The position numbers and the translations under genes are program-made. DNA of 64,000 nt, from assembly GCF_003014735.1 (NCBI RefSeq), contig NZ_PYAX01000008.1, positions 124,001 through 188,000 of the forward strand. The letters are read 5' to 3'. Shown in pieces: positions 1-64,000 of this stretch (its first letter is position 1; each line of letters starts with the position of its first letter). A model generated the notes under the pieces. That model was not told where the DNA came from, ran no database searches, and was given only the letters and a program-made list of their open reading frames with translations. Source of the DNA: Saccharothrix carnea. Its GTDB lineage: Bacteria > Actinomycetota > Actinomycetes > Mycobacteriales > Pseudonocardiaceae.

Positions 1-822
1 AAGTTCACCTCGGCGAACGTCTCGCAGCAGGTCGCCGTCGTGCTGGACACCCAGGTCGTGTCCGCGCCGAACATCAACGAGCCCATCCTCGGCGGTTCGA
101 CGCAGATCAGCGGCACGTTCACGCAGAGCGAGGCGACCCACCTCGCCAACGTGCTCAAGTACGGTTCGCTGCCGCTGTCGTTCGAGGCCTCCGAGGCGGA
201 GACGGTGTCCGCGACCCTCGGCCTGGCGTCGCTGAAGGCGGGCCTGATCGCCGGCGGCATCGGCCTGGCGCTGGTGTTCGTGTACTGCCTGTTCTACTAC
301 CGCCTGCTCGGCGTGCTGACGATCCTGTCGCTGGTCCTGTCCGGTGTGATCGTCTACGCGGTGCTGGTGCTGCTCGGCCGCTGGATCGGGTTCACCCTCG
401 ACCTCGCGGGCATCGCCGGTTTCATCGTGTCGATCGGTATCACCGCCGACTCGTTCGTGGTGTTCTTCGAACGGCTCAAGGACGAGATGCGCGAGGGCCG
501 GTCGTTCCGGTCCGCGGTACCGCGCGCCTGGGTCCGCTCGCGCCGCACGATCCTGTCCGCGGACGCGGTCAGCTTCCTCGCCTCGGCCATCCTGTACGTG
601 CTCGCGGTCGGCCAGGTGAAGGGCTTCGCGTTCACCCTCGGCATGTCGACCGTGCTCGACCTGGTCGTGGTCTTCCTGGTGACGCACCCGCTGGTCAGCA
701 TGATCTCCAAGTCGAAGCGACTGTCCAACCCGAAGCTGGTGGGTCTGGGCGGCGCCGTCCAAGCCGCGGTCGACGACCGCGCGCTGTCGGGTGCGAAGAG
801 CACCGCTGTGAAGGAGGTCTGA
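1..822 (+). CDS. secD: Protein translocase subunit SecD (C-terminal part, truncated by window start)
   Basis: The reading frame is open from the first base, so the N-terminal part lies outside the window; 273 residues are visible. They cover the end of the periplasmic domain ([10 protein letters not shown]) and the C-terminal membrane domain with several hydrophobic helices and the conserved loop [17 protein letters not shown], typical of SecD/SecF. With SecF, SecD is an RND-type accessory of the SecYEG channel that uses the proton-motive force to pull secreted proteins across the membrane. secF starts one base after the stop codon, so the two are surely cotranscribed. Seen: frame and motifs; known: family role. 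Confidence 0.97.
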
Positions 823-823
823 C

Positions 824-2011
824 GTGGCCGAGAAGAAGAAGGGCAACGTTTTCCAGCGGCTCTACGTCGGCAACGGCGCGTTCGACATCGTCGGCAAGCG
901 CAAGCGCTGGTACCTGCTGTTCGGCCTGATCCTGCTGATCTGCGTCGGGTCGATCGTGTTCCGGGGCTTCAACCTGGGCATCGACTTCACCGGCGGCACC
1001 CGGGTGCAGATGCCCGCGCAGAGCGCGTCCGGCCCGATCAGCGTCGAGGCGGCCAAGGACTCGTACGAGAAGGCGCTCGGCAAGGAGCCCGCGGCCACGC
1101 AGACCGTGGGCGCGGGTGACTCGGCGACCATCCAGATCCGGTCGGAGGCGCTGAACGCCGACCAGGTGCTCAAGCTCAAGAACACGCTGAACGAAGACCT
1201 CCAGCCCAACGGCGGCACGAACGCCATCAGCGACAGCGCCGTCTCCGCCTCGTGGGGCGGTGAGATCACCAGCCAGGCGCTGATCGCGCTCCTCGTGTTC
1301 TTCGTCGCGGTGATGATCTTCCTGGCGCTGTACTTCGAGCTGTCGATGGCGATCGCCGCCCTCGTGGCGGTGTTCCACGACGTGCTGATCACGGCGGGTG
1401 TCTACTCGCTGGTCGGCTTCGAGGTCTCGCCCGCGACGGTGATCGGCCTGCTCACCATCCTCGGCTTCTCGCTGTACGACACGGTGGTGGTGTTCGACAA
1501 GGTCCGGGAGAACACCCGCGGCCTGCTCGGCCTCACCCGCCGCACCTACGGCGAGGCCGCGAACCTGGCCGTGAACCAGACCCTGATGCGGTCGATCAAC
1601 ACCTCGCTGATCGCGCTGCTGCCGGTGCTCGGCCTGCTCGCCATCGGCGTCGGCCTGCTCGGCGTCGGCACGCTGAAGGACCTGGCGCTGGTGCAGCTCA
1701 CCGGTATCGCGATCGGCGCGCTGTCCTCGATCTACATCGCGACCCCGGTCGCGGTGGACCTGAAGATGCGCGACGCCCGCTACAAGGCGCAGGCCGCGCG
1801 GGTACAGGCGCGTCGGGACAACCTGGCCCGCAGGGCGGCGGCCGGCAGCGAGGTCGTCAGCGGTGGCGACATCGTGGAGTCGACCGACGACGAGTCGCTG
1901 CAGGCCGAGTTGCGCAAGGAGAAGGCCATGTCGGCGGCGGCGAGCGTGCCGTCGCGGACCGGCAAGGCAGGCGACGCGCGGCGGCGCCCGACCGGCAAGA
2001 AGCACCGTTGA
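824..2011 (+). CDS. secF: Protein translocase subunit SecF
   Basis: 395 residues, GTG start, preceded by AAGGAGG at the end of secD. An N-terminal membrane helix (about residues 28-48) is followed by the exported domain with FNLGIDFTGGT, then a five-helix membrane domain with the conserved GFSLYDTVVVFDKVREN loop. The C-terminal 80 residues are charged and extended (ending TGKKHR), as in many actinobacterial SecF proteins. It works with SecD as the Sec translocon motor accessory. The stop codon overlaps the TTG start of apt, which indicates an operon secD-secF-apt, the order I recall from mycobacteria (there with one extra gene). Confidence 0.97.
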   Translation: MAEKKKGNVFQRLYVGNGAFDIVGKRKRWYLLFGLILLICVGSIVFRGFNLGIDFTGGTRVQMPAQSASGPISVEAAKDSYEKALGKEPAATQTVGAGDSATIQIRSEALNADQVLKLKNTLNEDLQPNGGTNAISDSAVSASWGGEITSQALIALLVFFVAVMIFLALYFELSMAIAALVAVFHDVLITAGVYSLVGFEVSPATVIGLLTILGFSLYDTVVVFDKVRENTRGLLGLTRRTYGEAANLAVNQTLMRSINTSLIALLPVLGLLAIGVGLLGVGTLKDLALVQLTGIAIGALSSIYIATPVAVDLKMRDARYKAQAARVQARRDNLARRAAAGSEVVSGGDIVESTDDESLQAELRKEKAMSAAASVPSRTGKAGDARRRPTGKKHR

Positions 2012-2526
2012 AGCTGGACCGCGCCCTAGGGCTGCTGCGTGAGGTCCCGGACTTCCCCCTGCCGGGGGTCGTCTTCCGGGACCTCACGCCGGTCCTCGCC
2101 GACCCGGACGCGCTGCGCGCCGTGGTCGACGCCCTGCAGGACAAGATCCACCCGGACACCCAGGTCGTGGCCGCGATCGAGTCGCGCGGCTTCCTGCTGG
2201 GCGCCGCTCTCGGCTACGGCTGGCACTACGGCGTCGTGCCGCTGCGCAAGCCGGGCAAGCTGCCCGCCGTCGCCCACCGCGTGACGTACGACCTGGAGTA
2301 CGGGACGGCCACGCTGGAGCTGCCGGCGGAGGCCGTCGTGCCGGGGCAGCACGTGGTCGTGGTCGATGACGTGCTGGCGACCGGTGGCACGGCCGCGGCG
2401 GCGTGCGAGCTGGTCGAGCGGGCCGGTGGCGTGGTGACGGGGGTGTCGGTGGTGCTGGAGATCCCGGGGTTGGGCGGGCGTGAGCGGCTGGTCGGCCGCG
2501 AGGTCAACGCCCTGCTCAGCGTCTGA
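2008..2526 (+). CDS. apt: Adenine phosphoribosyltransferase
   Basis: 172 residues, the usual length. It converts adenine plus PRPP to AMP in purine salvage. The PRPP-binding signature VVVVDDVLATGGT is at about residues 116-128, and the N-terminal REVPDFPLPGVVFRDLTP is typical of Apt. The start is TTG at 2008, whose TG is shared with the TGA of secF, so translation is probably coupled. The next gene, rel, follows after 212 bases. apt beside rel is a classic actinobacterial arrangement linking purine salvage with (p)ppGpp metabolism. Confidence 0.96.
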   Translation: MKLDRALGLLREVPDFPLPGVVFRDLTPVLADPDALRAVVDALQDKIHPDTQVVAAIESRGFLLGAALGYGWHYGVVPLRKPGKLPAVAHRVTYDLEYGTATLELPAEAVVPGQHVVVVDDVLATGGTAAAACELVERAGGVVTGVSVVLEIPGLGGRERLVGREVNALLSV

Positions 2527-2738
2527 GCACACCGCGGTCGCGGATTTCCGAGAGAGATTCGTGGCGCCCCCGGAGGCCGTCCGGAGCGGGCCGCGGGCAC
2601 GTTCACGCAGGTGAATGCCGACTGGTCGGGCTGAACGGCCGGTGCTGCTCGTCGTGTGAACCGCACCGCTCATCGGCTCGCCGCCGAAGTCGTCGCCGCT
2701 GCGGAGTTATCCTCGGTTCCTAGACCCGAGGAGCGTGG

Positions 2739-5039
2739 TTGAGCCAGGACACCGAACCCGCCCAGACGTCGCAGCCCGTGCCCGCACGGCCGCCGTCCGC
2801 GACGAGGCGCGTGCGCGCGCGGCTGGCACGTCGGATCACCGCCCAGCGCGCCGCGCCGGTCAAGCAGGTCCTCGAACCGCTGGCCGCCGTCCACCGCGAC
2901 CTGCACCCCAAGGCCGACCTGGCGCTGCTCCAGCACGCCTACGACGTCGCGGAGGAGAAGCACCGCCCCCAGCGGCGCAAGTCCGGCGACCCCTACATCA
3001 CCCACCCGCTGGCCGTGGCGACGATCCTGGCCGAGCTGGGCATGGACACGACGACCCTGGTCGCCGCCCTCCTGCACGACACGGTGGAGGACACCGACTA
3101 CTCGCTGGACCAGCTGCGGGTCGACTTCGGCACCGAGGTCGCACTGCTGGTCGACGGCGTGACCAAGCTGGACAAGGTCAAGCTCGGCGCGGCGGCCGAG
3201 GCCGAGACCATCCGCAAGATGGTCATCGCCATGGCCAAGGACCCCCGGGTGCTGGTCATCAAGCTCGCCGACCGGCTGCACAACATGCGCACCATGCGGT
3301 TCCTGCCGCCGGAGAAGCAGGCCCGCAAGGCGCGCGAGACGCTGGAGGTGCTGGCGCCGCTGGCGCACCGCCTCGGCATGGCGACGGTGAAGTGGGAGCT
3401 GGAGGACCTGGCGTTCGCGATCCTCCAGCCGAAGAAGTACGACGAGATCGTGCGCCTGGTGGCCAACCGCGCGCCGTCCCGCGACACCTACCTCGGTGGC
3501 GTGATCACCGAGCTGTCGCAGCAGCTGGAGGGCGCCCGGATCACGGCCAAGGTCGAGGGCAGGCCGAAGCACTACTACTCGATCCACCAGAAGATGATCG
3601 TGCGCGGCCGCGACTTCGACGACATCCACGACCTGGTCGGCGTGCGCATCCAGGTGGACGAGGTCCGCGACTGCTACGCGGCCATGGGCGTGGTGCACGC
3701 GCTGTGGCAGCCCATGCCCGGCCGGTTCAAGGACTACATCGCGCAGCCCCGGTTCGGCGTCTACCAGTCGTTGCACACGACGGTCATCGGGCCGGACGGC
3801 AAGCCGCTGGAAGTGCAGATCCGCACCTACGACATGCACCGGACGGCCGAGTACGGCATCGCGGCGCACTGGCGGTACAAGGAGACGCGCGGTACGCACA
3901 GCGGCAAGGGCGTCGAGGTCGACGAGATGGCCTGGATGCGGCAGCTGCTGGACTGGCAGCGGGAGGCCGCCGACCCGGGCGAGTTCCTGGAGTCGCTGCG
4001 GTTCGACCTGGCTGCCCGGGAGATCTTCGTCTTCACGCCGAAGGGCGACGTGGTGACGTTGCCGACCGGGTCGACGCCGGTGGACTTCGCGTACGCCGTG
4101 CACACCGAGGTGGGTCACCGGTGCATCGGGGCACGGGTGAACGGTCGGCTCGTCGCTTTGGAGCGCAAGCTCGAGAACGGCGAGGTCATCGAGATCTTCA
4201 CCTCGAAGGCCGAGGGCGCGGGTCCGTCGCGCGACTGGCTCTCGTTCGCGGCCTCGCCGCGCGCCAAGGCGAAGATCAAGCAGTGGTTCGCGAAGGAGCG
4301 CAAGGAAGAGGCCATCGAGGTCGGCAAGGACGCCATCGCGAAGGAGGTCCGACGCGTCGGGCTGCCCCTGCAGCGGCTGGTCTCGGCCGACTCGATGGGC
4401 GCGCTGTCGAAGGAGCTGCACTACCCCGACGTGTCGGCGCTGTACGCGGCCGTGGGGGAGGGGCACACCTCCGCGCGGCACGTCGTGCAGCGGTTGGTGG
4501 CGCAGCTCGGTGGCGTGGAGCACGCCGAGGAGGAGCTGGCCGAGCGCTCGACGCCGTCCACCGTGGCGCGGCGGCGGGTCACCGGTGACGCCGGGGTCGT
4601 CGTCAAGGACGCGGCCGACGTGTGGGTGAAGCTGGCGCGGTGCTGCACGCCCGTGCCGGGTGACGACATCCTGGGCTTCGTGACGCGTGGTGGCGGGGTG
4701 TCCGTGCACCGGACGGACTGCACGAACGCGGACGAGCTGCTGAAGACGCCGGAGCGGTTGCTGGACGTCGAGTGGGCGCCGTCGTCGTCGTCGGTGTTCC
4801 TGGTGGCGATCCAGGTGGAGGCGCTGGACCGGCACCGGCTGCTGTCGGACGTCACCAAGGTGCTGGCCGACGAGAAGGTCAACATCCTGTCGGCGTCGGT
4901 GACGACGTCGCGGGACCGGGTGGCGGTGTCGCGGTTCTCGTTCGAGATGGGCGACCCGAAGCACCTCGGCCACGTGCTGAAGGCCGTTCGGAGCGTCGAG
5001 GGCGTGTACGACGTGTACCGCGTGACGTCGGCGTCGTAG
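2739..5039 (+). CDS. relA: Bifunctional (p)ppGpp synthetase/hydrolase Rel
   Basis: 766 residues, a full-length RelA/SpoT homologue. In order: HD hydrolase domain with [11 protein letters not shown] (about residues 108-120), synthetase domain with RFKDYIAQP (about 328) and [24 protein letters not shown] domain (about 428-488, [15 protein letters not shown]), a Cys-rich region ([15 protein letters not shown]) and a C-terminal ACT domain. The intact HDxxED motif and the basic RFKD motif (not the acidic version of synthetase-only RelA) indicate that it both makes and degrades (p)ppGpp. The start is TTG at 2739, chosen because GAGGAG lies 5 bases upstream. It is the master enzyme of the stringent response. 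Two hairpins follow the gene. Confidence 0.97.
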
Positions 5040-5162
5040 TGGAGACCGTGCTCCACGGCTGACGGCCGCATGCTGCCGACCGGCGGTCGCGTCAGCGAAA
5101 CGTCATCGGGCGGTGGGAGCATCGGCGCAGGTCGGCCTGGTCAGGCCGCCGGGGAAGACGCA

Positions 5163-5196
5163 AGGGCCCGCACTCCTCTCCCGAGTGCCGGGCCCT
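5163..5196 (+). terminator. Rho-independent-like hairpin downstream of rel
   Basis: The left arm AGGGCCCGCACTC (5163-5175) pairs with GAGTGCCGGGCCCT (5183-5196), with one bulged base and a 7-base CTCTCCC loop. No T-tract follows, which is common in high-GC actinobacteria. It lies 124 bases after the rel stop codon and before a convergent gene. Confidence 0.7.
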
Positions 5197-5240
5197 GCGC
5201 GTTTCCGGGGCTACGCGTTCGCAGGGGAGCCGGGGCAAAG

Positions 5241-5272
5241 CGAAGGGGCCGCCTGGTCGGGCGGCCCCTTCG
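5241..5272. terminator. Bidirectional hairpin between rel and the convergent cyclophilin gene
   Basis: Perfect 13-bp stem: CGAAGGGGCCGCC (5241-5253) and GGCGGCCCCTTCG (5260-5272), loop TGGTCG. It sits 12 bases past the stop codon of the cyclophilin gene on the minus strand and can serve transcripts from both sides. Confidence 0.8.
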
Positions 5273-5284
5273 AAGGTCAGCGCA

Positions 5285-6136
5285 CTACTTGACGACGGTC
5301 GCGGACTTGATGTCGACGGCCTTGTTCGGCTTGCCGTCGCCCTGGCCCTGGTCGGTGCCCGCCTTGGCGACCTCGTCCACGAGCTTGAGGCTCTCCGCGT
5401 CGACCGAGCCGAACACGGTGTACTTCGGCTCGAGCTGGGTCTGGCCGTAGACGATGAAGAACTGGCTGCCGTTCGTGTCCGGGCCCGAGTTCGCCATGGC
5501 GAGCTGGCCGCGGCCGTAGGTCAGCTCCGGCCACACCTCGTCCTTGAAGCTGTACCCGGGGCCGCCGCTGCCGGTGCCGCTCGGGTCGCCGCACTGCAGC
5601 ACCTGGATGCCGGACGTGGTCAGGCGGTGGCACGTGGTGTCGTTGAAGTAGCCCTGCTCGGCCAGGTTGACGAAGCTGTTCACCGCGCACGGCGCGAGCG
5701 TGCGGTCGAGGGTCAGCTTGATGTCGCCGACCGAGGTGGCCAGCGTGGCGCCGACCGTGCCCTCCGCGGACGTCTGGCCTCCCGCGGGAGCCTTGACCTC
5801 CTTGCTCGCGGGCTGCTCGTCGGCCGGGTACTCGCAGGCCACCTGGGCCGGGAGGGGCGTGGTCCGCTTCACCGCCGGGTGCAGCTCGGTGGGGATCGAC
5901 TGCGCGCCGTCGGAGCCGGCCGCCGGGGCGGTCGAGCTGGCCGCGGCGGCGTCGTCGCCGGTGCTGCTGAAGTCGGTCGTGGCGAGGAAGTACACACCGC
6001 CCGCGACCACGACGACGGCGACCGCCGTCGCGACCACGGCGATCACCCGGCGCCGCTTCGCGCGCTCCGCCCTGCGGACGAGCTGGCGTTCCAGCTTCCG
6101 CTTGGCCTGCTCGCGGCGCTGCACGTTGGTCGGCAC
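5285..6136 (-). CDS. Membrane-anchored peptidyl-prolyl cis-trans isomerase (cyclophilin type)
   Basis: 283 residues. A strongly basic N-terminus (QRREQAKRKLERQLVRR) is followed by one membrane helix (about residues 31-52), a Ser/Ala-rich linker and an extracytoplasmic cyclophilin domain with NSFVNLAEQGYFNDTTCHR, GTGSGGPGYSFKDE and MANSGPDTNGSQFFI. The fold accelerates proline isomerisation of exported proteins. GTG at 6136 is chosen over the TTG two codons upstream because AGGGAGG lies 6 bases before it, whereas it abuts the TTG; the resulting VPTN start also matches what I recall of the M. tuberculosis PpiB homologue Rv2582. Convergent with rel, divergent from the MBL hydrolase. Confidence 0.93.
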   Translation of the reverse strand: MPTNVQRREQAKRKLERQLVRRAERAKRRRVIAVVATAVAVVVVAGGVYFLATTDFSSTGDDAAAASSTAPAAGSDGAQSIPTELHPAVKRTTPLPAQVACEYPADEQPASKEVKAPAGGQTSAEGTVGATLATSVGDIKLTLDRTLAPCAVNSFVNLAEQGYFNDTTCHRLTTSGIQVLQCGDPSGTGSGGPGYSFKDEVWPELTYGRGQLAMANSGPDTNGSQFFIVYGQTQLEPKYTVFGSVDAESLKLVDEVAKAGTDQGQGDGKPNKAVDIKSATVVK

Positions 6137-6281
6137 CTGCAACCTCCCTGATCTCTGCGTCGACGGCGACGATCGGTGAGCAGTCTAGGGGGCACGCATG
6201 TGACTGGTGTATGCCGGATAGGCTGCTTGACGGGGTCCACAGGGATCCGTTGTCGATCCGTTGCCGACGAGAGGTGATCCC

Positions 6282-6989
6282 GTGCTGGTGATCGGGTTCC
6301 CCACCGGCGCCCTGCAGGCCAACTGCTTCCTCCTGGCCACGGGCGCGGGCGGGCCGTGCGTGGTGGTCGACCCCGGCCAGGACGCGGCCGAGCCGATCGC
6401 CGAGGCCCTGCGCGAGCACCGGCTGTCCCCGGTCGCCGTGCTGCTCACGCACGGGCACTTCGACCACGCGTTCTCGGTGGCCCCGGTCTGCGACGGCAAC
6501 GACATCCCGGCGTGGGTCCACCCGCGTGACCGGGAGCTGCTGTCGGACCCGCTCAAGGGCATCAGCGCCGAGTCACGGGCCTTCTTCGGCGGCAACCTGG
6601 AGATGAGGGAGCCGCGCGAGGTGCGCGAACTGGTCGACGGCGGCGAGCTGGACCTGGCCGGTCTCCGGCTGACCGTCGACCACTCACCGGGCCATACCGG
6701 CGGGTCGGTGATGTTCCGCGCCGGCACCGAGGAGGGCGGACGGCTCGTGCTGTCCGGTGACACCCTCTTCGCCGGCTCCATCGGACGCACCGACCTGCCG
6801 GGCGGCGACCACCGCGAGATGCTGACGTCGCTGCGCACCAAGGTGCTGACGCTGGCCGACGACACGGTGGTGCTGCCCGGCCACGGCCCGACGACGACCA
6901 TCGGCCGCGAACGCGTGAGCAACCCGTTCCTGCTGGACCTGGGCTCACCCGACGACGAGCCGGCACCCGCACCGCACCGAGGACTGTAG
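6282..6989 (+). CDS. MBL-fold metallohydrolase (glyoxalase II-like)
   Basis: 235 residues. Zinc-ligand motifs are all present: THGHFDHAF (HxHxDH), the HSPGHTGGS histidine, the GDTLF aspartate and the final GHGP histidine. This set is typical of small glyoxalase II-like hydrolases that cleave thioesters, but the true substrate cannot be read from the sequence. The start is GTG at 6282, chosen because GAGAGGTGA (6269-6277) ends 4 bases upstream; the TTG at 6261 lacks such a site. hisS follows 4 bases after the stop, the same pairing as Rv2581c-hisS in M. tuberculosis (recalled). Confidence 0.9.
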
Positions 6990-6993
6990 AACC

Positions 6994-8256
6994 GTGACCA
7001 CGTTCGCCGCGCCCAAGGGCGTGCCCGACTACTTCCCGCCGACCTCCGCGCAGTTCCTGGCGGTCCGCGACACGCTCGTGGAGTCCGCGCGCCGCGCCGG
7101 CTACGGCTACATCGAGCTGCCCGTCTTCGAGGACACCGCGTTGTTCGCGCGCGGTGTCGGCGAGTCGACCGACGTGGTCAGCAAGGAGATGTACACGTTC
7201 ACCGACCGCGGCGGGCGGTCCATCACGCTGCGGCCCGAGGGCACCGCCGGCGTGATGCGCGCCGTGATCGAGCACGGCCTCGACCGCGGCCAGCTGCCGG
7301 TGAAGCTCGCGTACGCGGGGCAGTTCTTCCGCGCCGAGCAGCCGCAGGCGGGGCGGTACCGGCAGTTCCACCAGGTCGGCGTCGAGGCGATCGGCGTGGA
7401 CGACCCGGCGCTGGACGCCGAGGTCATCGCGGTGGCTGACGCCGGGTTCCGGGCGCTGGGGCTGACCGGGTTCCGGCTGGAGCTGACGTCGCTGGGCGAC
7501 GCCACGTGCCGTCCCCAGTACCGGGAGAAGCTGCAGGCGTTCCTGGCGGAGCTGCCGCTGGACGAGGAGACGCGGCGGCGGGCGGAGCTGAACCCGCTGC
7601 GGGTGCTGGACGACAAGCGGCCCGAGGTGCGCGAGCTGGTCGCCGACGCCCCGCTGATGGTGGACCACCTGTCGGCCGAGTCGCTGGCCCACTACGAGCA
7701 GGTCAAGGTCTACCTGAACGAGCTGGGCGTGAAGTTCGCGGAGAACCCGCGGATGGTGCGCGGGCTGGACTACTACACCAAGACGACGTTCGAGTTCGTG
7801 CACGACGGGCTGGGCGCGCAGTCCGGCATCGGCGGCGGCGGGCGGTACGACGGGTTGATGGAGCAGCTGGGCGGGCAGCCGCTGTCCGGGGTCGGGTTCG
7901 GGCTCGGGGTGGACCGGGCGCTGCTGGCGTGCCAGGTCGAGGGCCTGACGCCGGGTGACGTGACGCGGTGCGACGTGTACGGCGTGCCGCTGGGCGAGGC
8001 GGCCAAGTCGCGGCTGGTCGCGTTGTCCGCGCCGCTGCGGGCCGCCGGTGTGCGGTTCGACCTGTCCTATGGTGGTAAGGGCCTCAAGGGTGCGATGAAG
8101 GGTGCCGACCGGTCCGGTGCGCGGTTCGCGCTGGTGCTGGGTGAGCGCGACATCGAGGCCGGGGTCGTGCAGGTGAAGGAGTTGTCGTCGGGCGACCAGC
8201 GCGAGGTGCCGCTGGCGGACGTGGTGATCTCTGTGCTGGAGGCGTTGGGCCGGTGA
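6994..8256 (+). CDS. hisS: Histidyl-tRNA synthetase
   Basis: 420 residues, class II synthetase of normal bacterial length. It charges tRNA-His with histidine. Visible motifs are [13 protein letters not shown] (motif 2 region), the histidine-specific [24 protein letters not shown], and a C-terminal anticodon-binding domain. GTG start. The stop codon overlaps the GTG of the next gene (GTGA), so the small membrane protein downstream is probably translated together with it. Confidence 0.97.
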
Positions 8257-8882
8257 GCGAGCGGATTGCCCTTGACCTGCTTGACCCGAAGGCGGTGCGC
8301 AAGCGCGCGCGGACGGTCGCCATCGGCGCGTTGATCGTCGCCGCCGCGTTCGGCGGGCTGCTGGGGCTGCTCGCGGGGCGGACCGCCGGGTTGGTCACGG
8401 CGGCGGTGTTCGCGGTGCCGCTGTTGATGTTGGCGTGGTCGGAGGCGCGGCGGCGGGTGTGGCTGGAAGGTCACGTGCTGTCCGTGCGGGCGTTCGGCAC
8501 GCGTTCGGTCGACCTGCACACGGCCGAGCAGTTGGACTTGCTGGTGACGGATGTGCGTGGGGCGCGGACGGTGGGGCTGTTCGTGCGTGGCGGCGGCAAG
8601 GCAATCAACCTGGCGTTGGCGATCTACGCCGGCACGGGCGGGCGCGAGCAGGGCGTGTTGCCGCTGCGGAAGCTGGCCGACGTGCTGGCCGGTCGCGGTG
8701 ACGCCCCGGGGCTGGTGTTCTCCGAACTGCTGGTGGCGCAGTTGCGGGCGGAGGCGCGTGGCCTGGCCGCCGCCGATCGGCCGCTGTACCAGCTCGGCTC
8801 GATGGCGCCCACGGGTCGCTTGGCGCAGAAGCTGAACCCCGAAGCCATCTCCCGCTTCGTCTCCACCCTCGACCAGTCCTGA
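8253..8882 (+). CDS. Hypothetical membrane protein, two N-terminal helices
   Basis: 209 residues; family not recognised. A basic N-terminus ([10 protein letters not shown]) precedes two closely spaced membrane helices (about residues 22-65), followed by a soluble domain of about 140 residues rich in V, L and A with no catalytic motif that I can identify. The topology (two helices, then a cytoplasmic domain) resembles small PH-like membrane proteins, but that is only an impression. It begins inside the hisS stop codon (GTGA overlap), and the codon use looks native. Its 3' end is 16 bases from the convergent gene. Confidence 0.8.
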
Positions 8883-8898
8883 CCGACCGGGGCGGGGG

Positions 8899-9762
8899 TC
8901 AGTCGTCGGGGAGGCCCCAGGTGCCCTTCGGTGGTGCGGGGGACTGGGTCGCGGTGGTGTCGGTGGTGGGTGGGATGCCGCCGATGAAGCGGATCAGCGA
9001 GTCGTCGTGTTCGACCCGGCCGGGGAACGGGTCGCCGGCCGTCAGCCTGGTCAGGGCGGCGATCGGTAGTTCGGTGTGGGAGGCGACCAGCACGAAGTTG
9101 CCGAACCGCCTGCCCCGGAACACGGCCGGTTCGGCCAGGACGCACACGTGGGGGAAGACGGCGCGGACGGTGGCGGTCTGGGCCTTGGCGAACGCGAGCT
9201 TCCCGCCGTCGCCGATGTTGGCGGCGTAGACGCCACCGGGGCGCAGGGTCCGGGAGGCCAGGGCGACGAACTCCACCGACGTGAGGTGCGCGGGGGTGCG
9301 GGAGCCGGCGAAGACGTCGGTCACGACGAGGTCGAACGTGGCTTCCGGTGCCTTGGCCAGCACGGCACGGGCGTCGCCGTTGCGGATCCGCAGGCGCCAG
9401 TTGCGGTCCAGGGGGAGGATGCCCCGGACCAGGTCGATCAGGGCCGCGTCGATCTCCACGACCTGCTGGCTGGAGCGGGGACGCGTGGCGGCGATGTAGC
9501 GGGGCAACGTGAACGCGCCGCCGCCCAGGTGGAGGGCGCGGATCGGGTCGCTGCCCGGTGCGACCAGGTCGGCGACGTGGCCCAGCCGGCGCAGGTACTC
9601 GAACTCCAGGTGCGTGGGGTCGTCCAGGTCGACGTGGGACTGCGGTGTGCCGTTCAGGCGCAGCATCCACGCCCTCGGCACGTCGGGATCGGGGATCAGT
9701 TCCGCGATGCCCGAGTCGACCTCCCGGCTGATGGTCTCGTCGGCTTTCCGGATCCGTCCCAC
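8899..9762 (-). CDS. Spermidine synthase-like methyltransferase-fold protein
   Basis: 287 residues. The Rossmann core is visible: LHLGGGAFTLPRY (glycine-rich SAM/dcSAM loop, about residues 96-108), QQVVEIDAALIDLVR (acidic end of strand 2), NGDARAVLAKAPEATFDLVVTDVFAG and LRPGGVYAANIGDG. These match the spermidine synthase-like proteins common in actinobacteria. Many family members lack proven polyamine activity, so the substrate is unknown; no speD-like partner is seen nearby. It is the downstream gene of a two-gene minus-strand unit with the coiled-coil protein ending 7 bases before it. Confidence 0.88.
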   Translation of the reverse strand: MGRIRKADETISREVDSGIAELIPDPDVPRAWMLRLNGTPQSHVDLDDPTHLEFEYLRRLGHVADLVAPGSDPIRALHLGGGAFTLPRYIAATRPRSSQQVVEIDAALIDLVRGILPLDRNWRLRIRNGDARAVLAKAPEATFDLVVTDVFAGSRTPAHLTSVEFVALASRTLRPGGVYAANIGDGGKLAFAKAQTATVRAVFPHVCVLAEPAVFRGRRFGNFVLVASHTELPIAALTRLTAGDPFPGRVEHDDSLIRFIGGIPPTTDTTATQSPAPPKGTWGLPDD

Positions 9763-9769
9763 CGGACGA

Positions 9770-10177
9770 TTATCCCGGTAGCGCCTGCGTGCGGCGCTTG
9801 CGGTCCGGTAGGCGGTCCACCAGCCTGCCCAGCCGTTCCGTCGTGCCCTGCAACGGGCCGAGCGCGGCGGCCAGCACGCGGATCGAGTCGTCGAGTTGGC
9901 CGGTGTTCCCGGTGAGCGCGGCGATCCTGGCCTCCAGCTCGGCCAGCTGGTGCTGCACCGCCTCCAGCTGGTGCAACGCCTCGGGCATCTCGTTGGCCAG
10001 GAACGTGGCGAGCTGCTCCAGCCGTTCGAGCGTGCCCCGCAGCTCCGCGACTTGCGGCAACGCCTGCGCCAACGGGGTCAGCTTCTCCAGCGCGTCGGCG
10101 ATCCGCGGCAGTGCGAGCACGCCTGACACCAGTCCGGTGGCGACCCGGGCGGCGAGGCCCAGCGCGGTCCGCAGCAT
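9770..10177 (-). CDS. Small amphipathic/coiled-coil hypothetical protein
   Basis: 135 residues, not recognised. The first 25 residues are moderately hydrophobic (MLRTALGLAARVATGLVSGVLAL). The rest is heptad-like helix rich in L, E, Q and A (EKLTPLAQALPQVAELRGTLERLEQLATFL), predicted to form a coiled coil, and it ends in a basic tail. It may be a membrane-associated scaffold; no function is claimed. It starts 19 bases from the divergent DUF1304 gene. Confidence 0.75.
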   Translation of the reverse strand: MLRTALGLAARVATGLVSGVLALPRIADALEKLTPLAQALPQVAELRGTLERLEQLATFLANEMPEALHQLEAVQHQLAELEARIAALTGNTGQLDDSIRVLAAALGPLQGTTERLGRLVDRLPDRKRRTQALPG

Positions 10178-10196
10178 GCGAGTACGTTACCCACCC
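10178..10196. promoter_or_regulatory. Overlapping divergent promoter with a shared -10 element, probably leaderless both ways
   Basis: Only 19 bases separate the ATG at 10177 (minus) from the GTG at 10197 (plus). The core GTACGTTAC (10182-10190) offers TACGTT (10183-10188) 8 bases before the plus start and, on the other strand, TAACGT (10189-10184) 6 bases before the minus start. No ribosome binding site fits in the gap. Both spacings suit leaderless transcripts, which are frequent in actinobacteria. Confidence 0.45.
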
Positions 10197-10559
10197 GTGC
10201 AGATCGCCGCTGATGTTCTGACCGCGCTGGTCGCGGCCATCCACCTCTACATCGTCGTGCTGGAGATGGTCCTCTGGACCACGCCGCGCGGCCGGGCGAC
10301 GTTCGGCACTACGCCGGAGTTCGCCGCCGAGTCGAAGGTGCTGGCCGCCAACCAGGGCCTCTACAACGGCTTCCTGGCCGCCGGGTTGATCTTCGCGTTG
10401 GTCGTGCGGGGGACGACGGGGTTCGCGTTCGCGGTGTTCTTCCTGGTCTGCGTGATCGTGGCGGGCCTGTACGGCGCGGCGACGGTCAGTCGTCGGATCC
10501 TGGTCGTGCAGTCCGTCCCCGCCGCGATCGCGTTGCTGCTGGTCCTGCTGGCCCGGTAG
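10197..10559 (+). CDS. DUF1304-family membrane protein
   Basis: 120 residues and four predicted membrane helices. The pattern AAIHLYIVVLEMVLW, then KVLAANQGLYNGFLAAGL, is characteristic of DUF1304 (YkgB-like) integral membrane proteins of unknown function. GTG at 10197 is used because upstream extension would run through the divergent gene. The last 74 bases overlap the 3' end of the convergent YibE/F-like gene. Confidence 0.85.
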   Translation: MQIAADVLTALVAAIHLYIVVLEMVLWTTPRGRATFGTTPEFAAESKVLAANQGLYNGFLAAGLIFALVVRGTTGFAFAVFFLVCVIVAGLYGAATVSRRILVVQSVPAAIALLLVLLAR

Positions 10560-11916
10560 TCGGGCCGGTGGTCGGTGGCCGCCGCCACGGGCCCTTGGCG
10601 GGGTCGTAGCCGGTGCGCAGGTCGCCGGTGACGCGGTTGCGGGTCGGTGGGGTGGTGCGGGCGCGCGTCGGCTCGGGGGCGGGTTCGGCGGTCGGCTCGG
10701 GCGTGGTCGGCGCGGGTTCGCGGCCGGCGACGAAGGCGGCCAGCGCGGTGGTGATGGGGACGGCGGCGACGAGGCCGATGCTGCCCACCAGGGTGCGGAC
10801 GACCTCCTGGGCCACTTCCTGGGCGGTGAGGATCTCGCCCAGGTCGCGGCCGGACAGCGAGAAGGCGAGCAGCAGGGGCAGTGCGGCGCCCGCGTAGGCC
10901 ATGACCAGGGTGTTCACCACGGAGGACAGGTGGTCGCGGCCGATCCGGGAGCCCGCGGCGTAGAGGTCGCGGAAGCCCAGCGACGGGTTGGCCCGGCGCA
11001 GTTCCCAGACGGCGCTGGTCTGGGTGACGGTCACGTCGTCCAGCACGCCGAGGGCGCCGATGATCGTGCCCGCCAGGAGCAGGCCGCGGGTGTCGATGCC
11101 GTGCCCGAGCAGCGACACGAGGTTGGCGGTGTCCTGGTCCAGGCCGGTCAGCTTGCCGAACGCCGAGAACAGGGCGCCCAGGACCCCGATCAGGGCAAGG
11201 CTCACCAAAGTGCCCAGGACGGCGGTCGACGTGCGGGCGGACAGGCCGTGGGTCAGGTACAGGACGATGAACATGATCAGGCCGGCGCCGACCACGGCCA
11301 CGGTCAGCGGGCTCTCGCCGGCGAGGATCGCGGGCAGCACGAACAGGACGAGGACCACGAAGCTCAGCGCGAGCGCACCCAGCGCGGCGAGGCCCTGCCA
11401 GCGGCCGAGCAGGAGCACGGCGGCGGCGAAGAGCACGGCGAGGAGCAGCAGCGGCACGCCGCGCTGGAAGTCGGCCAGCTGGTAGGACGTGCTGTCGTTC
11501 GGGTCGCCGCCGCCGTACGAGAGCACCACGGCGTCGCCGACGGCGAACTCCGGCGTGCCCGGCTGGTCGGGGACCGGTACCCGGATCTCGCGGCCGGCCG
11601 CGGCGCCGTCGGTCATCCGCACGGTGACCAGCACGCAGCCCGTGGCGCCCGGCTCGGCTGGGTCCGGGCCGCACCCGCCCCGCGCCACGGCGGTCACGTC
11701 GCCGCGCACCGGCACCTGCGCCAGCCCGGCCTCGGCGCCCGTGCGCTGCTCGTGCCCGAACGGGTACAGCAGCAGCGCGCCGACGACGGTCGCGAGCACG
11801 AACGGCAGCAACAGGACCAGCAGCAACTTGCGCACGGGTCGGGACGAGGGCTCGGCGGGGCCGCCGTGCCCGTGTCCATGGGCGGCGATCAGGTCCTTGG
11901 CGCGCACGGCGCACAT
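10486..11916 (-). CDS. YibE/F-like multi-pass membrane protein
   Basis: 476 residues. After a His/Gly-rich start (AAHGHGHGG) come one helix, an extracytoplasmic beta-rich domain (about residues 60-140, including CGPDPAEPGATGCVL, perhaps with a disulfide) and seven or so helices containing DVTVTQTSAVWELR and NTLVMAYAGAALPLLLAF, the hallmark stretches of the YibE/F family. Transport function is presumed but not proven. The tail is Pro/Thr/Arg-rich. ATG at 11916 is preferred; the frame remains open to 12033, but that would invade the divergent nitroreductase gene. The 3' end overlaps the DUF1304 gene by 74 bases. Confidence 0.82.
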   Translation of the reverse strand: MCAVRAKDLIAAHGHGHGGPAEPSSRPVRKLLLVLLLPFVLATVVGALLLYPFGHEQRTGAEAGLAQVPVRGDVTAVARGGCGPDPAEPGATGCVLVTVRMTDGAAAGREIRVPVPDQPGTPEFAVGDAVVLSYGGGDPNDSTSYQLADFQRGVPLLLLAVLFAAAVLLLGRWQGLAALGALALSFVVLVLFVLPAILAGESPLTVAVVGAGLIMFIVLYLTHGLSARTSTAVLGTLVSLALIGVLGALFSAFGKLTGLDQDTANLVSLLGHGIDTRGLLLAGTIIGALGVLDDVTVTQTSAVWELRRANPSLGFRDLYAAGSRIGRDHLSSVVNTLVMAYAGAALPLLLAFSLSGRDLGEILTAQEVAQEVVRTLVGSIGLVAAVPITTALAAFVAGREPAPTTPEPTAEPAPEPTRARTTPPTRNRVTGDLRTGYDPAKGPWRRPPTTGPTTGPAGPAATRSRRGRTARPGSDD

Positions 11917-12014
11917 ACTGCCCGCCCACCCCGGACGTCCGCATTCCGGACACTTCAGTGCGAATTCCGGGGTGAACCCTTCAGCTGTGCCGCCATCGGT
12001 GCGACGCTCGCCGC

Positions 12015-12707
12015 GTGACCACGAACTGGACACCCATCCACGGCCGGTCCTTCGAGCCGGTCCCGTACCGACCGGCCAGGATGCCGGTCGACGAGTCCCT
12101 GCGCACGGCCGCCGACCTGCGCGCCCGGATGCGGGAACGCCGCACGGTGCGCATGTTCTCCTCCGATCCCGTACCCGAACAGGTGGTGCTCGACGCCATC
12201 GAGGTCGCCTCCACCGCGCCCAGCGGCGCCCACCAGCAGCCCTGGACGTTCGTGCGGGTGAAGGACCCCGAGGTGCGTCGGCGCATCCGCGAGGCCGCCG
12301 AGCACGAGGAGCGCGTCTCCTACGCGGGCAGGCTCGGCGAGGAGTGGTTGGACGCCCTGCGCCCGCTCGGCACCGACGACGTCAAGCCGCACCTGACCGA
12401 CGCGCCGGAGCTGGTCGTCGTGTTCCAGCAGCGCTACTACCTGGAGCCCGGCGGCACCCGCCGCAAGCACTACTACGTGGACGAGTCGGTGGGCATCGCG
12501 GTCGGCATGCTGCTGACCGCGCTGCACCTGTCCGGGCTCGCCGCGCTGACCCACACGCCGTCGCCGATGAAGTTCCTCGGCGACGTGCTGGGCCGCCCGG
12601 GCAACGAGAAGGCGTTCGCGGTGATCCCGATCGGTTACCCGGCCGACGACTGCGTGGTGCCCAACCTGGTCCGCAAGTCCCTGGATCAGGTCGTGGTGAC
12701 CGTCTGA
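12015..12707 (+). CDS. Nitroreductase-family flavoprotein, iodotyrosine-deiodinase-like
   Basis: 230 residues, GTG start. The FMN-binding N-terminus (RRTVRMFSSDPVP) and STAPSGAHQQPWTF are typical of the nitroreductase superfamily. Within it, the protein resembles iodotyrosine deiodinase (IYD): the active-site lid residues Glu99, Tyr103 and Lys124 have exactly the E-x3-Y-x20-K spacing known from mammalian IYD, and the C-terminus LGRPGNEKAF...KSLDQVVVTV parallels the IYD end. IYD reductively removes halogen from halotyrosines using FMN; whether this bacterial homologue acts on halotyrosine is inference. The 3' end overlaps convergent nadR by 22 bases. Confidence 0.88.
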   Translation: MTTNWTPIHGRSFEPVPYRPARMPVDESLRTAADLRARMRERRTVRMFSSDPVPEQVVLDAIEVASTAPSGAHQQPWTFVRVKDPEVRRRIREAAEHEERVSYAGRLGEEWLDALRPLGTDDVKPHLTDAPELVVVFQQRYYLEPGGTRRKHYYVDESVGIAVGMLLTALHLSGLAALTHTPSPMKFLGDVLGRPGNEKAFAVIPIGYPADDCVVPNLVRKSLDQVVVTV

Positions 12708-13783
12708 GGCGCCAACGGGTCGGCGAACCGGAAGTGCGCCGAGATCGCCTCCGCGGACGCCGTCAGGGCCTGTCGCAGCCGTTCGTCCGGCGATCCCGTG
12801 ACGAGCCGCCACGGCACGCCCCGCGCGGTGAGGCGGGTCTGGAACTCGGCGGTCATCCACCCGCGCAGGTGCTCGCCGTCCCGCCACCCGTCCTGCTCGA
12901 ACGGCACGCCGACGTGATCGGTCAGCAGGTACAGGGCGGGGCGGTGGGCGTCCGGCGCGATGTCCGGGTGCGGCGCGCCGAGGTAGCGGTGACCCCACAC
13001 GGTCGCCGCCCACGAGTCGTTGTCGCACACCAGGACCGGTCCGTCCACGGCGGCGTCGGCCAGTTCCCGCTGCCTGCGCGCCACGTCCTGGAAGTCGCCG
13101 ACCGTCCACACGAGACCGTCGACGGTGGCGCGCGGGTCGAACGCGCGGGCGGCGGCCAGCTTGAGCTCGGTGTGCTCGCGGCCGTACTCGGGCACCCAGG
13201 GCGCGTCCAGGGCGGTGGCGAGGTCGCGGGACAGGGTGGTGGTGCCGGTGCTCTCGGCGCCGAGGACGACGATGCGCGCGCAGAGGCCGACCCGGGTCGC
13301 CCGCGCGAGGTGCGACCACTGGCGGCGGGGGTCGGCGCGGACGGCGGTGCCCGAGACGGGGAACGCGTCGCGGTCGAGGTCGACCAGGACGTGCCGGGCG
13401 CCCAGCCGCTTGGCCATCTCGTCGCCGTAGTGCTCGCTGGAGAACACCGCGTCGACCGGTGCCGACGCGGGGTCGCCGTCCAGGATGGCCCGTCGCGCGA
13501 GCACCGCCCGTGCCACGCCCATGTGCAGTTCCCACACGGTGTCGCTGTGGAAGTCCATCTCGTGGTCGTCCACGTCGCCGAGGACGACCAGGCCGGGCGT
13601 GCCGGCGTGCTCGGCGCGCAGCCAGGCCACCCGGTCGGCGACCGGGATGGACTCCGCGCCGGAGGCAAGCACGGTCACTGTGGTGCGCCGGCTGCGCGCG
13701 GCGGCGGTGCGGATGAGGTGGTGGTGACCGGCGTGCGGGGGGTAGAACTTGCCGAGCACCAACGCGTGGTCGAAGTCGGTCAC
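12686..13783 (-). CDS. nadR: NadR-like bifunctional NMN adenylyltransferase / ribosylnicotinamide kinase
   Basis: 365 residues. The N-terminal nucleotidyltransferase domain starts with GKFYPPHAGHHHLI (the GxFxPxHxGH signature) and has a GTAVRADP motif near residue 145. The C-terminal domain is a P-loop kinase-like module (LGAESTGTTTLSRDLA) with PEYGRE and LVCDNDSWA. Together they would phosphorylate nicotinamide riboside and adenylate NMN to NAD. The P-loop Lys is replaced by Thr. The GTG start overlaps the pnuC stop (GTGA), so transporter and enzyme are coupled. There is no helix-turn-helix at the N-terminus, unlike enterobacterial NadR. Confidence 0.9.
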   Translation of the reverse strand: MTDFDHALVLGKFYPPHAGHHHLIRTAAARSRRTTVTVLASGAESIPVADRVAWLRAEHAGTPGLVVLGDVDDHEMDFHSDTVWELHMGVARAVLARRAILDGDPASAPVDAVFSSEHYGDEMAKRLGARHVLVDLDRDAFPVSGTAVRADPRRQWSHLARATRVGLCARIVVLGAESTGTTTLSRDLATALDAPWVPEYGREHTELKLAAARAFDPRATVDGLVWTVGDFQDVARRQRELADAAVDGPVLVCDNDSWAATVWGHRYLGAPHPDIAPDAHRPALYLLTDHVGVPFEQDGWRDGEHLRGWMTAEFQTRLTARGVPWRLVTGSPDERLRQALTASAEAISAHFRFADPLAPQTVTTT

Positions 13784-14415
13784 GCGGCCACCGGCTCGTC
13801 CGCGCGCAGCGCCTTCGTCCAGTTCCGCAGGCCGAGCACGCACAGCGCCATGAACCCGACGTAGAGGATCGCGGTCAGCCACAGGCCCTTGTAGGCGTAC
13901 AACGGAACGTAGATCACGTCCGCGGCGATCCACAGCCACCAGCACTCGACCTTCTTGCGGGTCTGGCCCCACGTGGCCAGCAGCGAGAGCACGGTGGTCA
14001 CGGAATCCGCCCACGGCACGGTCGAGTCGCTGAACGTGGTGAGCACCCACACCAGCAGCAGGGTGCCCGCCACGCCGGCCAGGAGCAGCCACCACCACTG
14101 CGCGCGGGACGTGCGGCTGACCGGCAGCGGGGTGTGCTCGGTGCCGCCCCGCAGCCACGCCCACCAGCCGTACAGCGCGAGCGCGACGTAGACGACCTGC
14201 AGGCCCGAGTCCGCGTACAGGCCGCTGGTCGCGAACAGGACCAGGAAGGCGAGGTTGTTGAGGATGCCGATCGGCCAGTTGAGCGGGTTCTGCCGGGTGA
14301 CCAGCCACACGCACAGCGCGCCGGTGATGAAACCGGCGATCTCGCCCCAGCTGGTGGCGGCGCCCGCGAACGTGAACGCGGTGGTGTTGAACGGCCACAG
14401 GATGACGTCGAGCAC
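13780..14415 (-). CDS. pnuC: Nicotinamide riboside transporter PnuC
   Basis: 211 residues, the normal PnuC length, with about seven membrane helices. Family patterns include SWGEIAGFITGALCVWL, NPLNWPIGILNN, YGWWAW and IAADVIYVPLYAYKGLW. PnuC facilitates diffusion of nicotinamide riboside, trapped inside by the kinase of NadR encoded next. GTG at 14415 is chosen because GGAG (14424-14421) lies 5 bases upstream and the product then begins right before the first hydrophobic stretch. The gene is divergent from the radical SAM gene; a LexA-type palindrome lies 21 bases upstream of this start. Confidence 0.92.
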   Translation of the reverse strand: MLDVILWPFNTTAFTFAGAATSWGEIAGFITGALCVWLVTRQNPLNWPIGILNNLAFLVLFATSGLYADSGLQVVYVALALYGWWAWLRGGTEHTPLPVSRTSRAQWWWLLLAGVAGTLLLVWVLTTFSDSTVPWADSVTTVLSLLATWGQTRKKVECWWLWIAADVIYVPLYAYKGLWLTAILYVGFMALCVLGLRNWTKALRADEPVAA

Positions 14416-14436
14416 AGGCACTCCGTTTGACCATGG

Positions 14437-14454
14437 TTCGAACACGTGTTCGAA
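14437..14454. promoter_or_regulatory. LexA (SOS) box
   Basis: A perfect 18-base palindrome, TTCGAACACGTGTTCGAA. It fits the actinobacterial LexA consensus TCGAAC-N4-GTTCGA completely. It ends 7 bases before the ATG (14462) of the radical SAM gene and lies 21 bases upstream of pnuC, so LexA bound here should block the radical SAM promoter and perhaps pnuC-nadR. Confidence 0.88.
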
Positions 14455-14461
14455 TGTGGAC

Positions 14462-16366
14462 ATGCGATGGGACGGGCAGAAGGACGGGGCGGACCGACAG
14501 CAGGCTCTGCCGGGTTTGCCGGGGCTGGTGCGCAGCGTACGAACTCCCGACTTCGCCGACGTCGTGTTCCACGAGGTGAACGCCAAGTCCGTGCTGAACA
14601 AGGTGCCCGGTGGCGGGTTGCCGTTCGGTTGGACGGTCAACCCCTACCGGGGGTGCACGCACGGTTGCACGTATTGCCTGACGGGTGACACGCCCGTGTT
14701 GCTGGCCGATGGCCGCACCAAGCCGATCGCCGAGCTGGCCGTGGGCGAGGAGGTGTTCGGCACGTCCGAGGGCCGGTACGTGGTCACCCGCGTGCGGGCG
14801 CACTGGAAGACGTCCAAGCCCGCCTACCGGCTGACGTTGAGCGACGGCACGCAGGTGGTGGCGGGCGGTGACCACCGGTTCCTCACCGACGAGGGCTGGA
14901 AGCACGTCACGCCCGGCCGGTGCGACGACTTCGAGGAGCGGCCGTACCTGGTCAAGGGCGCGCAGCTGGTCGGGACGGGCCGGTTCGCCGCGCCGCCGGC
15001 GCGGGGCGCGGAGTACCGGACCGGCTACCTGTGGGGCTTGGTGCGCGGCGGGCTGCCCAGCCACCCGGACGTGCTGGCGCGCGTGCGCGAGTTCTCCGGC
15101 GGCCGGGTGCCGCGCGAGAACGAGCTGGTGGAATGGCCGACCACGCCGGGGGAGGAGTGGTCGAAGGGCTTCCTGGCCGGCCTGTTCGACGCGCGCGGCA
15201 GCTCGACCGGCGGCGAGCTGGTGATGTCCAGTTCGGACAGCGCGGTGTTCGAGGCGGCGGTGCTGGCGTTGACCCGGCTGCGCGTGTCGCACGTGGTCGA
15301 GGTGCGCGGGGTGCGGATCGTCGGCGGGCTGGCCGAGCGGCTGCGGTTCCTGCACCTGGTGTGCCCGGCGATACCGCGCGGCAACGCGGTGGAGGGCATG
15401 GCGGTGCCCGTGACGGCCGGGCTCGCGGTGGTGTCGGTGGAGTCGCTCGGCGTGACGCGGACGTTGTACGACATCACCACCGGCACCGGCGACTTCGTGG
15501 CCAACGGCCTGGTCAGCCACAACTGCTTCGCCCGCAACACGCACACCTACCTCGACCTGGACGCCGGGCGCGACTTCGACACCCAGGTGGTGGTGAAGGT
15601 CAACGCGGTGGACGTGCTGAAGGCCCAGCTGCGGTCCCGCCGTTGGCGGCGGGAGCACGTGGCGATGGGCACGAACACCGACCCGTACCAGCGGGCCGAG
15701 GGCCGGTACGCGCTGATGCCGGGCATCATCCGGGCACTGGCGGATTCCGGTACGCCGTTCTCGATCCTCACCAAGGGCACCGTGCTGTCGCGGGACATAC
15801 CGTTGTTGGCGCAGGCAGCTTCGTCGGTGCCGGTGGGCATCGGGGTGTCGTTGGCACTGCTGGACCGCGAGCTGCAGTCGGGGCTGGAACCGGGCACGCC
15901 GAGCCCTCAGGCGAGGTTGGAGCTGGTGCGCCGGGTGCGTGACGCGGGGCTGCCGTGCGGTGTGTTCGTCGCGCCCGTGCTGCCGAAGCTGACCGACTCG
16001 GAGGAGCGGTTGGACGCCCTGCTGGCCTCGATCGCGGAGGCGGGCGCGACCGGGGTGACCGTCCTGCCGCTGCACCTGCGGCCGGGGGCACGGGAGTGGT
16101 TCGCCCGGTGGCTGGTGCGGGAGCGGCCGGACCTGGTCGACGACTACCGGCGGTTGTACGCGCGGGGGTCCTATGTGGATGCTCGGTACCGGCGGTGGTT
16201 GACGGCTCGGATCCAGCCGTTGTTGGGGCGGCACGGGTTGGACGTGCGGGGTAAGCGCGACGCGGTCGGCGTGCCTGGTGATGACGAGGGTTTGTGGCCG
16301 GAGGGCAGCCTGCCGGCCTCGACTCCGAACGCGCCGGTGGCCCAAGAGCAACTGACCCTCCTGTAG
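14462..16366 (+). CDS. Rv2578c-family radical SAM protein interrupted by an intein
   Basis: 634 residues as translated; 351 after removal of a 283-residue intein (residues 72-354). The host protein has NPYRGCTHGCTY joined to CFARNTHTYLDLDAG, so the spliced product carries the CX3CX2C [4Fe-4S] motif with Cys65, Cys69 and Cys355. Downstream, MGTNTDPYQRAEG and SILTKGT are typical of this spore-photoproduct-lyase-like family, whose reaction is not known. A LexA box overlaps the promoter, which suggests a DNA-damage-related role. ATG at 14462 is chosen; an in-frame GTG at 14456 is possible. No ribosome binding site is visible, so a leaderless mRNA is likely. Confidence 0.93.
   Translation: MRWDGQKDGADRQQALPGLPGLVRSVRTPDFADVVFHEVNAKSVLNKVPGGGLPFGWTVNPYRGCTHGCTYCLTGDTPVLLADGRTKPIAELAVGEEVFGTSEGRYVVTRVRAHWKTSKPAYRLTLSDGTQVVAGGDHRFLTDEGWKHVTPGRCDDFEERPYLVKGAQLVGTGRFAAPPARGAEYRTGYLWGLVRGGLPSHPDVLARVREFSGGRVPRENELVEWPTTPGEEWSKGFLAGLFDARGSSTGGELVMSSSDSAVFEAAVLALTRLRVSHVVEVRGVRIVGGLAERLRFLHLVCPAIPRGNAVEGMAVPVTAGLAVVSVESLGVTRTLYDITTGTGDFVANGLVSHNCFARNTHTYLDLDAGRDFDTQVVVKVNAVDVLKAQLRSRRWRREHVAMGTNTDPYQRAEGRYALMPGIIRALADSGTPFSILTKGTVLSRDIPLLAQAASSVPVGIGVSLALLDRELQSGLEPGTPSPQARLELVRRVRDAGLPCGVFVAPVLPKLTDSEERLDALLASIAEAGATGVTVLPLHLRPGAREWFARWLVRERPDLVDDYRRLYARGSYVDARYRRWLTARIQPLLGRHGLDVRGKRDAVGVPGDDEGLWPEGSLPASTPNAPVAQEQLTLL
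14675..15523 (+). other. Intein within the radical SAM protein
   Basis: 283 residues. Block A begins at Cys72 (CLTGDTPVLLADGRTKPIAEL), block B is GGDHRFLTDEGW, and the end is YDITTGTGDFVANGLVSHN followed by Cys355 as +1 nucleophile. The usual His of block F is Asp, as in many class 1 inteins, and the penultimate His and terminal Asn are intact. The middle holds a degenerate LAGLIDADG endonuclease: YLWGLVRGGL (near residue 189) and FLAGLFDARG (from residue 237) both lack the catalytic acid. Splicing should work, homing should not. Both splice-site cysteines are at the position of the third cluster cysteine. Confidence 0.93.
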
Positions 16367-16402
16367 GCGGATGGGGGAGGGCTCGAAAAGCTTGAAAAGC
16401 CT

Positions 16403-16422
16403 AAAAGCGTCCTCGCCGGACG
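16403..16422 (-). terminator. Outward terminator-like hairpin, left end of repeat
   Basis: Read on the minus strand: CGTCC-GGCGA-GGACG followed by CTTTT and further T-rich sequence. It lies downstream of the minus-strand oxidoreductase gene (stop at 16787), so a transcript crossing the element would meet it. The stem is short (5 bp), so strength is uncertain. Confidence 0.45.
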
Positions 16423-16727
16423 GGCAGATCAGCAGGATGACCCCAACTGCGCCTGGATGTCCTGTTGGGTTGGTGGTCCGGACTCCGTGTCCTCCCACCG
16501 ACCTCCCTCCGGGTTACCACACGTGTCAAGGGCGGCGCGCGGTCCCAGTTGACGCCGCGGGCAGAGGTGGACGCGCCGCCCTTGACACGTGCGGTAAGGC
16601 TTCGCCAGGTCGGCGGGATGACACGAAGCCCTCCTTTGGGAAGAAGGACGTGCCAGTGGACGGCGCGGGGGTCGCCGGCGGGCGCGGGGTCGGGCGGCGC
16701 CGGGGCGGGTGCGGCTGCTGATCTGCA

Positions 16728-16747
16728 CGTCCGGCGAGGACGCTTTT
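16728..16747 (+). terminator. Outward terminator-like hairpin, right end of repeat
   Basis: CGTCC (16728-16732), loop GGCGA, GGACG (16738-16742), then CTTTTAATCTTTTGATCTTT. The hairpin plus T-tract is placed to stop plus-strand transcripts coming from the radical SAM gene. It mirrors the left end and forms part of the terminal inverted repeat. Confidence 0.5.
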
Positions 16748-16786
16748 AATCTTTTGATCTTTCCAAGCTTTTGATCTCTCACGTCT

Positions 16787-18181
16787 TCAGGACACCGACT
16801 GGGGGAACCGGAGCACACGGTCCGGGTCGTAGCGGTGGGCGATGGCGCGCAGTCGGCGGAGGTTGTGGCGGTAGCCCGTCTCCGCCCAGTCCTCCTGTTC
16901 CGGATCGAGGTAGTTGATGTAAGTACCGGTGCCGATCAAGCCCGCCAACGCCGACTGCGCGTCGTCCACCTCCCGCGTCACGTGCTCAGCCGGCAGGTTG
17001 CCGACGGTGCCGAAGACCTCGACGGACGTCGGTGCGCCACGATGCGGGTAAGCGGTGTCGGTTGGGCTCAACCTGTCGATCGCGCCGCCGAGCGCGCCGA
17101 TGATGAGCAGCGCGCTGTCCGTGCCGCGCACCGTGTCGGCCACCGCCGCCGGGTCGTCCCACCCGCTGTCCGCGATGCGTGACGACGCGCGGAAGGCGTT
17201 GCGGGGCGGGTGGCCCTGGGTCATGATCGCCGTCGCGGTCGGGTAGTCGACCTCGGCGTGCTCCAGCGGTCCGTCGACGCCCAGGTGGGCCAGTTCGCCG
17301 AGCAGGAGGGCGGCCGGGCCGATCGAGCAGCCGGTGAGGTCCACCGAACCGTCCGGCAGGACCACGCACGTGCTGGAGATCCCCTCGGGCACCGCGGTGC
17401 TCCACGGTTGCCAGGCGCCGAGCACGTCCGCCGCGGACCCGGCCGGGAACCGGATGCGGAACACGGTCAGCACCTCCGGCACTGGCGCGGTGGCGAACTC
17501 GAACGACGTGACGACGCCGAAGTTGCCGCCGCCTCCGCCGCGCAGTGCCCAGAACAGGTCGGGTTCGCGGTCTTCCGAGGCGGTCACCTCGCGGCTGTCG
17601 ACGGTGACCACCCGGGCGGCACGCAGCCAGTCGCACGTCAGGCCGTACGCGCGGCCGACCCAGCCGAGTCCGCCGCCCAGGGTGAGGCCGGCGATGCCGA
17701 CCGAGGGGCAGTTGCCCAGCGGCAGGCACCGGCCCGCGGCGGCGAGCGCCGCGTAGACGTCACCGAGCCGGGCACCCGCGCCGACCACGGCGGTGCCGTC
17801 CTGCCGCACCTCGACGCCGTCCAGCGGCGCGAGGTCGATCACCAGGCCGTCGTGCGGGGTGGAGTAGGCGGCGTAGCTGTGCCCGCCACCGCGGGGGGCC
17901 ACCCGGAGGCCGGACCGGCGGGCCTCCTCCAGGCAGTGCCGGACGTCCTCGGCCCGCGTGCAGCGGGCGATCGCGGCCGGTCGGTGGTGGTCGAACAGCG
18001 AGTTGAACGGCAGTCGCGCGGTCTCGTACGCCGCGTCACCGGGAAGCAGCAGCTCACCGGCCAAGCGGGCACGCAGCCGCGCCCACCGCGCGGGCCGCGT
18101 CCCCGCGACCGCGCCACCAGCGGCCACCGCCGCACCCGCCCACCGCAACACGTTCCGCCGCGAGACCACCACGCGACCCAT
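16787..18181 (-). CDS. Tat-exported FAD-linked oxidoreductase (berberine-bridge-enzyme type)
   Basis: 464 residues. The N-terminus carries a twin-arginine signal (SRRNVLRW, then an Ala/Gly-rich stretch). The FAD-binding PCMH domain has GGGHSYAAYS with His101 and GNCPSVGIAGLTLGGGLGW with Cys158, the two residues that attach FAD in bicovalent BBE-type oxidases. The C-terminus YINYLDPEQ...YDPDRVLRFPQSV is the usual BBE ending. Such enzymes oxidise sugars, alcohols or alkaloids with oxygen; the substrate is unknown. Export before FAD-folding via Tat is consistent. ATG at 18181 is used; a GTG four codons in is possible. The gene is divergent from an NTF2-like gene across a palindromic operator. 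Confidence 0.9.
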   Translation of the reverse strand: MGRVVVSRRNVLRWAGAAVAAGGAVAGTRPARWARLRARLAGELLLPGDAAYETARLPFNSLFDHHRPAAIARCTRAEDVRHCLEEARRSGLRVAPRGGGHSYAAYSTPHDGLVIDLAPLDGVEVRQDGTAVVGAGARLGDVYAALAAAGRCLPLGNCPSVGIAGLTLGGGLGWVGRAYGLTCDWLRAARVVTVDSREVTASEDREPDLFWALRGGGGGNFGVVTSFEFATAPVPEVLTVFRIRFPAGSAADVLGAWQPWSTAVPEGISSTCVVLPDGSVDLTGCSIGPAALLLGELAHLGVDGPLEHAEVDYPTATAIMTQGHPPRNAFRASSRIADSGWDDPAAVADTVRGTDSALLIIGALGGAIDRLSPTDTAYPHRGAPTSVEVFGTVGNLPAEHVTREVDDAQSALAGLIGTGTYINYLDPEQEDWAETGYRHNLRRLRAIAHRYDPDRVLRFPQSVS

Positions 18182-18237
18182 CCAACAAGGCGCTGAACCG
18201 CACCAGAACCGCTGTTCGGACGTGCGCGGCCCAACCA

Positions 18238-18264
18238 CCGTACATCGTACGGTACACTGTACGG
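18238..18264. promoter_or_regulatory. Palindromic operator overlapping the -10 of the NTF2-like gene
   Basis: A 27-base imperfect palindrome with outer arms CCGTACA and TGTACGG and inner GTAC repeats, matching in 22 of 27 positions. TACACT (18253-18258) sits 7 bases before the ATG at 18266, fitting a -10 of a leaderless transcript. This kind of GTAC-rich palindrome is typical of TetR-type operators; the cognate regulator is not adjacent or is unknown. Confidence 0.6.
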
Positions 18265-18265
18265 C

Positions 18266-18643
18266 ATGACGTTCGTGCCGACCGGTGAAGACGTGGCAGG
18301 TGTGCTCGCGTGGTTCGAGCAGTGGGACGCCTTGGCTGTGGCCAAGGACGTCGAGGCGATGGCCGGGATGGCGTTGTTCCCGGTCAACGCGGTGACCGAA
18401 GGGTCGGCGCAGTCGTGGGACCGGGCCCGGTTCCTCAACGACATGGCGGCGACCCTGGGCGACGGTGACGTGCACATGGAGTCCGTCCGGACGCCGGTGT
18501 TCATCAACGCCGACCTGGTGTTCGTGGTGACCGACGCGACGATCACGGCCGGCGAGTTCACGCAGGCCGTCCGGTACGGCGACCTGCTGGTGAAGGTCGA
18601 CGGCGAGTGGCTGTTCCAGACGATGGTCCAGGGCGGCTGGTAG
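18266..18643 (+). CDS. NTF2-like (SnoaL-type) small protein
   Basis: 125 residues. The pattern of an N-terminal helix (VLAWFEQWDALAVAKDVEAMAGM), followed by strands and ending in YGDLLVKVDGEWLFQTMVQGGW, is typical of NTF2-like proteins, a cone-shaped fold used by isomerases, hydrolases and binding proteins. No catalytic set could be assigned. The ATG follows the operator palindrome directly, so a leaderless mRNA is likely. The gene is divergent from the FAD oxidoreductase and may share its regulation. Confidence 0.78.
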   Translation: MTFVPTGEDVAGVLAWFEQWDALAVAKDVEAMAGMALFPVNAVTEGSAQSWDRARFLNDMAATLGDGDVHMESVRTPVFINADLVFVVTDATITAGEFTQAVRYGDLLVKVDGEWLFQTMVQGGW

Positions 18644-18680
18644 CCGGTACGCGCCAACCGGCAACCTCCCGACTACCACT

Positions 18681-18726
18681 CCGCGCCAACTAACAATCAG
18701 TCTTGACTGTTTGTTAGTTGGCGCGG
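18681..18726. promoter_or_regulatory. 46-bp operator palindrome upstream of the TetR-atuA-like operon
   Basis: Two 22-base arms (18681-18702 and 18705-18726) separated by TT, with a single mismatch. The centre reads CAGTCTTGACTG and the arms contain CTAACAA. TTGACT (18703-18708) lies inside the centre and could be the -35 box; AACACT (18727-18732) could be a weak -10 placed 7 bases before the TetR ATG. It is the obvious binding site for the TetR protein encoded 14 bases downstream. Confidence 0.85.
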
Positions 18727-18739
18727 AACACTCGGTGCC

Positions 18740-19339
18740 ATGTCCACCGACACCGGGCAGCGGGAAACCCGGCGCCAGGCCGACCGCAGCCGCGAGACCC
18801 GGCGCAAGCTCATGGAGGCCACCGTCGAGTGCCTGGTCGAGCGGGGCTGGGCGGGCACGACGACGACCGTGGTGGCCGAGCGCGCCGGTGTGTCGCGCGG
18901 CGCTCAGCTGCACCACTTCCGCACCCGCGGTGAACTGGTCGCCGCCGCGGTCGAGCACCTGGGCGCGGAGAGCGTCCTCGACCTGAAAGAGCGCGCACGG
19001 CAGGTCAACGGCAGCGTCGTCGCCGTGGTCGAGCTGATCGCCGACTTCTACGCCAGCGACCTGTTCACCGCCGCGCTCGAACTGTGGGTCGCCGCACGCA
19101 CCGACCCCGACTTGAAGACCGTGGTGGTGCCCCTGGAGGTCCGCCTCGGCCGCGAGACGCACCGCCTGGCCGTCGAACTGCTGGGCGCCGACGAGACCGA
19201 GCCGGGCGTCCGCGAGACCGTGCAGCTCACTTTGGACCTGGTGCGCGGTCTGGCGCTGGCCAACCAGCTCACCGACGACGGCAAGCGGCGGAGCCGGATC
19301 ATCCGGCACTGGGCGCGGATCCTGGAGGAGTCGCTGTGA
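18740..19339 (+). CDS. TetR-family transcriptional regulator
   Basis: 199 residues. The N-terminal helix-turn-helix is clear: [40 protein letters not shown] carries the usual TetR spacing (helices 1-3, about residues 15-56). The C-terminal domain, rich in L, V and D, would bind a ligand, probably an acyl-CoA judging from the operon. It is the first gene of a unit of eight, ends in a GTGA overlap with the next gene, and lies directly behind a near-perfect 46-bp palindrome, so autoregulation is likely. No ribosome binding site is visible, in line with a leaderless start. Confidence 0.93.
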
Positions 19340-20085
19340 TCGACGAGATCCTGATCGACCTGCACATGGAGAGCGACGTGCTGGACGCACTCGTCGCCCC
19401 GCTGGACGACTGGTCGATCCCGACACCCGCGCCGGGCTGGACGATCGCCCACCAGATCAGCCACCTGAACTGGACCGACCGGATCGCCGCGCTCGCCGCG
19501 CGCGATCCGGGGGCGTTCGCCGAAGCGCTGAAGGGGGCCACGCCGGACATGGTGGACGAGGGCGCGCGCGAACCCGTCACCCTCGAGCAGTGGCGCGCGG
19601 GGCGCGAGGAGGTGGCCGATGCGCTGCGCGCCGTGCCCGAGGGCGCGAAGGTGCCGTGGTTCGGCCCGCCGATGAGCCCCGCCTCGATGGCCACCGCCCG
19701 GTTGATGGAGACCTGGGCGCACGGCCAGGACGTGGCCGACGCGCTCGGCGTGACCCGCGAGCCGACCGACCGGCTCAGGCACGTCGCGCACATCGCGGTC
19801 CGCGCGTTCGGCTGGTCGTTCCTGGTCAACGGGCTGCCGGTGCCGCACACCCCGGTCCGCGTCGAACTCCTCGGCCCGGACGGGGACCTGTGGACCTGGG
19901 GCCCACCCGACGCCGAGGACCGGATCACCGGTCCGGCGCTGGACTTCTGCCTGCTGGCCACCCAGCGCAGGCACCGCGACGACCTCGCCGTGACGGCCGC
20001 CGGCACCAACGCCACCGCGTGGCTGCCCATCGCGCAGGCGTTCGCGGGTCCGCCCGGTCCCGGTCGGGAGAAGGGCGCGCCGTGA
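19336..20085 (+). CDS. TIGR03084-type DinB-like (mycothiol-dependent/maleylpyruvate-isomerase-fold) protein
   Basis: 249 residues. The N-terminal four-helix bundle shows the metal-binding pattern of the DinB/MDMPI superfamily: [15 protein letters not shown] (His), and [14 protein letters not shown] (Trp-x-His) near residue 135. The C-terminal part is a small SCP2-like domain. Actinobacterial members of this type (I recall the TIGR03084 label) are often next to AtuA-like genes, as here. The reaction is unknown; a thiol-dependent isomerase or hydratase step on a CoA ester would fit the context but is a guess. It starts within the TetR stop codon (GTGA) and ends in a GTGA overlap. Confidence 0.82.
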
Positions 20086-21323
20086 TCCGCATCGGCAACG
20101 CCTCCGGCTTCTACGGCGACCGGTTCTCCGCGGTCCGCGAGATGTTGACCGGCGGCGACCTCGACGTGCTCACCGGCGACTACCTGGCCGAGCTGACCAT
20201 GCTCATCCTGGGCCGCGACCGGGCGAAGGACGCGAGCCTCGGCTACGCCCGCACGTTCCTGCGCCAGCTGGAGGAGAACCTGGCCGACGCGCTGGCCCGC
20301 GGCGTGAAGATCGTGTCCAACGCGGGCGGGCTGAACCCGGAAGGGCTGGCCGAGGCGGTCGACCGGCTCGGGCTCGGCGCGGAAGTCGCCTACGTGACCG
20401 GTGACGACGTGCGCGACCGGTTCCCGGACGCGTTGACCGCCAACGCCTACCTCGGCGCGTGGGGCATCGCGGAGTGCCTGGGCGCCGGCGCGGACGTCGT
20501 GGTCACCGGCCGCGTCACGGACGCGTCGCTCGTCGTCGGACCGGCCGCCGCGCACTTCGGCTGGCGCCGGGACGACTTCGACGCGCTGGCGGGCGCGACG
20601 GTCGCCGGTCACGTGCTGGAGTGCGGCACCCAGGCCACCGGCGGCAACTACTCGTTCTTCACGTCGATCGACGCGACCAGGCCCGGTTTCCCCATCGCGG
20701 AGGTCGAGGCGGACGGCTCGTCGGTCATCACCAAGCACGACGGCACGGGCGGCGCGGTCACCGTCGACACCGTCACCGCGCAACTGCTCTACGAGATCGG
20801 CCCGCCCGCCTACCTCGGGCCGGACGTGGTCAGCCACTTCGACACCATCCGGCTCGACCCGCACGAACGGGGTGTGCGGATCTCCGGGGTGAAGGGCTCG
20901 CCGCCGCCGGACACGCTCAAGGTGTGCCTCAACGAGCTGGGCGGCTTCCGCAACTCGACGACGTTCGTGCTGACCGGGCTGGACGTCGGGGCGAAGGCGG
21001 ACCTGGTCCACCGCCAGCTGGAGTCGGCGGTCGGCGCCGAGGGCCTGACGTGGACCCTGGCCCGGACCGACCACCCCGACGCGGACACCGAGGAGACGGC
21101 CAGCGCGCTGCTCCACGTGACGATCAAAACCTCGGACCCCAAGCGCGCCAAGGCGTTCTCGCGGGCCGGTGTCGAGCTGGCGTTGGCGTCCTACCCGGGT
21201 TTCCACGTCACCGCGCCGCCCGGCGACGGCACGCCGTACGGGGTCTACCGGGCCGCGTACGTGCCGCGTTCGTCGGTGCCGCACCGGGCCGTGCTGCCGG
21301 ACGGGAAGGTGGTCGAGGTATGA
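20082..21323 (+). CDS. Acyclic terpene utilisation AtuA-like protein (DUF1446)
   Basis: 413 residues. It begins [22 protein letters not shown] and contains [48 protein letters not shown] and [14 protein letters not shown], all hallmarks of DUF1446/AtuA proteins. In Pseudomonas, atuA belongs to the citronellol/geraniol degradation operon, but its biochemical step is not established. Here it sits with an acyl-CoA carboxylase and two acyl-CoA dehydrogenases, so a CoA-ester substrate is likely. Proteobacterial AtuA has a C-terminal extra domain that here is encoded by the next gene, with an ATGA overlap. Confidence 0.9.
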
Positions 21324-21640
21324 GGGTTCCACTCGGAACGATCGCCGGCGCGCGCTCCGGCGACAAGGGCGGTGACGCCAACCTCGGCGTGTGGGTGCGG
21401 ACGGACGCGCAGTACGAGTGGCTGCGCGCGGAGCTGACCGTGGCACGCCTGAAAGAGCTGCTGCCGGAGGCCGGCGAGGTCGACCGGTACGAGCTGCCGA
21501 ACCTCAAGGCGCTGAACTTCGTGCTGCACGGCCTGCTCGGTGAAGGCGTCTCCTCCTCCACCCGCTTCGACCCGCAGGCCAAGGCGCTGGGCGAGTGGCT
21601 GCGCTCCCGGCACGTCGAGATCCCGGAGGAGCTGCGGTGA
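21320..21640 (+). CDS. AtuA-like C-terminal domain protein (small partner)
   Basis: 106 residues. The start VPLGTIAGARSGDKGGDANLGVWVR is the signature of the domain that in many AtuA homologues forms the C-terminus of a single chain; here it is a separate polypeptide. The ATGA overlap with the preceding gene ensures equal synthesis, so the two products probably form one complex. No independent catalytic function is known to me. The stop overlaps the GTG of the acyl-CoA dehydrogenase gene. Confidence 0.87.
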   Translation: MRVPLGTIAGARSGDKGGDANLGVWVRTDAQYEWLRAELTVARLKELLPEAGEVDRYELPNLKALNFVLHGLLGEGVSSSTRFDPQAKALGEWLRSRHVEIPEELR

Positions 21641-22791
21641 CCGCCACGTCGGAGCTGTTCGAGACACCTGAGCGCGGTGACCTGCGGGCGATGGTGCGCA
21701 AGTTCACCGAGCAGGAGGTCGTGCCGCACCTGTCCGACTGGGAACGCGCCGGTGAGCTGCCCCGATCGCTGCACCGCAAGGCGGCGGAGGTCGGGTTGCT
21801 GGGCCTCGGGTTCGCGGAGGACGTCGGTGGCGCGGGCGACCTGCTCGACACGATCGTGGCCACCGAGGAGCTGATCCAGGCCGGCGGGTCGTCCGGGCTG
21901 GTCGCCGGGCTGCTCACGCACGGCATCGCGCTGCCGCACATCGTGGACGCCGGTGGCCCCGACCTGGTCGACCGGTTCGTGCGGCCGACGCTGGCGGGTG
22001 AGCTGATCGGGTCGCTCGCGATCACCGAACCGGGTGGTGGTTCGGATGTGGCGGCGCTGCGCACCACGGCCCGTCGTGACGGTGACTCGTACGTGGTGAA
22101 CGGGACCAAGACGTTCATCACTTCGGGTAGTCGTGCGGATTTCGTGACGACGGCCGTGCGGACCGGTGGTCCCGGCTACCAGGGCGTGAGCCTGTTGGTG
22201 GTCGAGAAGGGCACGCCCGGGTTCACCGTGGACCGGCGGCTGGAGAAGATGGGTTGGCACTGCTCCGACACCGCCGAGTTGTCCTTCGTGGATGCCCGGG
22301 TGCCCGCGGCGAACCTGGTGGGGCCGGAGAACGCCGGGTTCGCGCTGATCATGCGGCAGTTCCAGGTGGAGCGGATCTCGCTGGCGGTGCAGGCTTACGC
22401 GACCGCTCAGCGCTGCCTCGACCTCACGCTGGCGTACGTGCGTCAGCGCGAGACGTTCGGCAAGCCGCTCATCGCGCGCCAGGTGGTCCGCCACCGGCTC
22501 GTGGAGATGGCGCAGCGCATCGACCTCGCCCGCACGTACACGCGCGAGGTGGCGGTGAAGGTGCTGGCCGGCGAGGAAGTCGTGGCGCAGGTGTGCTTCG
22601 CGAAGAACGCGGCCGTGGAGGCGTGTTCGTTCGTCGTGGACGCGGCGGTCCAGCTGCACGGCGGCGCTGGTTATCTCCGCGTTACGGAGGTCGAGCGACA
22701 CTACAGAGACGCGCGGATCCTCGGCATCGGGGGCGGTGCGACCGAGGTGATGACGGAGCTGGCGGCACGGCGATTGGGGTACACGGCATGA
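21637..22791 (+). CDS. Acyl-CoA dehydrogenase (first of two)
   Basis: 384 residues. Typical ACAD layout: alpha-helical N-terminus, AITEPGGGSDVAALRTTAR (FAD/substrate loop) and TKTFITSGSRADF in the middle, C-terminal VQLHGGAGYLRVTEVERHYRDARIL with GGATEV, where the Glu matches the catalytic base of medium-chain dehydrogenases. It forms a trans-2-enoyl-CoA and passes electrons to ETF. The order ACAD, carboxyltransferase, biotin carboxylase, ACAD equals, from memory, fadE13-accD2-accA2-fadE12 of M. tuberculosis. GTG start inside the preceding stop. Confidence 0.92.
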   Translation: MTATSELFETPERGDLRAMVRKFTEQEVVPHLSDWERAGELPRSLHRKAAEVGLLGLGFAEDVGGAGDLLDTIVATEELIQAGGSSGLVAGLLTHGIALPHIVDAGGPDLVDRFVRPTLAGELIGSLAITEPGGGSDVAALRTTARRDGDSYVVNGTKTFITSGSRADFVTTAVRTGGPGYQGVSLLVVEKGTPGFTVDRRLEKMGWHCSDTAELSFVDARVPAANLVGPENAGFALIMRQFQVERISLAVQAYATAQRCLDLTLAYVRQRETFGKPLIARQVVRHRLVEMAQRIDLARTYTREVAVKVLAGEEVVAQVCFAKNAAVEACSFVVDAAVQLHGGAGYLRVTEVERHYRDARILGIGGGATEVMTELAARRLGYTA

Positions 22792-24383
22792 CAGCGTTGC
22801 GCACGGCGGTGGACAGCCGGTCGCCCGAGTACGCGCGGAACCGGGAGGCGTTGCTGGCCAGGCTCGCGGAGCTGGACGCCGAGCAGGCCAAGGCGCTCGC
22901 GGGCGGTGGGCCGAAGTACACCGAGCGGCACCACAAGCGCGGCAAGTTGCTGGCCCGGGAGCGGATCGAGCTGCTGGTCGACCCCGACAGCCCGTTCCTG
23001 GAGCTGTCGCCGCTGGCCGCGTGGGGCACCGACTACCCCGTGGGCGCGAGCGTGGTGACCGGGATCGGGGTGGTCGAGGGCGTCGAGTGCGTGATCGTGG
23101 CCAACGACCCGACCGTGCGCGGCGGTGCGAGCAACCCGTGGACGTTGCGCAAGACGTTCCGGGCCAACGACATCGCGCTGCAGAACCGGTTGCCGCTGAT
23201 CGGGCTGGTCGAGTCCGGCGGGGCGGACCTGCCGAGCCAGAGCGAGATCTTCATCCCGGGCGGGCGGGCGTTCCGCGACCTGACCAGGCTGTCGGCGGCG
23301 GGCATCCCGACGATCAGCACGGTGTTCGGCAACGCGACGGCCGGTGGTGCGTACGTGCCGGGCATGTCGGACTACGTGGTGATGATCAAGGAGCGCTCGA
23401 AGGTGTTCCTCGGCGGGCCGCCGCTGGTGAAGATGGCCACCGGCGAGGAGTCCGACGACGAGTCGCTCGGCGGCGCGCGGATGCACGGCACCACGTCCGG
23501 GCTGGCCGATTTCGTGGCCGAGGACGAGGTGGACGCGATCCGGCTGACCCGGCGCGTGGTGGCCCGGCTGAACCGGCGCAAGCTCGGTCCCGCGCCGAAG
23601 GCCGTCGAACCGCCGCTGCACGACGAGGAGGAGTTGCTCGGGCTCGTGCCGACCGACCTGCGCGTGCCGTTCGACCCGCGCGAGGTGATCGCCCGGATCG
23701 TGGACGGGTCGCGGTTCGACGAGTTCAAGCCCGACTACGGCGGCAGCCTGGTCACCGGGTGGGCCGACCTGCACGGCTACCCGATCGGGGTGCTGGCCAA
23801 CGCGCGCGGCGTGCTGTTCAGCGAGGAGGCGCAGAAGGCCACGCAGTTCATCCAGCTGGCCAATTCCAGCGACACCCCGTTGCTGTTCCTGCAGAACACG
23901 ACCGGGTACATGGTCGGCGCCCAGTACGAGCAGGGCGGGATCATCAAGCACGGCGCGATGATGATCAACGCGGTGTCGAACAGCCGGGTGCCCCACCTGA
24001 CGGTGGTGATGGGCGCGTCGTACGGCGCGGGCAACTACGGCATGTGCGGCCGGGCGTACGACCCGAGGTTCCTGTTCACCTGGCCCAACGCCAAGTCGGC
24101 CGTGATGGGCCCGAAGCAGCTGGCGGGTGTGCTGTCGATCGTGGCGCGGCAGGCCGCCGCCGCGAAGGGGCAGGACTACGACGAGGAGCACGACGCGGCC
24201 ATGCGCGAGATGGTGGAGGGCCAGATCGAGCAGCAGTCGCCGGCCGCCTTCCTGTCCGGCCGGCTCTACGACGACGGGGTGATCGACCCGCGCGACACCC
24301 GCACCGTGCTGGGCCTGTGCCTGTCGGCGATCCACAGCGGACCGATCGAGGGCGCCGAGGGCTACGGCGTCTTCCGGATGTGA
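22788..24383 (+). CDS. Acyl-CoA carboxylase carboxyltransferase (beta) subunit, MCC/AccD2-like
   Basis: 531 residues. N- and C-terminal crotonase-like carboxyltransferase domains are present, with GGASNPWTLRKTFRANDIA, IFGNATAGGAYVPGMSDY-type oxyanion loops (here VFGNATAGGAYVPG) and MGASYGAGNYGMCGRAYDP. These resemble methylcrotonyl-/geranyl-CoA carboxylase beta subunits more than acetyl- or propionyl-CoA carboxylase. It transfers CO2 from biotin to the acyl-CoA. Paired with the biotin carboxylase gene 7 bases downstream, and with ATGA coupling to the upstream dehydrogenase. Confidence 0.92.
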   Translation: MTALRTAVDSRSPEYARNREALLARLAELDAEQAKALAGGGPKYTERHHKRGKLLARERIELLVDPDSPFLELSPLAAWGTDYPVGASVVTGIGVVEGVECVIVANDPTVRGGASNPWTLRKTFRANDIALQNRLPLIGLVESGGADLPSQSEIFIPGGRAFRDLTRLSAAGIPTISTVFGNATAGGAYVPGMSDYVVMIKERSKVFLGGPPLVKMATGEESDDESLGGARMHGTTSGLADFVAEDEVDAIRLTRRVVARLNRRKLGPAPKAVEPPLHDEEELLGLVPTDLRVPFDPREVIARIVDGSRFDEFKPDYGGSLVTGWADLHGYPIGVLANARGVLFSEEAQKATQFIQLANSSDTPLLFLQNTTGYMVGAQYEQGGIIKHGAMMINAVSNSRVPHLTVVMGASYGAGNYGMCGRAYDPRFLFTWPNAKSAVMGPKQLAGVLSIVARQAAAAKGQDYDEEHDAAMREMVEGQIEQQSPAAFLSGRLYDDGVIDPRDTRTVLGLCLSAIHSGPIEGAEGYGVFRM

Positions 24384-24390
24384 GGGCGCG

Positions 24391-26252
<1,862 letters not shown>

Positions 26253-26256
<4 letters not shown>

Positions 26257-27446
26257 CGATCAACTTCACCGAGAGCGAAGAGCGGCGGGCGTTGCGCCGG
26301 GCCGTCGCCGACCTCGCCGGCAAGTACGGCCAGGAGTACTTCACCGCCAAGGCGAAGGCGGGGGAGAAGACCGACGAGCTGTGGGCCGAGGCGGGCAGGC
26401 TCGGCTACCTCGGCGTGGCCGTGCCCGAGGAGTACGGCGGCGGTGGGGGCGGGATCGGCGACCTGGCCGCCGTGTGCGAGGAGTTGGCCAGGGCGGGCTG
26501 CCCGCTGCTGCTGACCGTCGTCTCGCCCGCCATCTGCGCCACGGTCATCGCCCGCTTCGGCACGGCCGAGCAGAAGCGGCGGTGGCTTCCCGGGTTCGCG
26601 GACGGCACCACCAAGATGGCCTTCGCCATCACCGAGTCGGACGCGGGCTCCAACTCGCACCAGCTGTCCACCTCCCTCCGCCGCGACGGCGACGAGTGGG
26701 TCCTGGGCGGCGGCAAGACGTTCATCTCCGGCGTGGACGAGGTCGAGGCGGTCATGGTGGTGGCCCGGCACGTCGCCCCGGGTGCGGGTGCCCCGCAGGA
26801 CGCCGGCTCGGGTCGTCGGTTGCTCCTCCCCTCGTTGGTGATCGTGCCGACGAACGCGCCCGGCTTCACCTACCGGCACATCCCGATGGAGGTGCTGTCG
26901 CCGGAGAAGCAGTTCACCTGCTTCTTCGACGACGTGCGCCTGCCGTCCGACGCGCTGGTCGGCTCCGAGGACGCGGGGTTGGCCCAGCTGTTCGCCGGGC
27001 TCAACCCGGAGCGGATCATGGCGGCGTCCTTCGCCACCGGCATGGCCCGCCGCGCACTCGACCAGGCGAGCGAGTACGCCCGCACGAGGACCGTCTGGGA
27101 CACGCCGATCGGCGCGCACCAGGGCATCGCGCACCCGTTGGCGCAGTGCGCGATCCAGGTCGAGCTGGCAAGGCTGATGACCCAGAAAGCCGCGGCTCTC
27201 TACGACGCTGGGGAGGACCGGGCTGCTGGTGAGGCGGCCAACATGGCCAAGTACGCGGCGGGGGAGGCGGTGGCGGGGGCGGTGGACCAGGCCATCCAGG
27301 TCCACGGCGGCAACGGGCTGTCGTCCGAGTACGGACTGGGCGCCATGCTGGCCGCGTCCCGGTTGTCCCGCATCGCCCCGGTCAGCCGGGAAATGATCCT
27401 GAACTTCGTGGCGCAGCACACGTTGAAGTTGCCGCGCTCCTATTGA
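26253..27446 (+). CDS. Acyl-CoA dehydrogenase (second of two)
   Basis: 397 residues. It shows PEEYGGGGGGIGDLA, AFAITESDAGSNSHQLST, GGKTFISGVDEVEA and IQVHGGNGLSSEYGLG; the Glu in PVSREMI occupies the catalytic-base position. It resembles the fadE12-type partner of accA2 clusters. Having two different ACADs around one carboxylase suggests consecutive or branched oxidation of the same carbon skeleton. GTGA overlap with the carboxylase gene; one base separates its stop from the stop of the convergent regulator gene. Confidence 0.91.
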
Positions 27447-27447
27447 G

Positions 27448-28410
27448 TCAGGCCCATTCCCAGCGCAAGCCGACCACGCCGGGCCCGAAGTCGAGCGCGA
27501 CCGCGTACGCGTAGCCCCAGGTGTCCACCGGGGTCTCGCGGACGTCGGTTGGTTCTCCACCGGTCAAACCGGTCGTGAATTGTTCACAACGCGCGGGTCG
27601 GCACCGCGAGTCGTACCGGACCTCCAGGACGTACTCGCGAACGGGGTGGCGGAAGCGCCGCGAGTGCGTGTTGTCGAACGTCGGGTGGTGCGGCGCCACG
27701 TGGATCAGCTCGTACTCGACGGCGGTCCGCTCACCCCGGCGCAGCGGGCGGTCGAGCAGCAGTTCGGCGACCATCAGACCGTTGCGCGGGTCGGCGGAAA
27801 CCCGCCCCAGTCTGCACGAGCGCAGCGTGCCGATCACCGGCAGCGGATCGCCGGGCAGCCGGGTGTCGTAGCCCAGCAGCACGCGGTCCACGCCCGAGCG
27901 CTCGGCCCGCAGCACCTGTCGCGAGCGCACCCGGCGGGTGCTGCCGTCCATCGCGAGCTCGACCTGGTCGCGCAGGCTGAGCCGGGTGAGGTCCTGGTCG
28001 GTGCTGGTGTCGACGTCGGCGAGCAGTTCCGCGATGGTCGCGTAGTCGTTCTCGCCGACCCACCCCTCGGGGCCGGACACCCGCGACCGCGGTCGGGCCT
28101 TGCCGCGTGGCCGCGGCGGTCCGAGCAGCGAGCTCAACCCGCCCGCGCCGACGTCCAGGATCTCCTCCAGGTGGCTGACGGCGGTCAGCGAGTCCGGTCG
28201 TTCCGGTCGCCTGCGACCGGACTGCCAGTAGCTCAGCGCGGCGATGCTCACCGCCACGCCCCGCGCCCGCAGCTTGTGCTGGATGCGTTCGAGGCTGAGC
28301 CCTTTCGCGCGGATCGCCGCACGCAAAGCGTCCGCGAAGGGGTCCGCCCCCGCGTCGATCCGTCGGGGATCGCGCGTCCGCGATTCCGGTCCGACGACTG
28401 GCGTAGGCAT
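27448..28410 (-). CDS. Helix-turn-helix (XRE-like) regulator with large C-terminal domain
   Basis: 320 residues. The N-terminal part, FADALRAAIRAKGLSLERIQHKLRARGVAVSIAALSYWQSGRRRPER (about residues 24-69), is an XRE-type helix-turn-helix of the kind that actinomycetes carry with a C-terminal domain of unknown function. The rest is beta-rich, with two Cys (CRPARCEQF) near residue 275; a metal or redox role is possible but not shown. ATG at 28410 has GGAG 10 bases upstream. It is convergent with the carboxylase operon and divergent, across about 750 bases, from the subtilase genes, which it might regulate; that is a guess. Confidence 0.82.
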   Translation of the reverse strand: MPTPVVGPESRTRDPRRIDAGADPFADALRAAIRAKGLSLERIQHKLRARGVAVSIAALSYWQSGRRRPERPDSLTAVSHLEEILDVGAGGLSSLLGPPRPRGKARPRSRVSGPEGWVGENDYATIAELLADVDTSTDQDLTRLSLRDQVELAMDGSTRRVRSRQVLRAERSGVDRVLLGYDTRLPGDPLPVIGTLRSCRLGRVSADPRNGLMVAELLLDRPLRRGERTAVEYELIHVAPHHPTFDNTHSRRFRHPVREYVLEVRYDSRCRPARCEQFTTGLTGGEPTDVRETPVDTWGYAYAVALDFGPGVVGLRWEWA

Positions 28411-29163
28411 CTTCGCTCCGTTCTCCCAAGGACAAGGCGAGCGACGTTATCGTGCGAAATCGCCGGGGCGGTACAGCCGATCGGGTTTCCCGTGGTGAAT
28501 TTAACCAATCGGAGGGCAAAATCCGGTCCGGCGCGAAACGTTTGAATTCTCATTAACAGCAGTGCTGTGAAGAGCCCGGTACCGGCGATCGCCGCACCGC
28601 GCTCGGTCGTCTGGTCGCTTCCCGGTACGCGGACCAGCCCATAGCCTCGGGTGGTGGGGTGATGCACGGCACACCCCGGGTGGTCGCGGACTTCGACCCC
28701 TGTCGCAATCCGGTCCGGGCGGCTGTTCGACGGGAAGGGCGGAACCCCTATGCCGAAGCTCACGTTGACCACCGGGGCATTACCGGCCGCACCGGTGTTC
28801 TCGCTGGTGGCGGACCTCGCCGCGGTCGTCGGGGGTGTCATCCGCCCCGGCCGTGGCGCCGGGCGCCGGTGCGACGGTTACATAGTCACCCCGAAGAACT
28901 TCTCCGTGTTGGCCGCGGACGCGTTCGACTCTCGATTCGACAGGGCCCTTCGCCGTATTTTCTCCACAGCGTTGAATCGCTTCTCAATCACGTTGTCCGC
29001 GTCCGCTTCACGCCTCTCCGCCGTAGTGCGGTCACGGCGCCGGCGGGTGGTTACCCGAACCGACTCCACGCCCGTGCACCCTCCGGTCGGGCGCGGTTGG
29101 GCACACTGGCAGCCCCGCGCGTGATCCGCGCCGGGGAACCCTTACCCCGCAAAGGAAAGCCGT
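28411..29163. other. 753-base intergenic region upstream of the first subtilase
   Basis: No convincing gene. The region is AT-richer than its surroundings, e.g. around 28495-28560 (GTGAATTTAACCAATC, TTTGAATTCTCATTAAC) and 28895-29010, which suits promoters. An ATG at 28750 opens a 124-codon frame, but its codon pattern decays after about 50 codons and it has only a weak ribosome binding site; I do not annotate it. The final part has AAAGGAAAG before the ATG of the first subtilase. Confidence 0.6.
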
Positions 29164-30282
29164 ATGCGCAAGCTCTTACCGGGCCTCGCCGTGGCCGCGC
29201 TGACCGCCACCCTGGTCGCCACGCCCGCCCACGCCGAGGGCACCGTCCGGCACGCGGGCTCACCCACCGCCGTGCCCGGCAGCTACATCGTCAAGCTCAA
29301 GGACCCGGCCGCGGCCGTGGAGGGCGCGCTCGCCGGGCGGGTGACCCGCACGTTCACCGCGTTCGGCGGCTTCGCCGCGTCGCTCACCCCGCGGCAGGCA
29401 CGACGGCTCGCCGCCCACCCGGCGGTGGCGTACGTCGAGCAGGACCAGGTCGTGCACGCGGACTCGACGCAGCCCGACGCGCCGTGGGGCCTGGACCGGA
29501 TCGACCAGCCGGCCCTGCCGCTGGACACCACCTACAGCTACACGTCCACCGGCGCGGGCGTCACCGCCTACGTGATCGACACCGGCCTCCGCACCACGCA
29601 CGTCGAGTTCGGCGGTCGGGCCGAGCACGGCTACGACGTCGTGGACGACGACTCCGTCGCCCAGGACGACAACGGGCACGGCACGCACGTCGCGGGCCTC
29701 ATCGCCGGCAGCACGTACGGCGTGGCCAAGGGCGTGCGCGTGGTCGGCGTGCGGGTGCTCAACGCCCAGGGCAGCGGCACGACCGCCGGTGTCATCCGGG
29801 GCCTGGACTGGGTGCGCCTGAACGCCCGGCGCCCCGCCGTGGCGAACCTCAGCCTCGGCGGTGGCGCGTCGACCGCGCTGGACGACGCGGTGCGCCGGTT
29901 GATCGCCTCGGGCGTCACGGTGTCGGTCAGCGCGGGCAGCGGCAGCGGCGGCGTGGCGAACACCTCGCCCGCCCGGGTCGCCGAGGCGATCACCTCGGGC
30001 GCCGCCACCCGGACCGACACCAGGGCGCCGTTCTCGAACTACGGCCCGGGCGTGGACCTGTACGCGCCGGGCGTCGGCATCACGTCGGCGTGGCACACCG
30101 GCGACCGGGCCACCAACACCCTCAGCGGCACGTCGATGGCGACCGGGCTCGTCAGCGGCGTCGCCGTCCGGTTCCTCCAACTCGACCCCACCGCCACCCC
30201 CGCCCTGGTGCAGACCGAACTCACCAGGCCGGGTCCGGTGCCGTGGGGCGGCCGGCTCCTGCACTGGTCGCCCACCCGGTAG
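29164..30282 (+). CDS. Secreted S8 subtilase paralogue 1, lacking the oxyanion-hole Asn
   Basis: 372 residues. Signal peptide ending ATPAHA (about residue 24), inhibitor I9-type propeptide (SYIVKLKD to VEQDQVV), then a peptidase S8 domain of the proteinase K/aqualysin kind. Asp139 (VIDTG), His172 (NGHGTHVAG) and Ser324 (SGTSMATG) form the triad. The normally invariant AAGN oxyanion-hole motif reads SAGS (Ser259), and the Pro after GTSMA is also gone. It may be a weakened or inactive protease, or one with altered chemistry. RBS AAAGGA. Two homologues follow within 3 kb. Confidence 0.92.
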   Translation: MRKLLPGLAVAALTATLVATPAHAEGTVRHAGSPTAVPGSYIVKLKDPAAAVEGALAGRVTRTFTAFGGFAASLTPRQARRLAAHPAVAYVEQDQVVHADSTQPDAPWGLDRIDQPALPLDTTYSYTSTGAGVTAYVIDTGLRTTHVEFGGRAEHGYDVVDDDSVAQDDNGHGTHVAGLIAGSTYGVAKGVRVVGVRVLNAQGSGTTAGVIRGLDWVRLNARRPAVANLSLGGGASTALDDAVRRLIASGVTVSVSAGSGSGGVANTSPARVAEAITSGAATRTDTRAPFSNYGPGVDLYAPGVGITSAWHTGDRATNTLSGTSMATGLVSGVAVRFLQLDPTATPALVQTELTRPGPVPWGGRLLHWSPTR

Positions 30283-30317
30283 AAGTCCCGTTCCCCTTCC
30301 CTGCAAAGGATCACGCC

Positions 30318-31442
30318 ATGCGCACACTGCTGTCCGGCCTGGGCGTCGCCGCCCTGGCCGCCGTCACCCTCACCGCACCGGCGCACGCCGAGGGCGCGGT
30401 GCTCCACGCGGGCTCGGCCACCGCCGTGCCCGGCAGCTACATCGTCAAGCTCAAGGACGTCGCCGCGACCGACGCGGTCACCGCCCGGCTCGACGGCCAC
30501 GTCACCCGCTCGTTCCCGGCGCTGCACGGCTTCGCCGCGTCGCTCACCCCGCGGCAGGCACGACGGCTCGCCGCCGACCCGGCGGTGGAGTACGTCGAGC
30601 AGGACCAGGTCGTGCGGGCGCACACCACCCAGCTCAACGCGCCGTTCGGCCTCGACCGGATCGACCAGCGCGGTGCGACGGGCGACGGCCGGTACAGCTA
30701 CACCTCGACCGGGCTGCGCACCCGCGCCTACGTGATCGACACGGGCGTGCGGACCACGCACACCGAGATCGCCGGCCGCACGTGCGCGGGCTACGACGCG
30801 GTCGACAACGACACCGTGCCGCAGGACGACAACGGGCACGGCACGGCCATCGCGTCCCTCATCGCCGGCCGCGTGAACGGCGTCGCGAAGCAGGCGCTGG
30901 TGTGCGGTGTGCGGGTGCTCAACGGCGCCGGCAGCGGCACGACCGCCGGCGTGATCGCGGGGATCGACTGGGTGGCGCGCAACCACGTCAAGCCGGCCTC
31001 GGCCAACCTCAGCCTGGGCGGTGGCGCGTCGACCGCGATGGACGACGCGGTGCGGCGGCTGATCGCGGCGGGCGTCACGGCGTCGGTCACCGCGGGCGGC
31101 AGCAACGCCAACGCGGGCAACTACTCACCGGCCCGCGTCACGGAGGCCCTCACGTCCGGCGCGTCCACCAGGACCGACACCCGGGCCACGTTCTCCAACT
31201 ACGGCCCGGTGGTCGACGTCTACGCGTACGGCATGAACATCACCGTCGCGTGGCACACCGGCGACACCGCCACCAACACGCTCAGCGGCACGTCGCTGGC
31301 CACCGCGTACGTCACCGGCGTGACGCTGCGGTTCCTCGAGTTCAACCCCGGTGCCACGCCCGCGCAGGTGCACTCGGCGGTCGTCTCCGAGGCCACGCCG
31401 CTGTCCTGGGGCCGGCTGCTGTACTGGTCGCCGACCCGCTGA
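30318..31442 (+). CDS. Secreted S8 subtilase paralogue 2, lacking the oxyanion-hole Asn
   Basis: 374 residues, 35 bases after paralogue 1 and closest to it in signal peptide and propeptide (LTPRQARRLAA shared). The triad is Asp141, His174 and Ser326. The oxyanion-hole motif reads TAGG (Gly261 in place of Asn), HGTH has become HGTA, and SGTSMAAPH has become SGTSLATAY. Two extra Cys (RTCAGY, LVCGV) could form a disulfide. The substrate-positioning GGGAST segment and N-A-N-Y-S-P-A-R region are otherwise kept. ATG at 30318 has AAAGGA 7 bases upstream. A processed protein with reduced or no proteolysis is likely. Confidence 0.92.
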   Translation: MRTLLSGLGVAALAAVTLTAPAHAEGAVLHAGSATAVPGSYIVKLKDVAATDAVTARLDGHVTRSFPALHGFAASLTPRQARRLAADPAVEYVEQDQVVRAHTTQLNAPFGLDRIDQRGATGDGRYSYTSTGLRTRAYVIDTGVRTTHTEIAGRTCAGYDAVDNDTVPQDDNGHGTAIASLIAGRVNGVAKQALVCGVRVLNGAGSGTTAGVIAGIDWVARNHVKPASANLSLGGGASTAMDDAVRRLIAAGVTASVTAGGSNANAGNYSPARVTEALTSGASTRTDTRATFSNYGPVVDVYAYGMNITVAWHTGDTATNTLSGTSLATAYVTGVTLRFLEFNPGATPAQVHSAVVSEATPLSWGRLLYWSPTR

Positions 31443-31449
31443 CCGGCGG

Positions 31450-31935
31450 CTACTGCCCGGCGAGGTGGGGCTGGGCCCCCGGCGGAACGTGGTCGGGGCC
31501 CGACGCGGCGAGTTCGTGGCGCATCACGAGCTCGCCGCCGTCCACCTCGCCGGTGTCGGTGAAGCCGAACGCCGCGTACAGGCCGCGGGCCACCGCGTTG
31601 CCCGGCACCACGCTCAGCACCAGCTCGGTGCGGCCCTCGGCACGCGCCAGGTCGGCGATCGCGGCCAGGCCCTTGCGGCCGAGCCCGCGGCCCTGAGCCC
31701 GCCGGTCGATCATGAACCGGGCGATGTGCAGCGCCTGCGGCCGGTCGCGTTCGAGGAGGGTGAACCCGACCAGCTCCTCTCCGCTGAACAGCGCAAGGGG
31801 TTGCAACTTCGGGCGGTGGATCCAGGCGTCCGCGATCGACTTGAGGTTCGTCGCGACGAACGCCCGCTGCTCCTCGTGGACCTCCAGGCCGATGACGGCC
31901 CGGTAGTTGTCCTCGGTAACCGGTTCCAAGCGCAT
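31450..31935 (-). CDS. GNAT-family N-acetyltransferase
   Basis: 161 residues. The acetyl-CoA binding core is visible: FMIDRRAQGRGLGRKGLAAI (motif A, R/Q-x2-G-x-G/A near residue 98), then LSVVPGNAVARGLYAAFGF, the usual motif B. The N-terminus VTEDNYRAVIGLEVHEEQRAFVA is like spermidine/spermine acetyltransferase-type (BltD/PaiA-like) GNATs, but the substrate cannot be fixed. It lies between paralogues 2 and 3 of the subtilases, on the opposite strand, with 8 bases to the stop of paralogue 2. It is a likely insertion separating former neighbours. Confidence 0.88.
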   Translation of the reverse strand: MRLEPVTEDNYRAVIGLEVHEEQRAFVATNLKSIADAWIHRPKLQPLALFSGEELVGFTLLERDRPQALHIARFMIDRRAQGRGLGRKGLAAIADLARAEGRTELVLSVVPGNAVARGLYAAFGFTDTGEVDGGELVMRHELAASGPDHVPPGAQPHLAGQ

Positions 31936-32167
31936 GACGGGACGGTAGCGCCGCGGTCACGCCACCGCGCCCGGATTATGGGAACCCGCAGGTCAGCCGC
32001 TTTATTAACGCTGAGCGTGCAACTGGCAAATGTTCACACTTCCGAGTTAACGCTCCGGTTGCCTACGTTGTGACTGTCAGCGAGGGCAAGGTGGCCCAAT
32101 GTCACCCCCGAGCCCTGCGAAGCTCCTCGGGGTGAGTTGGGGTCACCGTTCGAAGAACGGAATCCGC

Positions 32168-33352
32168 ATGCGACAGTCACGACAGGTCCGGTTCCTGGCC
32201 GGGGTCGGGGCGACGGCGCTCGCCGTCACCGCGTCCTCCCTGTTGGCCGCCCCGGCGCAGGCCGCCGAGGGCGAGATCCGCGCCGCCGACGCCGCGAACA
32301 AGGTCCAGAACCACTTCATCGTCAAGCTCAAGGACGGCTCGGCCGCGTCCGCCGAGAGCCTGGCGAACCAGTACGGCGGCCAGGTCGACACCGTCTTCAG
32401 CAAGGCGCTCAACGGCTTCACCGTGTCGCTGCCGGAGAAGGCCGCCAAGCGGCTCGCGGCCAACCCCGCCGTCGAGTACGTCGAGCAGGACCAGGTGTTC
32501 ACCATCCAGGCCACGCAGAGCAACGCGACCTGGGGCATCGACCGCATCGACCAGCGCAACCGGCCGCTGAGCACCACCTACAACTACACCTCCACCGGCT
32601 CGGGCGTGAACGTCTACGTCATCGACACAGGCTTGCGCATCGCGCACGGCGACTTCGGCGGTCGCGCCCGCAACGGCTACGACGCGGTCGAGAACGACAG
32701 CGTCGCCCAGGACGGCAACGGCCACGGCACGCACGTCGCGGGCACCATCGCCGGCACCACCTACGGCGTGGCCAAGGGCGCGACCGTCTACGGCGTGCGC
32801 GTGCTGAACAACTCCGGCTCCGGCACCACCGCCGACGTGGTCGAGGGCATCGACTGGGTGACCAACAACCACGTCAAGCCCGCGGTCGCGAACATGTCGC
32901 TCGGCGGCGGTGCCTCCACCACCATCGACGCGGCCGTGCGCCGCTCGATCGCGGCCGGCGTCACCTACGCCCTCGCGGCCGGCAACAGCAACGCCAACGC
33001 GGCCAACTACTCGCCGGCCCGGGTGACCGAGGCCATCACCGTCGGCGCGACCACCAACACCGACGCCCGCGCCAGCTACTCGAACTACGGCTCGGTGCTG
33101 GACATCTTCGCGCCGGGCTCGTCGATCACCTCGGCGTGGCACACCGGCAACACCGCCACCAACACCATCAGCGGCACCTCGATGGCGGCCCCGCACGTCG
33201 CCGGCGCCGCCGCCCGCTACCTGCAGGGCAACCGCTCGGCCACGCCGGCGCAGGTGGCGAGCTACCTGGTCGGCCAGGCCACGACCAGCGTGGTGACCAG
33301 CCCGGGCACCGGTTCGCCGAACCGCCTGCTCTACCTGGCGCCCAGCGCCTGA
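32168..33352 (+). CDS. Secreted S8 subtilase paralogue 3 (intact active site)
   Basis: 394 residues. Signal peptide to APAQAAEG (about residue 38), I9-type propeptide, S8 domain with Asp153, His186 and Ser338 and a canonical AAGN (Asn273) oxyanion hole plus SGTSMAAPHVAG. It therefore should be an active extracellular serine protease of the aqualysin/proteinase K group. ATG at 32168 gives the signal peptide; longer in-frame starts would add non-signal residues. The 232-base upstream region is AT-rich for this genome (TTTATTAACG, GTTCACACTTCCGAGTTAAC) and has its own promoter. A strong hairpin follows. Confidence 0.94.
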   Translation: MRQSRQVRFLAGVGATALAVTASSLLAAPAQAAEGEIRAADAANKVQNHFIVKLKDGSAASAESLANQYGGQVDTVFSKALNGFTVSLPEKAAKRLAANPAVEYVEQDQVFTIQATQSNATWGIDRIDQRNRPLSTTYNYTSTGSGVNVYVIDTGLRIAHGDFGGRARNGYDAVENDSVAQDGNGHGTHVAGTIAGTTYGVAKGATVYGVRVLNNSGSGTTADVVEGIDWVTNNHVKPAVANMSLGGGASTTIDAAVRRSIAAGVTYALAAGNSNANAANYSPARVTEAITVGATTNTDARASYSNYGSVLDIFAPGSSITSAWHTGNTATNTISGTSMAAPHVAGAAARYLQGNRSATPAQVASYLVGQATTSVVTSPGTGSPNRLLYLAPSA

Positions 33353-33367
33353 TCGACACCACGCGTC

Positions 33368-33397
33368 GGGGCCGTCCCTCTCCGGAGGGGCGGCCCC
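33368..33397 (+). terminator. Terminator hairpin after subtilase 3
   Basis: GGGGCCGTCCCTC (33368-33380) pairs with GAGGGGCGGCCCC (33385-33397), 13 bp with one G-U pair, loop TCCG, followed by TTCGTC. It lies 16 bases past the stop, between convergent genes. Confidence 0.8.
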
Positions 33398-33457
33398 TTC
33401 GTCATGTCTCACCCGCGGATCGACGGTCTGCTCACCGTTCGTCCGGCGCCGCCGCTC

Positions 33458-34357
33458 TCACACGTAGAGCGACAACGCCAGCGACGCCACCCAGCAGACA
33501 CCGATCACCTGGAGCACGTGGTCGCGCAGGGCGATGCGCTCGGGCTCGCCCGCGCCACCGTTGTCCACGTCGACCGCGTACCGCAGCACGGCCACCACGA
33601 ACGGCACGATCGACAGCATCGCCCAGTACGAGTTGTAGTCGGCGCGCTCGCGCATCTCGAACGCCCACAACGCGTAGGCCAGGATCATGATCGCGGCCGC
33701 GGTGGCCCACACGAACCGCAGGTAGCTGGCCGAGTAGCGGCGCAGCGACGCGCGGATCTCCGCGCCCGTCCGCTCGTACAGCACGATCTCGGCGTACCGC
33801 TTGCCCGCCACCATGAACAGCGAGCCGAACGCCGTCACCAGCAGGAACCACTGCGACAGCGGGATGCCGGCCGCGATGCCGCCCGCGATGGCGCGCAGCA
33901 GGAACCCCGACGCCACGATGCACAGGTCGATCACCGGCTGGTGCTTCCACCCCAGGCAGTAACCCAGCTGCGCGGTGCAGTAGACGGCGATCACCACGAC
34001 CAGCGGAGGGCCGGAGCACAGCGCGACGCCGACCGACCCGGCGAACAGCACGGCCGCCGTGACGTACGCCGTGCGCGTGGAGACCACGCCCGCCGCGATC
34101 GGGCGGTGCCGCTTGGTCGGGTGGGCGCGGTCGGCGTGCACGTCGATCGCGTCGTTGACCAGGTACACCGCCGAAGCGGCGAGGCAGAACGCGGCCAGCG
34201 CCAGCGCGGTGTCCAGCAGCACGGCCGGCTCGCCCAGCCGGTTCGCGGCGAACGGCGCGGCCAGCACGAGGAGGTTCTTCACCCACTGGTGCGGTCGGGC
34301 GGCGTGGACCAGTCCCGCGATCGCGCCGGCGGGGCGCGTGGCGATCGTGTCGCTCAC
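33458..34357 (-). CDS. ubiA: Decaprenyl-phosphate phosphoribosyltransferase (UbiA-type, DPPR synthase)
   Basis: 299 residues, about nine membrane helices. The UbiA motif NDAIDVHADRAHPTKRHRPIAAG (first Asp-rich motif, near residue 68) with the HP-K-RP set is that of the Rv3806c group, which transfers phosphoribose from PRPP to decaprenyl phosphate, the first step to the arabinose donor DPA. A second motif near residue 190 (KRYAEIVL) fits. GTG at 34357 overlaps the stop of the PAP2 gene (GTGA), which would act on its product. It is last in the arabinan operon. Confidence 0.92.
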   Translation of the reverse strand: MSDTIATRPAGAIAGLVHAARPHQWVKNLLVLAAPFAANRLGEPAVLLDTALALAAFCLAASAVYLVNDAIDVHADRAHPTKRHRPIAAGVVSTRTAYVTAAVLFAGSVGVALCSGPPLVVVIAVYCTAQLGYCLGWKHQPVIDLCIVASGFLLRAIAGGIAAGIPLSQWFLLVTAFGSLFMVAGKRYAEIVLYERTGAEIRASLRRYSASYLRFVWATAAAIMILAYALWAFEMRERADYNSYWAMLSIVPFVVAVLRYAVDVDNGGAGEPERIALRDHVLQVIGVCWVASLALSLYV

Positions 34358-34857
34358 CTCGCCGCTCCGCCCAGCCCGCGGCGGACCAGCCGGCCGAGCA
34401 CCGCGCCCAACGCCGCGCCCGCCGCCACGTCGGTCGGGTAGTGCACGCCGAGCACCAGCCGGGACAGCGCCATCGGCGGCACGAGCACCGGTTCGAGCCG
34501 CCGCCCGGTGAGCCGCGAGAACACCACCGCGGCGGCGGCGGTCGACACGGCGTGCGCGGACGGGAAGCTCAGCCGGCTCGGGGTCCCGACCAGCACGCGC
34601 ACCGACTCGTCGTCCGGGCGCCGCCGCCGGACCACCCGCTTGACCGCGATGGCGACCGCGTGCGACCCGGCCACGCCGGCGGTGGCGACCAGCCAGTCCC
34701 GCCGCCGCTCATGGTCCACCGCCGCGCCCGCGAGCCCGAACGCCAACCACCCGGCGCCGTGCTCGCCGAACCACGACAGCCCGCGCGCCGACGCCACCAC
34801 CAGCCGGTGGCCCAGCACGCCCTGCACCCGGCTCAGAACAGTGATCTCGGCAGACAC
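34354..34857 (-). CDS. PAP2-family phosphatase (probable DPPR 5'-phosphatase)
   Basis: 167 residues. All three PAP2 motifs are present: KRVVRRRRPDDE (KX6RP), SFPSAHAVS (PSGH type, with Ala) and SRLVLGVHYPTDVAAG (SRX5HX3D). By context it should remove the 5'-phosphate from decaprenyl-phosphoryl-5-phosphoribose to give DPR, the role proposed for Rv3807c. GTG at 34857 is preferred because AGGAGGA lies 6 bases upstream. It is 44 bases after the AftB-like gene and is coupled to ubiA. Confidence 0.88.
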   Translation of the reverse strand: MSAEITVLSRVQGVLGHRLVVASARGLSWFGEHGAGWLAFGLAGAAVDHERRRDWLVATAGVAGSHAVAIAVKRVVRRRRPDDESVRVLVGTPSRLSFPSAHAVSTAAAAVVFSRLTGRRLEPVLVPPMALSRLVLGVHYPTDVAAGAALGAVLGRLVRRGLGGAAR

Positions 34858-34901
34858 AGCGGTCCTCCTGCGCTCGGCGGTTCGGGGCTGTCGGGAGGCC
34901 G

Positions 34902-36602
34902 TCACGGCTGCTGGCCGGGGCGCAGCGCCGGGCCGCACCGGCCGCGCGGGCTCTTGGCCTGCTCGCCGTGGGCGCGCGTCACCCGCTCGCGCAGGTAGTC
35001 GCGCATCGCGGTCAACCGGGCCTCGTCCGGCACGGCGTCCCGGCGCACCCAGTCCTCGGCCACCGGCCCGGCCGAGATCACGTGGTAGTCCGCCGCCATC
35101 CGCGGGTCCTCGGCGATGCCGGTGGCCTGCGACCACGACCCGTGCGAGTGGATGAACGTGGGTTTCACCCGCTCGAACACGTAGTCGCGGACCCCGGGCA
35201 TGTCGCGGGCGCCCCAGAGGTCGGCGAGCCGGGGCTCGGCCAGCCCCACCAGGTCGACCACGGCGAGCCTGGAGGTCAACGCGGTGCCGCCGACGTCCGG
35301 CAGGAGCAGGGTGGCGCGCTCGACGCCGAGGATGTCCGCCGGGCCGTTGAACCCGCGCCCGAACGTCTCGGCGATCAGGCACATCGGCACGGTGGGCTGG
35401 GCGCGGAACTGCCGTGCCGCCGTCGCGAACTGCGCGGCGGAGGGCACGATCGCGACGACCAGGGCCACCGACAGCACCGCGCGCCGCCGTGCCCCGCCCC
35501 GACCCAGTGCCCGTGCGACGGCGAAGACGGCGGTCAGCGCGCCGAGCACCCACACGGGCGTGGCGAACCGCAGCTGCTCCATCCAGTCCGGCGCCAGCAC
35601 CGCGAACCCGAGCAGCGCCAACCCCAGCGGCACGAGCAGCGCGACCAGCCCCGAGGCCAGTCGCGAACCCCGGGCCAGCACCAGCCCCACGCACACCGCC
35701 ACCACCAGCACGGCCAACGCTCCGGTGTAGTGCACCACCTCGCCGACCCGGGTGAACTGCGCCGGCTCGGGCGGTCCCTGGCTCTTCGCCACCGCGGGCA
35801 GCGCCAACCACCGGCCGAACTCCACCCGCCGCCACGCCACGTACGCGCCGAACGGGACCAGGAACACCGCCGTGGACAACGCCGCCGACCGCACCGCCGC
35901 CGCGAGCCCGGCCCGCCGTGACGTCAGCAGCACCAGCAGCGGGTACGCCCCGGCGTAGACGAGCCCGTCCGGCCGGGTCAGCGCGGCCAGCGCGACCAGC
36001 AGCCCGGCGGTGACCGCGACGCGCCCGGACAGCAGCCGGTCGTCCAGCACCGCGCCGAACAGCACCACCGCCAACCAGCAGATCACCAGCGCGTACAGCG
36101 GGTTCTCCAACCCGGAGAACACCCAGACCACGAACGACGGGATCGCCGCCAGCACCGCGCCGAACGCCACCGTCACCAGGCCAGGCCGGCGGAACACCCG
36201 CCGTGCGGCCGTGTGGCACGCCAGCAGCACGCCCGCGCAGCACAGCACGGCGAGCGCTTTGGGGAACAGCACGTAGTCCGGCACGCCGAACAACGTGCCC
36301 CGGTCGAACAGGCCGACGAGCTTGCCGAGCGCCAGCAACGCCAACCACGCCGGGTTCGAGTACCCCTCGGTGGGGGTCAGGCCCGGCTGCAGCACCGAAC
36401 CCTCGCCATCGGCGACGTTGCGCGCGTACGCGAAGGTGATGGCGGCGTCGTCGACCACCCAGTTGCCGTACAGCGCGCCGTGGGCGGCGATGAGCGCCGT
36501 GCCGCCCGCCACCGCGGTGACCGCCGCGGGCCAGGACCGGCGCGCGGGTCGGGACGGGGACGCCGGGTCGGTGACGCGCTCGGGCGCGGCCGTCGCGGTC
36601 AT
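34902..36602 (-). CDS. GT-C membrane arabinosyltransferase, AftB-like
   Basis: 566 residues. Around ten membrane helices occupy residues 25-380, followed by an extracytoplasmic C-terminal domain. The first loop has GNWVVDDAAITFAYARN, the DDAxITFRYA-like Asp pair of GT-C transferases such as AftB (Rv3805c), which adds terminal beta-1,2-arabinofuranose from DPA. Position in the operon between dprE2 and the PAP2 gene supports this; a mannosyl- or other polyprenyl-sugar donor cannot be excluded. ATG at 36602 has GGAGG 6 bases upstream and overlaps the dprE2 stop (ATGA). Confidence 0.82.
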   Translation of the reverse strand: MTATAAPERVTDPASPSRPARRSWPAAVTAVAGGTALIAAHGALYGNWVVDDAAITFAYARNVADGEGSVLQPGLTPTEGYSNPAWLALLALGKLVGLFDRGTLFGVPDYVLFPKALAVLCCAGVLLACHTAARRVFRRPGLVTVAFGAVLAAIPSFVVWVFSGLENPLYALVICWLAVVLFGAVLDDRLLSGRVAVTAGLLVALAALTRPDGLVYAGAYPLLVLLTSRRAGLAAAVRSAALSTAVFLVPFGAYVAWRRVEFGRWLALPAVAKSQGPPEPAQFTRVGEVVHYTGALAVLVVAVCVGLVLARGSRLASGLVALLVPLGLALLGFAVLAPDWMEQLRFATPVWVLGALTAVFAVARALGRGGARRRAVLSVALVVAIVPSAAQFATAARQFRAQPTVPMCLIAETFGRGFNGPADILGVERATLLLPDVGGTALTSRLAVVDLVGLAEPRLADLWGARDMPGVRDYVFERVKPTFIHSHGSWSQATGIAEDPRMAADYHVISAGPVAEDWVRRDAVPDEARLTAMRDYLRERVTRAHGEQAKSPRGRCGPALRPGQQP

Positions 36603-37354
36603 ACCGGCAACCTCCGGAACACCGCGCGCGGCAGGTGCCGCAGCGCCGACATCACCAGGCGCAGCGGCGCGGGCGCCCACACCAGCTCACGCCGGTCGCG
36701 CACCGCGGTCACGACCACCTCGGCGACCTGGTCCGCGGTGCTCGACAACGGCGCCGGCCGCAGCCCCTCGGTCATCCGGGTGCGCACGAACCCCGGCCGC
36801 ACCACCGTGACGGTGACGCCGTGCGGGCGCAGCGCCTCGCCCAGCCCCTGGTAGAACGCGTCCATCCCGGCCTTGGTCGACCCGTAGACGAAGTTCGACC
36901 GGCGCACCCGCTCGCCCGCCACCGACGACAGCGCGACGATCACGCCGTGGCCCTGCGCGCGCAGCCGTTCGGCGAGCCCGACGCCCACCGACACGGCGCC
37001 GGTGTAGTTGACCTCGGCCAGCTCGATCGCCGCCTCGTGGTCCTGCCACGCGCGCTCGGCGTCGCCCAGCACCCCGAACGCCACCAGCGCCACGTCGACC
37101 CCGCCATCGGCGAAGGCCTTGTCCAGCACGGCCGAGTGGCCGCCGACGTCACGCGCGTCGAAGTCCAGCGCCGTCACCGGCACGCCCTCCGCCGTCAGCT
37201 CCGCCACCGCCGCGTCACGGCGGGGCGAGGGCCGGGCGGCGAGGACCACCCGCGGCTTGCGGGCGCCGGTGTAGCGCCGGATCACCGCCAGCGCGATCTC
37301 GGACGTGCCGCCCAGCACGAGCACGCTCTGCGGATTGCCCACCGCGTCGATCAC
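36599..37354 (-). CDS. dprE2: Decaprenylphosphoryl-D-2-keto erythro pentose reductase (DprE2)
   Basis: 251 residues, a short-chain dehydrogenase. NAD(P)-binding LVLGGTSEIALAVI near residue 12, NYTGAVSVGVGLA, and the catalytic Ser-Tyr-Lys in ALSSVAGERVRRSNFVYGSTKAG. It reduces the keto intermediate made by DprE1 to decaprenyl-phosphoryl-arabinose. GTG at 37354 overlaps the dprE1 stop (GTGA), and AGGAGG lies 8 bases upstream. The pair is essential in mycobacteria; here it is at the head of the arabinan operon. Confidence 0.93.
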   Translation of the reverse strand: MIDAVGNPQSVLVLGGTSEIALAVIRRYTGARKPRVVLAARPSPRRDAAVAELTAEGVPVTALDFDARDVGGHSAVLDKAFADGGVDVALVAFGVLGDAERAWQDHEAAIELAEVNYTGAVSVGVGLAERLRAQGHGVIVALSSVAGERVRRSNFVYGSTKAGMDAFYQGLGEALRPHGVTVTVVRPGFVRTRMTEGLRPAPLSSTADQVAEVVVTAVRDRRELVWAPAPLRLVMSALRHLPRAVFRRLPV

Positions 37355-38700
37355 AGTTCCAACCTCCTGGACATGTCGGACGCGAAAACTCCGTCCGGGT
37401 CGACCGACGCGCGCACCGCGCGCCACTCCTCGAATCGGGGGTAGCCGCGGCGGACGGCCTCGGCCGTGGCCCGCGACTCCTTGGCCAGGTAGTGCCGCCC
37501 GCCCGCGCCGAGCACCAGCTCGTCCAGCCCGTCGCACAGCTCGCCGAGACCCGGCCGCACCGGCAGGTCGACGCACAACGTCCAGCCGGGCCCGGGGAAC
37601 GACAGCGGCGCGCGGTTGCCCGGCCCGAACCGCTTGAGCACGTTCAGCGCCGACACGTGGCCGGACGAGGCGATCCGCTCCACCACCCGCCGGATCACGT
37701 CGACCGCGGCGAACGGCACCACGAACTGGTACTGGAGGAACCCGCGCGGTCCGTAGCCGCGGTTCCACTCGCCGATCACGTCGAGCGGGTGCAGGAACTG
37801 CGTGATGTTCTGCACCTGCCCCGACCGGGTGGGCGACTTGCGGTACCAGAGCTCGCTGAACGCGCGGGCGGTCGCCCGGTTGAGCAGCCCGGACGGCAGC
37901 ACGTCCGGCACGGTGAACAGCCGGGGCGCGTCGAACGCCAGCGGGTCGCGCCGCGGTTTCGCCGGCAGGTCGTCGCGCCGGGCGTGGTTCGCCCTGGTCA
38001 GCACGCCCCGGCCGAGGCGCGGCCCGGTGGCCGTGGCGTCGAACCAGGACACCGACTCGGCGTACCGGTCGTCGTCGGCGGACTGCCGGGCCAGCAGGTC
38101 GTCCAGGTTGTCCAGCCGCTCGGTGTCCACCACGAAGTACGAGGTCTCCACCGGGACGACGCGCAGCGTCGCGCGCAGCACCACGCCGGTCAGGCCCATG
38201 CCGCCGACCGTCGCCCAGAACAACGCCGAGCCCTCGCCGTCCGGGGTGAGCTCGCGGATCGAGCCGTCCGCCGTGAGCAGGTCCAGCGACCGCACGTGGT
38301 CGCCGAAGCTGCCCACGACGTGGTGACCCTTGCCGTGCACGTCCGCGGCGATCGCGCCGCCCACGGTGACCTGCCGCGTCCCCGGCAGCACCGGCGGCCA
38401 CAGCCCGAACGGCAGCAGCACCCGCATCAGGGCGTCCAGCGACACCCCCGCCTCGACGTCGACCAGGCACTCGTCCACGTCGACCCGGCGAATGCGGTCG
38501 AACCGGGTCATGTCCAGCACGACGCCGCCCGCGTTCTGCGCCGGATCGCCGTAGCTGCGGCCGAGGCCCCGGGCGATCACGCCCCGTTCGCGGGACTTCT
38601 TCACGACATTCGCGACGGCCTCGAAATCGCGCGGTGAAACGAGCCTCGCGACGGTGGGAGCAGTCCGACCCCAACCGGAGAGCCTGGTTAGCATCGGCAC
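37351..38700 (-). CDS. dprE1: Decaprenylphosphoryl-beta-D-ribose oxidase DprE1
   Basis: 449 residues, FAD-linked oxidase of the VAO fold. FAD-binding [10 protein letters not shown] and [15 protein letters not shown] (His122) are visible. Cys376 in GWTLCVDLP and Lys407 in YLAKESR have the same 31-residue spacing as Cys387 and Lys418 of M. tuberculosis DprE1, the benzothiazinone target and catalytic Lys. It oxidises the 2'-hydroxyl of DPR. The GTG start at 38700 (ATG two codons in as alternative) lies 43 bases from the divergent gtrA-like gene; no clear ribosome binding site. Confidence 0.95.
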
Positions 38701-38743
38701 ACACTGACGGGCACGGTCATTTCCATTCGAGAGGTGTCAAACG

Positions 38744-39175
38744 GTGGTGCACCACGGCGGCGCGACCCGCCAGGCGACGAGGTTCGTGCTGGTGGGAGCG
38801 CTCTGCGCGCTACTCGACTACGGTGTTTACGGTGCCTTGCTCGCCTTCGGGGTGTGGGTGCACGCCGCCAAGGCGGCCAGTTTCACGCTCGGCACCACGG
38901 CGGCGTTCTTCCTCAATCGGCGGTTCACGTTCGGTATCTCCGAGGGCGGGGTGCGGCAGGTCGCGGGGTTCGCCCTGCTGTACCTCAGCACATTCGCCGT
39001 CAACGTATTGGTCAACGCGCTCGCGTTGCACCTGTTGCCACCCTTTCGGGTGGAATTCGCGGTGGCCTGGGTGGTGGCGCAGGGCACGGCCACGGCCGTC
39101 AACTTCGTCGGGCTGCGCGCAGTGGTCTTCCGCGTCGGGAAACCTGGTGGCGTCGGGTGCCGGGTCGTTGGTTAG
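38744..39175 (+). CDS. GtrA-family membrane protein (Rv3789-like)
   Basis: 143 residues with four membrane helices. [17 protein letters not shown] at the start and FLNRRFTF in the middle are GtrA signatures. GtrA proteins are thought to help polyprenyl-linked sugars cross the membrane; in mycobacteria a GtrA protein, Rv3789, is encoded beside dprE1 and was implicated in arabinan assembly. The position directly divergent from dprE1 repeats that linkage. GTG at 38744 has GAGAGGTG 7 bases upstream. Confidence 0.9.
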
Positions 39176-39178
39176 CCT

Positions 39179-39194
39179 TGACGACCAGTCGTCA
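39179..39194 (+). promoter_or_regulatory. Small palindrome between gtrA-like gene and aspS
   Basis: TGACGAC-CA-GTCGTCA, a perfect 7-bp inverted repeat, lies 50 bases before the aspS start and a few bases after the gtrA stop. It could be an operator or a minor hairpin; no T-tract follows. Confidence 0.3.
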
Positions 39195-39243
39195 GTCGAG
39201 TCGACCCACGAAGAAGCAAACACCGAGGAGAGCAGTTCCCGTG

Positions 39244-41016
39244 ATGCGCACGCACGAGGCCGGGAAGCTCCGCGCCGAGCACGCCGGGCAGTCCGTCACC
39301 CTGACCGGGTGGGTGGCCCGCAGGCGCGATCACGGTGGCGTGATCTTCATCGACTTCCGGGACGCCTCCGGCATCGCGCAGGTCGTCTTCCGCGAGGGCG
39401 AGATGGCCGAGCGCGCGCACAAGCTGCGCTCCGAGTTCGTCATCAAGGTCGTGGGCGAGGTGACCCGCCGCCCCGAGGGCAGCGAGAACCCCGACCTGCC
39501 CACCGGTGACATCGAGGTCTACGCCTCCGAGCTGGAGGTGCTCAACGAGGCCGCGCCGCTGCCGTTCCAGCTGGACGAGCACCTGGAGGTCGGCGAGGAG
39601 GCCCGCCTGCGGCACCGCTACCTCGACCTGCGCCGCAGCGGCCCGGCCAAGGCCATGCGGCTGCGCAGCGAGGCCAACCGGATCGCCCGCGAGGTGCTGC
39701 ACGCCGAGGACTTCGTCGAGGTCGAGACCCCGACCCTGACCCGCTCCACCCCGGAGGGCGCCCGCGACTTCCTGGTGCCCGCGCGCCTGCGCCCCGGTTC
39801 CTGGTACGCGCTGCCGCAGTCGCCGCAGCTGTTCAAGCAGCTGCTCATGGTCGGTGGCCTGGAGCGGTACTACCAGATCGCCCGCTGCTACCGCGACGAG
39901 GACTTCCGCGCCGACCGGCAGCCCGAGTTCACCCAGCTCGACATCGAGATGAGCTTCGTCGAGCAGGACGACGTGATCGCGCTCGGCGAGAAGATCATCT
40001 CCGCGCTGTGGCAGGACCTGGCCGACCACGAGATCGCCCGGCCGTTCCGCCGCATCTCCTACGCCGAGGCGATGGCCAAGTACGGCACCGACAAGCCGGA
40101 CCTGCGCTTCGACCTCGAGCTGACCGAGCTGACCGAGTACTTCAAGGACACCCCGTTCCGGGTGTTCCAGGCGGCGTACGTGGGCGCGGTCGTCATGCCC
40201 GGCGGCGCGTCGCAGCCCCGCCGCACGCTCGACGCGTGGCAGGAGTGGGCCAAGCAGCGCGGGGCCAAGGGCCTGGCGTACGTGCTGGTCCAGGAGGACG
40301 GCACGCTCGGCGGCCCGGTCGCCAAGAACCTCTCCGACGCCGAGCGCGACGGCCTGGCCAAGGCCGTGGGCGCGAACCCCGGCGACTGCGTCTTCTTCGG
40401 CGCGGGCGACCCGGACGGCGCGCGGGCGCTGCTCGGCGCGGCCCGGGTGGAGATCGCGCACCGGGTCGGCCTGATCGACGAGAACGCCTGGTCGTTCGTG
40501 TGGGTCGTGGACTTCCCGATGTTCGAGGCGGTCGACAAGATCGGCGACGACGTGGCGGTCGGCAGCGGCAAGTGGACCGCGCTGCACCACGCGTTCACCT
40601 CGCCGACCCCGGAGTGGGTCGACCGGTTCGAGGAAGACCCGGGCAACGCCCTGGCCTACGCCTACGACATCGTCTGCAACGGCAACGAGATCGGCGGCGG
40701 GTCGATCCGTATCCACCGCGCCGACGTGCAGCAGCGGGCGTTCCAGGTCATGGGCATCACGCCCGAGGAGGCGCAGGAGAAGTTCGGCTTCCTGCTCGAC
40801 GCGTTCAAGTACGGCGCACCGCCGCACGGCGGCATCGCGTTCGGCTGGGACCGGATCGCCATGCTGCTCGGCGGGTACGACTCGATCCGCGAGGTCATCG
40901 CGTTCCCGAAGAGCGGCGGCGGCTACGACCCGCTGACCGCCGCGCCCGCGCCGATCACCCCGCAGCAGCGCAAGGAGGCGGGCGTGGACTTCAAGCCGGC
41001 GCCCGAGGCCAAGTAG
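39244..41016 (+). CDS. aspS: Aspartyl-tRNA synthetase, probably non-discriminating (Asp/Asn)
   Basis: 590 residues, bacterial type with the GAD insertion. Motif 2 is [21 protein letters not shown] and motif 3 is [10 protein letters not shown]. His30 in RRRDHGG and Gly79 in RPEGSENP match the residues reported to mark non-discriminating AspRS, which also charges tRNA-Asn for later amidation by GatCAB; discriminating enzymes have Leu at the first site. ATG at 39244, with an in-frame GTG just before it; AGGAGAGC is upstream. From memory it occupies the same place relative to rel-hisS as in mycobacteria, after an interval. Confidence 0.96.
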
Positions 41017-41020
41017 CACC

Positions 41021-41962
41021 GTGCTGCACCTGCGGGCCATCTGCCCGGCCGAGCGCACCGACGCGGTGCTGGCCGCGCTGAAGGCCGAACCCGGCGTCAC
41101 GCACGTCGTGCTGCTGCGCGGCGCGGCCGTCGACCCGGTGGGCGACGTGGTGGAGGCGGACGTCGCGCGGGAGGCCACCGACCAGGTGGTGGCCTCCCTG
41201 TGCGACCTCGGCGTCGACCGCGACGGCGGCGTCACGCTGGAGCAGATCGACACCGCGCTGTCCGACGCGGCCGACCGCGCCGAGGAGGCCGCGCCCGGTG
41301 ACGGCGCGGACGCCGTGGTGTGGGAGGAGTTGCTGGCCCGCACCGGCGAGGAGTCCCGGCTCAACGCCACGTTCCTGTCGTTCCTGACCATCGCGTGCCT
41401 GCTCACCGCGGTCGCGGTGGTGACCGACTCGCCCGTCACGCTGGTCGGCGCGATGGTCGTCGGCCCGGAGTTCGGGCCGCTGGCCGCCATCTCGGTGGGC
41501 CTCGTGCTGCGGCGCTGGGACCTGGTGCGCCGGGCGGCCCTCGCGCTGGCCGCCGGTTTTCCGGTGGCGATGCTGATCACCGCGGTCGGCACGTGGCTCG
41601 GATCGCGCACCGGCCTGTTCGACCCCGACCTCGCGCTGGCCGGTCACGAGCTGGACTTCGTCTTCGAGGTCGGGCCGTTCTCCTTGATCGTCGCGCTGCT
41701 CGCGGGCGCGGCGGGGATGCTGTCGATGACGTCGGCCAAGTCCGCGGCGCTCGTCGGGGTGTTCATTTCGGTCACCACCGTGCCCGCCGCCGGCTACGCC
41801 GCGGTCGCCGCCGTTCTCGGCCAGTGGGACATATGCCTCCAGTCGATTGCACAGCTGGCGGTGAACCTGGTCGGCGTCGTGGTGGCGGCGGCGCTGGTCC
41901 TGGCGTTGCGCAACCGCCGCGGCCAGGTCCGTGACCTGGGCCGACCCCTCGGGAACGGTTGA
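41021..41962 (+). CDS. DUF389-family membrane protein
   Basis: 313 residues, GTG start 4 bases after aspS. An N-terminal cytoplasmic region (HLRAICPAERTDAVLAAL; possibly ferredoxin-like) of about 110 residues precedes six membrane helices. FLSFLTIACLLTAVAVVTDSPVTLVGAMVVGPEFGPLAA is the typical DUF389 core (usually N/D-rich, here VTDSPVTLVGAM). Function of the family is unknown; some are linked to stress. The tight spacing suggests cotranscription with aspS. Confidence 0.85.
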   Translation: MLHLRAICPAERTDAVLAALKAEPGVTHVVLLRGAAVDPVGDVVEADVAREATDQVVASLCDLGVDRDGGVTLEQIDTALSDAADRAEEAAPGDGADAVVWEELLARTGEESRLNATFLSFLTIACLLTAVAVVTDSPVTLVGAMVVGPEFGPLAAISVGLVLRRWDLVRRAALALAAGFPVAMLITAVGTWLGSRTGLFDPDLALAGHELDFVFEVGPFSLIVALLAGAAGMLSMTSAKSAALVGVFISVTTVPAAGYAAVAAVLGQWDICLQSIAQLAVNLVGVVVAAALVLALRNRRGQVRDLGRPLGNG

Positions 41963-42074
41963 CCGCCGGCGGATTTCCACAAAAGGTGGAGCCGGGCGGT
42001 CCGTGAGCACTACCGTCACGGTGCCCGGACGGGTTCTGTCAGGACGGTCGGCACCGGGAGTAGGGTCGGAGGGG

Positions 42075-43274
42075 ATGAGCGTGGAGATCACCGCCGGCCC
42101 GCAGGACATCGACGACGCTGCACCCTCCGAGCTGGACGACGCGGTGGCAGCGGCCGAATCGGTGTTGAGCGGCAGGTTCGGCGCACCGGTCCGACTGGCC
42201 GACCCCGAAGACCTCGGGGGTGCCGGCCGGTCCGTGGTCGCGCGCGTCCGGGTGGCCCACACCCCGTTCTCCCTGCCACGCACGCTGGTGGTCAAGCGCT
42301 ACCCGTCGCCGGTGGCCGACCGCGACCCGTTCGCGCACGAGGTGGTGAGCCACAAGCTGCTCACCGCGCTGCCGTCCGAGGAGCGCCTCACCCCCGAGCT
42401 GGTCGCGCAGGACAACGCCAAGCGGTTGGTCGTGCTGGAGGACCTGGGCAAGGCGCCGCGGCTGGCGGAGAAGCTGCTGGGTTCCGACGCGCGGGCCGCC
42501 GAACGGGGCCTGCTGTCGTGGGCGCACGCCATGGGCAGGCTGCACGCGACGACCGCCGGGCGTGACGCGGACTTCGACGCGCTGATGCGCCGGCAGGGCT
42601 CGCAGTGCTGCGCCGACCCGATCGTGGTGGACGTGCACACGGCGTTGGCCGGGTTGCCCGAGCTGCTGGTTGAATCGTTGGAAGTCGACACGCCCGACTC
42701 CGTGGGCACGTTCGCCGCGCAGGCGGTGCGCCGGTTCGTGACGTCCCGCCGGCGCGCGTTCAGCCCGTCCACGTCGTGCCCGGACAACCACCTCGTGACC
42801 AGCAAGGGCGTGCGGTTCCTCGACTTCGAGGGCGGGTGCGTGCGCGACATCGTGTTCGACGCGGCCTGCCTGCGGGTGCCGTTCCCGTCGTGCTGGTGCG
42901 CCTACGGGCTGCCCGCGGGCATGTCGGAGGCGATGGTGGCGGCATGGCGGGCCGAGGTGTCGTCGGTGTGGCCGGACCTGGACGACGACGCGGTGTTCCT
43001 GCCGCGGCTGCTGGAGGCGCAGCTGCTGTGGGTGTGGCTCGGCACGTGGCGCGGGCTGCCGGGGCTGGACTCGGCGCTGCCGTCCGGCCACCGGCCGCTG
43101 GACTCGCCGCCGCGGGTGGTCGTGCTGACCTCGCGGTGGGTGCGGCTGCGGGCCGACGCGGTGGCCGCCGGCGAGAAGCACATCGCCGAGCACGCCGACG
43201 ACGTGATCGCGGCGCTGGTGGCGCGGTACGGCAAGCGGGCCGCGGAACTGCCGCTGTACCCGGCATTCCGTTAG
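42075..43274 (+). CDS. Phosphotransferase-like protein with atypical catalytic loop
   Basis: 399 residues. Weak kinase-like features are seen: LVVKRYPSP (possible ATP-contacting Lys), RLVVLEDLGKAPRL (hinge), SWAHAMGRLHATTAG, and SCPDNHLVTSKGVRFLDFEGG, which corresponds to the HGDxxxxN...D loop of aminoglycoside/choline kinase-like proteins, but the HGD is replaced by CPD. The C-terminus is rich in Trp and Cys (PSCWCAYGLP). The substrate is unknown. ATG at 42075 follows GGAGG by only 2 bases, while a GTG at 42081 has ideal 8-base spacing and may be the true start. Confidence 0.75.
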   Translation: MSVEITAGPQDIDDAAPSELDDAVAAAESVLSGRFGAPVRLADPEDLGGAGRSVVARVRVAHTPFSLPRTLVVKRYPSPVADRDPFAHEVVSHKLLTALPSEERLTPELVAQDNAKRLVVLEDLGKAPRLAEKLLGSDARAAERGLLSWAHAMGRLHATTAGRDADFDALMRRQGSQCCADPIVVDVHTALAGLPELLVESLEVDTPDSVGTFAAQAVRRFVTSRRRAFSPSTSCPDNHLVTSKGVRFLDFEGGCVRDIVFDAACLRVPFPSCWCAYGLPAGMSEAMVAAWRAEVSSVWPDLDDDAVFLPRLLEAQLLWVWLGTWRGLPGLDSALPSGHRPLDSPPRVVVLTSRWVRLRADAVAAGEKHIAEHADDVIAALVARYGKRAAELPLYPAFR

Positions 43275-43325
43275 CGTTGGGCTGTTCGTTCTCGGCACGT
43301 CACGTCGCTGCGCGATCGTTCCGGT

Positions 43326-44150
43326 GTGGCCAAGACGGTGCGCAGCCTGGTGGTCCTGGGTGACTCGACGACGGTGGGCGTGGGCGATCCCGTGCCCGGT
43401 GGGTGGCGTGGCGTCGGCCCGCTGCTCGCGGCGGCGCTGCCGCACGCGCGGTACCTGAACGTCTCGTTCACCGGTGCCAGGGTGACGTCTGTGCGGCACG
43501 AGCAGTTGGCGAAGGCGCTGTCCGCGCGGCCGGACGCGGCGGTGCTGCTGGTCGGCATGAACGACACGCTGCGGTCCGATTTCGACGCGCGTCGGCTGCA
43601 CCTGGACCTGGACGCGATCGTGGGCGCGTTGGTGTCGGCCGGCGCCGCCGTCGTCACGGTGCGGTTCCACGACCACAGCCGGGTGTTCCGGCTGCCGGCC
43701 GCGTTGCGGCGGGCGTTGCGGGCGCGGATCGCGGAGCTGAACGGGATCATCGACGCGGTGGTGCGGCGGCACGGGATCGAGTGCGTGGACCTGGATTCGA
43801 TGGAAGGCGCGTACTCGCTGGACACCTGGGCGGTGGACCGGCTGCACCCCTCGGAGTCGGGGCACCGGCGGCTGGCGGCGGCGTTCGCGGAGCGGTTGGC
43901 GCGGGCGGGCTGCGACGTGCCGGGCCGGGTGTCGCTGGTGTGCACGGGTGGGCTGAAGGTGACGCCGCTGCACCACGTGGGGTGGCTGGTGGTGAAGGGG
44001 ATCCCGTGGCTCTGGCGGCGTGGCCGCGACCTGGTCCCGTACGCGGCCACGATCACGTACCGCTCGTGGGCGGGCCTGCCGGAACCACCCCGGTACGTCG
44101 TCGACGCCGAAGAGGCGGTGGCCACGTCGACCACCGCCTCCACCGGGTGA
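43326..44150 (+). CDS. SGNH/GDSL-type hydrolase
   Basis: 274 residues. Block I is VVLGDSTTVGVGD (nucleophile Ser near residue 14), block III GMNDT, block V DRLHPSESGHRRL (Asp and His). Members hydrolyse esters, often of lipids or carbohydrate acetyls. No signal peptide is obvious, so it is cytoplasmic. The C-terminal 70 residues (VGWLVVKGIPWLWRRGRDLVPYAA) are less typical and may be membrane-associated. The end is 5 bases from the convergent glycosyltransferase gene. Confidence 0.88.
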   Translation: MAKTVRSLVVLGDSTTVGVGDPVPGGWRGVGPLLAAALPHARYLNVSFTGARVTSVRHEQLAKALSARPDAAVLLVGMNDTLRSDFDARRLHLDLDAIVGALVSAGAAVVTVRFHDHSRVFRLPAALRRALRARIAELNGIIDAVVRRHGIECVDLDSMEGAYSLDTWAVDRLHPSESGHRRLAAAFAERLARAGCDVPGRVSLVCTGGLKVTPLHHVGWLVVKGIPWLWRRGRDLVPYAATITYRSWAGLPEPPRYVVDAEEAVATSTTASTG

Positions 44151-44154
44151 CGCC

Positions 44155-45984
44155 TCAGCCGAGCCGGTAGACGGTGCTCTCGCCGATGGTCATGGCCTCG
44201 TAGTTGGCCTCGACCCACTCACCGATCTCGTTGGCACCGCGCATACCGCCGCCCATGCCGCCGGTGACGTAGTAGCCGATCCGGCCGTCCGCGACGTACT
44301 GCCGGAACTCCTCCAGCGTGGGCGCCGGGTCACCGCCGCTCCAGCCGCCGATGCCGATCACCGCCTTGCCCGAGTCGAGCGCCAGGTTCGCCGCGCCCTG
44401 CGCGCTGACCGTCGCCGCGGCCCACGTCCCGGTGGTGGCCTTGAGCAGGTCGGTCAGCTCGTCGGACGTCGCGCCCATCGGGCCGCCGCCCGGGCCGCCG
44501 TCGCCCGCGTAGGACGGGGGACCGGACATCGGGATGGACCCGGCGTGCGGCGTGGCGGCGGTGGCCACGCCGAAGGCCGCGGTGGACAGCACCGACGTGA
44601 CCAGCGCGAGCGCGGCCACCCGCCGCACACCCATCACGATCGCCGTGGCCACCAGCACGGTCAGTGCGGCCACCACCCAGCGCAGCGCGGGCACCCACTC
44701 GCCGAACCGCTGGAGCAGCGCGAAACCCCAGAACCCGGCGCCGGCCACCATCATCGCCAACGCGACGCGCACCGGCAGGTGCCCGCGTCCGCGCCACAGC
44801 TCACGGCCGGCGATGGCGACGAGCGCGGCGACGCCCGGTGCCACGGCGACGGTGTAGTAGGGGTGGGTGATGCCGCTCATGAAGCTGAACACGATCCCGT
44901 TGCCCAGCACCCACAGGCCCCATAGGACCAGGGCGGCCCGGGTGCGGTCGGTGCGCGGCAGCCGGCGGGTGAACCACAGTCCCGCCACCATCCCGATGAG
45001 GGCGGCCGGCAGCAGCCAGGAGATCTCGCCGCCCATGCTGGCACCGAACAGCCGGCCGATGCCGGTCTCGCCGCCGAAGCCGAGGTTGGCGTTGCCGCCG
45101 CCCCCGACCACACCGCGGCCACCGCCGAAGATCCGGCCGAGGCCGTTGTAGCCCATGGCCAGCTCCCACAGCGAGTCGTTCGACGACCCGCCGACGTACG
45201 GCCGCGACTGTTCCGGCCACAGCTCGACCAGCGCGATGAACCACCCGGCGGACAGGACCACGGCCAGGCCCGCGCCGAGCAGGTGCAGCAACCGCTTGAC
45301 CGGTGGCACGGGCGCGGCCAGCAGGTAGGCGGCGGTGAACGCGGGCAGCACCAGCAACGCCTGCCCCATCTTGGCCAGGAACGCGAACCCGACCGCCACG
45401 CCCGCCAGCGCGAGCCACCACCCGGAACCCTTCTCCAGCGCCCGCACGGTGCAGTACGCGCCGGCGACCATCAGCAGCACCAGCAACGCGTCGGGCAGGT
45501 TGAACCGGAACATCAGCACGGCCACCGGCGTCACCGCGAGCGCCGCGCCCGCCATCAACCCGGCCACCGCGCCGGACGTGCGCTTCACCGTGGCGTACAA
45601 CAACCACACGGCCAGCACGCCCTCGACGGCCTGCGGTGCGAGCACGGTCCAGCTGGAGAACCCGAAGATCCGCGCGAACAACCCGCTCACCCACAGCGCG
45701 GCGGGCGGCTTGTCGACCGTGATCACGCCACCGGCGTCGAGGCCACCGAACAGCCACGCGGTCCAGCTCTGCGCACCGGCCTGGGTGGCGGCGGCGTAGT
45801 AGCTGTTGCCCCAGCCGGACGCGGTGACGTCCCACAGGTACAGCACCGCCGTGCCGACGAGCAGCACGACCAGCGCGGGCGTGGTCCAGTTGCGGCCGGA
45901 CGGTGGCGCGGCCGCGCCTGGTGCGGGTGCCGTCAGGGTTGCGGTGGTCATGGAAGGGGTCCCTAGGGTCGACGGTGTGGTCAT
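44155..45984 (-). CDS. GT39/ArnT-like membrane glycosyltransferase, copy 2
   Basis: 609 residues, about twelve membrane helices then a C-terminal extracytoplasmic domain. The N-terminal loop has SGWGNSYYAAATQAGAQSW and DAGGVITVDKPPAALW, the pattern of the actinobacterial GT39 group (polyprenyl-phosphate-sugar transferases, ArnT/PMT-like). The C-terminal tail is Gly/Pro/Met-rich (GGPGGGPMG) and has DPAPTLEEF shared with the paralogue encoded upstream (47228-49018). ATG at 45984 overlaps the stop of the GT2-GtrA gene (ATGA). It is third in the operon regulated by the two-component system. Confidence 0.9.
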   Translation of the reverse strand: MTTPSTLGTPSMTTATLTAPAPGAAAPPSGRNWTTPALVVLLVGTAVLYLWDVTASGWGNSYYAAATQAGAQSWTAWLFGGLDAGGVITVDKPPAALWVSGLFARIFGFSSWTVLAPQAVEGVLAVWLLYATVKRTSGAVAGLMAGAALAVTPVAVLMFRFNLPDALLVLLMVAGAYCTVRALEKGSGWWLALAGVAVGFAFLAKMGQALLVLPAFTAAYLLAAPVPPVKRLLHLLGAGLAVVLSAGWFIALVELWPEQSRPYVGGSSNDSLWELAMGYNGLGRIFGGGRGVVGGGGNANLGFGGETGIGRLFGASMGGEISWLLPAALIGMVAGLWFTRRLPRTDRTRAALVLWGLWVLGNGIVFSFMSGITHPYYTVAVAPGVAALVAIAGRELWRGRGHLPVRVALAMMVAGAGFWGFALLQRFGEWVPALRWVVAALTVLVATAIVMGVRRVAALALVTSVLSTAAFGVATAATPHAGSIPMSGPPSYAGDGGPGGGPMGATSDELTDLLKATTGTWAAATVSAQGAANLALDSGKAVIGIGGWSGGDPAPTLEEFRQYVADGRIGYYVTGGMGGGMRGANEIGEWVEANYEAMTIGESTVYRLG

Positions 45985-47189
45985 GAACCGGCCTCCGCGG
46001 TGCGCTTGGGCCGGAAGACCCAGTTGCGCAGCAACAGGAAGCGCAGCACGGTGGCGAGGAGGTTGGCGCCGACGACCGCGACCAGCTCGGCCGGGCCGCC
46101 CGGCGCGGCGAACAGGTGCAGCAGGGCCAGCGAGCCGCTGGTCAGCGCGAGGCCGAGGCCGAACACGAGCAGGCCCTCGAACTGGTGGCGGCCCGCGCCG
46201 CGCCGACCGCGCACGCCGAAGGTGAACCGGCGGTTGGCCGCGGTGTTGGCGATGGCGGTGACCAGCAGCGCCACCAGGTTCGCGCCCTGCGCGCCGAGCC
46301 CGCCGCGCAGCGACACGAACAGCAGCAGGTAGGTCACCGTGCTGAGCACGCCGACCGCGGCGAACCGGACCAGCTGCTTGACCAGCCCGGCGGGTACGCC
46401 CGGTGCCCGCGGCTCCAGCGGTTCCCGGCCCAGCTGGGCGCGGAGCTCGCCGATCGGGATCCGCCCGGTCACCAGGCCGCGGGCCACCCGGGCGACGCCC
46501 TTCAGGTCGGCCACCGCGGTCGACACGATGTCCACCCGGCTGTCCGGGTCGTCGACCCAGTCCACCGGCACCTCGTGGATCCGCGCGCCCGCGCGTTCGG
46601 CGAGCACCAGCAGTTCGGTGTCGAAGAACCACCCGGTGTCCTCGACGTGCGGCAGCAACCGCCGGGCGACGTCGGCCCGGATCGCCTTGAACCCGCACTG
46701 CGCGTCGGTGAACCGGGTCGCGAGCGTGCCGCGCAGGATCAGGTTGTAGCAGCGGGAGACGAACTCCCGCTTCGGCCCGCGCACCACCCGCGCGCCGCGC
46801 GCCAGCCTGCTGCCGATCGCCAGGTCGGAGTGCCCGGAGATCAGCGACGCGACCAGTGGCGCGAGCGCGGCCAGGTCCGTGGACAGGTCCACGTCCATGT
46901 ACGCCAGCACGGCGGCGTCCGACGCGGTCCACACCGCTTTCAGCGCCCGGCCGCGGCCCTTCTCCGCCAGGTGCACCGCGGACACCCCGGGCAGCTCGCG
47001 GGCCAGCTCGTCGGCGACGGCCCGCGTGCCGTCCGTGCTCGCGTTGTTCGCGATGGTGATCCGGAACGTGTAGGGGAACGTCCGCGTGAGGTCGGCGTGC
47101 AGCTTGCGCACGCAGGGCGCGAGGTCGAGCTCCTCGTTGAACACGGGCACCACCACGTCGAGCACGGTGGTCGTCGTGAGCGTGGTCAT
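45981..47189 (-). CDS. GT2 glycosyltransferase fused to GtrA domain
   Basis: 402 residues. Residues 1-235 form a GT-A glycosyltransferase of the dolichyl-phosphate-glucose/mannose synthase kind: LDVVVPVFNEELDL, YMDVDLSTDLAAL (DxD) and DAQCGFKAIRADVARRLL. Residues from about 275 on are a GtrA-like four-helix domain (RFAAVGVLSTVTYLL, AANRRFTFGV). Such fusions make polyprenyl-phosphate sugar and help flip it, supplying the flanking GT39 enzymes. ATG at 47189 has AAGGTGGG just upstream; an ATG at 47231 overlapping the preceding stop is the alternative. Confidence 0.9.
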   Translation of the reverse strand: MTTLTTTTVLDVVVPVFNEELDLAPCVRKLHADLTRTFPYTFRITIANNASTDGTRAVADELARELPGVSAVHLAEKGRGRALKAVWTASDAAVLAYMDVDLSTDLAALAPLVASLISGHSDLAIGSRLARGARVVRGPKREFVSRCYNLILRGTLATRFTDAQCGFKAIRADVARRLLPHVEDTGWFFDTELLVLAERAGARIHEVPVDWVDDPDSRVDIVSTAVADLKGVARVARGLVTGRIPIGELRAQLGREPLEPRAPGVPAGLVKQLVRFAAVGVLSTVTYLLLFVSLRGGLGAQGANLVALLVTAIANTAANRRFTFGVRGRRGAGRHQFEGLLVFGLGLALTSGSLALLHLFAAPGGPAELVAVVGANLLATVLRFLLLRNWVFRPKRTAEAGS

Positions 47190-47227
47190 GAGCCCACCTT
47201 CGAGCGCTTGGCTGGGCGGCTCGTGTG

Positions 47228-49018
47228 TCATCGCTGTGCGCCCGCTGTGAGGTCGTAGACGTCCACGCCGTCCACGGTCGTCGCGGTGAACGTGTCCGCC
47301 ACCCACTCGGCGATCCGCCGGGACGCGTCACTGCCGGTCTCCGCGGGCATCAGGGCGCCGCCGAGGAAGTAGTGGATCAGTCCACTTCGGACCATCTCCT
47401 GGAACTCCTCCAGCGTGGGTGCCGGATCCGTGCCGTTGAACCCGCCGACTGCCAGCACCGGCTCGCCGCTGCCGAGCTGGTACCCGGCCGCGTTGTTCGA
47501 GCCGACGGCCGCCGCCGCCCAGGTGAACCCCTCGCTGTCCCGCAGCAGACCGACCAGCCCGGCACCCGGTGTCGGCGCGTGGAGCAGGCCGCCCATCCCG
47601 CCACCGCCGCCGACGTTGTTCACGGTGCCACCGGGTCCCATGAGGACCAGCCCGCCGGGCCGGTTCGTCACCGCCGGTCCGGCGCTGGGGATCGCGCCCG
47701 AGTGCGGTGTCGCGGCGGTGGCCACCGAGTAGGCGCCCGGTCCGAGCAGCGCGGCGACCACGGCGACCGGCACGACGACCGCCGAGGGCACGGTCGAGGC
47801 GAGGAACAGCCCCACCGCGGCGATCAGGCCCAGGACCAGCACGAGCGCGGCCAGCGCCGTGGACCAGTCCAACAGCAGCAGGTAGCACTGGAGCGCGGTC
47901 ACGGCCAGCGCGCCGGACAGCGCCGCCGCCGCGACGGGTTCCTGCCGCCTGCGCCACAACGCGACCGCGCCGATCCCGATCAGCGCGCCGATCGCCGGTG
48001 CCAGCGCCACCGTGTAGTAGGCGTGGATGATGCCGTTCATGAAGCTGAAGACCACGGCGGTGACCACCAGCCAGCCGCCCCACAGCGCGAGCCCGACCCG
48101 TTCGGCGGCCCGACCCGCCCACCACCCGGCGGCGAGCAGGACCAGCGCGGTCGGCAGCAACCAGGCGATCTGGCCGCCCATCTCGTCGCCGAGCAGCCTG
48201 GCCCACCCGCCCGAGCCCCACCCGCCACCGCCGACGCTGCCGATCTCCTCACCGGTCAGCCGGCCGAGCCCGTTGTAGCCCAACGCCAACTCCAGGACGC
48301 TGTTCTCCTGCGACCCGCCGATGTAAGGCCGTGACCCGGCGGGCAGCAGTTCCACCACCAGCACCCACCAGCCACCGGCCACGACCACCGCGCCCAGCGC
48401 CGCGCCGAGGTGCCACAGCTTGCGCAACACCGGGGCGGGCGCGAACGCCAGGTACACCAACCCGAACGCGGGCAGCACCAGGAACGCCTGGAGCATCTTG
48501 GCCAGGAACGCGAAACCGACCGCGACACCGGCGAGCGCCAACCACCGCGCCGACGCCTTCTCCGTGGCGCGGACCGTGCAGTACGCGCCCGCCACCAGGA
48601 GCAGCACCATCAGCGCGTCCGGGTTGTTGAACCGGAACATCAGCACCGCCACCGGCGTCAACGCCAGCACCGCGCCCGCGACCAACCCGGCGGCCGCGCC
48701 GGCCGTGCGCTTCACCGTGGCGTACAACAGCGACACGCTCGCCACGCCCATCAACGCCTGCGGCACCAGGACGCTCCACGCGTCGACGCCGAACAGCCGG
48801 GCCGACAACCCCATGACCCAGGTCGCCGCGGGAGTCTTGTCGACGGTGATCCCGCCCGCCGGGTCGGTCGCGCCGAAGAACCACGCGTGCCAGCTCTCGG
48901 CACCGGCCTGGGCGGCGGCGGAGTAGTAGGCGTTGGCCCAACCGGAGTCGCCCAACCGCCACAGGTACAACACCGCCGTCCCGGCCAACAGCAGCAACAG
49001 GGGGAGTCTCGCTCGCAT
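47228..49018 (-). CDS. GT39/ArnT-like membrane glycosyltransferase, copy 1
   Basis: 596 residues, closely related to the copy at 44155-45984: SGWANAYYSAAAQAGAESW, GGITVDKTPAATWVMG, LTPVAVLMFRFNNPDALMVLL, YIGGSQENSVLELALGYNGLGRL and the DPAPTLEEF tail. It should move a sugar from a lipid carrier to a cell-wall or surface acceptor on the outside of the membrane. It is first in a three-gene operon; 78 bases upstream is the sensor kinase stop, and this gap holds a direct-repeat array that looks like a response-regulator site. Confidence 0.9.
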   Translation of the reverse strand: MRARLPLLLLLAGTAVLYLWRLGDSGWANAYYSAAAQAGAESWHAWFFGATDPAGGITVDKTPAATWVMGLSARLFGVDAWSVLVPQALMGVASVSLLYATVKRTAGAAAGLVAGAVLALTPVAVLMFRFNNPDALMVLLLVAGAYCTVRATEKASARWLALAGVAVGFAFLAKMLQAFLVLPAFGLVYLAFAPAPVLRKLWHLGAALGAVVVAGGWWVLVVELLPAGSRPYIGGSQENSVLELALGYNGLGRLTGEEIGSVGGGGWGSGGWARLLGDEMGGQIAWLLPTALVLLAAGWWAGRAAERVGLALWGGWLVVTAVVFSFMNGIIHAYYTVALAPAIGALIGIGAVALWRRRQEPVAAAALSGALAVTALQCYLLLLDWSTALAALVLVLGLIAAVGLFLASTVPSAVVVPVAVVAALLGPGAYSVATAATPHSGAIPSAGPAVTNRPGGLVLMGPGGTVNNVGGGGGMGGLLHAPTPGAGLVGLLRDSEGFTWAAAAVGSNNAAGYQLGSGEPVLAVGGFNGTDPAPTLEEFQEMVRSGLIHYFLGGALMPAETGSDASRRIAEWVADTFTATTVDGVDVYDLTAGAQR

Positions 49019-49051
49019 GGACCCGAGCGTGTCGGCGGACCCTGGGCGGTC

Positions 49052-49079
49052 CTTGTGCCGCGCCTGTGAGCCGGCTGTG
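49052..49079 (+). promoter_or_regulatory. Response-regulator box array A (upstream of GT operon)
   Basis: Half-sites CTTGTG (49052-49057), CCTGTG (49063-49068) and GCTGTG (49074-49079) repeat every 11 bases, the spacing of tandem sites for OmpR/PhoB-type regulators. The array lies 34-61 bases upstream of the ATG at 49018. It shares CTGTG half-sites with arrays at 51296 and 51352. Confidence 0.7.
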
Positions 49080-49096
49080 CGTGATCTAGCGCGGCA

Positions 49097-50545
49097 CTAG
49101 CGCGGTAGGTGCACGGTGAACGTGGTCCGGCCCGGCCTGCTCGCCAATCGCACGGACCCGTGGTGCGAGGCCACGACGGCGGCCACGATCGACAGGCCCA
49201 GCCCCGTGCTCCCGGCGGCCCGGGACCGGGACACCTCGCCCCGGCTGAACCGCTCGAACACCTCGGCCTGCCGACCGGCCGGGATGCCGGGGCCGTCGTC
49301 GCTCACCGACACCCGCACCCCCCTCTCCACAGTGGACAGCGAGGTGGTGACGGTGGTGCCCGGCGGTGTGTGCGTGCGCGCGTTGGACAGCAGGTTGGCC
49401 AGCACCTGGTGCAGCTTGTCCGCGTCACCGGTCACCTGCACCGCGTCGGGCGGCAGCTCCAGCCGCCACTCGTGGTCCGGCCCGGCGATCCGGGCGTCGC
49501 TGACCGTGTCGACCACCAGCCGCGACACGTCGACCGGGTCACGGGCCAGCGGGCGCCCGGCGTCCAGCCGGGCCAGCAGCAGCAGGTCCTCGACCAGCGA
49601 CGTCATCCGCACCGCCTCGGACTCCACCCGCCGCATGGCGTGCCCGATCTGCGCCGGCACCTCGTCGGACGTGCGGCGGGTCAGCTCGGCGTAACCGCGG
49701 ATGGCGGCCAGGGGAGTGCGCAGCTCGTGGCTGGCGTCCGCGACGAACTGCCGGACCCTGGTCTCGCTGGCGTGCCTGGCCTCCAGCGCGCTGCCGACGT
49801 GCCCGAGCATCCGGTTCAGCGCGAGACCGACCTGGCCGACCTCGGTGTCGGGATCGGCGTACTCGTCGGGCACGCGTTCGGCCAGCGCCACCTCGCCCTC
49901 GTGCAGTGGCAGCTCGGCCACCCGGCTCGCGGTCGCGGCGACCCGTTCCAGCGGGAGCAGCGTGCGGCGCACGATCAGCGCGCCCGCCAGGCTCACCGCG
50001 ATCAACCCGGCCAGCGCCACCCCACCGACGATCCACCCCATCCGCCACACCGTGCTGTCCACCTCGTCCAGCGGCAGGCCGGTCACCAGCTTGTCCCCGA
50101 ACCGCGTGGTGGTCGCGATCATCCGGTGGTCGCCCAGCTCCTCGCCCAGCCAGACGGTGCGCGGCTTGCCGTCCGCGGGCACGTCCTCGGCCCGCGCCAT
50201 CACGTCGGTCGACAGCGCGGTCGGGTCACCGGTGTCCGACCTGAGCCGCCCGGCGTTGGTGCCGCCGTCGTACCGCTTGATCAGCAGCAGCGTGCCGGGC
50301 CGGAACCCCGGGCCGTCCAGCGGGCCGGGCAGGCCGTCTGGCATCGGCGGCGGCGCCTCCCGCCTCGCCTTGGCCGCCGACTCGACGAGCTGGCCGTCCA
50401 CCTGGCGGATCAGGGAGTCCCGCAGCGCGAACCCCGTCGCCACCCCGATGATCGCGCACACCACCGCCAGCATGACGACCTGCGCGACGACCAGCCGCGT
50501 GCGCAGCGGCAGGCGCCGGCGGTCAGGACGAGGGCTTGAGGACAT
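49097..50545 (-). CDS. Sensor histidine kinase of two-component system
   Basis: 482 residues. Membrane helix at about 17-41, extracytoplasmic sensor region to about 167, second helix 168-193, HAMP domain, then DASHELRTPLAAIRGYAEL with phospho-acceptor His273, N box NLLSNARTHTP, DDGPGIP and FERFSRGEVSRSRAAGSTGLGLSI. It is a canonical class I kinase whose sensor domain I do not recognise (Pro-rich, with RYDGG). It starts 23 bases inside the end of the response-regulator gene and is followed by the glycosyltransferase operon, whose products it probably controls in response to an envelope signal. Confidence 0.95.
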   Translation of the reverse strand: MSSSPRPDRRRLPLRTRLVVAQVVMLAVVCAIIGVATGFALRDSLIRQVDGQLVESAAKARREAPPPMPDGLPGPLDGPGFRPGTLLLIKRYDGGTNAGRLRSDTGDPTALSTDVMARAEDVPADGKPRTVWLGEELGDHRMIATTTRFGDKLVTGLPLDEVDSTVWRMGWIVGGVALAGLIAVSLAGALIVRRTLLPLERVAATASRVAELPLHEGEVALAERVPDEYADPDTEVGQVGLALNRMLGHVGSALEARHASETRVRQFVADASHELRTPLAAIRGYAELTRRTSDEVPAQIGHAMRRVESEAVRMTSLVEDLLLLARLDAGRPLARDPVDVSRLVVDTVSDARIAGPDHEWRLELPPDAVQVTGDADKLHQVLANLLSNARTHTPPGTTVTTSLSTVERGVRVSVSDDGPGIPAGRQAEVFERFSRGEVSRSRAAGSTGLGLSIVAAVVASHHGSVRLASRPGRTTFTVHLPR

Positions 50546-51263
50546 AGCCCGCGCCCCGCATCGTGTGGATCATGGGCGTCCGGCCCGCGTCGATCTTCTT
50601 GCGCAGGTAGGAGATGTACAGCTCGACGATGTTGGCCTGCCCGCCGAAGTCGTAGCTCCACACCCGGTCGAGGATCTGCGCCTTCGACAGCACCCGCCGG
50701 GGGTTGCGCATCAGGAACCGCAGCAGCTCGAACTCGGTCGCGGTGAGGTCGACGGACGTGCCGCCGCGGCGCACCTCGCGCGTCTCCTCGTCCAGCACCA
50801 GGTCGCCGACCACCAGCTCGGTGCCCGCGCCCGCCTCGGTGACGCCGGTGCGGCGCAGCAGGGCGCGCAGCCGCAGCACGACCTCCTCCAGGCTGAACGG
50901 CTTGGTCACGTAGTCGTCGCCGCCCGCGGTGAGCCCGGCGATCCGGTCCTCCACCGCGTCCTTCGCGGTGAGGAACAGCACCGGCAGGCCGGGCAGGTCC
51001 GCGCGCAGCCGGCGCAGCACCTCCAGCCCGTCGAAGTCGGGCAGCATCACGTCCAGCACCACCACGTCGGGCCGGAACTCGCGCGCGGTGCGCACGGCGG
51101 ACGTGCCGTCCAGCGCGGTGCGGACCTCCCAGCGCTCCATCCGCAACGCCATGGACATCAGCTCGGCCAACGTGGACTCGTCGTCCACCACGAGGACCCG
51201 CACCGGACTGCCGTCCGGGCGGCGGAGCTGCGGGGAGTTCCCCGGAGCGGACACCGGTCGCAT
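50523..51263 (-). CDS. OmpR-family response regulator
   Basis: 246 residues. Receiver domain with VRVLVVDDES, phosphorylated Asp71 (VVVLDVMLPD), Thr99 and Lys121 (TKPF); C-terminal winged helix with LTATEFELLRFLMRNPRRVLSK and ISYLRKKID...RTMRGAGY-like ending (HTMRGAGYVLKP). It is paired with the kinase encoded downstream by a 23-base overlap. ATG at 51263 has GGGAGC directly upstream; a further ATG nine codons upstream is possible. The 170-base gap to the divergent secreted-protein gene contains two CTGTG repeat arrays, which suggests autoregulation. Confidence 0.95.
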   Translation of the reverse strand: MRPVSAPGNSPQLRRPDGSPVRVLVVDDESTLAELMSMALRMERWEVRTALDGTSAVRTAREFRPDVVVLDVMLPDFDGLEVLRRLRADLPGLPVLFLTAKDAVEDRIAGLTAGGDDYVTKPFSLEEVVLRLRALLRRTGVTEAGAGTELVVGDLVLDEETREVRRGGTSVDLTATEFELLRFLMRNPRRVLSKAQILDRVWSYDFGGQANIVELYISYLRKKIDAGRTPMIHTMRGAGYVLKPSS

Positions 51264-51295
51264 GCTCCCATCCTGGCCGCGGCCCATGAGACGGA

Positions 51296-51323
51296 CCTGT
51301 GCCGATCCTGTGTACCGGCTGTG
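51296..51323 (+). promoter_or_regulatory. Response-regulator box array B (upstream of the regulator gene)
   Basis: CCTGTG (51296-51301), CCTGTG (51307-51312) and GCTGTG (51318-51323) are exactly 11 bases apart. The array lies 33-60 bases upstream of the response-regulator ATG at 51263, the same distance and orientation as array A before its gene. Confidence 0.72.
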
Positions 51324-51351
51324 AAGCCGCGCGACCTGCCGTGAGCGCGCG

Positions 51352-51412
51352 CACAGCCGTCGTGACCCGCACGCACAGCCGCCGCCCAAGGGCCGCACAG
51401 CCCGCTCACAGG
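51352..51412 (-). promoter_or_regulatory. Response-regulator box array C (upstream of the secreted protein gene)
   Basis: The same half-site in reverse orientation, CACAGC, at 51352, 51374 and 51396, and CACAGG at 51407. All are in phase with an 11-base period (degenerate sites at 51363 and 51385). The array ends 22 bases before the ATG at 51435, pointing towards that gene as arrays A and B point towards theirs. Confidence 0.68.
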
Positions 51413-51434
51413 CTCGCCCGCGACGGTGGTCGCC

Positions 51435-52007
51435 ATGACTACCGAAACCGAGCAGCAACCGACGTGGGGTGACGAGCCGCCGCCACGTCCCGCCGCTGCG
51501 GGCACCGGCTGGAACGGCCGCAAGACCCTCGCCGCGGTCGCGATCGCCGTCGGCATCGCCGCCGTGGGCGGTGGCGTCATCTACGCCGCGAGCAACTCCG
51601 ACGCGGCACAGGGCATGCGCGGGCCCGGCGGCTACGGCCGGGGCAACGGCGGGCTCGTGATCATGGGCGGGCCGTTCGGCGACACCCAGCACGGCGAGTT
51701 CCAGAACGGCGAGGTCACCGAGGTCGGCGACACGTCCATCACGGTGAAGAGCGCGGACGGGTTCAGCGAGACCTACAAGATCGACGACGACACGCAGGTC
51801 AACGGCGGTCAGGGCGACCTGGACGACATCGCGGAGGGCGACGTCGTGACCGTCGTCGCGTCCGAGGCCTCCGATGGCGAAGCCACCGCGGACAGCATCA
51901 TGGAGGGCAACGTGCAACGCGGCGGGCCGGTGCGGAAGCAGGGCGACGGCCAACCACCGGCCGAACAGGACTCGACCGACCAGCGAGGTACCCCGCCGAC
52001 CCGGTAG
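51435..52007 (+). CDS. Membrane-anchored DUF5666-like protein
   Basis: 190 residues. A short cytoplasmic N-terminus, one membrane helix (about residues 30-52), a Gly-rich stretch, and a small beta domain with GEVTEVGDTSITVKSADG and YKIDDDTQVNGG, the pattern of DUF5666-type OB-like domains. Its function is unknown. It is divergent from the response-regulator gene and preceded by a long array of CTGTG repeats, so it is probably the main output or a feedback sensor of the system. The acidic, Gln/Pro-rich tail is exported. Confidence 0.82.
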   Translation: MTTETEQQPTWGDEPPPRPAAAGTGWNGRKTLAAVAIAVGIAAVGGGVIYAASNSDAAQGMRGPGGYGRGNGGLVIMGGPFGDTQHGEFQNGEVTEVGDTSITVKSADGFSETYKIDDDTQVNGGQGDLDDIAEGDVVTVVASEASDGEATADSIMEGNVQRGGPVRKQGDGQPPAEQDSTDQRGTPPTR

Positions 52008-52018
52008 AACTACCCGGT

Positions 52019-52681
52019 ATGACCAGACTGGCGCTCTCGGCACTGTTGGCAGCACTGGCCCTGCTCGGGGCGGCGCCCCAGGCGCTCGCCCACACCGACC
52101 TGGTGTCCAGCGACCCGGCGAACGGCGCCTCGGTGCCGCAGCGGCCCACCCGGCTCACGTTGACGTTCACCGAGCCGGTGCCCGCCGAGAGCGCCACGGT
52201 CACCGTCACCGGCGCGGACGGCAGCGCGTGGCCGATGGGTGAGATCACCGCGGACGGCGCGACGCTGACCGTGCCGGTGCCGGAGAACGCGGCACCCGCC
52301 GGGCCGTACACGGTGTCGTGGATGGTCGAGTCGCTGGACGGCGACTTCGTCGACGGCACGTTCGCCTTCACGCTGACCGCGCCACCGGCACCGCAGCCAC
52401 CAGCCGCCACCACGCCCGCCGCGCCGCCCGCCGTGACGTCGGAGGACGCGGCACCCACCTCGTCCTCCTCCGCCGCGACCGGCTCGGTGGCCACGATCAC
52501 CGCCGTGGCCACCGGCACCTCGACCCCCGCGGCCGGCTCCGGCTCGGACGGCGACGGCGGCGTGCCGCTGTGGGTGTGGATCCTGGTCGCGGCCGTGCTG
52601 TCGGTGATCGGCATCGCGGTCGGCGTCGGGCTGAACCGGCGGGCCCGAGGCGGGGCAGCCGGCGAAAACCCGGCCGAGTAG
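52019..52681 (+). CDS. CopC-like exported protein with altered copper site
   Basis: 220 residues. Signal peptide to QALA, so the mature chain starts with His (HTDLVSSDPANG), the usual first Cu(II) ligand of CopC. The beta-sandwich CopC domain follows (RLTLTFTEPVP, YTVSWMVESLDGD). The second conserved motif, normally DGH, reads DGD: the His ligand is Asp. A Pro/Ala/Thr-rich linker (about 60 residues) and a C-terminal membrane helix anchor it. It lacks the CopD part. Copper binding may be weakened or changed. It is 11 bases after the DUF5666-like gene and may be cotranscribed. Confidence 0.88.
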   Translation: MTRLALSALLAALALLGAAPQALAHTDLVSSDPANGASVPQRPTRLTLTFTEPVPAESATVTVTGADGSAWPMGEITADGATLTVPVPENAAPAGPYTVSWMVESLDGDFVDGTFAFTLTAPPAPQPPAATTPAAPPAVTSEDAAPTSSSSAATGSVATITAVATGTSTPAAGSGSDGDGGVPLWVWILVAAVLSVIGIAVGVGLNRRARGGAAGENPAE

Positions 52682-52708
52682 TCAACCGTCAATGGCTACG
52701 GTCGGCCC

Positions 52709-54508
52709 ATGACCGGATCTCCTCTGCACCGCCGCGCCCTGCTCGCGGGCGGTGGCGCGGCCGTGCTCGCCGCCGCCGGGTTCCGCACGGCGGCGCACGC
52801 CGCACCGGACGACCGGGCCGGCGGCCGGCGGTTCACCCTCACCGTCCTCGGCACCACCGACCTGCACGGCAACGTGTTCAACTGGGACTACTTCGCCGAC
52901 CGGGAGTTCGACGACGCCGCGCACAACGACGTCGGCCTGGCGAAGCTGTCCACCCTGGTCAAGGCCGTCCGGCGGGAACGCGGCGCGCACCGCACGCTGC
53001 TGATCGACGCGGGCGACACCATCCAGGGCACGCCGCTGGCCTACTACTACGCCAAGGTGGAGCCCATCGGCCGCCGCCGCGTGCACCCGATGGCCGCCGC
53101 GATGAACGAGCTGGGCTACGACGCCGCCGCGCTCGGCAACCACGAGTTCAACTACGGCATCCCCCTGCTGCGGGCGTTCGAGAAGCAGCTGGACTTCCCG
53201 CTGCTGGCCGCGAACGCGATCGACTCGGCCACCGGCGAGCCCGCGTTCCGCCCGTACGTGGTCAAGACCGTGTGGCGCACCGGCGCCGCGCCGCTGCGGG
53301 TCGGCATCCTCGGCCTGACCAACCCGGGCATCGCGATCTGGGACAAGGCGCACGTCGACGGGAAGATGACGTTCCCCGGAGTGCTGGAGCAGGCCCGCGA
53401 GTGGGTGCCGAAGGTGCGCGCGGCGGGCGCGGACCTCGTGGTGGTCGCCGCGCACTCCGGCGCCGACCTGTCGTCGTCGCTGGGCGACCTGCTGCCGTTC
53501 CCGGAGAACTGCTCCGCGCTGGTCGCCGAGGAGGTGCCGGGCATCGACGCGATCCTGGTCGGCCACGCGCACACCGAGATCGCGCAGCGGTTCGTCACCA
53601 ACAAGGCCACCGGCAGGCAGGTGCTGCTGACCGAGCCGCTGTTCTGGGGCAAGCGGCTGAGCCTGATGGAGTTCGACCTGGTGTGGTCGCCGGGGCGGGG
53701 CTGGCGGGCCGAGGCGTCCCGGGCCCAGGTGCTCAACACCAACACCGTGCCGGAGGACCCGGTCGTGGTGCGGCGGCTGCGTGACGACCACGACAAGGTG
53801 GTCGCCTACGTCAACTCCAAGATCGGCACGTCGAAGTCGGCGATGTCCGCCGCGACCGCCCGGTACGAGGACACCGCCGCGCTCGACTTCGTGAACCTCG
53901 TGCAGGGCGAGGCGCTGAAGGCGTCGCTGACCGAGGCGCTGCCGGTGCTGTCGCTGGCGTCGCCGTTCAACAAGGCGGCGGCGATCCCGGCCGGTGACGT
54001 GTCGGTGCGCGACGTGGCCGGGCTCTACGTCTTCGACAACACGCTGGTGGGCGTGCGGCTCACCGGGGCGCAGCTCAAGGACTACCTGGAGCGGTCGGCG
54101 GGCTACTTCAAGGCGGTGACGTCCGCGGGACCGCACCAGCCGGACGCGCTGACCAACGCGGGCGGCACACCGGACTACCTCTACGACGTGGCCGCGGGCC
54201 TGGACGCGCCGCTGACCTACGACATCGACCTGGCCCGGCCGGTCGGTCAGCGGATCACCGGGCTGGCCTACGGCGGCGCGGCGGTGACGGCGGAGCAGGC
54301 GTTCGCGGTGGCGGTGAACAACTACCGGCAGTCCGGCGGCGGCAACTTCCCGCACATCGCCACCGCGCCCGTGCTGCACAACCGGCAGCTGGAGATCCGG
54401 CAGCTGATCATCGACTGGGTGCGCGAGCAGGGCGAGATCGACCCGGCCGCGTTCCACCGCGCCGACTGGCGGCTGGTCGTCGACGGCACGCCGGTGGTGG
54501 TCGGGTGA
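52709..54508 (+). CDS. Exported metallophosphatase/5'-nucleotidase-like protein
   Basis: 599 residues. Tat-like signal (HRRALLAGGGAAVLAAAGF). Metallophosphoesterase domain: LGTTDLHGNVFN, DAGDTIQGTPLA, LGNHEFNYG, AAHSGAD and GHAHTEI, the complete metal-ligand set. The C-terminal 5'-nucleotidase domain has VALNFVNLVQ-like ALDFVNLVQGEAL and VNNYRQSGGGNFP. It should release phosphate from extracellular nucleotides or cyclic nucleotides (UshA/CpdB-like). A GTGA overlap couples the next gene, a DNA glycosylase, which is functionally unrelated. Confidence 0.93.
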   Translation: MTGSPLHRRALLAGGGAAVLAAAGFRTAAHAAPDDRAGGRRFTLTVLGTTDLHGNVFNWDYFADREFDDAAHNDVGLAKLSTLVKAVRRERGAHRTLLIDAGDTIQGTPLAYYYAKVEPIGRRRVHPMAAAMNELGYDAAALGNHEFNYGIPLLRAFEKQLDFPLLAANAIDSATGEPAFRPYVVKTVWRTGAAPLRVGILGLTNPGIAIWDKAHVDGKMTFPGVLEQAREWVPKVRAAGADLVVVAAHSGADLSSSLGDLLPFPENCSALVAEEVPGIDAILVGHAHTEIAQRFVTNKATGRQVLLTEPLFWGKRLSLMEFDLVWSPGRGWRAEASRAQVLNTNTVPEDPVVVRRLRDDHDKVVAYVNSKIGTSKSAMSAATARYEDTAALDFVNLVQGEALKASLTEALPVLSLASPFNKAAAIPAGDVSVRDVAGLYVFDNTLVGVRLTGAQLKDYLERSAGYFKAVTSAGPHQPDALTNAGGTPDYLYDVAAGLDAPLTYDIDLARPVGQRITGLAYGGAAVTAEQAFAVAVNNYRQSGGGNFPHIATAPVLHNRQLEIRQLIIDWVREQGEIDPAAFHRADWRLVVDGTPVVVG

Positions 54509-55014
54509 ACGTGCCGGACATCGTCGGGCCGGGGTTGGACGTGCTGTTCTGCGGTATCAACCCCGGTCTGCTGTCGGCCGCCAAGGGGCAGCACTTCGCC
54601 CGGCCGGGCAACCGGTTCTGGCCCGCGCTGCACCGGTCCGGCTTCACGCCCCGGCTGATGAGTCCCGCCGAGCAGGACGAGCTGCTCCGGTACGGGCTGG
54701 GGATCACCAACCTGGTCGCCCGGCCGACCGCGCGGGCCGACGAGCTGACGGCGGAGGAGCTGCGGGCCGGAGGCGAGCGGCTGACGGCGTTGGCGCGGCG
54801 GTACCGGCCGAAGGTGGTGGCGGTCGTGGGCGTGACGGCGTACCGGGCGGCGTTCGGGCGCAAGGCGGCGGCGATCGGCCCGCAGGAGGAGACGATCGCG
54901 TCGGCGCGGCTGTGGGTGCTGCCCAACCCCAGCGGACTCAACGCGCACTACCAGCTGCCCGCCCTGGCCGAGGTCTTCGGCCGACTGCGGTCAGAGATTG
55001 CGCAGGCCCACTAG
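54505..55014 (+). CDS. G/U(T) mismatch-specific DNA glycosylase (Mug/TDG type)
   Basis: 169 residues. VLFCGINPGLLSAAKGQHFARPGNRFWPALHRSGF (the GINPG motif with catalytic Asn near residue 18) and LPNPSGLNAHY are Mug/TDG hallmarks. It removes uracil, thymine or ethenocytosine opposite guanine. GTG start inside the stop of the nucleotidase gene. The last 24 bases overlap the convergent DUF742 gene. Confidence 0.94.
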   Translation: MNVPDIVGPGLDVLFCGINPGLLSAAKGQHFARPGNRFWPALHRSGFTPRLMSPAEQDELLRYGLGITNLVARPTARADELTAEELRAGGERLTALARRYRPKVVAVVGVTAYRAAFGRKAAAIGPQEETIASARLWVLPNPSGLNAHYQLPALAEVFGRLRSEIAQAH

Positions 55015-55677
55015 CACTCGTTCCAACAACGTGAAGTCGGGGCCGCCGGGTGCGGAGGCGTTGTCGTGCACGGCGACCACGCCCATCGAGATCAGGTCGC
55101 CGAGCAGCACCCGCGCCACGCCCAGCGGCACGGACAGCAGCGCCGAGACCTCGGCGACCGACCTCGGGTAGTTGGCGCACAGCTCCACGATCGACCGCTG
55201 CTCCGCGGTGCTCTCGCGCAGGGCGATCGCGATGCCGTCCTCCTCCAGCGAGACCAGCGTCTCCAGCCTCAGGTCGTAGCTGGAGGACGTGCGGCCACCC
55301 GTCCACGCGTAGGGGCGGACCAGGGGACCGGAGAACTCCTCCACCGCCGGCGGCGGCTCGGGCTCGCGGATGGCCGGCATGGGCGGTGGGTCGAAGTAGA
55401 GGTCGCGGTCGAACGGGGCGGTCTCCTCCAGCGGCTCCTCCTCCAGGCTGCGCCGCAGCGCCGCCGAGCCGAACCGGGCGCCCGTCGCGCCGATCTCGCC
55501 CCGCAACGACCTCCGCCGGCGGAGCGGCTTGGGCTGTTCCGTAGGCTGTTCTTCCAGACTGCGCCGCAGCGAGGGGGAGCCGAACCGGGCGCCGGTCGTG
55601 CCGACGTCCCCGCGCAGGGACCGGCGGCGTCTGCGCTCGCCGCCGGTCGGCTCCGGGTCAGAGCTGCCTGTGCTCAC
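54991..55677 (-). CDS. DUF742-domain protein with internally duplicated N-terminus
   Basis: 228 residues. The C-terminal 120 residues (VRPYAWTGGRTSSSYDLRLETLVSL, LCANYPRSVAEVSALLSVPLGVARVLLGDL) are a DUF742 winged-helix-like domain, usually encoded in four-gene 'conservons' with a kinase, a roadblock protein and a small GTPase; none of these is here. The N-terminal third is a tandem repeat of about 35 residues: RRRRSLRGDVGTTGARFGS and RRRRSLRGEIGATGARFGS, each followed by LRRSLEE. The start is GTG at 55677. The repeats are basic and might bind membrane or nucleic acid. Confidence 0.87.
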   Translation of the reverse strand: MSTGSSDPEPTGGERRRRRSLRGDVGTTGARFGSPSLRRSLEEQPTEQPKPLRRRRSLRGEIGATGARFGSAALRRSLEEEPLEETAPFDRDLYFDPPPMPAIREPEPPPAVEEFSGPLVRPYAWTGGRTSSSYDLRLETLVSLEEDGIAIALRESTAEQRSIVELCANYPRSVAEVSALLSVPLGVARVLLGDLISMGVVAVHDNASAPGGPDFTLLERVLVGLRNL

Positions 55678-55790
55678 ATTCCGGGAACCGTAGACCGAAC
55701 CGCGTTCGGCGGATGTCCGGCGTGTTTCGAGTGCGTGCAATCCTCGTTAACCACCGCACAAGCGCGGCTCCGGGCGGCCTGGAGGATGAT

Positions 55791-56018
55791 GTGACGATGC
55801 GCATCCGCGAGGTCGAGATCTCCGACGACATGATCAGGTTGGGTCAGTTCCTCAAGCTGGCGGGCTTGGCGGACAACGGCGCGCACGCCCGTGACCTGGT
55901 CGAATCCGAGGAGGTCACGGTCAACGGCCGGCTGGAGACCCGCCGGGGCGCCCAGCTGCACGACGGCGACGTGATCGCGGTGGGCGAGGAGAAGGCGCGG
56001 CTGGTTACCGGACGTTAG
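55791..56018 (+). CDS. Small S4-domain RNA-binding protein
   Basis: 75 residues. Almost the whole chain is an S4 domain: IRLGQFLKLAGLADNGAHARDLVESEEVTVNGRLETRRGAQLHDGDVI. Relatives (YbcJ/RqcP-like) bind structured or ribosomal RNA. GTG at 55791 is chosen because GGAGG (55781-55785) lies 5 bases upstream; the ATG two codons later would be 11 away. It stands alone, divergent from the DUF742 gene. Confidence 0.88.
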   Translation: MTMRIREVEISDDMIRLGQFLKLAGLADNGAHARDLVESEEVTVNGRLETRRGAQLHDGDVIAVGEEKARLVTGR

Positions 56019-56039
56019 CGTCGCTCACGTGCCGAGGCC

Positions 56040-56567
56040 TCACCGCGGTGGGGAGCCCTGGCGGCGGTAGGCCCACTCCTCGTGCCAGCAGTGGGGGTAG
56101 ACGCCGCGCCGGAAGTAGGCGCCCACGCCGTCGATCGGTGCCGCCGCGCGGTCGTGGTAGAGCAGCCAGTACGGCAGCACGGTGGCCACGACCCAGTTCA
56201 GCACCACCAGCGGCAGGTAGCCGGGGCCGAACAGGCGGGCCTGGAACACGTGCACGGCCTCGTGGTCGTCCACGCCCATCGCGATCCCGGCCTGCACGGG
56301 GCCGACCGTGGTGGCGAAGCCCTTGATCACGCCGTCGCGCAGGCCGAGCGTGCCCCGGTGCCGGCTGAACGCCGCGTCGACCTCGTTGCCGCGCGCCAGC
56401 GCGTAGGCCAGGAACACCGCGCCCGCCAGGGTGTTCGGCAGGCTCCACGTGGCGTCCACCACAGCCAGCGCGACGCCGCGGCGGCCACGCGGGTACAGCC
56501 GGGTCCGCCACGCCCACACCCCGTGGAACGCGCCCAGCAGCCCGCCGATCACCGACAGGACGACCAC
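56040..56567 (-). CDS. Small membrane protein with HExxH motif
   Basis: 175 residues; family not recognised. Three or four hydrophobic segments (VVVLSVIGGLLGAFHGVW, VDATWSLPNTLAGAVFLAYALARG, LPLVVLNWVVATVLPYWLLY). Between them GVDDHEAVHVFQARLFG contains HEAVH, the zinc-protease HExxH pattern, and the end PHCWHEEWAYRRQ has more His and a Cys. A membrane-bound zinc protein is possible; HExxH also occurs by chance. GTG at 56567 is used because it precedes the first helix. Confidence 0.68.
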   Translation of the reverse strand: MVVLSVIGGLLGAFHGVWAWRTRLYPRGRRGVALAVVDATWSLPNTLAGAVFLAYALARGNEVDAAFSRHRGTLGLRDGVIKGFATTVGPVQAGIAMGVDDHEAVHVFQARLFGPGYLPLVVLNWVVATVLPYWLLYHDRAAAPIDGVGAYFRRGVYPHCWHEEWAYRRQGSPPR

Positions 56568-57141
56568 CGGACCATTGTGACCGGAAAAGTGGCGACGGTC
56601 ACTCCGGATCGGCCAAGGGGTGGGAAATGTCAGCCGCTCCTCACCCGAAGTGTCCGCGCCGTTGCGCCGAATAGCTGCTACCGCACTGTGAATGGGTGAC
56701 CGCGACCCGCCACGGTGCGGTCTCGCCGATAGGGCCTCGGGTCCTTTCCCGGGTGCATTCCGGCTCAGCTTCGACCGACGTCGAAAACCCGCTGTAACGG
56801 AAGCCGTCCCAGATTCGATGGACGTGTCCGCGTGCCTGCGCGACCGGCCACCCGCCACTGTGGACCATGCGTCCCGGTAGCTGGGCAAGCCTTTTCCGGG
56901 AACGTTGTCGGTAACCCGAAGTCACCTGGCGAACCGGATCGGTGTGCACCGACCGGCGGACCGGGGGAATGGAGCCCGGTCGAAGTTCACGGTCCGTGTA
57001 ACGCGCGCCCCCGAGTTGACGAATGACGGTTTGGCGAGGCGAGAAATCGCCGGCCGAACATTTGCCGTACACCACGCGGGTCCGTCGGGGATGCCCTGCG
57101 AACGTGCACGTCCGAACCGGCCCAACCCGGGGAGTACCACG
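56568..57141. other. 574-base intergenic region upstream of the sugar transferase
   Basis: No gene is supported. Short frames here lack good codon pattern and ribosome binding sites. It presumably carries promoters for both flanking divergent genes and a long leader for the sugar transferase. A run near 56985-57060 (GTCCGTGTAACGCGC, TTGACGAATGACGG) includes a TTGACG that could be a -35. I looked for known riboswitch cores (such as c-di-AMP type) and found none that I trust. Confidence 0.5.
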
Positions 57142-58635
57142 ATGAGCGAGCAGGTCCAGCCCACGCGACACAGACCGGTCGCGGGGCTCGGCACCACCCA
57201 CCGCACCATTCACCGCACCACGAGCCCCACAGTCGGCAGCTGGGAACCCGCCTACCGCTACGGCGTGATCGCCGCCGACGTCTTCTGCACGGTCCTGGTC
57301 GTCGTCCTCGCGGGCGTAGTGCTGTCCGCCCGCCACGCCTCCTTCGGTCCGCTGCCCCTGTTGGGGCTGGAAGCGGTCACCGTCGCGGTGGTCGTGGGAT
57401 CGCTGTTCCTCAACCGGGTGTGGAACCCCATGGTGCTGGGCCAGGGCGCGGAGGAGTTCCGCCGCCTGGGCCGCGGCCTGTTCGGCTCGGTCGTCGCGCT
57501 GGGCCTGGCCGCGCTCGCGGCCGGGTTGCCCGGTGCCCGGCTGTGGGTGTTCGTGGTCGGACCGGCCATCGCGCTGGTCGCCTTCCCGGTCCGCTACCTG
57601 CTGCGCCGCCCGCTGCACCGCGCCCGCGGCGAGGGCCGCTGCCTGCTGCCGGTGCTCGCGGCGGGCAACCTCGACACCGTCGCCGACCTGATCGGCCGCA
57701 CCCGCCGCGCGCCCCACCTGGGCTGGCGCGTGGACGCCGTGTGCACGGTCGACGGCCGCGCCGAGATCGGCCTGGAACTGGACGGCGTGCCGGTCGTGGG
57801 CCGGTTCGGCGACCTCGGCGAGCAGGTCCGCCGCGGCGGCTACCGGATCGTCGCGGTCACCGCCGACGCCTACTGGACGCCGCGCCGGCTGCAACAGCTC
57901 GCCTGGGACCTGGAGGGCACCGGCACCGAGATGGTCGTCGCGCCCGCCCTCATGGACTTCGCCGGACCGCGGCTGCACGTCACCGGCGTGCTCGGGATGC
58001 CGCTGCTGCGGGTGAGCGAGCCGTCGTTCACCGGCTTCCGCCGCCTGGTCAAGACGGCCGTGGACAAGGTCGGCGCGGCGCTGCTGGTCGCGTTGCTCAG
58101 CCCGGTGCTGCTGGCCGTCGCGGTGGCGATCATGGTCGACACCCGGGGACCGGTGCTCTACCGGCAGCGCCGCGTCGGCAAGGACGGCGTGCCGTTCACC
58201 ATCCTGAAGTTCCGCACCATGGTCACCAACGCGGACGCGCTGCGCGCCAAGCTGCAAGCGGTGAACGAAGGCGCGGGCGTGCTGTTCAAGATGCGCCGCG
58301 ACCCCCGCGTCACCGCCGTGGGCCGGTTCCTGCGGCGCTACTCGCTGGACGAGCTGCCGCAGCTGTTCAACGTGCTCACCGGTCCCATGTCGCTGGTCGG
58401 CCCACGGCCGCCGCTGCCGGAGGAGAGCGCGAAGTACGGCCCGGCCATGCGCCGCCGGCTGCTGGTGAAGCCGGGACTGACCGGGTTGTGGCAGGTCTCC
58501 GGGCGCAGCGACCTGTCGTGGGAGGAGTCCGTGCGGCTCGACCTGCGGTACGTGGAGGAGTGGTCGCTCGCCCTGGACGCGCTGATCCTGTGGAAGACCT
58601 TCCGCGCCGTCTTCGGCGGCCAGGGGGCCTACTGA
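57142..58635 (+). CDS. Polyprenyl glycosylphosphotransferase (WbaP/EpsE-like sugar transferase)
   Basis: 497 residues. Four N-terminal membrane helices (about residues 40-155), a CoA-binding-like middle domain (LLPVLAAGNLDTVADLIGRTRRAP), a fifth helix (about 310-335) and the conserved catalytic C-terminus: YRQRRVGKDGVPFTILKFRTM, RRYSLDELPQLFNVL, SLVGPRPPLPEE, KPGLTGLWQVSGRSDL. It links the first sugar-1-phosphate to undecaprenyl phosphate to start an exopolysaccharide unit. ATG at 57142 has GGGGAG 7 bases upstream. It is likely the first gene of a polysaccharide locus that continues past the window. Confidence 0.93.
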   Translation: MSEQVQPTRHRPVAGLGTTHRTIHRTTSPTVGSWEPAYRYGVIAADVFCTVLVVVLAGVVLSARHASFGPLPLLGLEAVTVAVVVGSLFLNRVWNPMVLGQGAEEFRRLGRGLFGSVVALGLAALAAGLPGARLWVFVVGPAIALVAFPVRYLLRRPLHRARGEGRCLLPVLAAGNLDTVADLIGRTRRAPHLGWRVDAVCTVDGRAEIGLELDGVPVVGRFGDLGEQVRRGGYRIVAVTADAYWTPRRLQQLAWDLEGTGTEMVVAPALMDFAGPRLHVTGVLGMPLLRVSEPSFTGFRRLVKTAVDKVGAALLVALLSPVLLAVAVAIMVDTRGPVLYRQRRVGKDGVPFTILKFRTMVTNADALRAKLQAVNEGAGVLFKMRRDPRVTAVGRFLRRYSLDELPQLFNVLTGPMSLVGPRPPLPEESAKYGPAMRRRLLVKPGLTGLWQVSGRSDLSWEESVRLDLRYVEEWSLALDALILWKTFRAVFGGQGAY

Positions 58636-58895
58636 TGACCGGCTCACCGATCACCGGCCGACAGGTGACCCGTCTCCGGACCGCCATCGGCTTGGCGTGC
58701 CAGTCCACACCGGACAGGATCACGCGCTAGCGCAGTACGGGCACAGCCTGCGTTCGGCGGTACGGATCCTTCCGTTGTGGTGTAACGCGAAGCTCGTTCC
58801 CAGCGACGATCGGAGCAACAAGGCTCCGCTGGTCGATGCAGTGCTCGCGCGATCACCACCCGTCACGACAGCTTGTGCTCGAAAGGTGAAATCCC

Positions 58896-61800
58896 ATGAC
58901 CGCCGACCAGACGCGGGCCAGACCTGCGCTCGCGACAACGCTGCTGCGCCTCGTGATCGTCGCCGCCCTGGTGGCGTCCACGATCGCGGTCGTCGGTCTG
59001 CTGCGCGCCCCGGAGGCGGTCGCCGCGCCGTGTGACGCGCCCGTGGTCAACAAGGTGGCGTGCGAGAACACCAAGCCGGGCACGCCCGACTGGCAGGTGT
59101 CCTACCGCGACGACGGCATCCTCGGCTTCACCACGGACATCAGCTCCACCCCGGGCGGCCGGGTCGACTTCAAGATGCTCACCAGCGCGTCGTCGTACTA
59201 CATCGACATCTACCGGCTCGGCTGGTACGGCGGCGTCGGCGCCCGGTTCCAGGAGCGGATCACCCGCGCCACGCCGCAGAACCAGCCGCCGTGCCTGCGC
59301 GGCACGGACGGCAGCGCGTTGATCGACTGCGGCAACTGGGCCACGTCGCTGAGCTGGAACGTGCCGACCACCGCGGTCTCGGGCCTGTACTACGCGCGCA
59401 CGCACCGCAACGACAACGGCGCCGAGAACGAGATCGTGTTCGTCGTCCGCGACGACACCAGCACCTCGAAGATCCTGTTCCAGACCTCCGACTCGACCTG
59501 GGTGGCCTACAACCGCTACGGCGGCAACAGCCTGTACTTCGGCGACGGACCCGGCCAGGGCGGGCAGGCCTACAAAGTCAGCTACAACCGCCCGTACACC
59601 GGCGGCGACGGCGACGACAACTTCATCTTCAACGCCGAGTACCCGATGCTGCGCTTCCTGGAGGCCAACGGGTACGACGTGAGCTACACCACGGACGCCG
59701 ACTCGGCCCGGCGCGGTCACCTGATCCGCAACCACCAGGTGTTCATGGCGGTGGGCCACGACGAGTACTGGTCCGAGGAGCAGCGCGCCAACGTGGAAGC
59801 CGCCCGGGACGCGGGCGTGCACCTGGCGTTCCTGACCGGTAACGAGATCTTCTGGAAGCACCGGTGGGAGAAGAGCATCGACTCCTCCCGAACCGACTGG
59901 CGCACCATCGCCTGTTACAAGGAGACCAAGGGCACCCAGAACGACGGCCTGGCCGACTGGACCGGCACCTGGCGCGACCCGCGCTACCCCGACCAGGACG
60001 GCGGCAAGCCGGAGAACGCGCTGCTGGGCAACATCTTCACGGTCAACGGCCGCCGCGAGGACTCCCTGCAGGTACCGGCCGCCCACGGCAAGATGCGGCT
60101 GTGGCGGCACACGTCGTTGCAGAGCCTGGCCGCCGGCTCCACCTACACGTTCCAGCCGGGCACGCTCGGCTACGAGTGGAACTCGGTGGAGGACAACGGC
60201 TTCCAGCCGCCGGGCGTGGCCCAGCTGTCCCGCACCACCGTGACCATGCCGGACGGCCCGTACGTGCTGCAGAACCACGGCGACCTCTACACCCCGGACA
60301 CCAAGACCCACGCGATCACCTACTACAAGCACCCGAGCGGGTCGCTGGTGTTCGGCGCGGGCACGGTCCAGTGGGCGTGGGGCGTGGACGACGAGCACGC
60401 GTTCCTCACCAACACGCCGACCTCCGACGTGCGGATGAAGCAGGCCACGGTCAACTTCCTGGCCGACATGGGCGTGCAGGCGTCGACGTTGCAGGCCGGT
60501 CTGGTGCAGGCGACCAAGAGCACCGACACCCTGGCACCGGCGGTGGCGTTCAGCAACGTGCCGCCGATCTCGACCGTGGGCGCGGCTTACACGTTCGGCG
60601 GCACGGTGACCGACGTGGGCGGCCAGGTCGGCGGCGTCGAGGTGTCCACGGACGGCGGCACCCGCTGGCACCCGGCGGTGTGGCAGGCCGGGCAGACCGG
60701 GTGGAGCTACACCTACACCCCGAGCACGTCCGGCCCGGCGAGCCTGCGCGTGCGCGCGGTGGACGACTCGGCGAACCTGTCCACCCCCGTGGTGGCCACG
60801 CCCGGCGTGAGCCCGCGCACCTGCCCGTGCGGCCTGTGGACCAGCGCCGACAGCCCCGACGTGCCCGACAGCGGTGACGCCTCGCCGCTGGAGCTGGGCG
60901 TGAAGTGGCGCGCGAGCGGCGACGGCTACGTGCGCGGCGTGAAGTTCTACAAAGGACCGGGCAACACCGGCACGCACACCGGCACGTTGTGGGACCGCAA
61001 CGGCACCCCGCTGGCCACCGGCACGTTCACCGGTGAGACCGCGGGCGGCTGGCAGACGTTGACCTTCGCCCAGCCCGTGGCGGTGGCCGCGGGCACCACG
61101 TACGTCGTGTCGTACTTCGCGCCCAACGGGCACTACTCGTACGACCTGGAGTACTTCTTCCAGCAGCCGCGCCACCTCGAACCGCTCACCGGTCTGAAGA
61201 ACGGCGAGGACGGCCCGAACGGCCTGTTCCGGTTCGGCGGCCCCGGCTTCCCGACCCAGTCCCACTGGGGCAGCAACTACTGGGTGGACGTGGTGTGGGC
61301 GCCGGACCCCGGCCCCGACCAGCGCGCACCGCTGCTCGTGTCCACCACGCCGGTCGACGGCGAGGGCACGGTCGCGCTCGACCCCGTCGCCTCCGCCACC
61401 TACGACGAGGCGATCGCGCCCGGCTCCGCCCAGTTCACGCTGACCGGGCCGAACGGCGCGGTGTCCGGCTCGACGTCGCTGTCGAACGAGAACAAGACCG
61501 TGAGGTTCACGCCGAGCCAGGCGTTGACCCCGAACACGGGCTACGCGGTGGCGCTGCGCGGGTCGGACGCGGCGGGCAACCAGACGCCGCAGTCGACGTG
61601 GTCGTTCACCACCGGCGCGACCCGGCCCGCGACGTGCCCGTGCACGGTCTGGGACGACTTCGCCCGGCCCGCCGTGTACGCGGCGGACGACACCACGCCG
61701 ATCGAGGTCGGCACCAAGGTCCGCTTCAACGGCAAGGGCGAGGTGCTCGGCGTCCGGTTCTTCAAGGGCACCGGCAACACCGGCACGCACACCGGCTCGC

Positions 61801-63737
61801 TGTGGTCGTCCACCGGCCTGCTGCTGGCCACCGGCACGTTCACCAACGAGACCGCGAGCGGCTGGCAGAAGCTGACCTTCGCCTCACCGGTGGTCGTGCA
61901 GGCGAACACCACCTACATCGTGTCCTACCACGCGCCCAAGGGGCGTTACTCGGTCAGCAGCGGCTACTTCGCGGGCCAGGGTGCGAGCTACGCCGGGCTG
62001 CGCGCGCTCGCCGACGGCATCGACGGGCCCAACGGCGTGTACCGGTACGGCAGCGGTGGCTTCGCCCCGACCTCGTCGTACAACGCGACGAACTACTGGG
62101 TCGACGTCGTCTTCCGCAACGGCCTCAACGGCGACACCACCCCGCCGACGCTGACCAACCGCGCCCCGGCGGTCGACGCCACCGACGTCGTCGCCACCAC
62201 GCCGGTGTCCGCGACGTTCAGCGAGCCGGTCGACCCGGCCAGCGCGCAGTTCTGGCTGACCGACCCGCGCGGCGCGCAGCTGACCGGCTCGGTGTCGCTG
62301 TCCGGTGACCAGCGGACCGTCACCTGGACGCCCTCGGGCAAGCTGGCGCCGAACACCCGCTACACCGCGAGCGCGCTGATCGCCGACGTCAACGGCAACC
62401 CGATGCCGGACCCGGTGACGTGGTCGTTCACCACCGCCGCGGAGGTCATCTGCCCGTGCTCGCTGTTCAGCGCGGCGACCGTGCCGACGATCACCTCGGC
62501 GGACGACACCGGCTCGTACGAGCTGGGCGTGCGGTTCACCCCGACGTCCGGCGGCCGGATCACCGGCGTGAAGTTCTACAAGGGCGCGGGCAACACCGGC
62601 ACGCACACCGGCTCGCTGTGGTCGTCGAGCGGACAGCGGCTGGCCACCGGCACGTTCAGCGGCGAGACCGCGGGCGGCTGGCAGACGTTGACGTTCACCA
62701 CGCCGGTCTTCGTGTCGGCGGGCCAGACCTACACCGCCTCGTACACCACGACCACCGGCCACTACTCCGTGGACGCCGGGTACTTCAACGGCTACGCGGT
62801 GACCAGCGGGCCGTTGAGCGCGCCGTCCGGCCTGGACGGCGGCAACGGCGTCTACCGGGCCGGTGCGGGCCACCCGACGAACTCCTACGCGGGCGGCAAC
62901 TACTGGGTCGACGTCGTCTTCCTGCCCAACGACGACAACGTGCCGCCGGTCGTCAACGGGCGCACACCGCTCGACGGCGCCAGTGAGGTGTCCCGCACGT
63001 CGCCGCTGACCGCGAGCTTCGACGAGCCGGTCGACCTCAGCACCGCCCAGTTCACGCTCGCCGACTCCGGCGGCGCGAAGGTCGCGGGCACGCTGTCGCT
63101 GTCGGCGAACCAGCAGCAGGTGACCTGGACACCGGCCGCCCCGCTGGGCGGCGGCATGACCTACACCGCGAGCCTGCGCGTCGCCGACGTCTACGGCAAC
63201 CTGATGACCGCTCCCACCACCTGGTCGTTCACCACGACCACCGAGGGCGAATGCCCGTGCTCGCTGTTCAGCGCGGCGACCGTGCCGACGGTGGCATCGG
63301 CCGACGACACCGGCTCGTACGAGCTGGGCGTCCGGTTCGTGCCTTCGGTGGCCGGGTCCGTCGCCGGGGTGAGGTTCTACAAGGGCGCGGGCAACACCGG
63401 CACGCACACCGGCACCCTGTGGGACGCCGCGGGCAACCCGCTGGCCACCGGCACGTTCACCGACGAGACGGCCACCGGCTGGCAGACGCTCACCTTCACC
63501 ACCCCCGTGACCGTCCTCGCGGGCACGACCTACGTAGCCTCCTACACCGCGCCGAACGGCCGGTACTCCGTGGACACCGGGTACTTCATGGGCAACGCCG
63601 TGACCAGCCCGCCACTGAGCGCCCCGGCCACCGCCGAGGGCGCCCGCAACGGCGTCTACCGGTCCGGTCCCGGCTTCCCCGAGTCGTCCTACGCGGGCAG
63701 CAACTACTGGGTCGACGTCCTCTTCACCACCGACTGA
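58896..63737 (+). CDS. Large secreted protein: DUF6605-like domain plus four DUF4082 and three Ig-like domains
   Basis: 1613 residues. Signal segment (about 14-48, ending APEAVAAP), then a catalytic-looking N-terminal domain (about 55-545, N,N-dimethylformamidase-beta-like/DUF6605: MLTSASSYYIDIYRLGWYGG, VGHDEYWSEEQRANVEAARDAG), a short Ig-like part to about 640, and an alternation of DUF4082 (about 642-804, 913-1073, 1185-1344, 1451-1613; each starts CPC) with Big_5-type Ig domains (about 808-908, 1080-1180, 1347-1448; each ends TWSFTT). DUF4082 is thought to bind carbohydrate. ATG at 58896 has GAAAGGTG upstream. Probably a cell-surface or EPS-associated hydrolase or adhesin; the activity is unknown. 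Confidence 0.9.
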   Translation: MTADQTRARPALATTLLRLVIVAALVASTIAVVGLLRAPEAVAAPCDAPVVNKVACENTKPGTPDWQVSYRDDGILGFTTDISSTPGGRVDFKMLTSASSYYIDIYRLGWYGGVGARFQERITRATPQNQPPCLRGTDGSALIDCGNWATSLSWNVPTTAVSGLYYARTHRNDNGAENEIVFVVRDDTSTSKILFQTSDSTWVAYNRYGGNSLYFGDGPGQGGQAYKVSYNRPYTGGDGDDNFIFNAEYPMLRFLEANGYDVSYTTDADSARRGHLIRNHQVFMAVGHDEYWSEEQRANVEAARDAGVHLAFLTGNEIFWKHRWEKSIDSSRTDWRTIACYKETKGTQNDGLADWTGTWRDPRYPDQDGGKPENALLGNIFTVNGRREDSLQVPAAHGKMRLWRHTSLQSLAAGSTYTFQPGTLGYEWNSVEDNGFQPPGVAQLSRTTVTMPDGPYVLQNHGDLYTPDTKTHAITYYKHPSGSLVFGAGTVQWAWGVDDEHAFLTNTPTSDVRMKQATVNFLADMGVQASTLQAGLVQATKSTDTLAPAVAFSNVPPISTVGAAYTFGGTVTDVGGQVGGVEVSTDGGTRWHPAVWQAGQTGWSYTYTPSTSGPASLRVRAVDDSANLSTPVVATPGVSPRTCPCGLWTSADSPDVPDSGDASPLELGVKWRASGDGYVRGVKFYKGPGNTGTHTGTLWDRNGTPLATGTFTGETAGGWQTLTFAQPVAVAAGTTYVVSYFAPNGHYSYDLEYFFQQPRHLEPLTGLKNGEDGPNGLFRFGGPGFPTQSHWGSNYWVDVVWAPDPGPDQRAPLLVSTTPVDGEGTVALDPVASATYDEAIAPGSAQFTLTGPNGAVSGSTSLSNENKTVRFTPSQALTPNTGYAVALRGSDAAGNQTPQSTWSFTTGATRPATCPCTVWDDFARPAVYAADDTTPIEVGTKVRFNGKGEVLGVRFFKGTGNTGTHTGSLWSSTGLLLATGTFTNETASGWQKLTFASPVVVQANTTYIVSYHAPKGRYSVSSGYFAGQGASYAGLRALADGIDGPNGVYRYGSGGFAPTSSYNATNYWVDVVFRNGLNGDTTPPTLTNRAPAVDATDVVATTPVSATFSEPVDPASAQFWLTDPRGAQLTGSVSLSGDQRTVTWTPSGKLAPNTRYTASALIADVNGNPMPDPVTWSFTTAAEVICPCSLFSAATVPTITSADDTGSYELGVRFTPTSGGRITGVKFYKGAGNTGTHTGSLWSSSGQRLATGTFSGETAGGWQTLTFTTPVFVSAGQTYTASYTTTTGHYSVDAGYFNGYAVTSGPLSAPSGLDGGNGVYRAGAGHPTNSYAGGNYWVDVVFLPNDDNVPPVVNGRTPLDGASEVSRTSPLTASFDEPVDLSTAQFTLADSGGAKVAGTLSLSANQQQVTWTPAAPLGGGMTYTASLRVADVYGNLMTAPTTWSFTTTTEGECPCSLFSAATVPTVASADDTGSYELGVRFVPSVAGSVAGVRFYKGAGNTGTHTGTLWDAAGNPLATGTFTDETATGWQTLTFTTPVTVLAGTTYVASYTAPNGRYSVDTGYFMGNAVTSPPLSAPATAEGARNGVYRSGPGFPESSYAGSNYWVDVLFTTD

Positions 63738-63743
63738 CCACGC

Positions 63744-64000
63744 GTCTCGAAAGCTCAAGAGCTCGAAAAGATCAAAAGCGTCCTCGCCGGACGGGCAGAT
63801 CAGCAGGATGACCCCAACTACCCCTGGATGTCCCGACCCGGCGTGGTCCCGGGCTTCGTGTCATCCCACCGACCCCCGCGCCGTGCCACTGGCACGTCCT
63901 TCTTCCCTGGAAGGAGGGCTTCGTGTCATCCCGCCGACCTGGCGCAGCCTTACCGCACGTGTCAAGGGCGGCGCGTCCACCTCTGCCCGCGGCGTCAACT
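63744..64000. repeat. Non-coding palindromic repeat element, copy 2 (cut by window end)
   Basis: It begins 6 bases after the stop of the preceding gene with A-rich CTCGAAAGCTCAAGAGCTCG, then the same 33-bp terminal repeat as copy 1 (63774-63806, identical to 16403-16435) and GATGACCCCAACT. After about 50 bases of related sequence, positions 63886-64000 are the reverse complement of 16547-16659 of copy 1 (a 2-base length difference). GGCTTCGTGTCATCCC occurs twice inside (63852 and 63918). The right end lies beyond the window. No gene is seen. Confidence 0.85.

Follow-up and report, generated by a model that had tools for sequence, protein, structure and literature searches.

The small interspersed repeats of bacteria include MITEs and sequences of the BOX and RUP type; REP/BIME elements are inverted pairs of palindromic units located between genes, an arrangement shared by the element considered here. 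The conjugative elements to which this element is compared are the pSAM2-type AICEs. An earlier review, cited in a survey of AICEs, assigns the nick sites of pSAM2 and RepAM to the pC194-type family, but the survey, for its part, links pSAM2 RepSA with the phiX174 group; the parts of the survey consulted describe no non-coding module of the kind reported below (PMC3218068). For the conversion of transferred ssDNA to dsDNA, virtually nothing was known in 2015 for ICEBs1 or any ICE, according to the parts consulted of a study of that year (PMC4595007).

The window analyzed here is a stretch of 64,000 nucleotides, positions 124001-188000 of contig C8 in the genome of Saccharothrix carnea (G000; 8.9 Mb, 40 contigs), in which genes were called with a codon model built for this analysis. 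A non-coding element, E1 (16381-16778), fills the gap between the end of a plus-strand gene at 16366 and the end of a minus-strand reading frame at 16787. RNA folding of this interval gives -237.4 kcal/mol, whereas 100 shuffled sequences average -181.1 (z -8.5), and in self-alignment the ends of 16403-16747 are inverted repeats, 97% identical over 33 bp, which bears out the 33-bp terminal inverted repeats described by the first-pass annotation. A second copy, E9, runs past the window edge to C8:188145 and thus occupies window positions 63774-64145. Both copies lie in gaps between convergent genes according to the gene calls and, as had been claimed, both follow plus-strand stop codons (16366 and 63737). 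The features of the two copies are given in Table 1. E1 is probably, though we hold this with modest confidence, a partial copy of a two-headed dispersed repeat of H, a strand-specific structural module of AICEs that turned into a chromosomal 3'-end repeat. The plus-strand gene before E1 (14255-16366) is a radical-SAM gene, and its translated reading frame appears by eye to contain an intein-like insert, from CLTGDTPV... to ...GLVSHNC.

Table 1. Features of element copies E1 and E9, in window coordinates.
Feature	Position	Strand	Basis or remark
E1: A-rich left flank, GCTTGAAAAGC-type repeats	16381-16408	-	on the minus strand, this is the T-rich tract that follows the left terminal hairpin
E1: left terminal hairpin GTCC-loop-GGAC (helix P3), facing outward	16409-16421	-	Watson-Crick in 279/280 cells of 70 dispersed units
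E1: third arm t, minus strand GGGGTCATCCTGCTGATCTGCCC; alternative partner of strand a'	16422-16444	-	sequence and covariation
E1: strand a' of long helix P1	16485-16504	-	by homology
E1: inner helix P2, one arm (TTACCACACGTGTCAAGGGCGGCGCG)	16514-16539	-	sequence, fold, covariation
E1: inner helix P2, other arm (CGCGCCGCCCTTGACACGTGCGGTAA)	16572-16597	-	sequence, fold, covariation
E1: arm1 of long helix P1	16607-16625	-	by homology
E1: spacer at the centre, as found in the two-headed form, continuing into the right-half remnant	16632-16714		sequence
E1: right "terminal inverted repeat", consisting of arm t and hairpin from the 3' end of a right unit otherwise absent	16715-16747	+	sequence, inverted-repeat match
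E1: T-rich right flank (CTTTTAATCTTTTGATC)	16743-16778	+	sequence; T-tract count
E9: A-rich left flank	63744-63773	-	sequence
E9: first part of left unit, spacer, complete plus-orientation right unit	63774-64000	+	continues on the contig to 64145

The full two-headed form, seen in E3, E4, E5, and E10, is about 565 bp long and consists of two inverted H units placed head to head with a GC-rich spacer between them. Each H unit of about 220 bp combines a pair of long helices with a third arm, t, and with a small hairpin and T-rich tract; toward the outer end the order is arm1, one arm of P2, a variable loop, the other arm of P2, strand a' (the P1 partner of arm1), a linker, t, P3 (GTCC-GGCGA-GGAC), and the T-rich tract. 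The terminal inverted repeats are t plus P3, that is, the 3' ends of two head-to-head H units. In E1 the left unit is present, the right one being reduced to its end; in E9 the right unit is present together with an initial portion of the left. E9 aligns to E1 on the opposite strand (85% over query positions 1-345), and the left ends of the two copies are 86% identical over 104 bases. The second copy reported by the first-pass annotation is therefore real, though with a similar rather than identical left end; its opposite orientation also stands as an alignment, but the inner breakpoints of E1 and E9 differ, so that neither copy is a simple inversion of the other.

Orthologous loci bear on how the two orientations arose. 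The E5 locus, with flanks 91.5 to 95.1% identical among its orthologues, has the two-headed form in S. carnea and G017, the left half without a right end in the aligned stretch in G015, and the right half with a scrap of the left end in G013; another locus has two heads in G009 and one in G015. Retention of different halves yields opposite core orientations without any inversion, and for the "inverted core" the loss of different halves would be a better explanation than an inversion switch. That halves were lost at the E5 locus rather than gained is suggested, though without an outgroup to polarise the change, by the left-end scrap in G013 and by truncated halves elsewhere. A true invertible element, the core of which flips by recombination between its own ends, had been offered by the first-pass annotation and would fit the opposite core orientation of two copies with inverted ends; we consider it very improbable, given the unlike inner breakpoints of the window copies and the presence at one locus of both halves (G000, G017), the left only (G015), or the right and a scrap (G013). 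Copies that share ends and breakpoints and carry the core in either orientation were found neither in the E1/E9 comparison nor at the E5 locus, and on these grounds the inversion switch was rejected.

The element is a real, widespread, and structured dispersed repeat. A BLAST search with E1 against its own genome gave at least 110 matches, merged into at least 32 places (E1-E32; 40 of 214 candidates scored); a further exact copy of the 15-base end motif, at C4:363046, lies outside this list. Both ends are recognizable by the hairpin motif in nine of the 32 places, four places stop at a contig end, and the remainder are remnants or units with one end, among them the weak E31 and E32; E24 is an AICE-type copy. 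Apart from E31, which overlaps a called open reading frame, and the contacts of E20 (16 bp) and E23 (1 bp) with genes, the places lie between called genes, so that a dispersed, multicopy family without coding capacity is present, as in MITEs. Four of the 40 contigs (C16, C19, C31, and C35) end in, or no more than 10 bp from, element copies; the assembly thus seems to have been broken by the element, and the copy count is a lower bound. Matches occur in 23 of 25 genomes of the genus, S. carnea included, and at an E value of 1e-3 in at least 163 of 297 genomes of a family sample (two candidates scored per genome), which upholds the dispersed gene-less family with inverted ends that had been proposed. 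Among the matches listed in a pattern scan were Saccharothrix, Actinophytocola, Kutzneria, Saccharomonospora, Amycolatopsis, and Longimycelium, together with a Pseudonocardiales MAG and a record named Nocardia sp. NRRL S-836. One match among those listed lies outside the actinobacteria, on a contig of Alloalcanivorax marinus (L207), through chance, contamination, or transfer.

A rival reading takes the family for a MITE, in which a transposase would act in trans on the 33-42 bp inverted ends of a short element. Inverted ends and dispersed copies favor such mobility, as does the E1 site itself, which is filled in S. carnea and empty in relatives: in comparison with 19 relatives' loci carrying the radical-SAM gene (L112-L130; gene end extrapolated in L129 and L130), the site is occupied only in S. 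carnea, and the element is absent from the 1.5 kb after the gene in all 19, two weak partial matches aside (L116, 61 bp at 76%; L125, 17 bp). The convergent gene pair of the E1 site recurs in L112 and L116 with a short spacer only. No clean junction is readable as an insertion footprint at the E1 and E5 loci, where the spacers differ between species; no target-site duplication was seen by eye in the copies read, in which variable A/T flanks blur the junction. Among the exact end-motif hits in the S. carnea genome (34 copies) there is no larger element with these ends and hence no autonomous parent: facing pairs are 322-545 bp apart, the next being 110 kb apart. Two recognized units are present in only one of 20 fetched loci of G015, and the ends are arms that covary, unlike the fixed sites of a transposase. 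Movement by a transposase is therefore improbable; of the proposal of a MITE-like mobile family, the dispersal, lack of genes, and inverted ends are borne out.

Other repeats occur near these sites. The empty-site spacer after the radical-SAM gene in L112 and L116 contains tandemly arranged short motifs such as CGAGAGTCCTACGTCC, which may represent another dispersed repeat; the empty-site motif GAGYGTTSRACTC has no match within the window. Beside the T-rich ends of E11 and E12 lies a second palindromic repeat of about 166 bp (L011:1818-1983, equivalent to C8:200442-200607, and C22:60551-60716), which has 66 matches in about 38 places of the S. carnea genome, none of them in the window; similar sequence flanks H units in G015 and G017.

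The first-pass annotation regarded the family as undescribed, a view that stands within the searches made. Rfam gave no match in the window at gathering score, and across 13 loci only tRNA reached its gathering score; a known RNA family was rejected, as the gathering and E-value scans returned tRNA (gathering) and weak hits only. No title or abstract in the literature searched describes this repeat, and the main text of the S. espanaensis genome paper, in the part consulted, is without mention of repeats, palindromes, or AICEs (PMC3469384).

The structure of H was evaluated by covariation in an alignment of 31 relatives. These were taken from a set of 35 (40 family units minus L076, L090, L098, L102, and L108) by omitting L099, L101, and L103, which are genus copies outside AICEs, and L085, which has a misaligned end; the 31 still include L081 and L082, which are dispersed Actinophytocola copies. 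Helices P1, P2, and P3 are paired in 97.2% of 1235 cells, 22 of their 40 pairs are changed on both sides, and none of 500 shuffles reaches any of five measures; pairing falls to 33-50% when the partners are slid. P3 alone covaries in three of its four pairs. The alternative helix a':t is paired in 89.3% of cells, with pairing and covariation score reached in 0 of 500 shuffles; seven of 17 pairs are changed on both sides (1 of 500 shuffles), and the number of pair types is reached in 37 of 500. Arm t tracks arm1 at changed pairs (e.g., T/A/T in 18 and C/G/C in 13 of the 35 units). Arm t covaries with P1, and either arm1 or t could thus be the partner of strand a'; alternatively, the third arm could come from a single protein site occurring in triplicate, or from arm-to-arm conversion.

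Strand bias was assessed by comparing G-U with A-C cells. The 70 dispersed genus units have 75 G-U vs. 40 A-C cells in P1 and 153 vs. 3 in P2 (228 G-U in total), with 37 of the 43 A-C cells located at one edge pair that is probably outside the helix; 63 of the 70 have the more stable fold on the sense strand. The 10 AICE-type units have 4 G-U vs. 6 A-C cells in P1 and 18 vs. 0 in P2, and the sense strand folds better in just six. For the 35 relatives, hand-set helices give 33 vs. 19 in P1 and 63 vs. 8 in P2, and pairs predicted on both strands give 20 G-U vs. 12 A-C. The structure is conserved and, in dispersed copies, conserved on one strand, as RNA or single-stranded DNA. H thus has in common with an sso that it is non-coding and structured on one strand, with a strand bias that is clear in dispersed units and partial in AICE-type units.

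The genes that accompany H connect it to conjugative elements. Twenty neighborhoods, mostly of about 13 kb, were chosen by us (E24 and 19 of the 40 family loci); 15 contain clusters of hallmark genes, and five have no hallmark gene in the stretch fetched. All 36 hallmark genes are 3' of H, with none 5' of it in the stretch fetched, and each of the 30 RepSA, TraB-like, C0, and integrase genes shares the strand of H. The fixed orientation to a rolling-circle rep gene that characterizes an sso is also found, as RepSA is on the H strand in all five of the 20 neighborhoods that show it. Pfam names for cluster representatives are RepSA (1.6e-151), GntR with UTRA, phage integrase, NUDIX, and HD. For the TraB-like cluster Pfam gave no hit below 0.001; the name comes from its position, as it matches an FtsK-annotated gene in the same order on plasmids. 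By these assignments, the genes beside H are the gene set of pSAM2-type AICEs.

In many relatives another hairpin, variable in sequence, comes after H together with a conserved tail, CCGCCTTGA..AAGWARAGAAASTNTGAAC (16 of 32 loci, strict motif). The tail also occurs with no H in the 650 bases upstream (by eye), at L300 (S. carnea C6:535931) and at L296 and L299, both from outside the family, and is thus a separate module; it matches six of 394 genomes of the class, among them S. carnea and one genome of the same family. The tail is a candidate double-strand origin, and its CTTGA beside a hairpin recalls pC194-type nick regions. Of three plasmids with RepSA relatives, L302 has the tail motif with six mismatches and L303 with eight, and L301 has none within nine. 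A blastn search with one query, from L094, gave no phage or plasmid relatives of the A-type region.

Several further observations were made at these loci. S. carnea has two AICE tail modules, L300 without H and L032/L173 (C3:300877) with H upstream, the latter near an integrase-like fragment and tRNA-Met. L303, a Streptomyces formicae plasmid record of 27.8 kb, is likely a tandem multimer of a pSAM2-like unit of about 10.4 kb, as its annotated gene order repeats. Upstream of the AICE-type copy in G001, the reverse strand of L094 has at least two CRISPR-like repeats (GGAACACCCCCGCTCGCGCGGGGAAGAC), seen by eye. AT-rich sequence upstream of H in AICEs was considered as a putative promoter.

On the chromosome, the placement of single units relative to genes is biased. 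Of 37 single units of the genus, 27 share their strand with the 5'-side gene, a count that is non-independent as it includes orthologous loci (one unit is E24), and in 22 of these 27 the called stop is within 68 bp; the 5'-side gene is on the opposite strand in the other 10 single units and in five of seven remnants. For Actinophytocola, the 5'-side gene is on the same strand in 10 of 16 single units. Two-headed copies (n = 24) are found between convergent (8), tandem (13), and divergent (3) genes, and the idea that the two-headed form is confined to convergent genes was rejected accordingly. The striking A/T-rich flanks singled out by the first-pass annotation are real: T makes up 0.50 of the 12 bases after P3 at 88 ends from S. 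carnea and six genus relatives, compared with 13.5% of the window, and 0.48 at 29 AICE-type or other-genus ends, with a value of 0 in 13 dispersed Actinophytocola units. For an intrinsic terminator the picture is mixed, the hairpin and T tract being present in Saccharothrix and AICE-type copies and the T tract absent from the 13 Actinophytocola units. The TTTTGATCTTTTGATC tracts flanking dispersed copies (e.g., window 16743-16778) may also resemble AT-rich origin-unwinding 13-mers.

These features make it a serious possibility, though one to which we give distinctly less than even weight, that H is primarily a transcription terminator or insulator, blocking chromosomal transcription from entering AICEs and ending chromosomal genes, with the two-headed form acting bidirectionally. 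The P3 hairpin with T-rich tracts (0.50 in Saccharothrix, 0.48 at AICE-type or other-genus ends) well above the window's 0.135, the location of most single units after stop codons in the same sense, and the position of all hallmark AICE genes 3' of H are as this function would predict. The conserved structure and third arm, however, far exceed a terminator's needs, the dispersed Actinophytocola units lack the T tract, and two-headed copies lie between divergent and tandem genes as well. A terminator role is plausible in Saccharothrix, yet it cannot account for conservation of the structure as a whole.

Dispersal of H seems to have occurred in more than one lineage. In trees made with FastTree without a formal test, in which nesting depends on the outgroups chosen, the 22 dispersed genus units that were sampled group as a single clade (support 0.977) with L103, another genus copy, as sister; 13 of the 14 Actinophytocola units included form a second clade (support 1.0) with L081 and L082 of the same species, and both clades nest within the family set (rooted on L104). 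The Actinophytocola units have the same H core with their own conserved sequence on both sides. A larger tree contained 70 dispersed units, found by motif in 76 listed places of seven genomes, with E1 and most remnants unmatched; units group mostly by species rather than by locus, exceptions being E18 and one half of G009_L044.

To compare orthologous copies, all 32 cross-species pairs with a flank match of at least 450 bp were considered, an earlier set of 13 pairs having been hand-picked; removal of 10 pairs with no recognized unit on one side and three with no paralogue in the set left 19, some of which share one flank only. In 19 of these 19 comparable pairs the orthologous units are less alike than the best paralogues of both genomes, with identities of 80.0 to 90.5% for orthologues, 92.2 to 100% for best paralogues, and 87.2 to 96.6% for flanks; in L158/L144 and L160/L143 the unit is about as similar as the flanks. 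Concerted evolution by recombination between copies offers the simplest reading of these values, although low orthologue identity could alternatively result from repeated insertion at the same sites.

The reading of E1 as a partial copy of a repeat derived from an AICE module may be expanded as follows. In AICEs, H would work as a folded single-strand structure of the replicated strand, similar to a single-strand origin and next to the candidate double-strand origin. Copies would have escaped from AICEs to the chromosome, where they may have been kept in 3' untranslated regions, the hairpin and T tract being able to act as a terminator; these copies would be homogenized by recombination, and deletion of one half would give the appearance of core inversion. 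We infer the function of H, whether single-strand-origin-like or terminator-like, and its mode of spread from sequence patterns. A role like that of a single-strand origin is ranked first in our analysis, closely followed by that of a terminator or insulator. In AICE copies, the constant orientation relative to repSA, the folding, and a place beside the candidate double-strand origin are consistent with a single-strand origin and also with a transcription insulator; the weak strand bias of AICE-type units slightly lowers our confidence in the explanation as a whole. A bolder version, which we regard as speculative and rather unlikely in full, is that a self-folding replication module of AICEs twice became a chromosomal dispersed repeat, a bacterial counterpart of SINEs derived from a structured non-coding sequence, under selection on single-strand structure and with homogenization across the chromosome, its three arms forming a switch, in which a' pairs with either arm1 or t, that acts in replication or in the formation of 3' ends.

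H is a concrete and testable candidate for the ssDNA-to-dsDNA conversion step in the pSAM2 class. It also allows a dispersed bacterial repeat to be linked, in two lineages, to the non-coding module of a mobile element, with strong covariation and signs of concerted evolution, so that the origin, spread, and domestication of a repeat are open to study in culturable actinomycetes. Unusual, and testable, is this link between a dispersed palindromic repeat, itself of a known kind, and conjugative elements.

The element shares features with each of the described systems. Like MITEs and repeats of the BOX and RUP type, it is short, gene-less, dispersed, and intergenic with inverted ends; it differs from them in that no target duplication or parent transposase was found in the copies and genome searched, and in having a non-coding AICE module as a relative, a two-headed form, and three covarying arms. 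REP/BIME sequences are matched in their inverted pairing, but the unit of this element is about 220 nt long, with two long helices and a third arm. RepSA, GntR, TraB-like, integrase, and NUDIX genes of pSAM2-type AICEs adjoin H in other genomes, whereas most chromosomal copies, by inspection, have no AICE genes alongside. The sso and sti sequences of rolling-circle plasmids and sso1 of ICEBs1 are, in the parts of the studies consulted, like H in being non-coding, stem-loop, and orientation-specific and in accompanying a rolling-circle initiator (PMC4595007; PMC4170104, on pIJ101); H, which is likened to them by these features and for which this function is a candidate, differs in that its copies are also dispersed in chromosomes.
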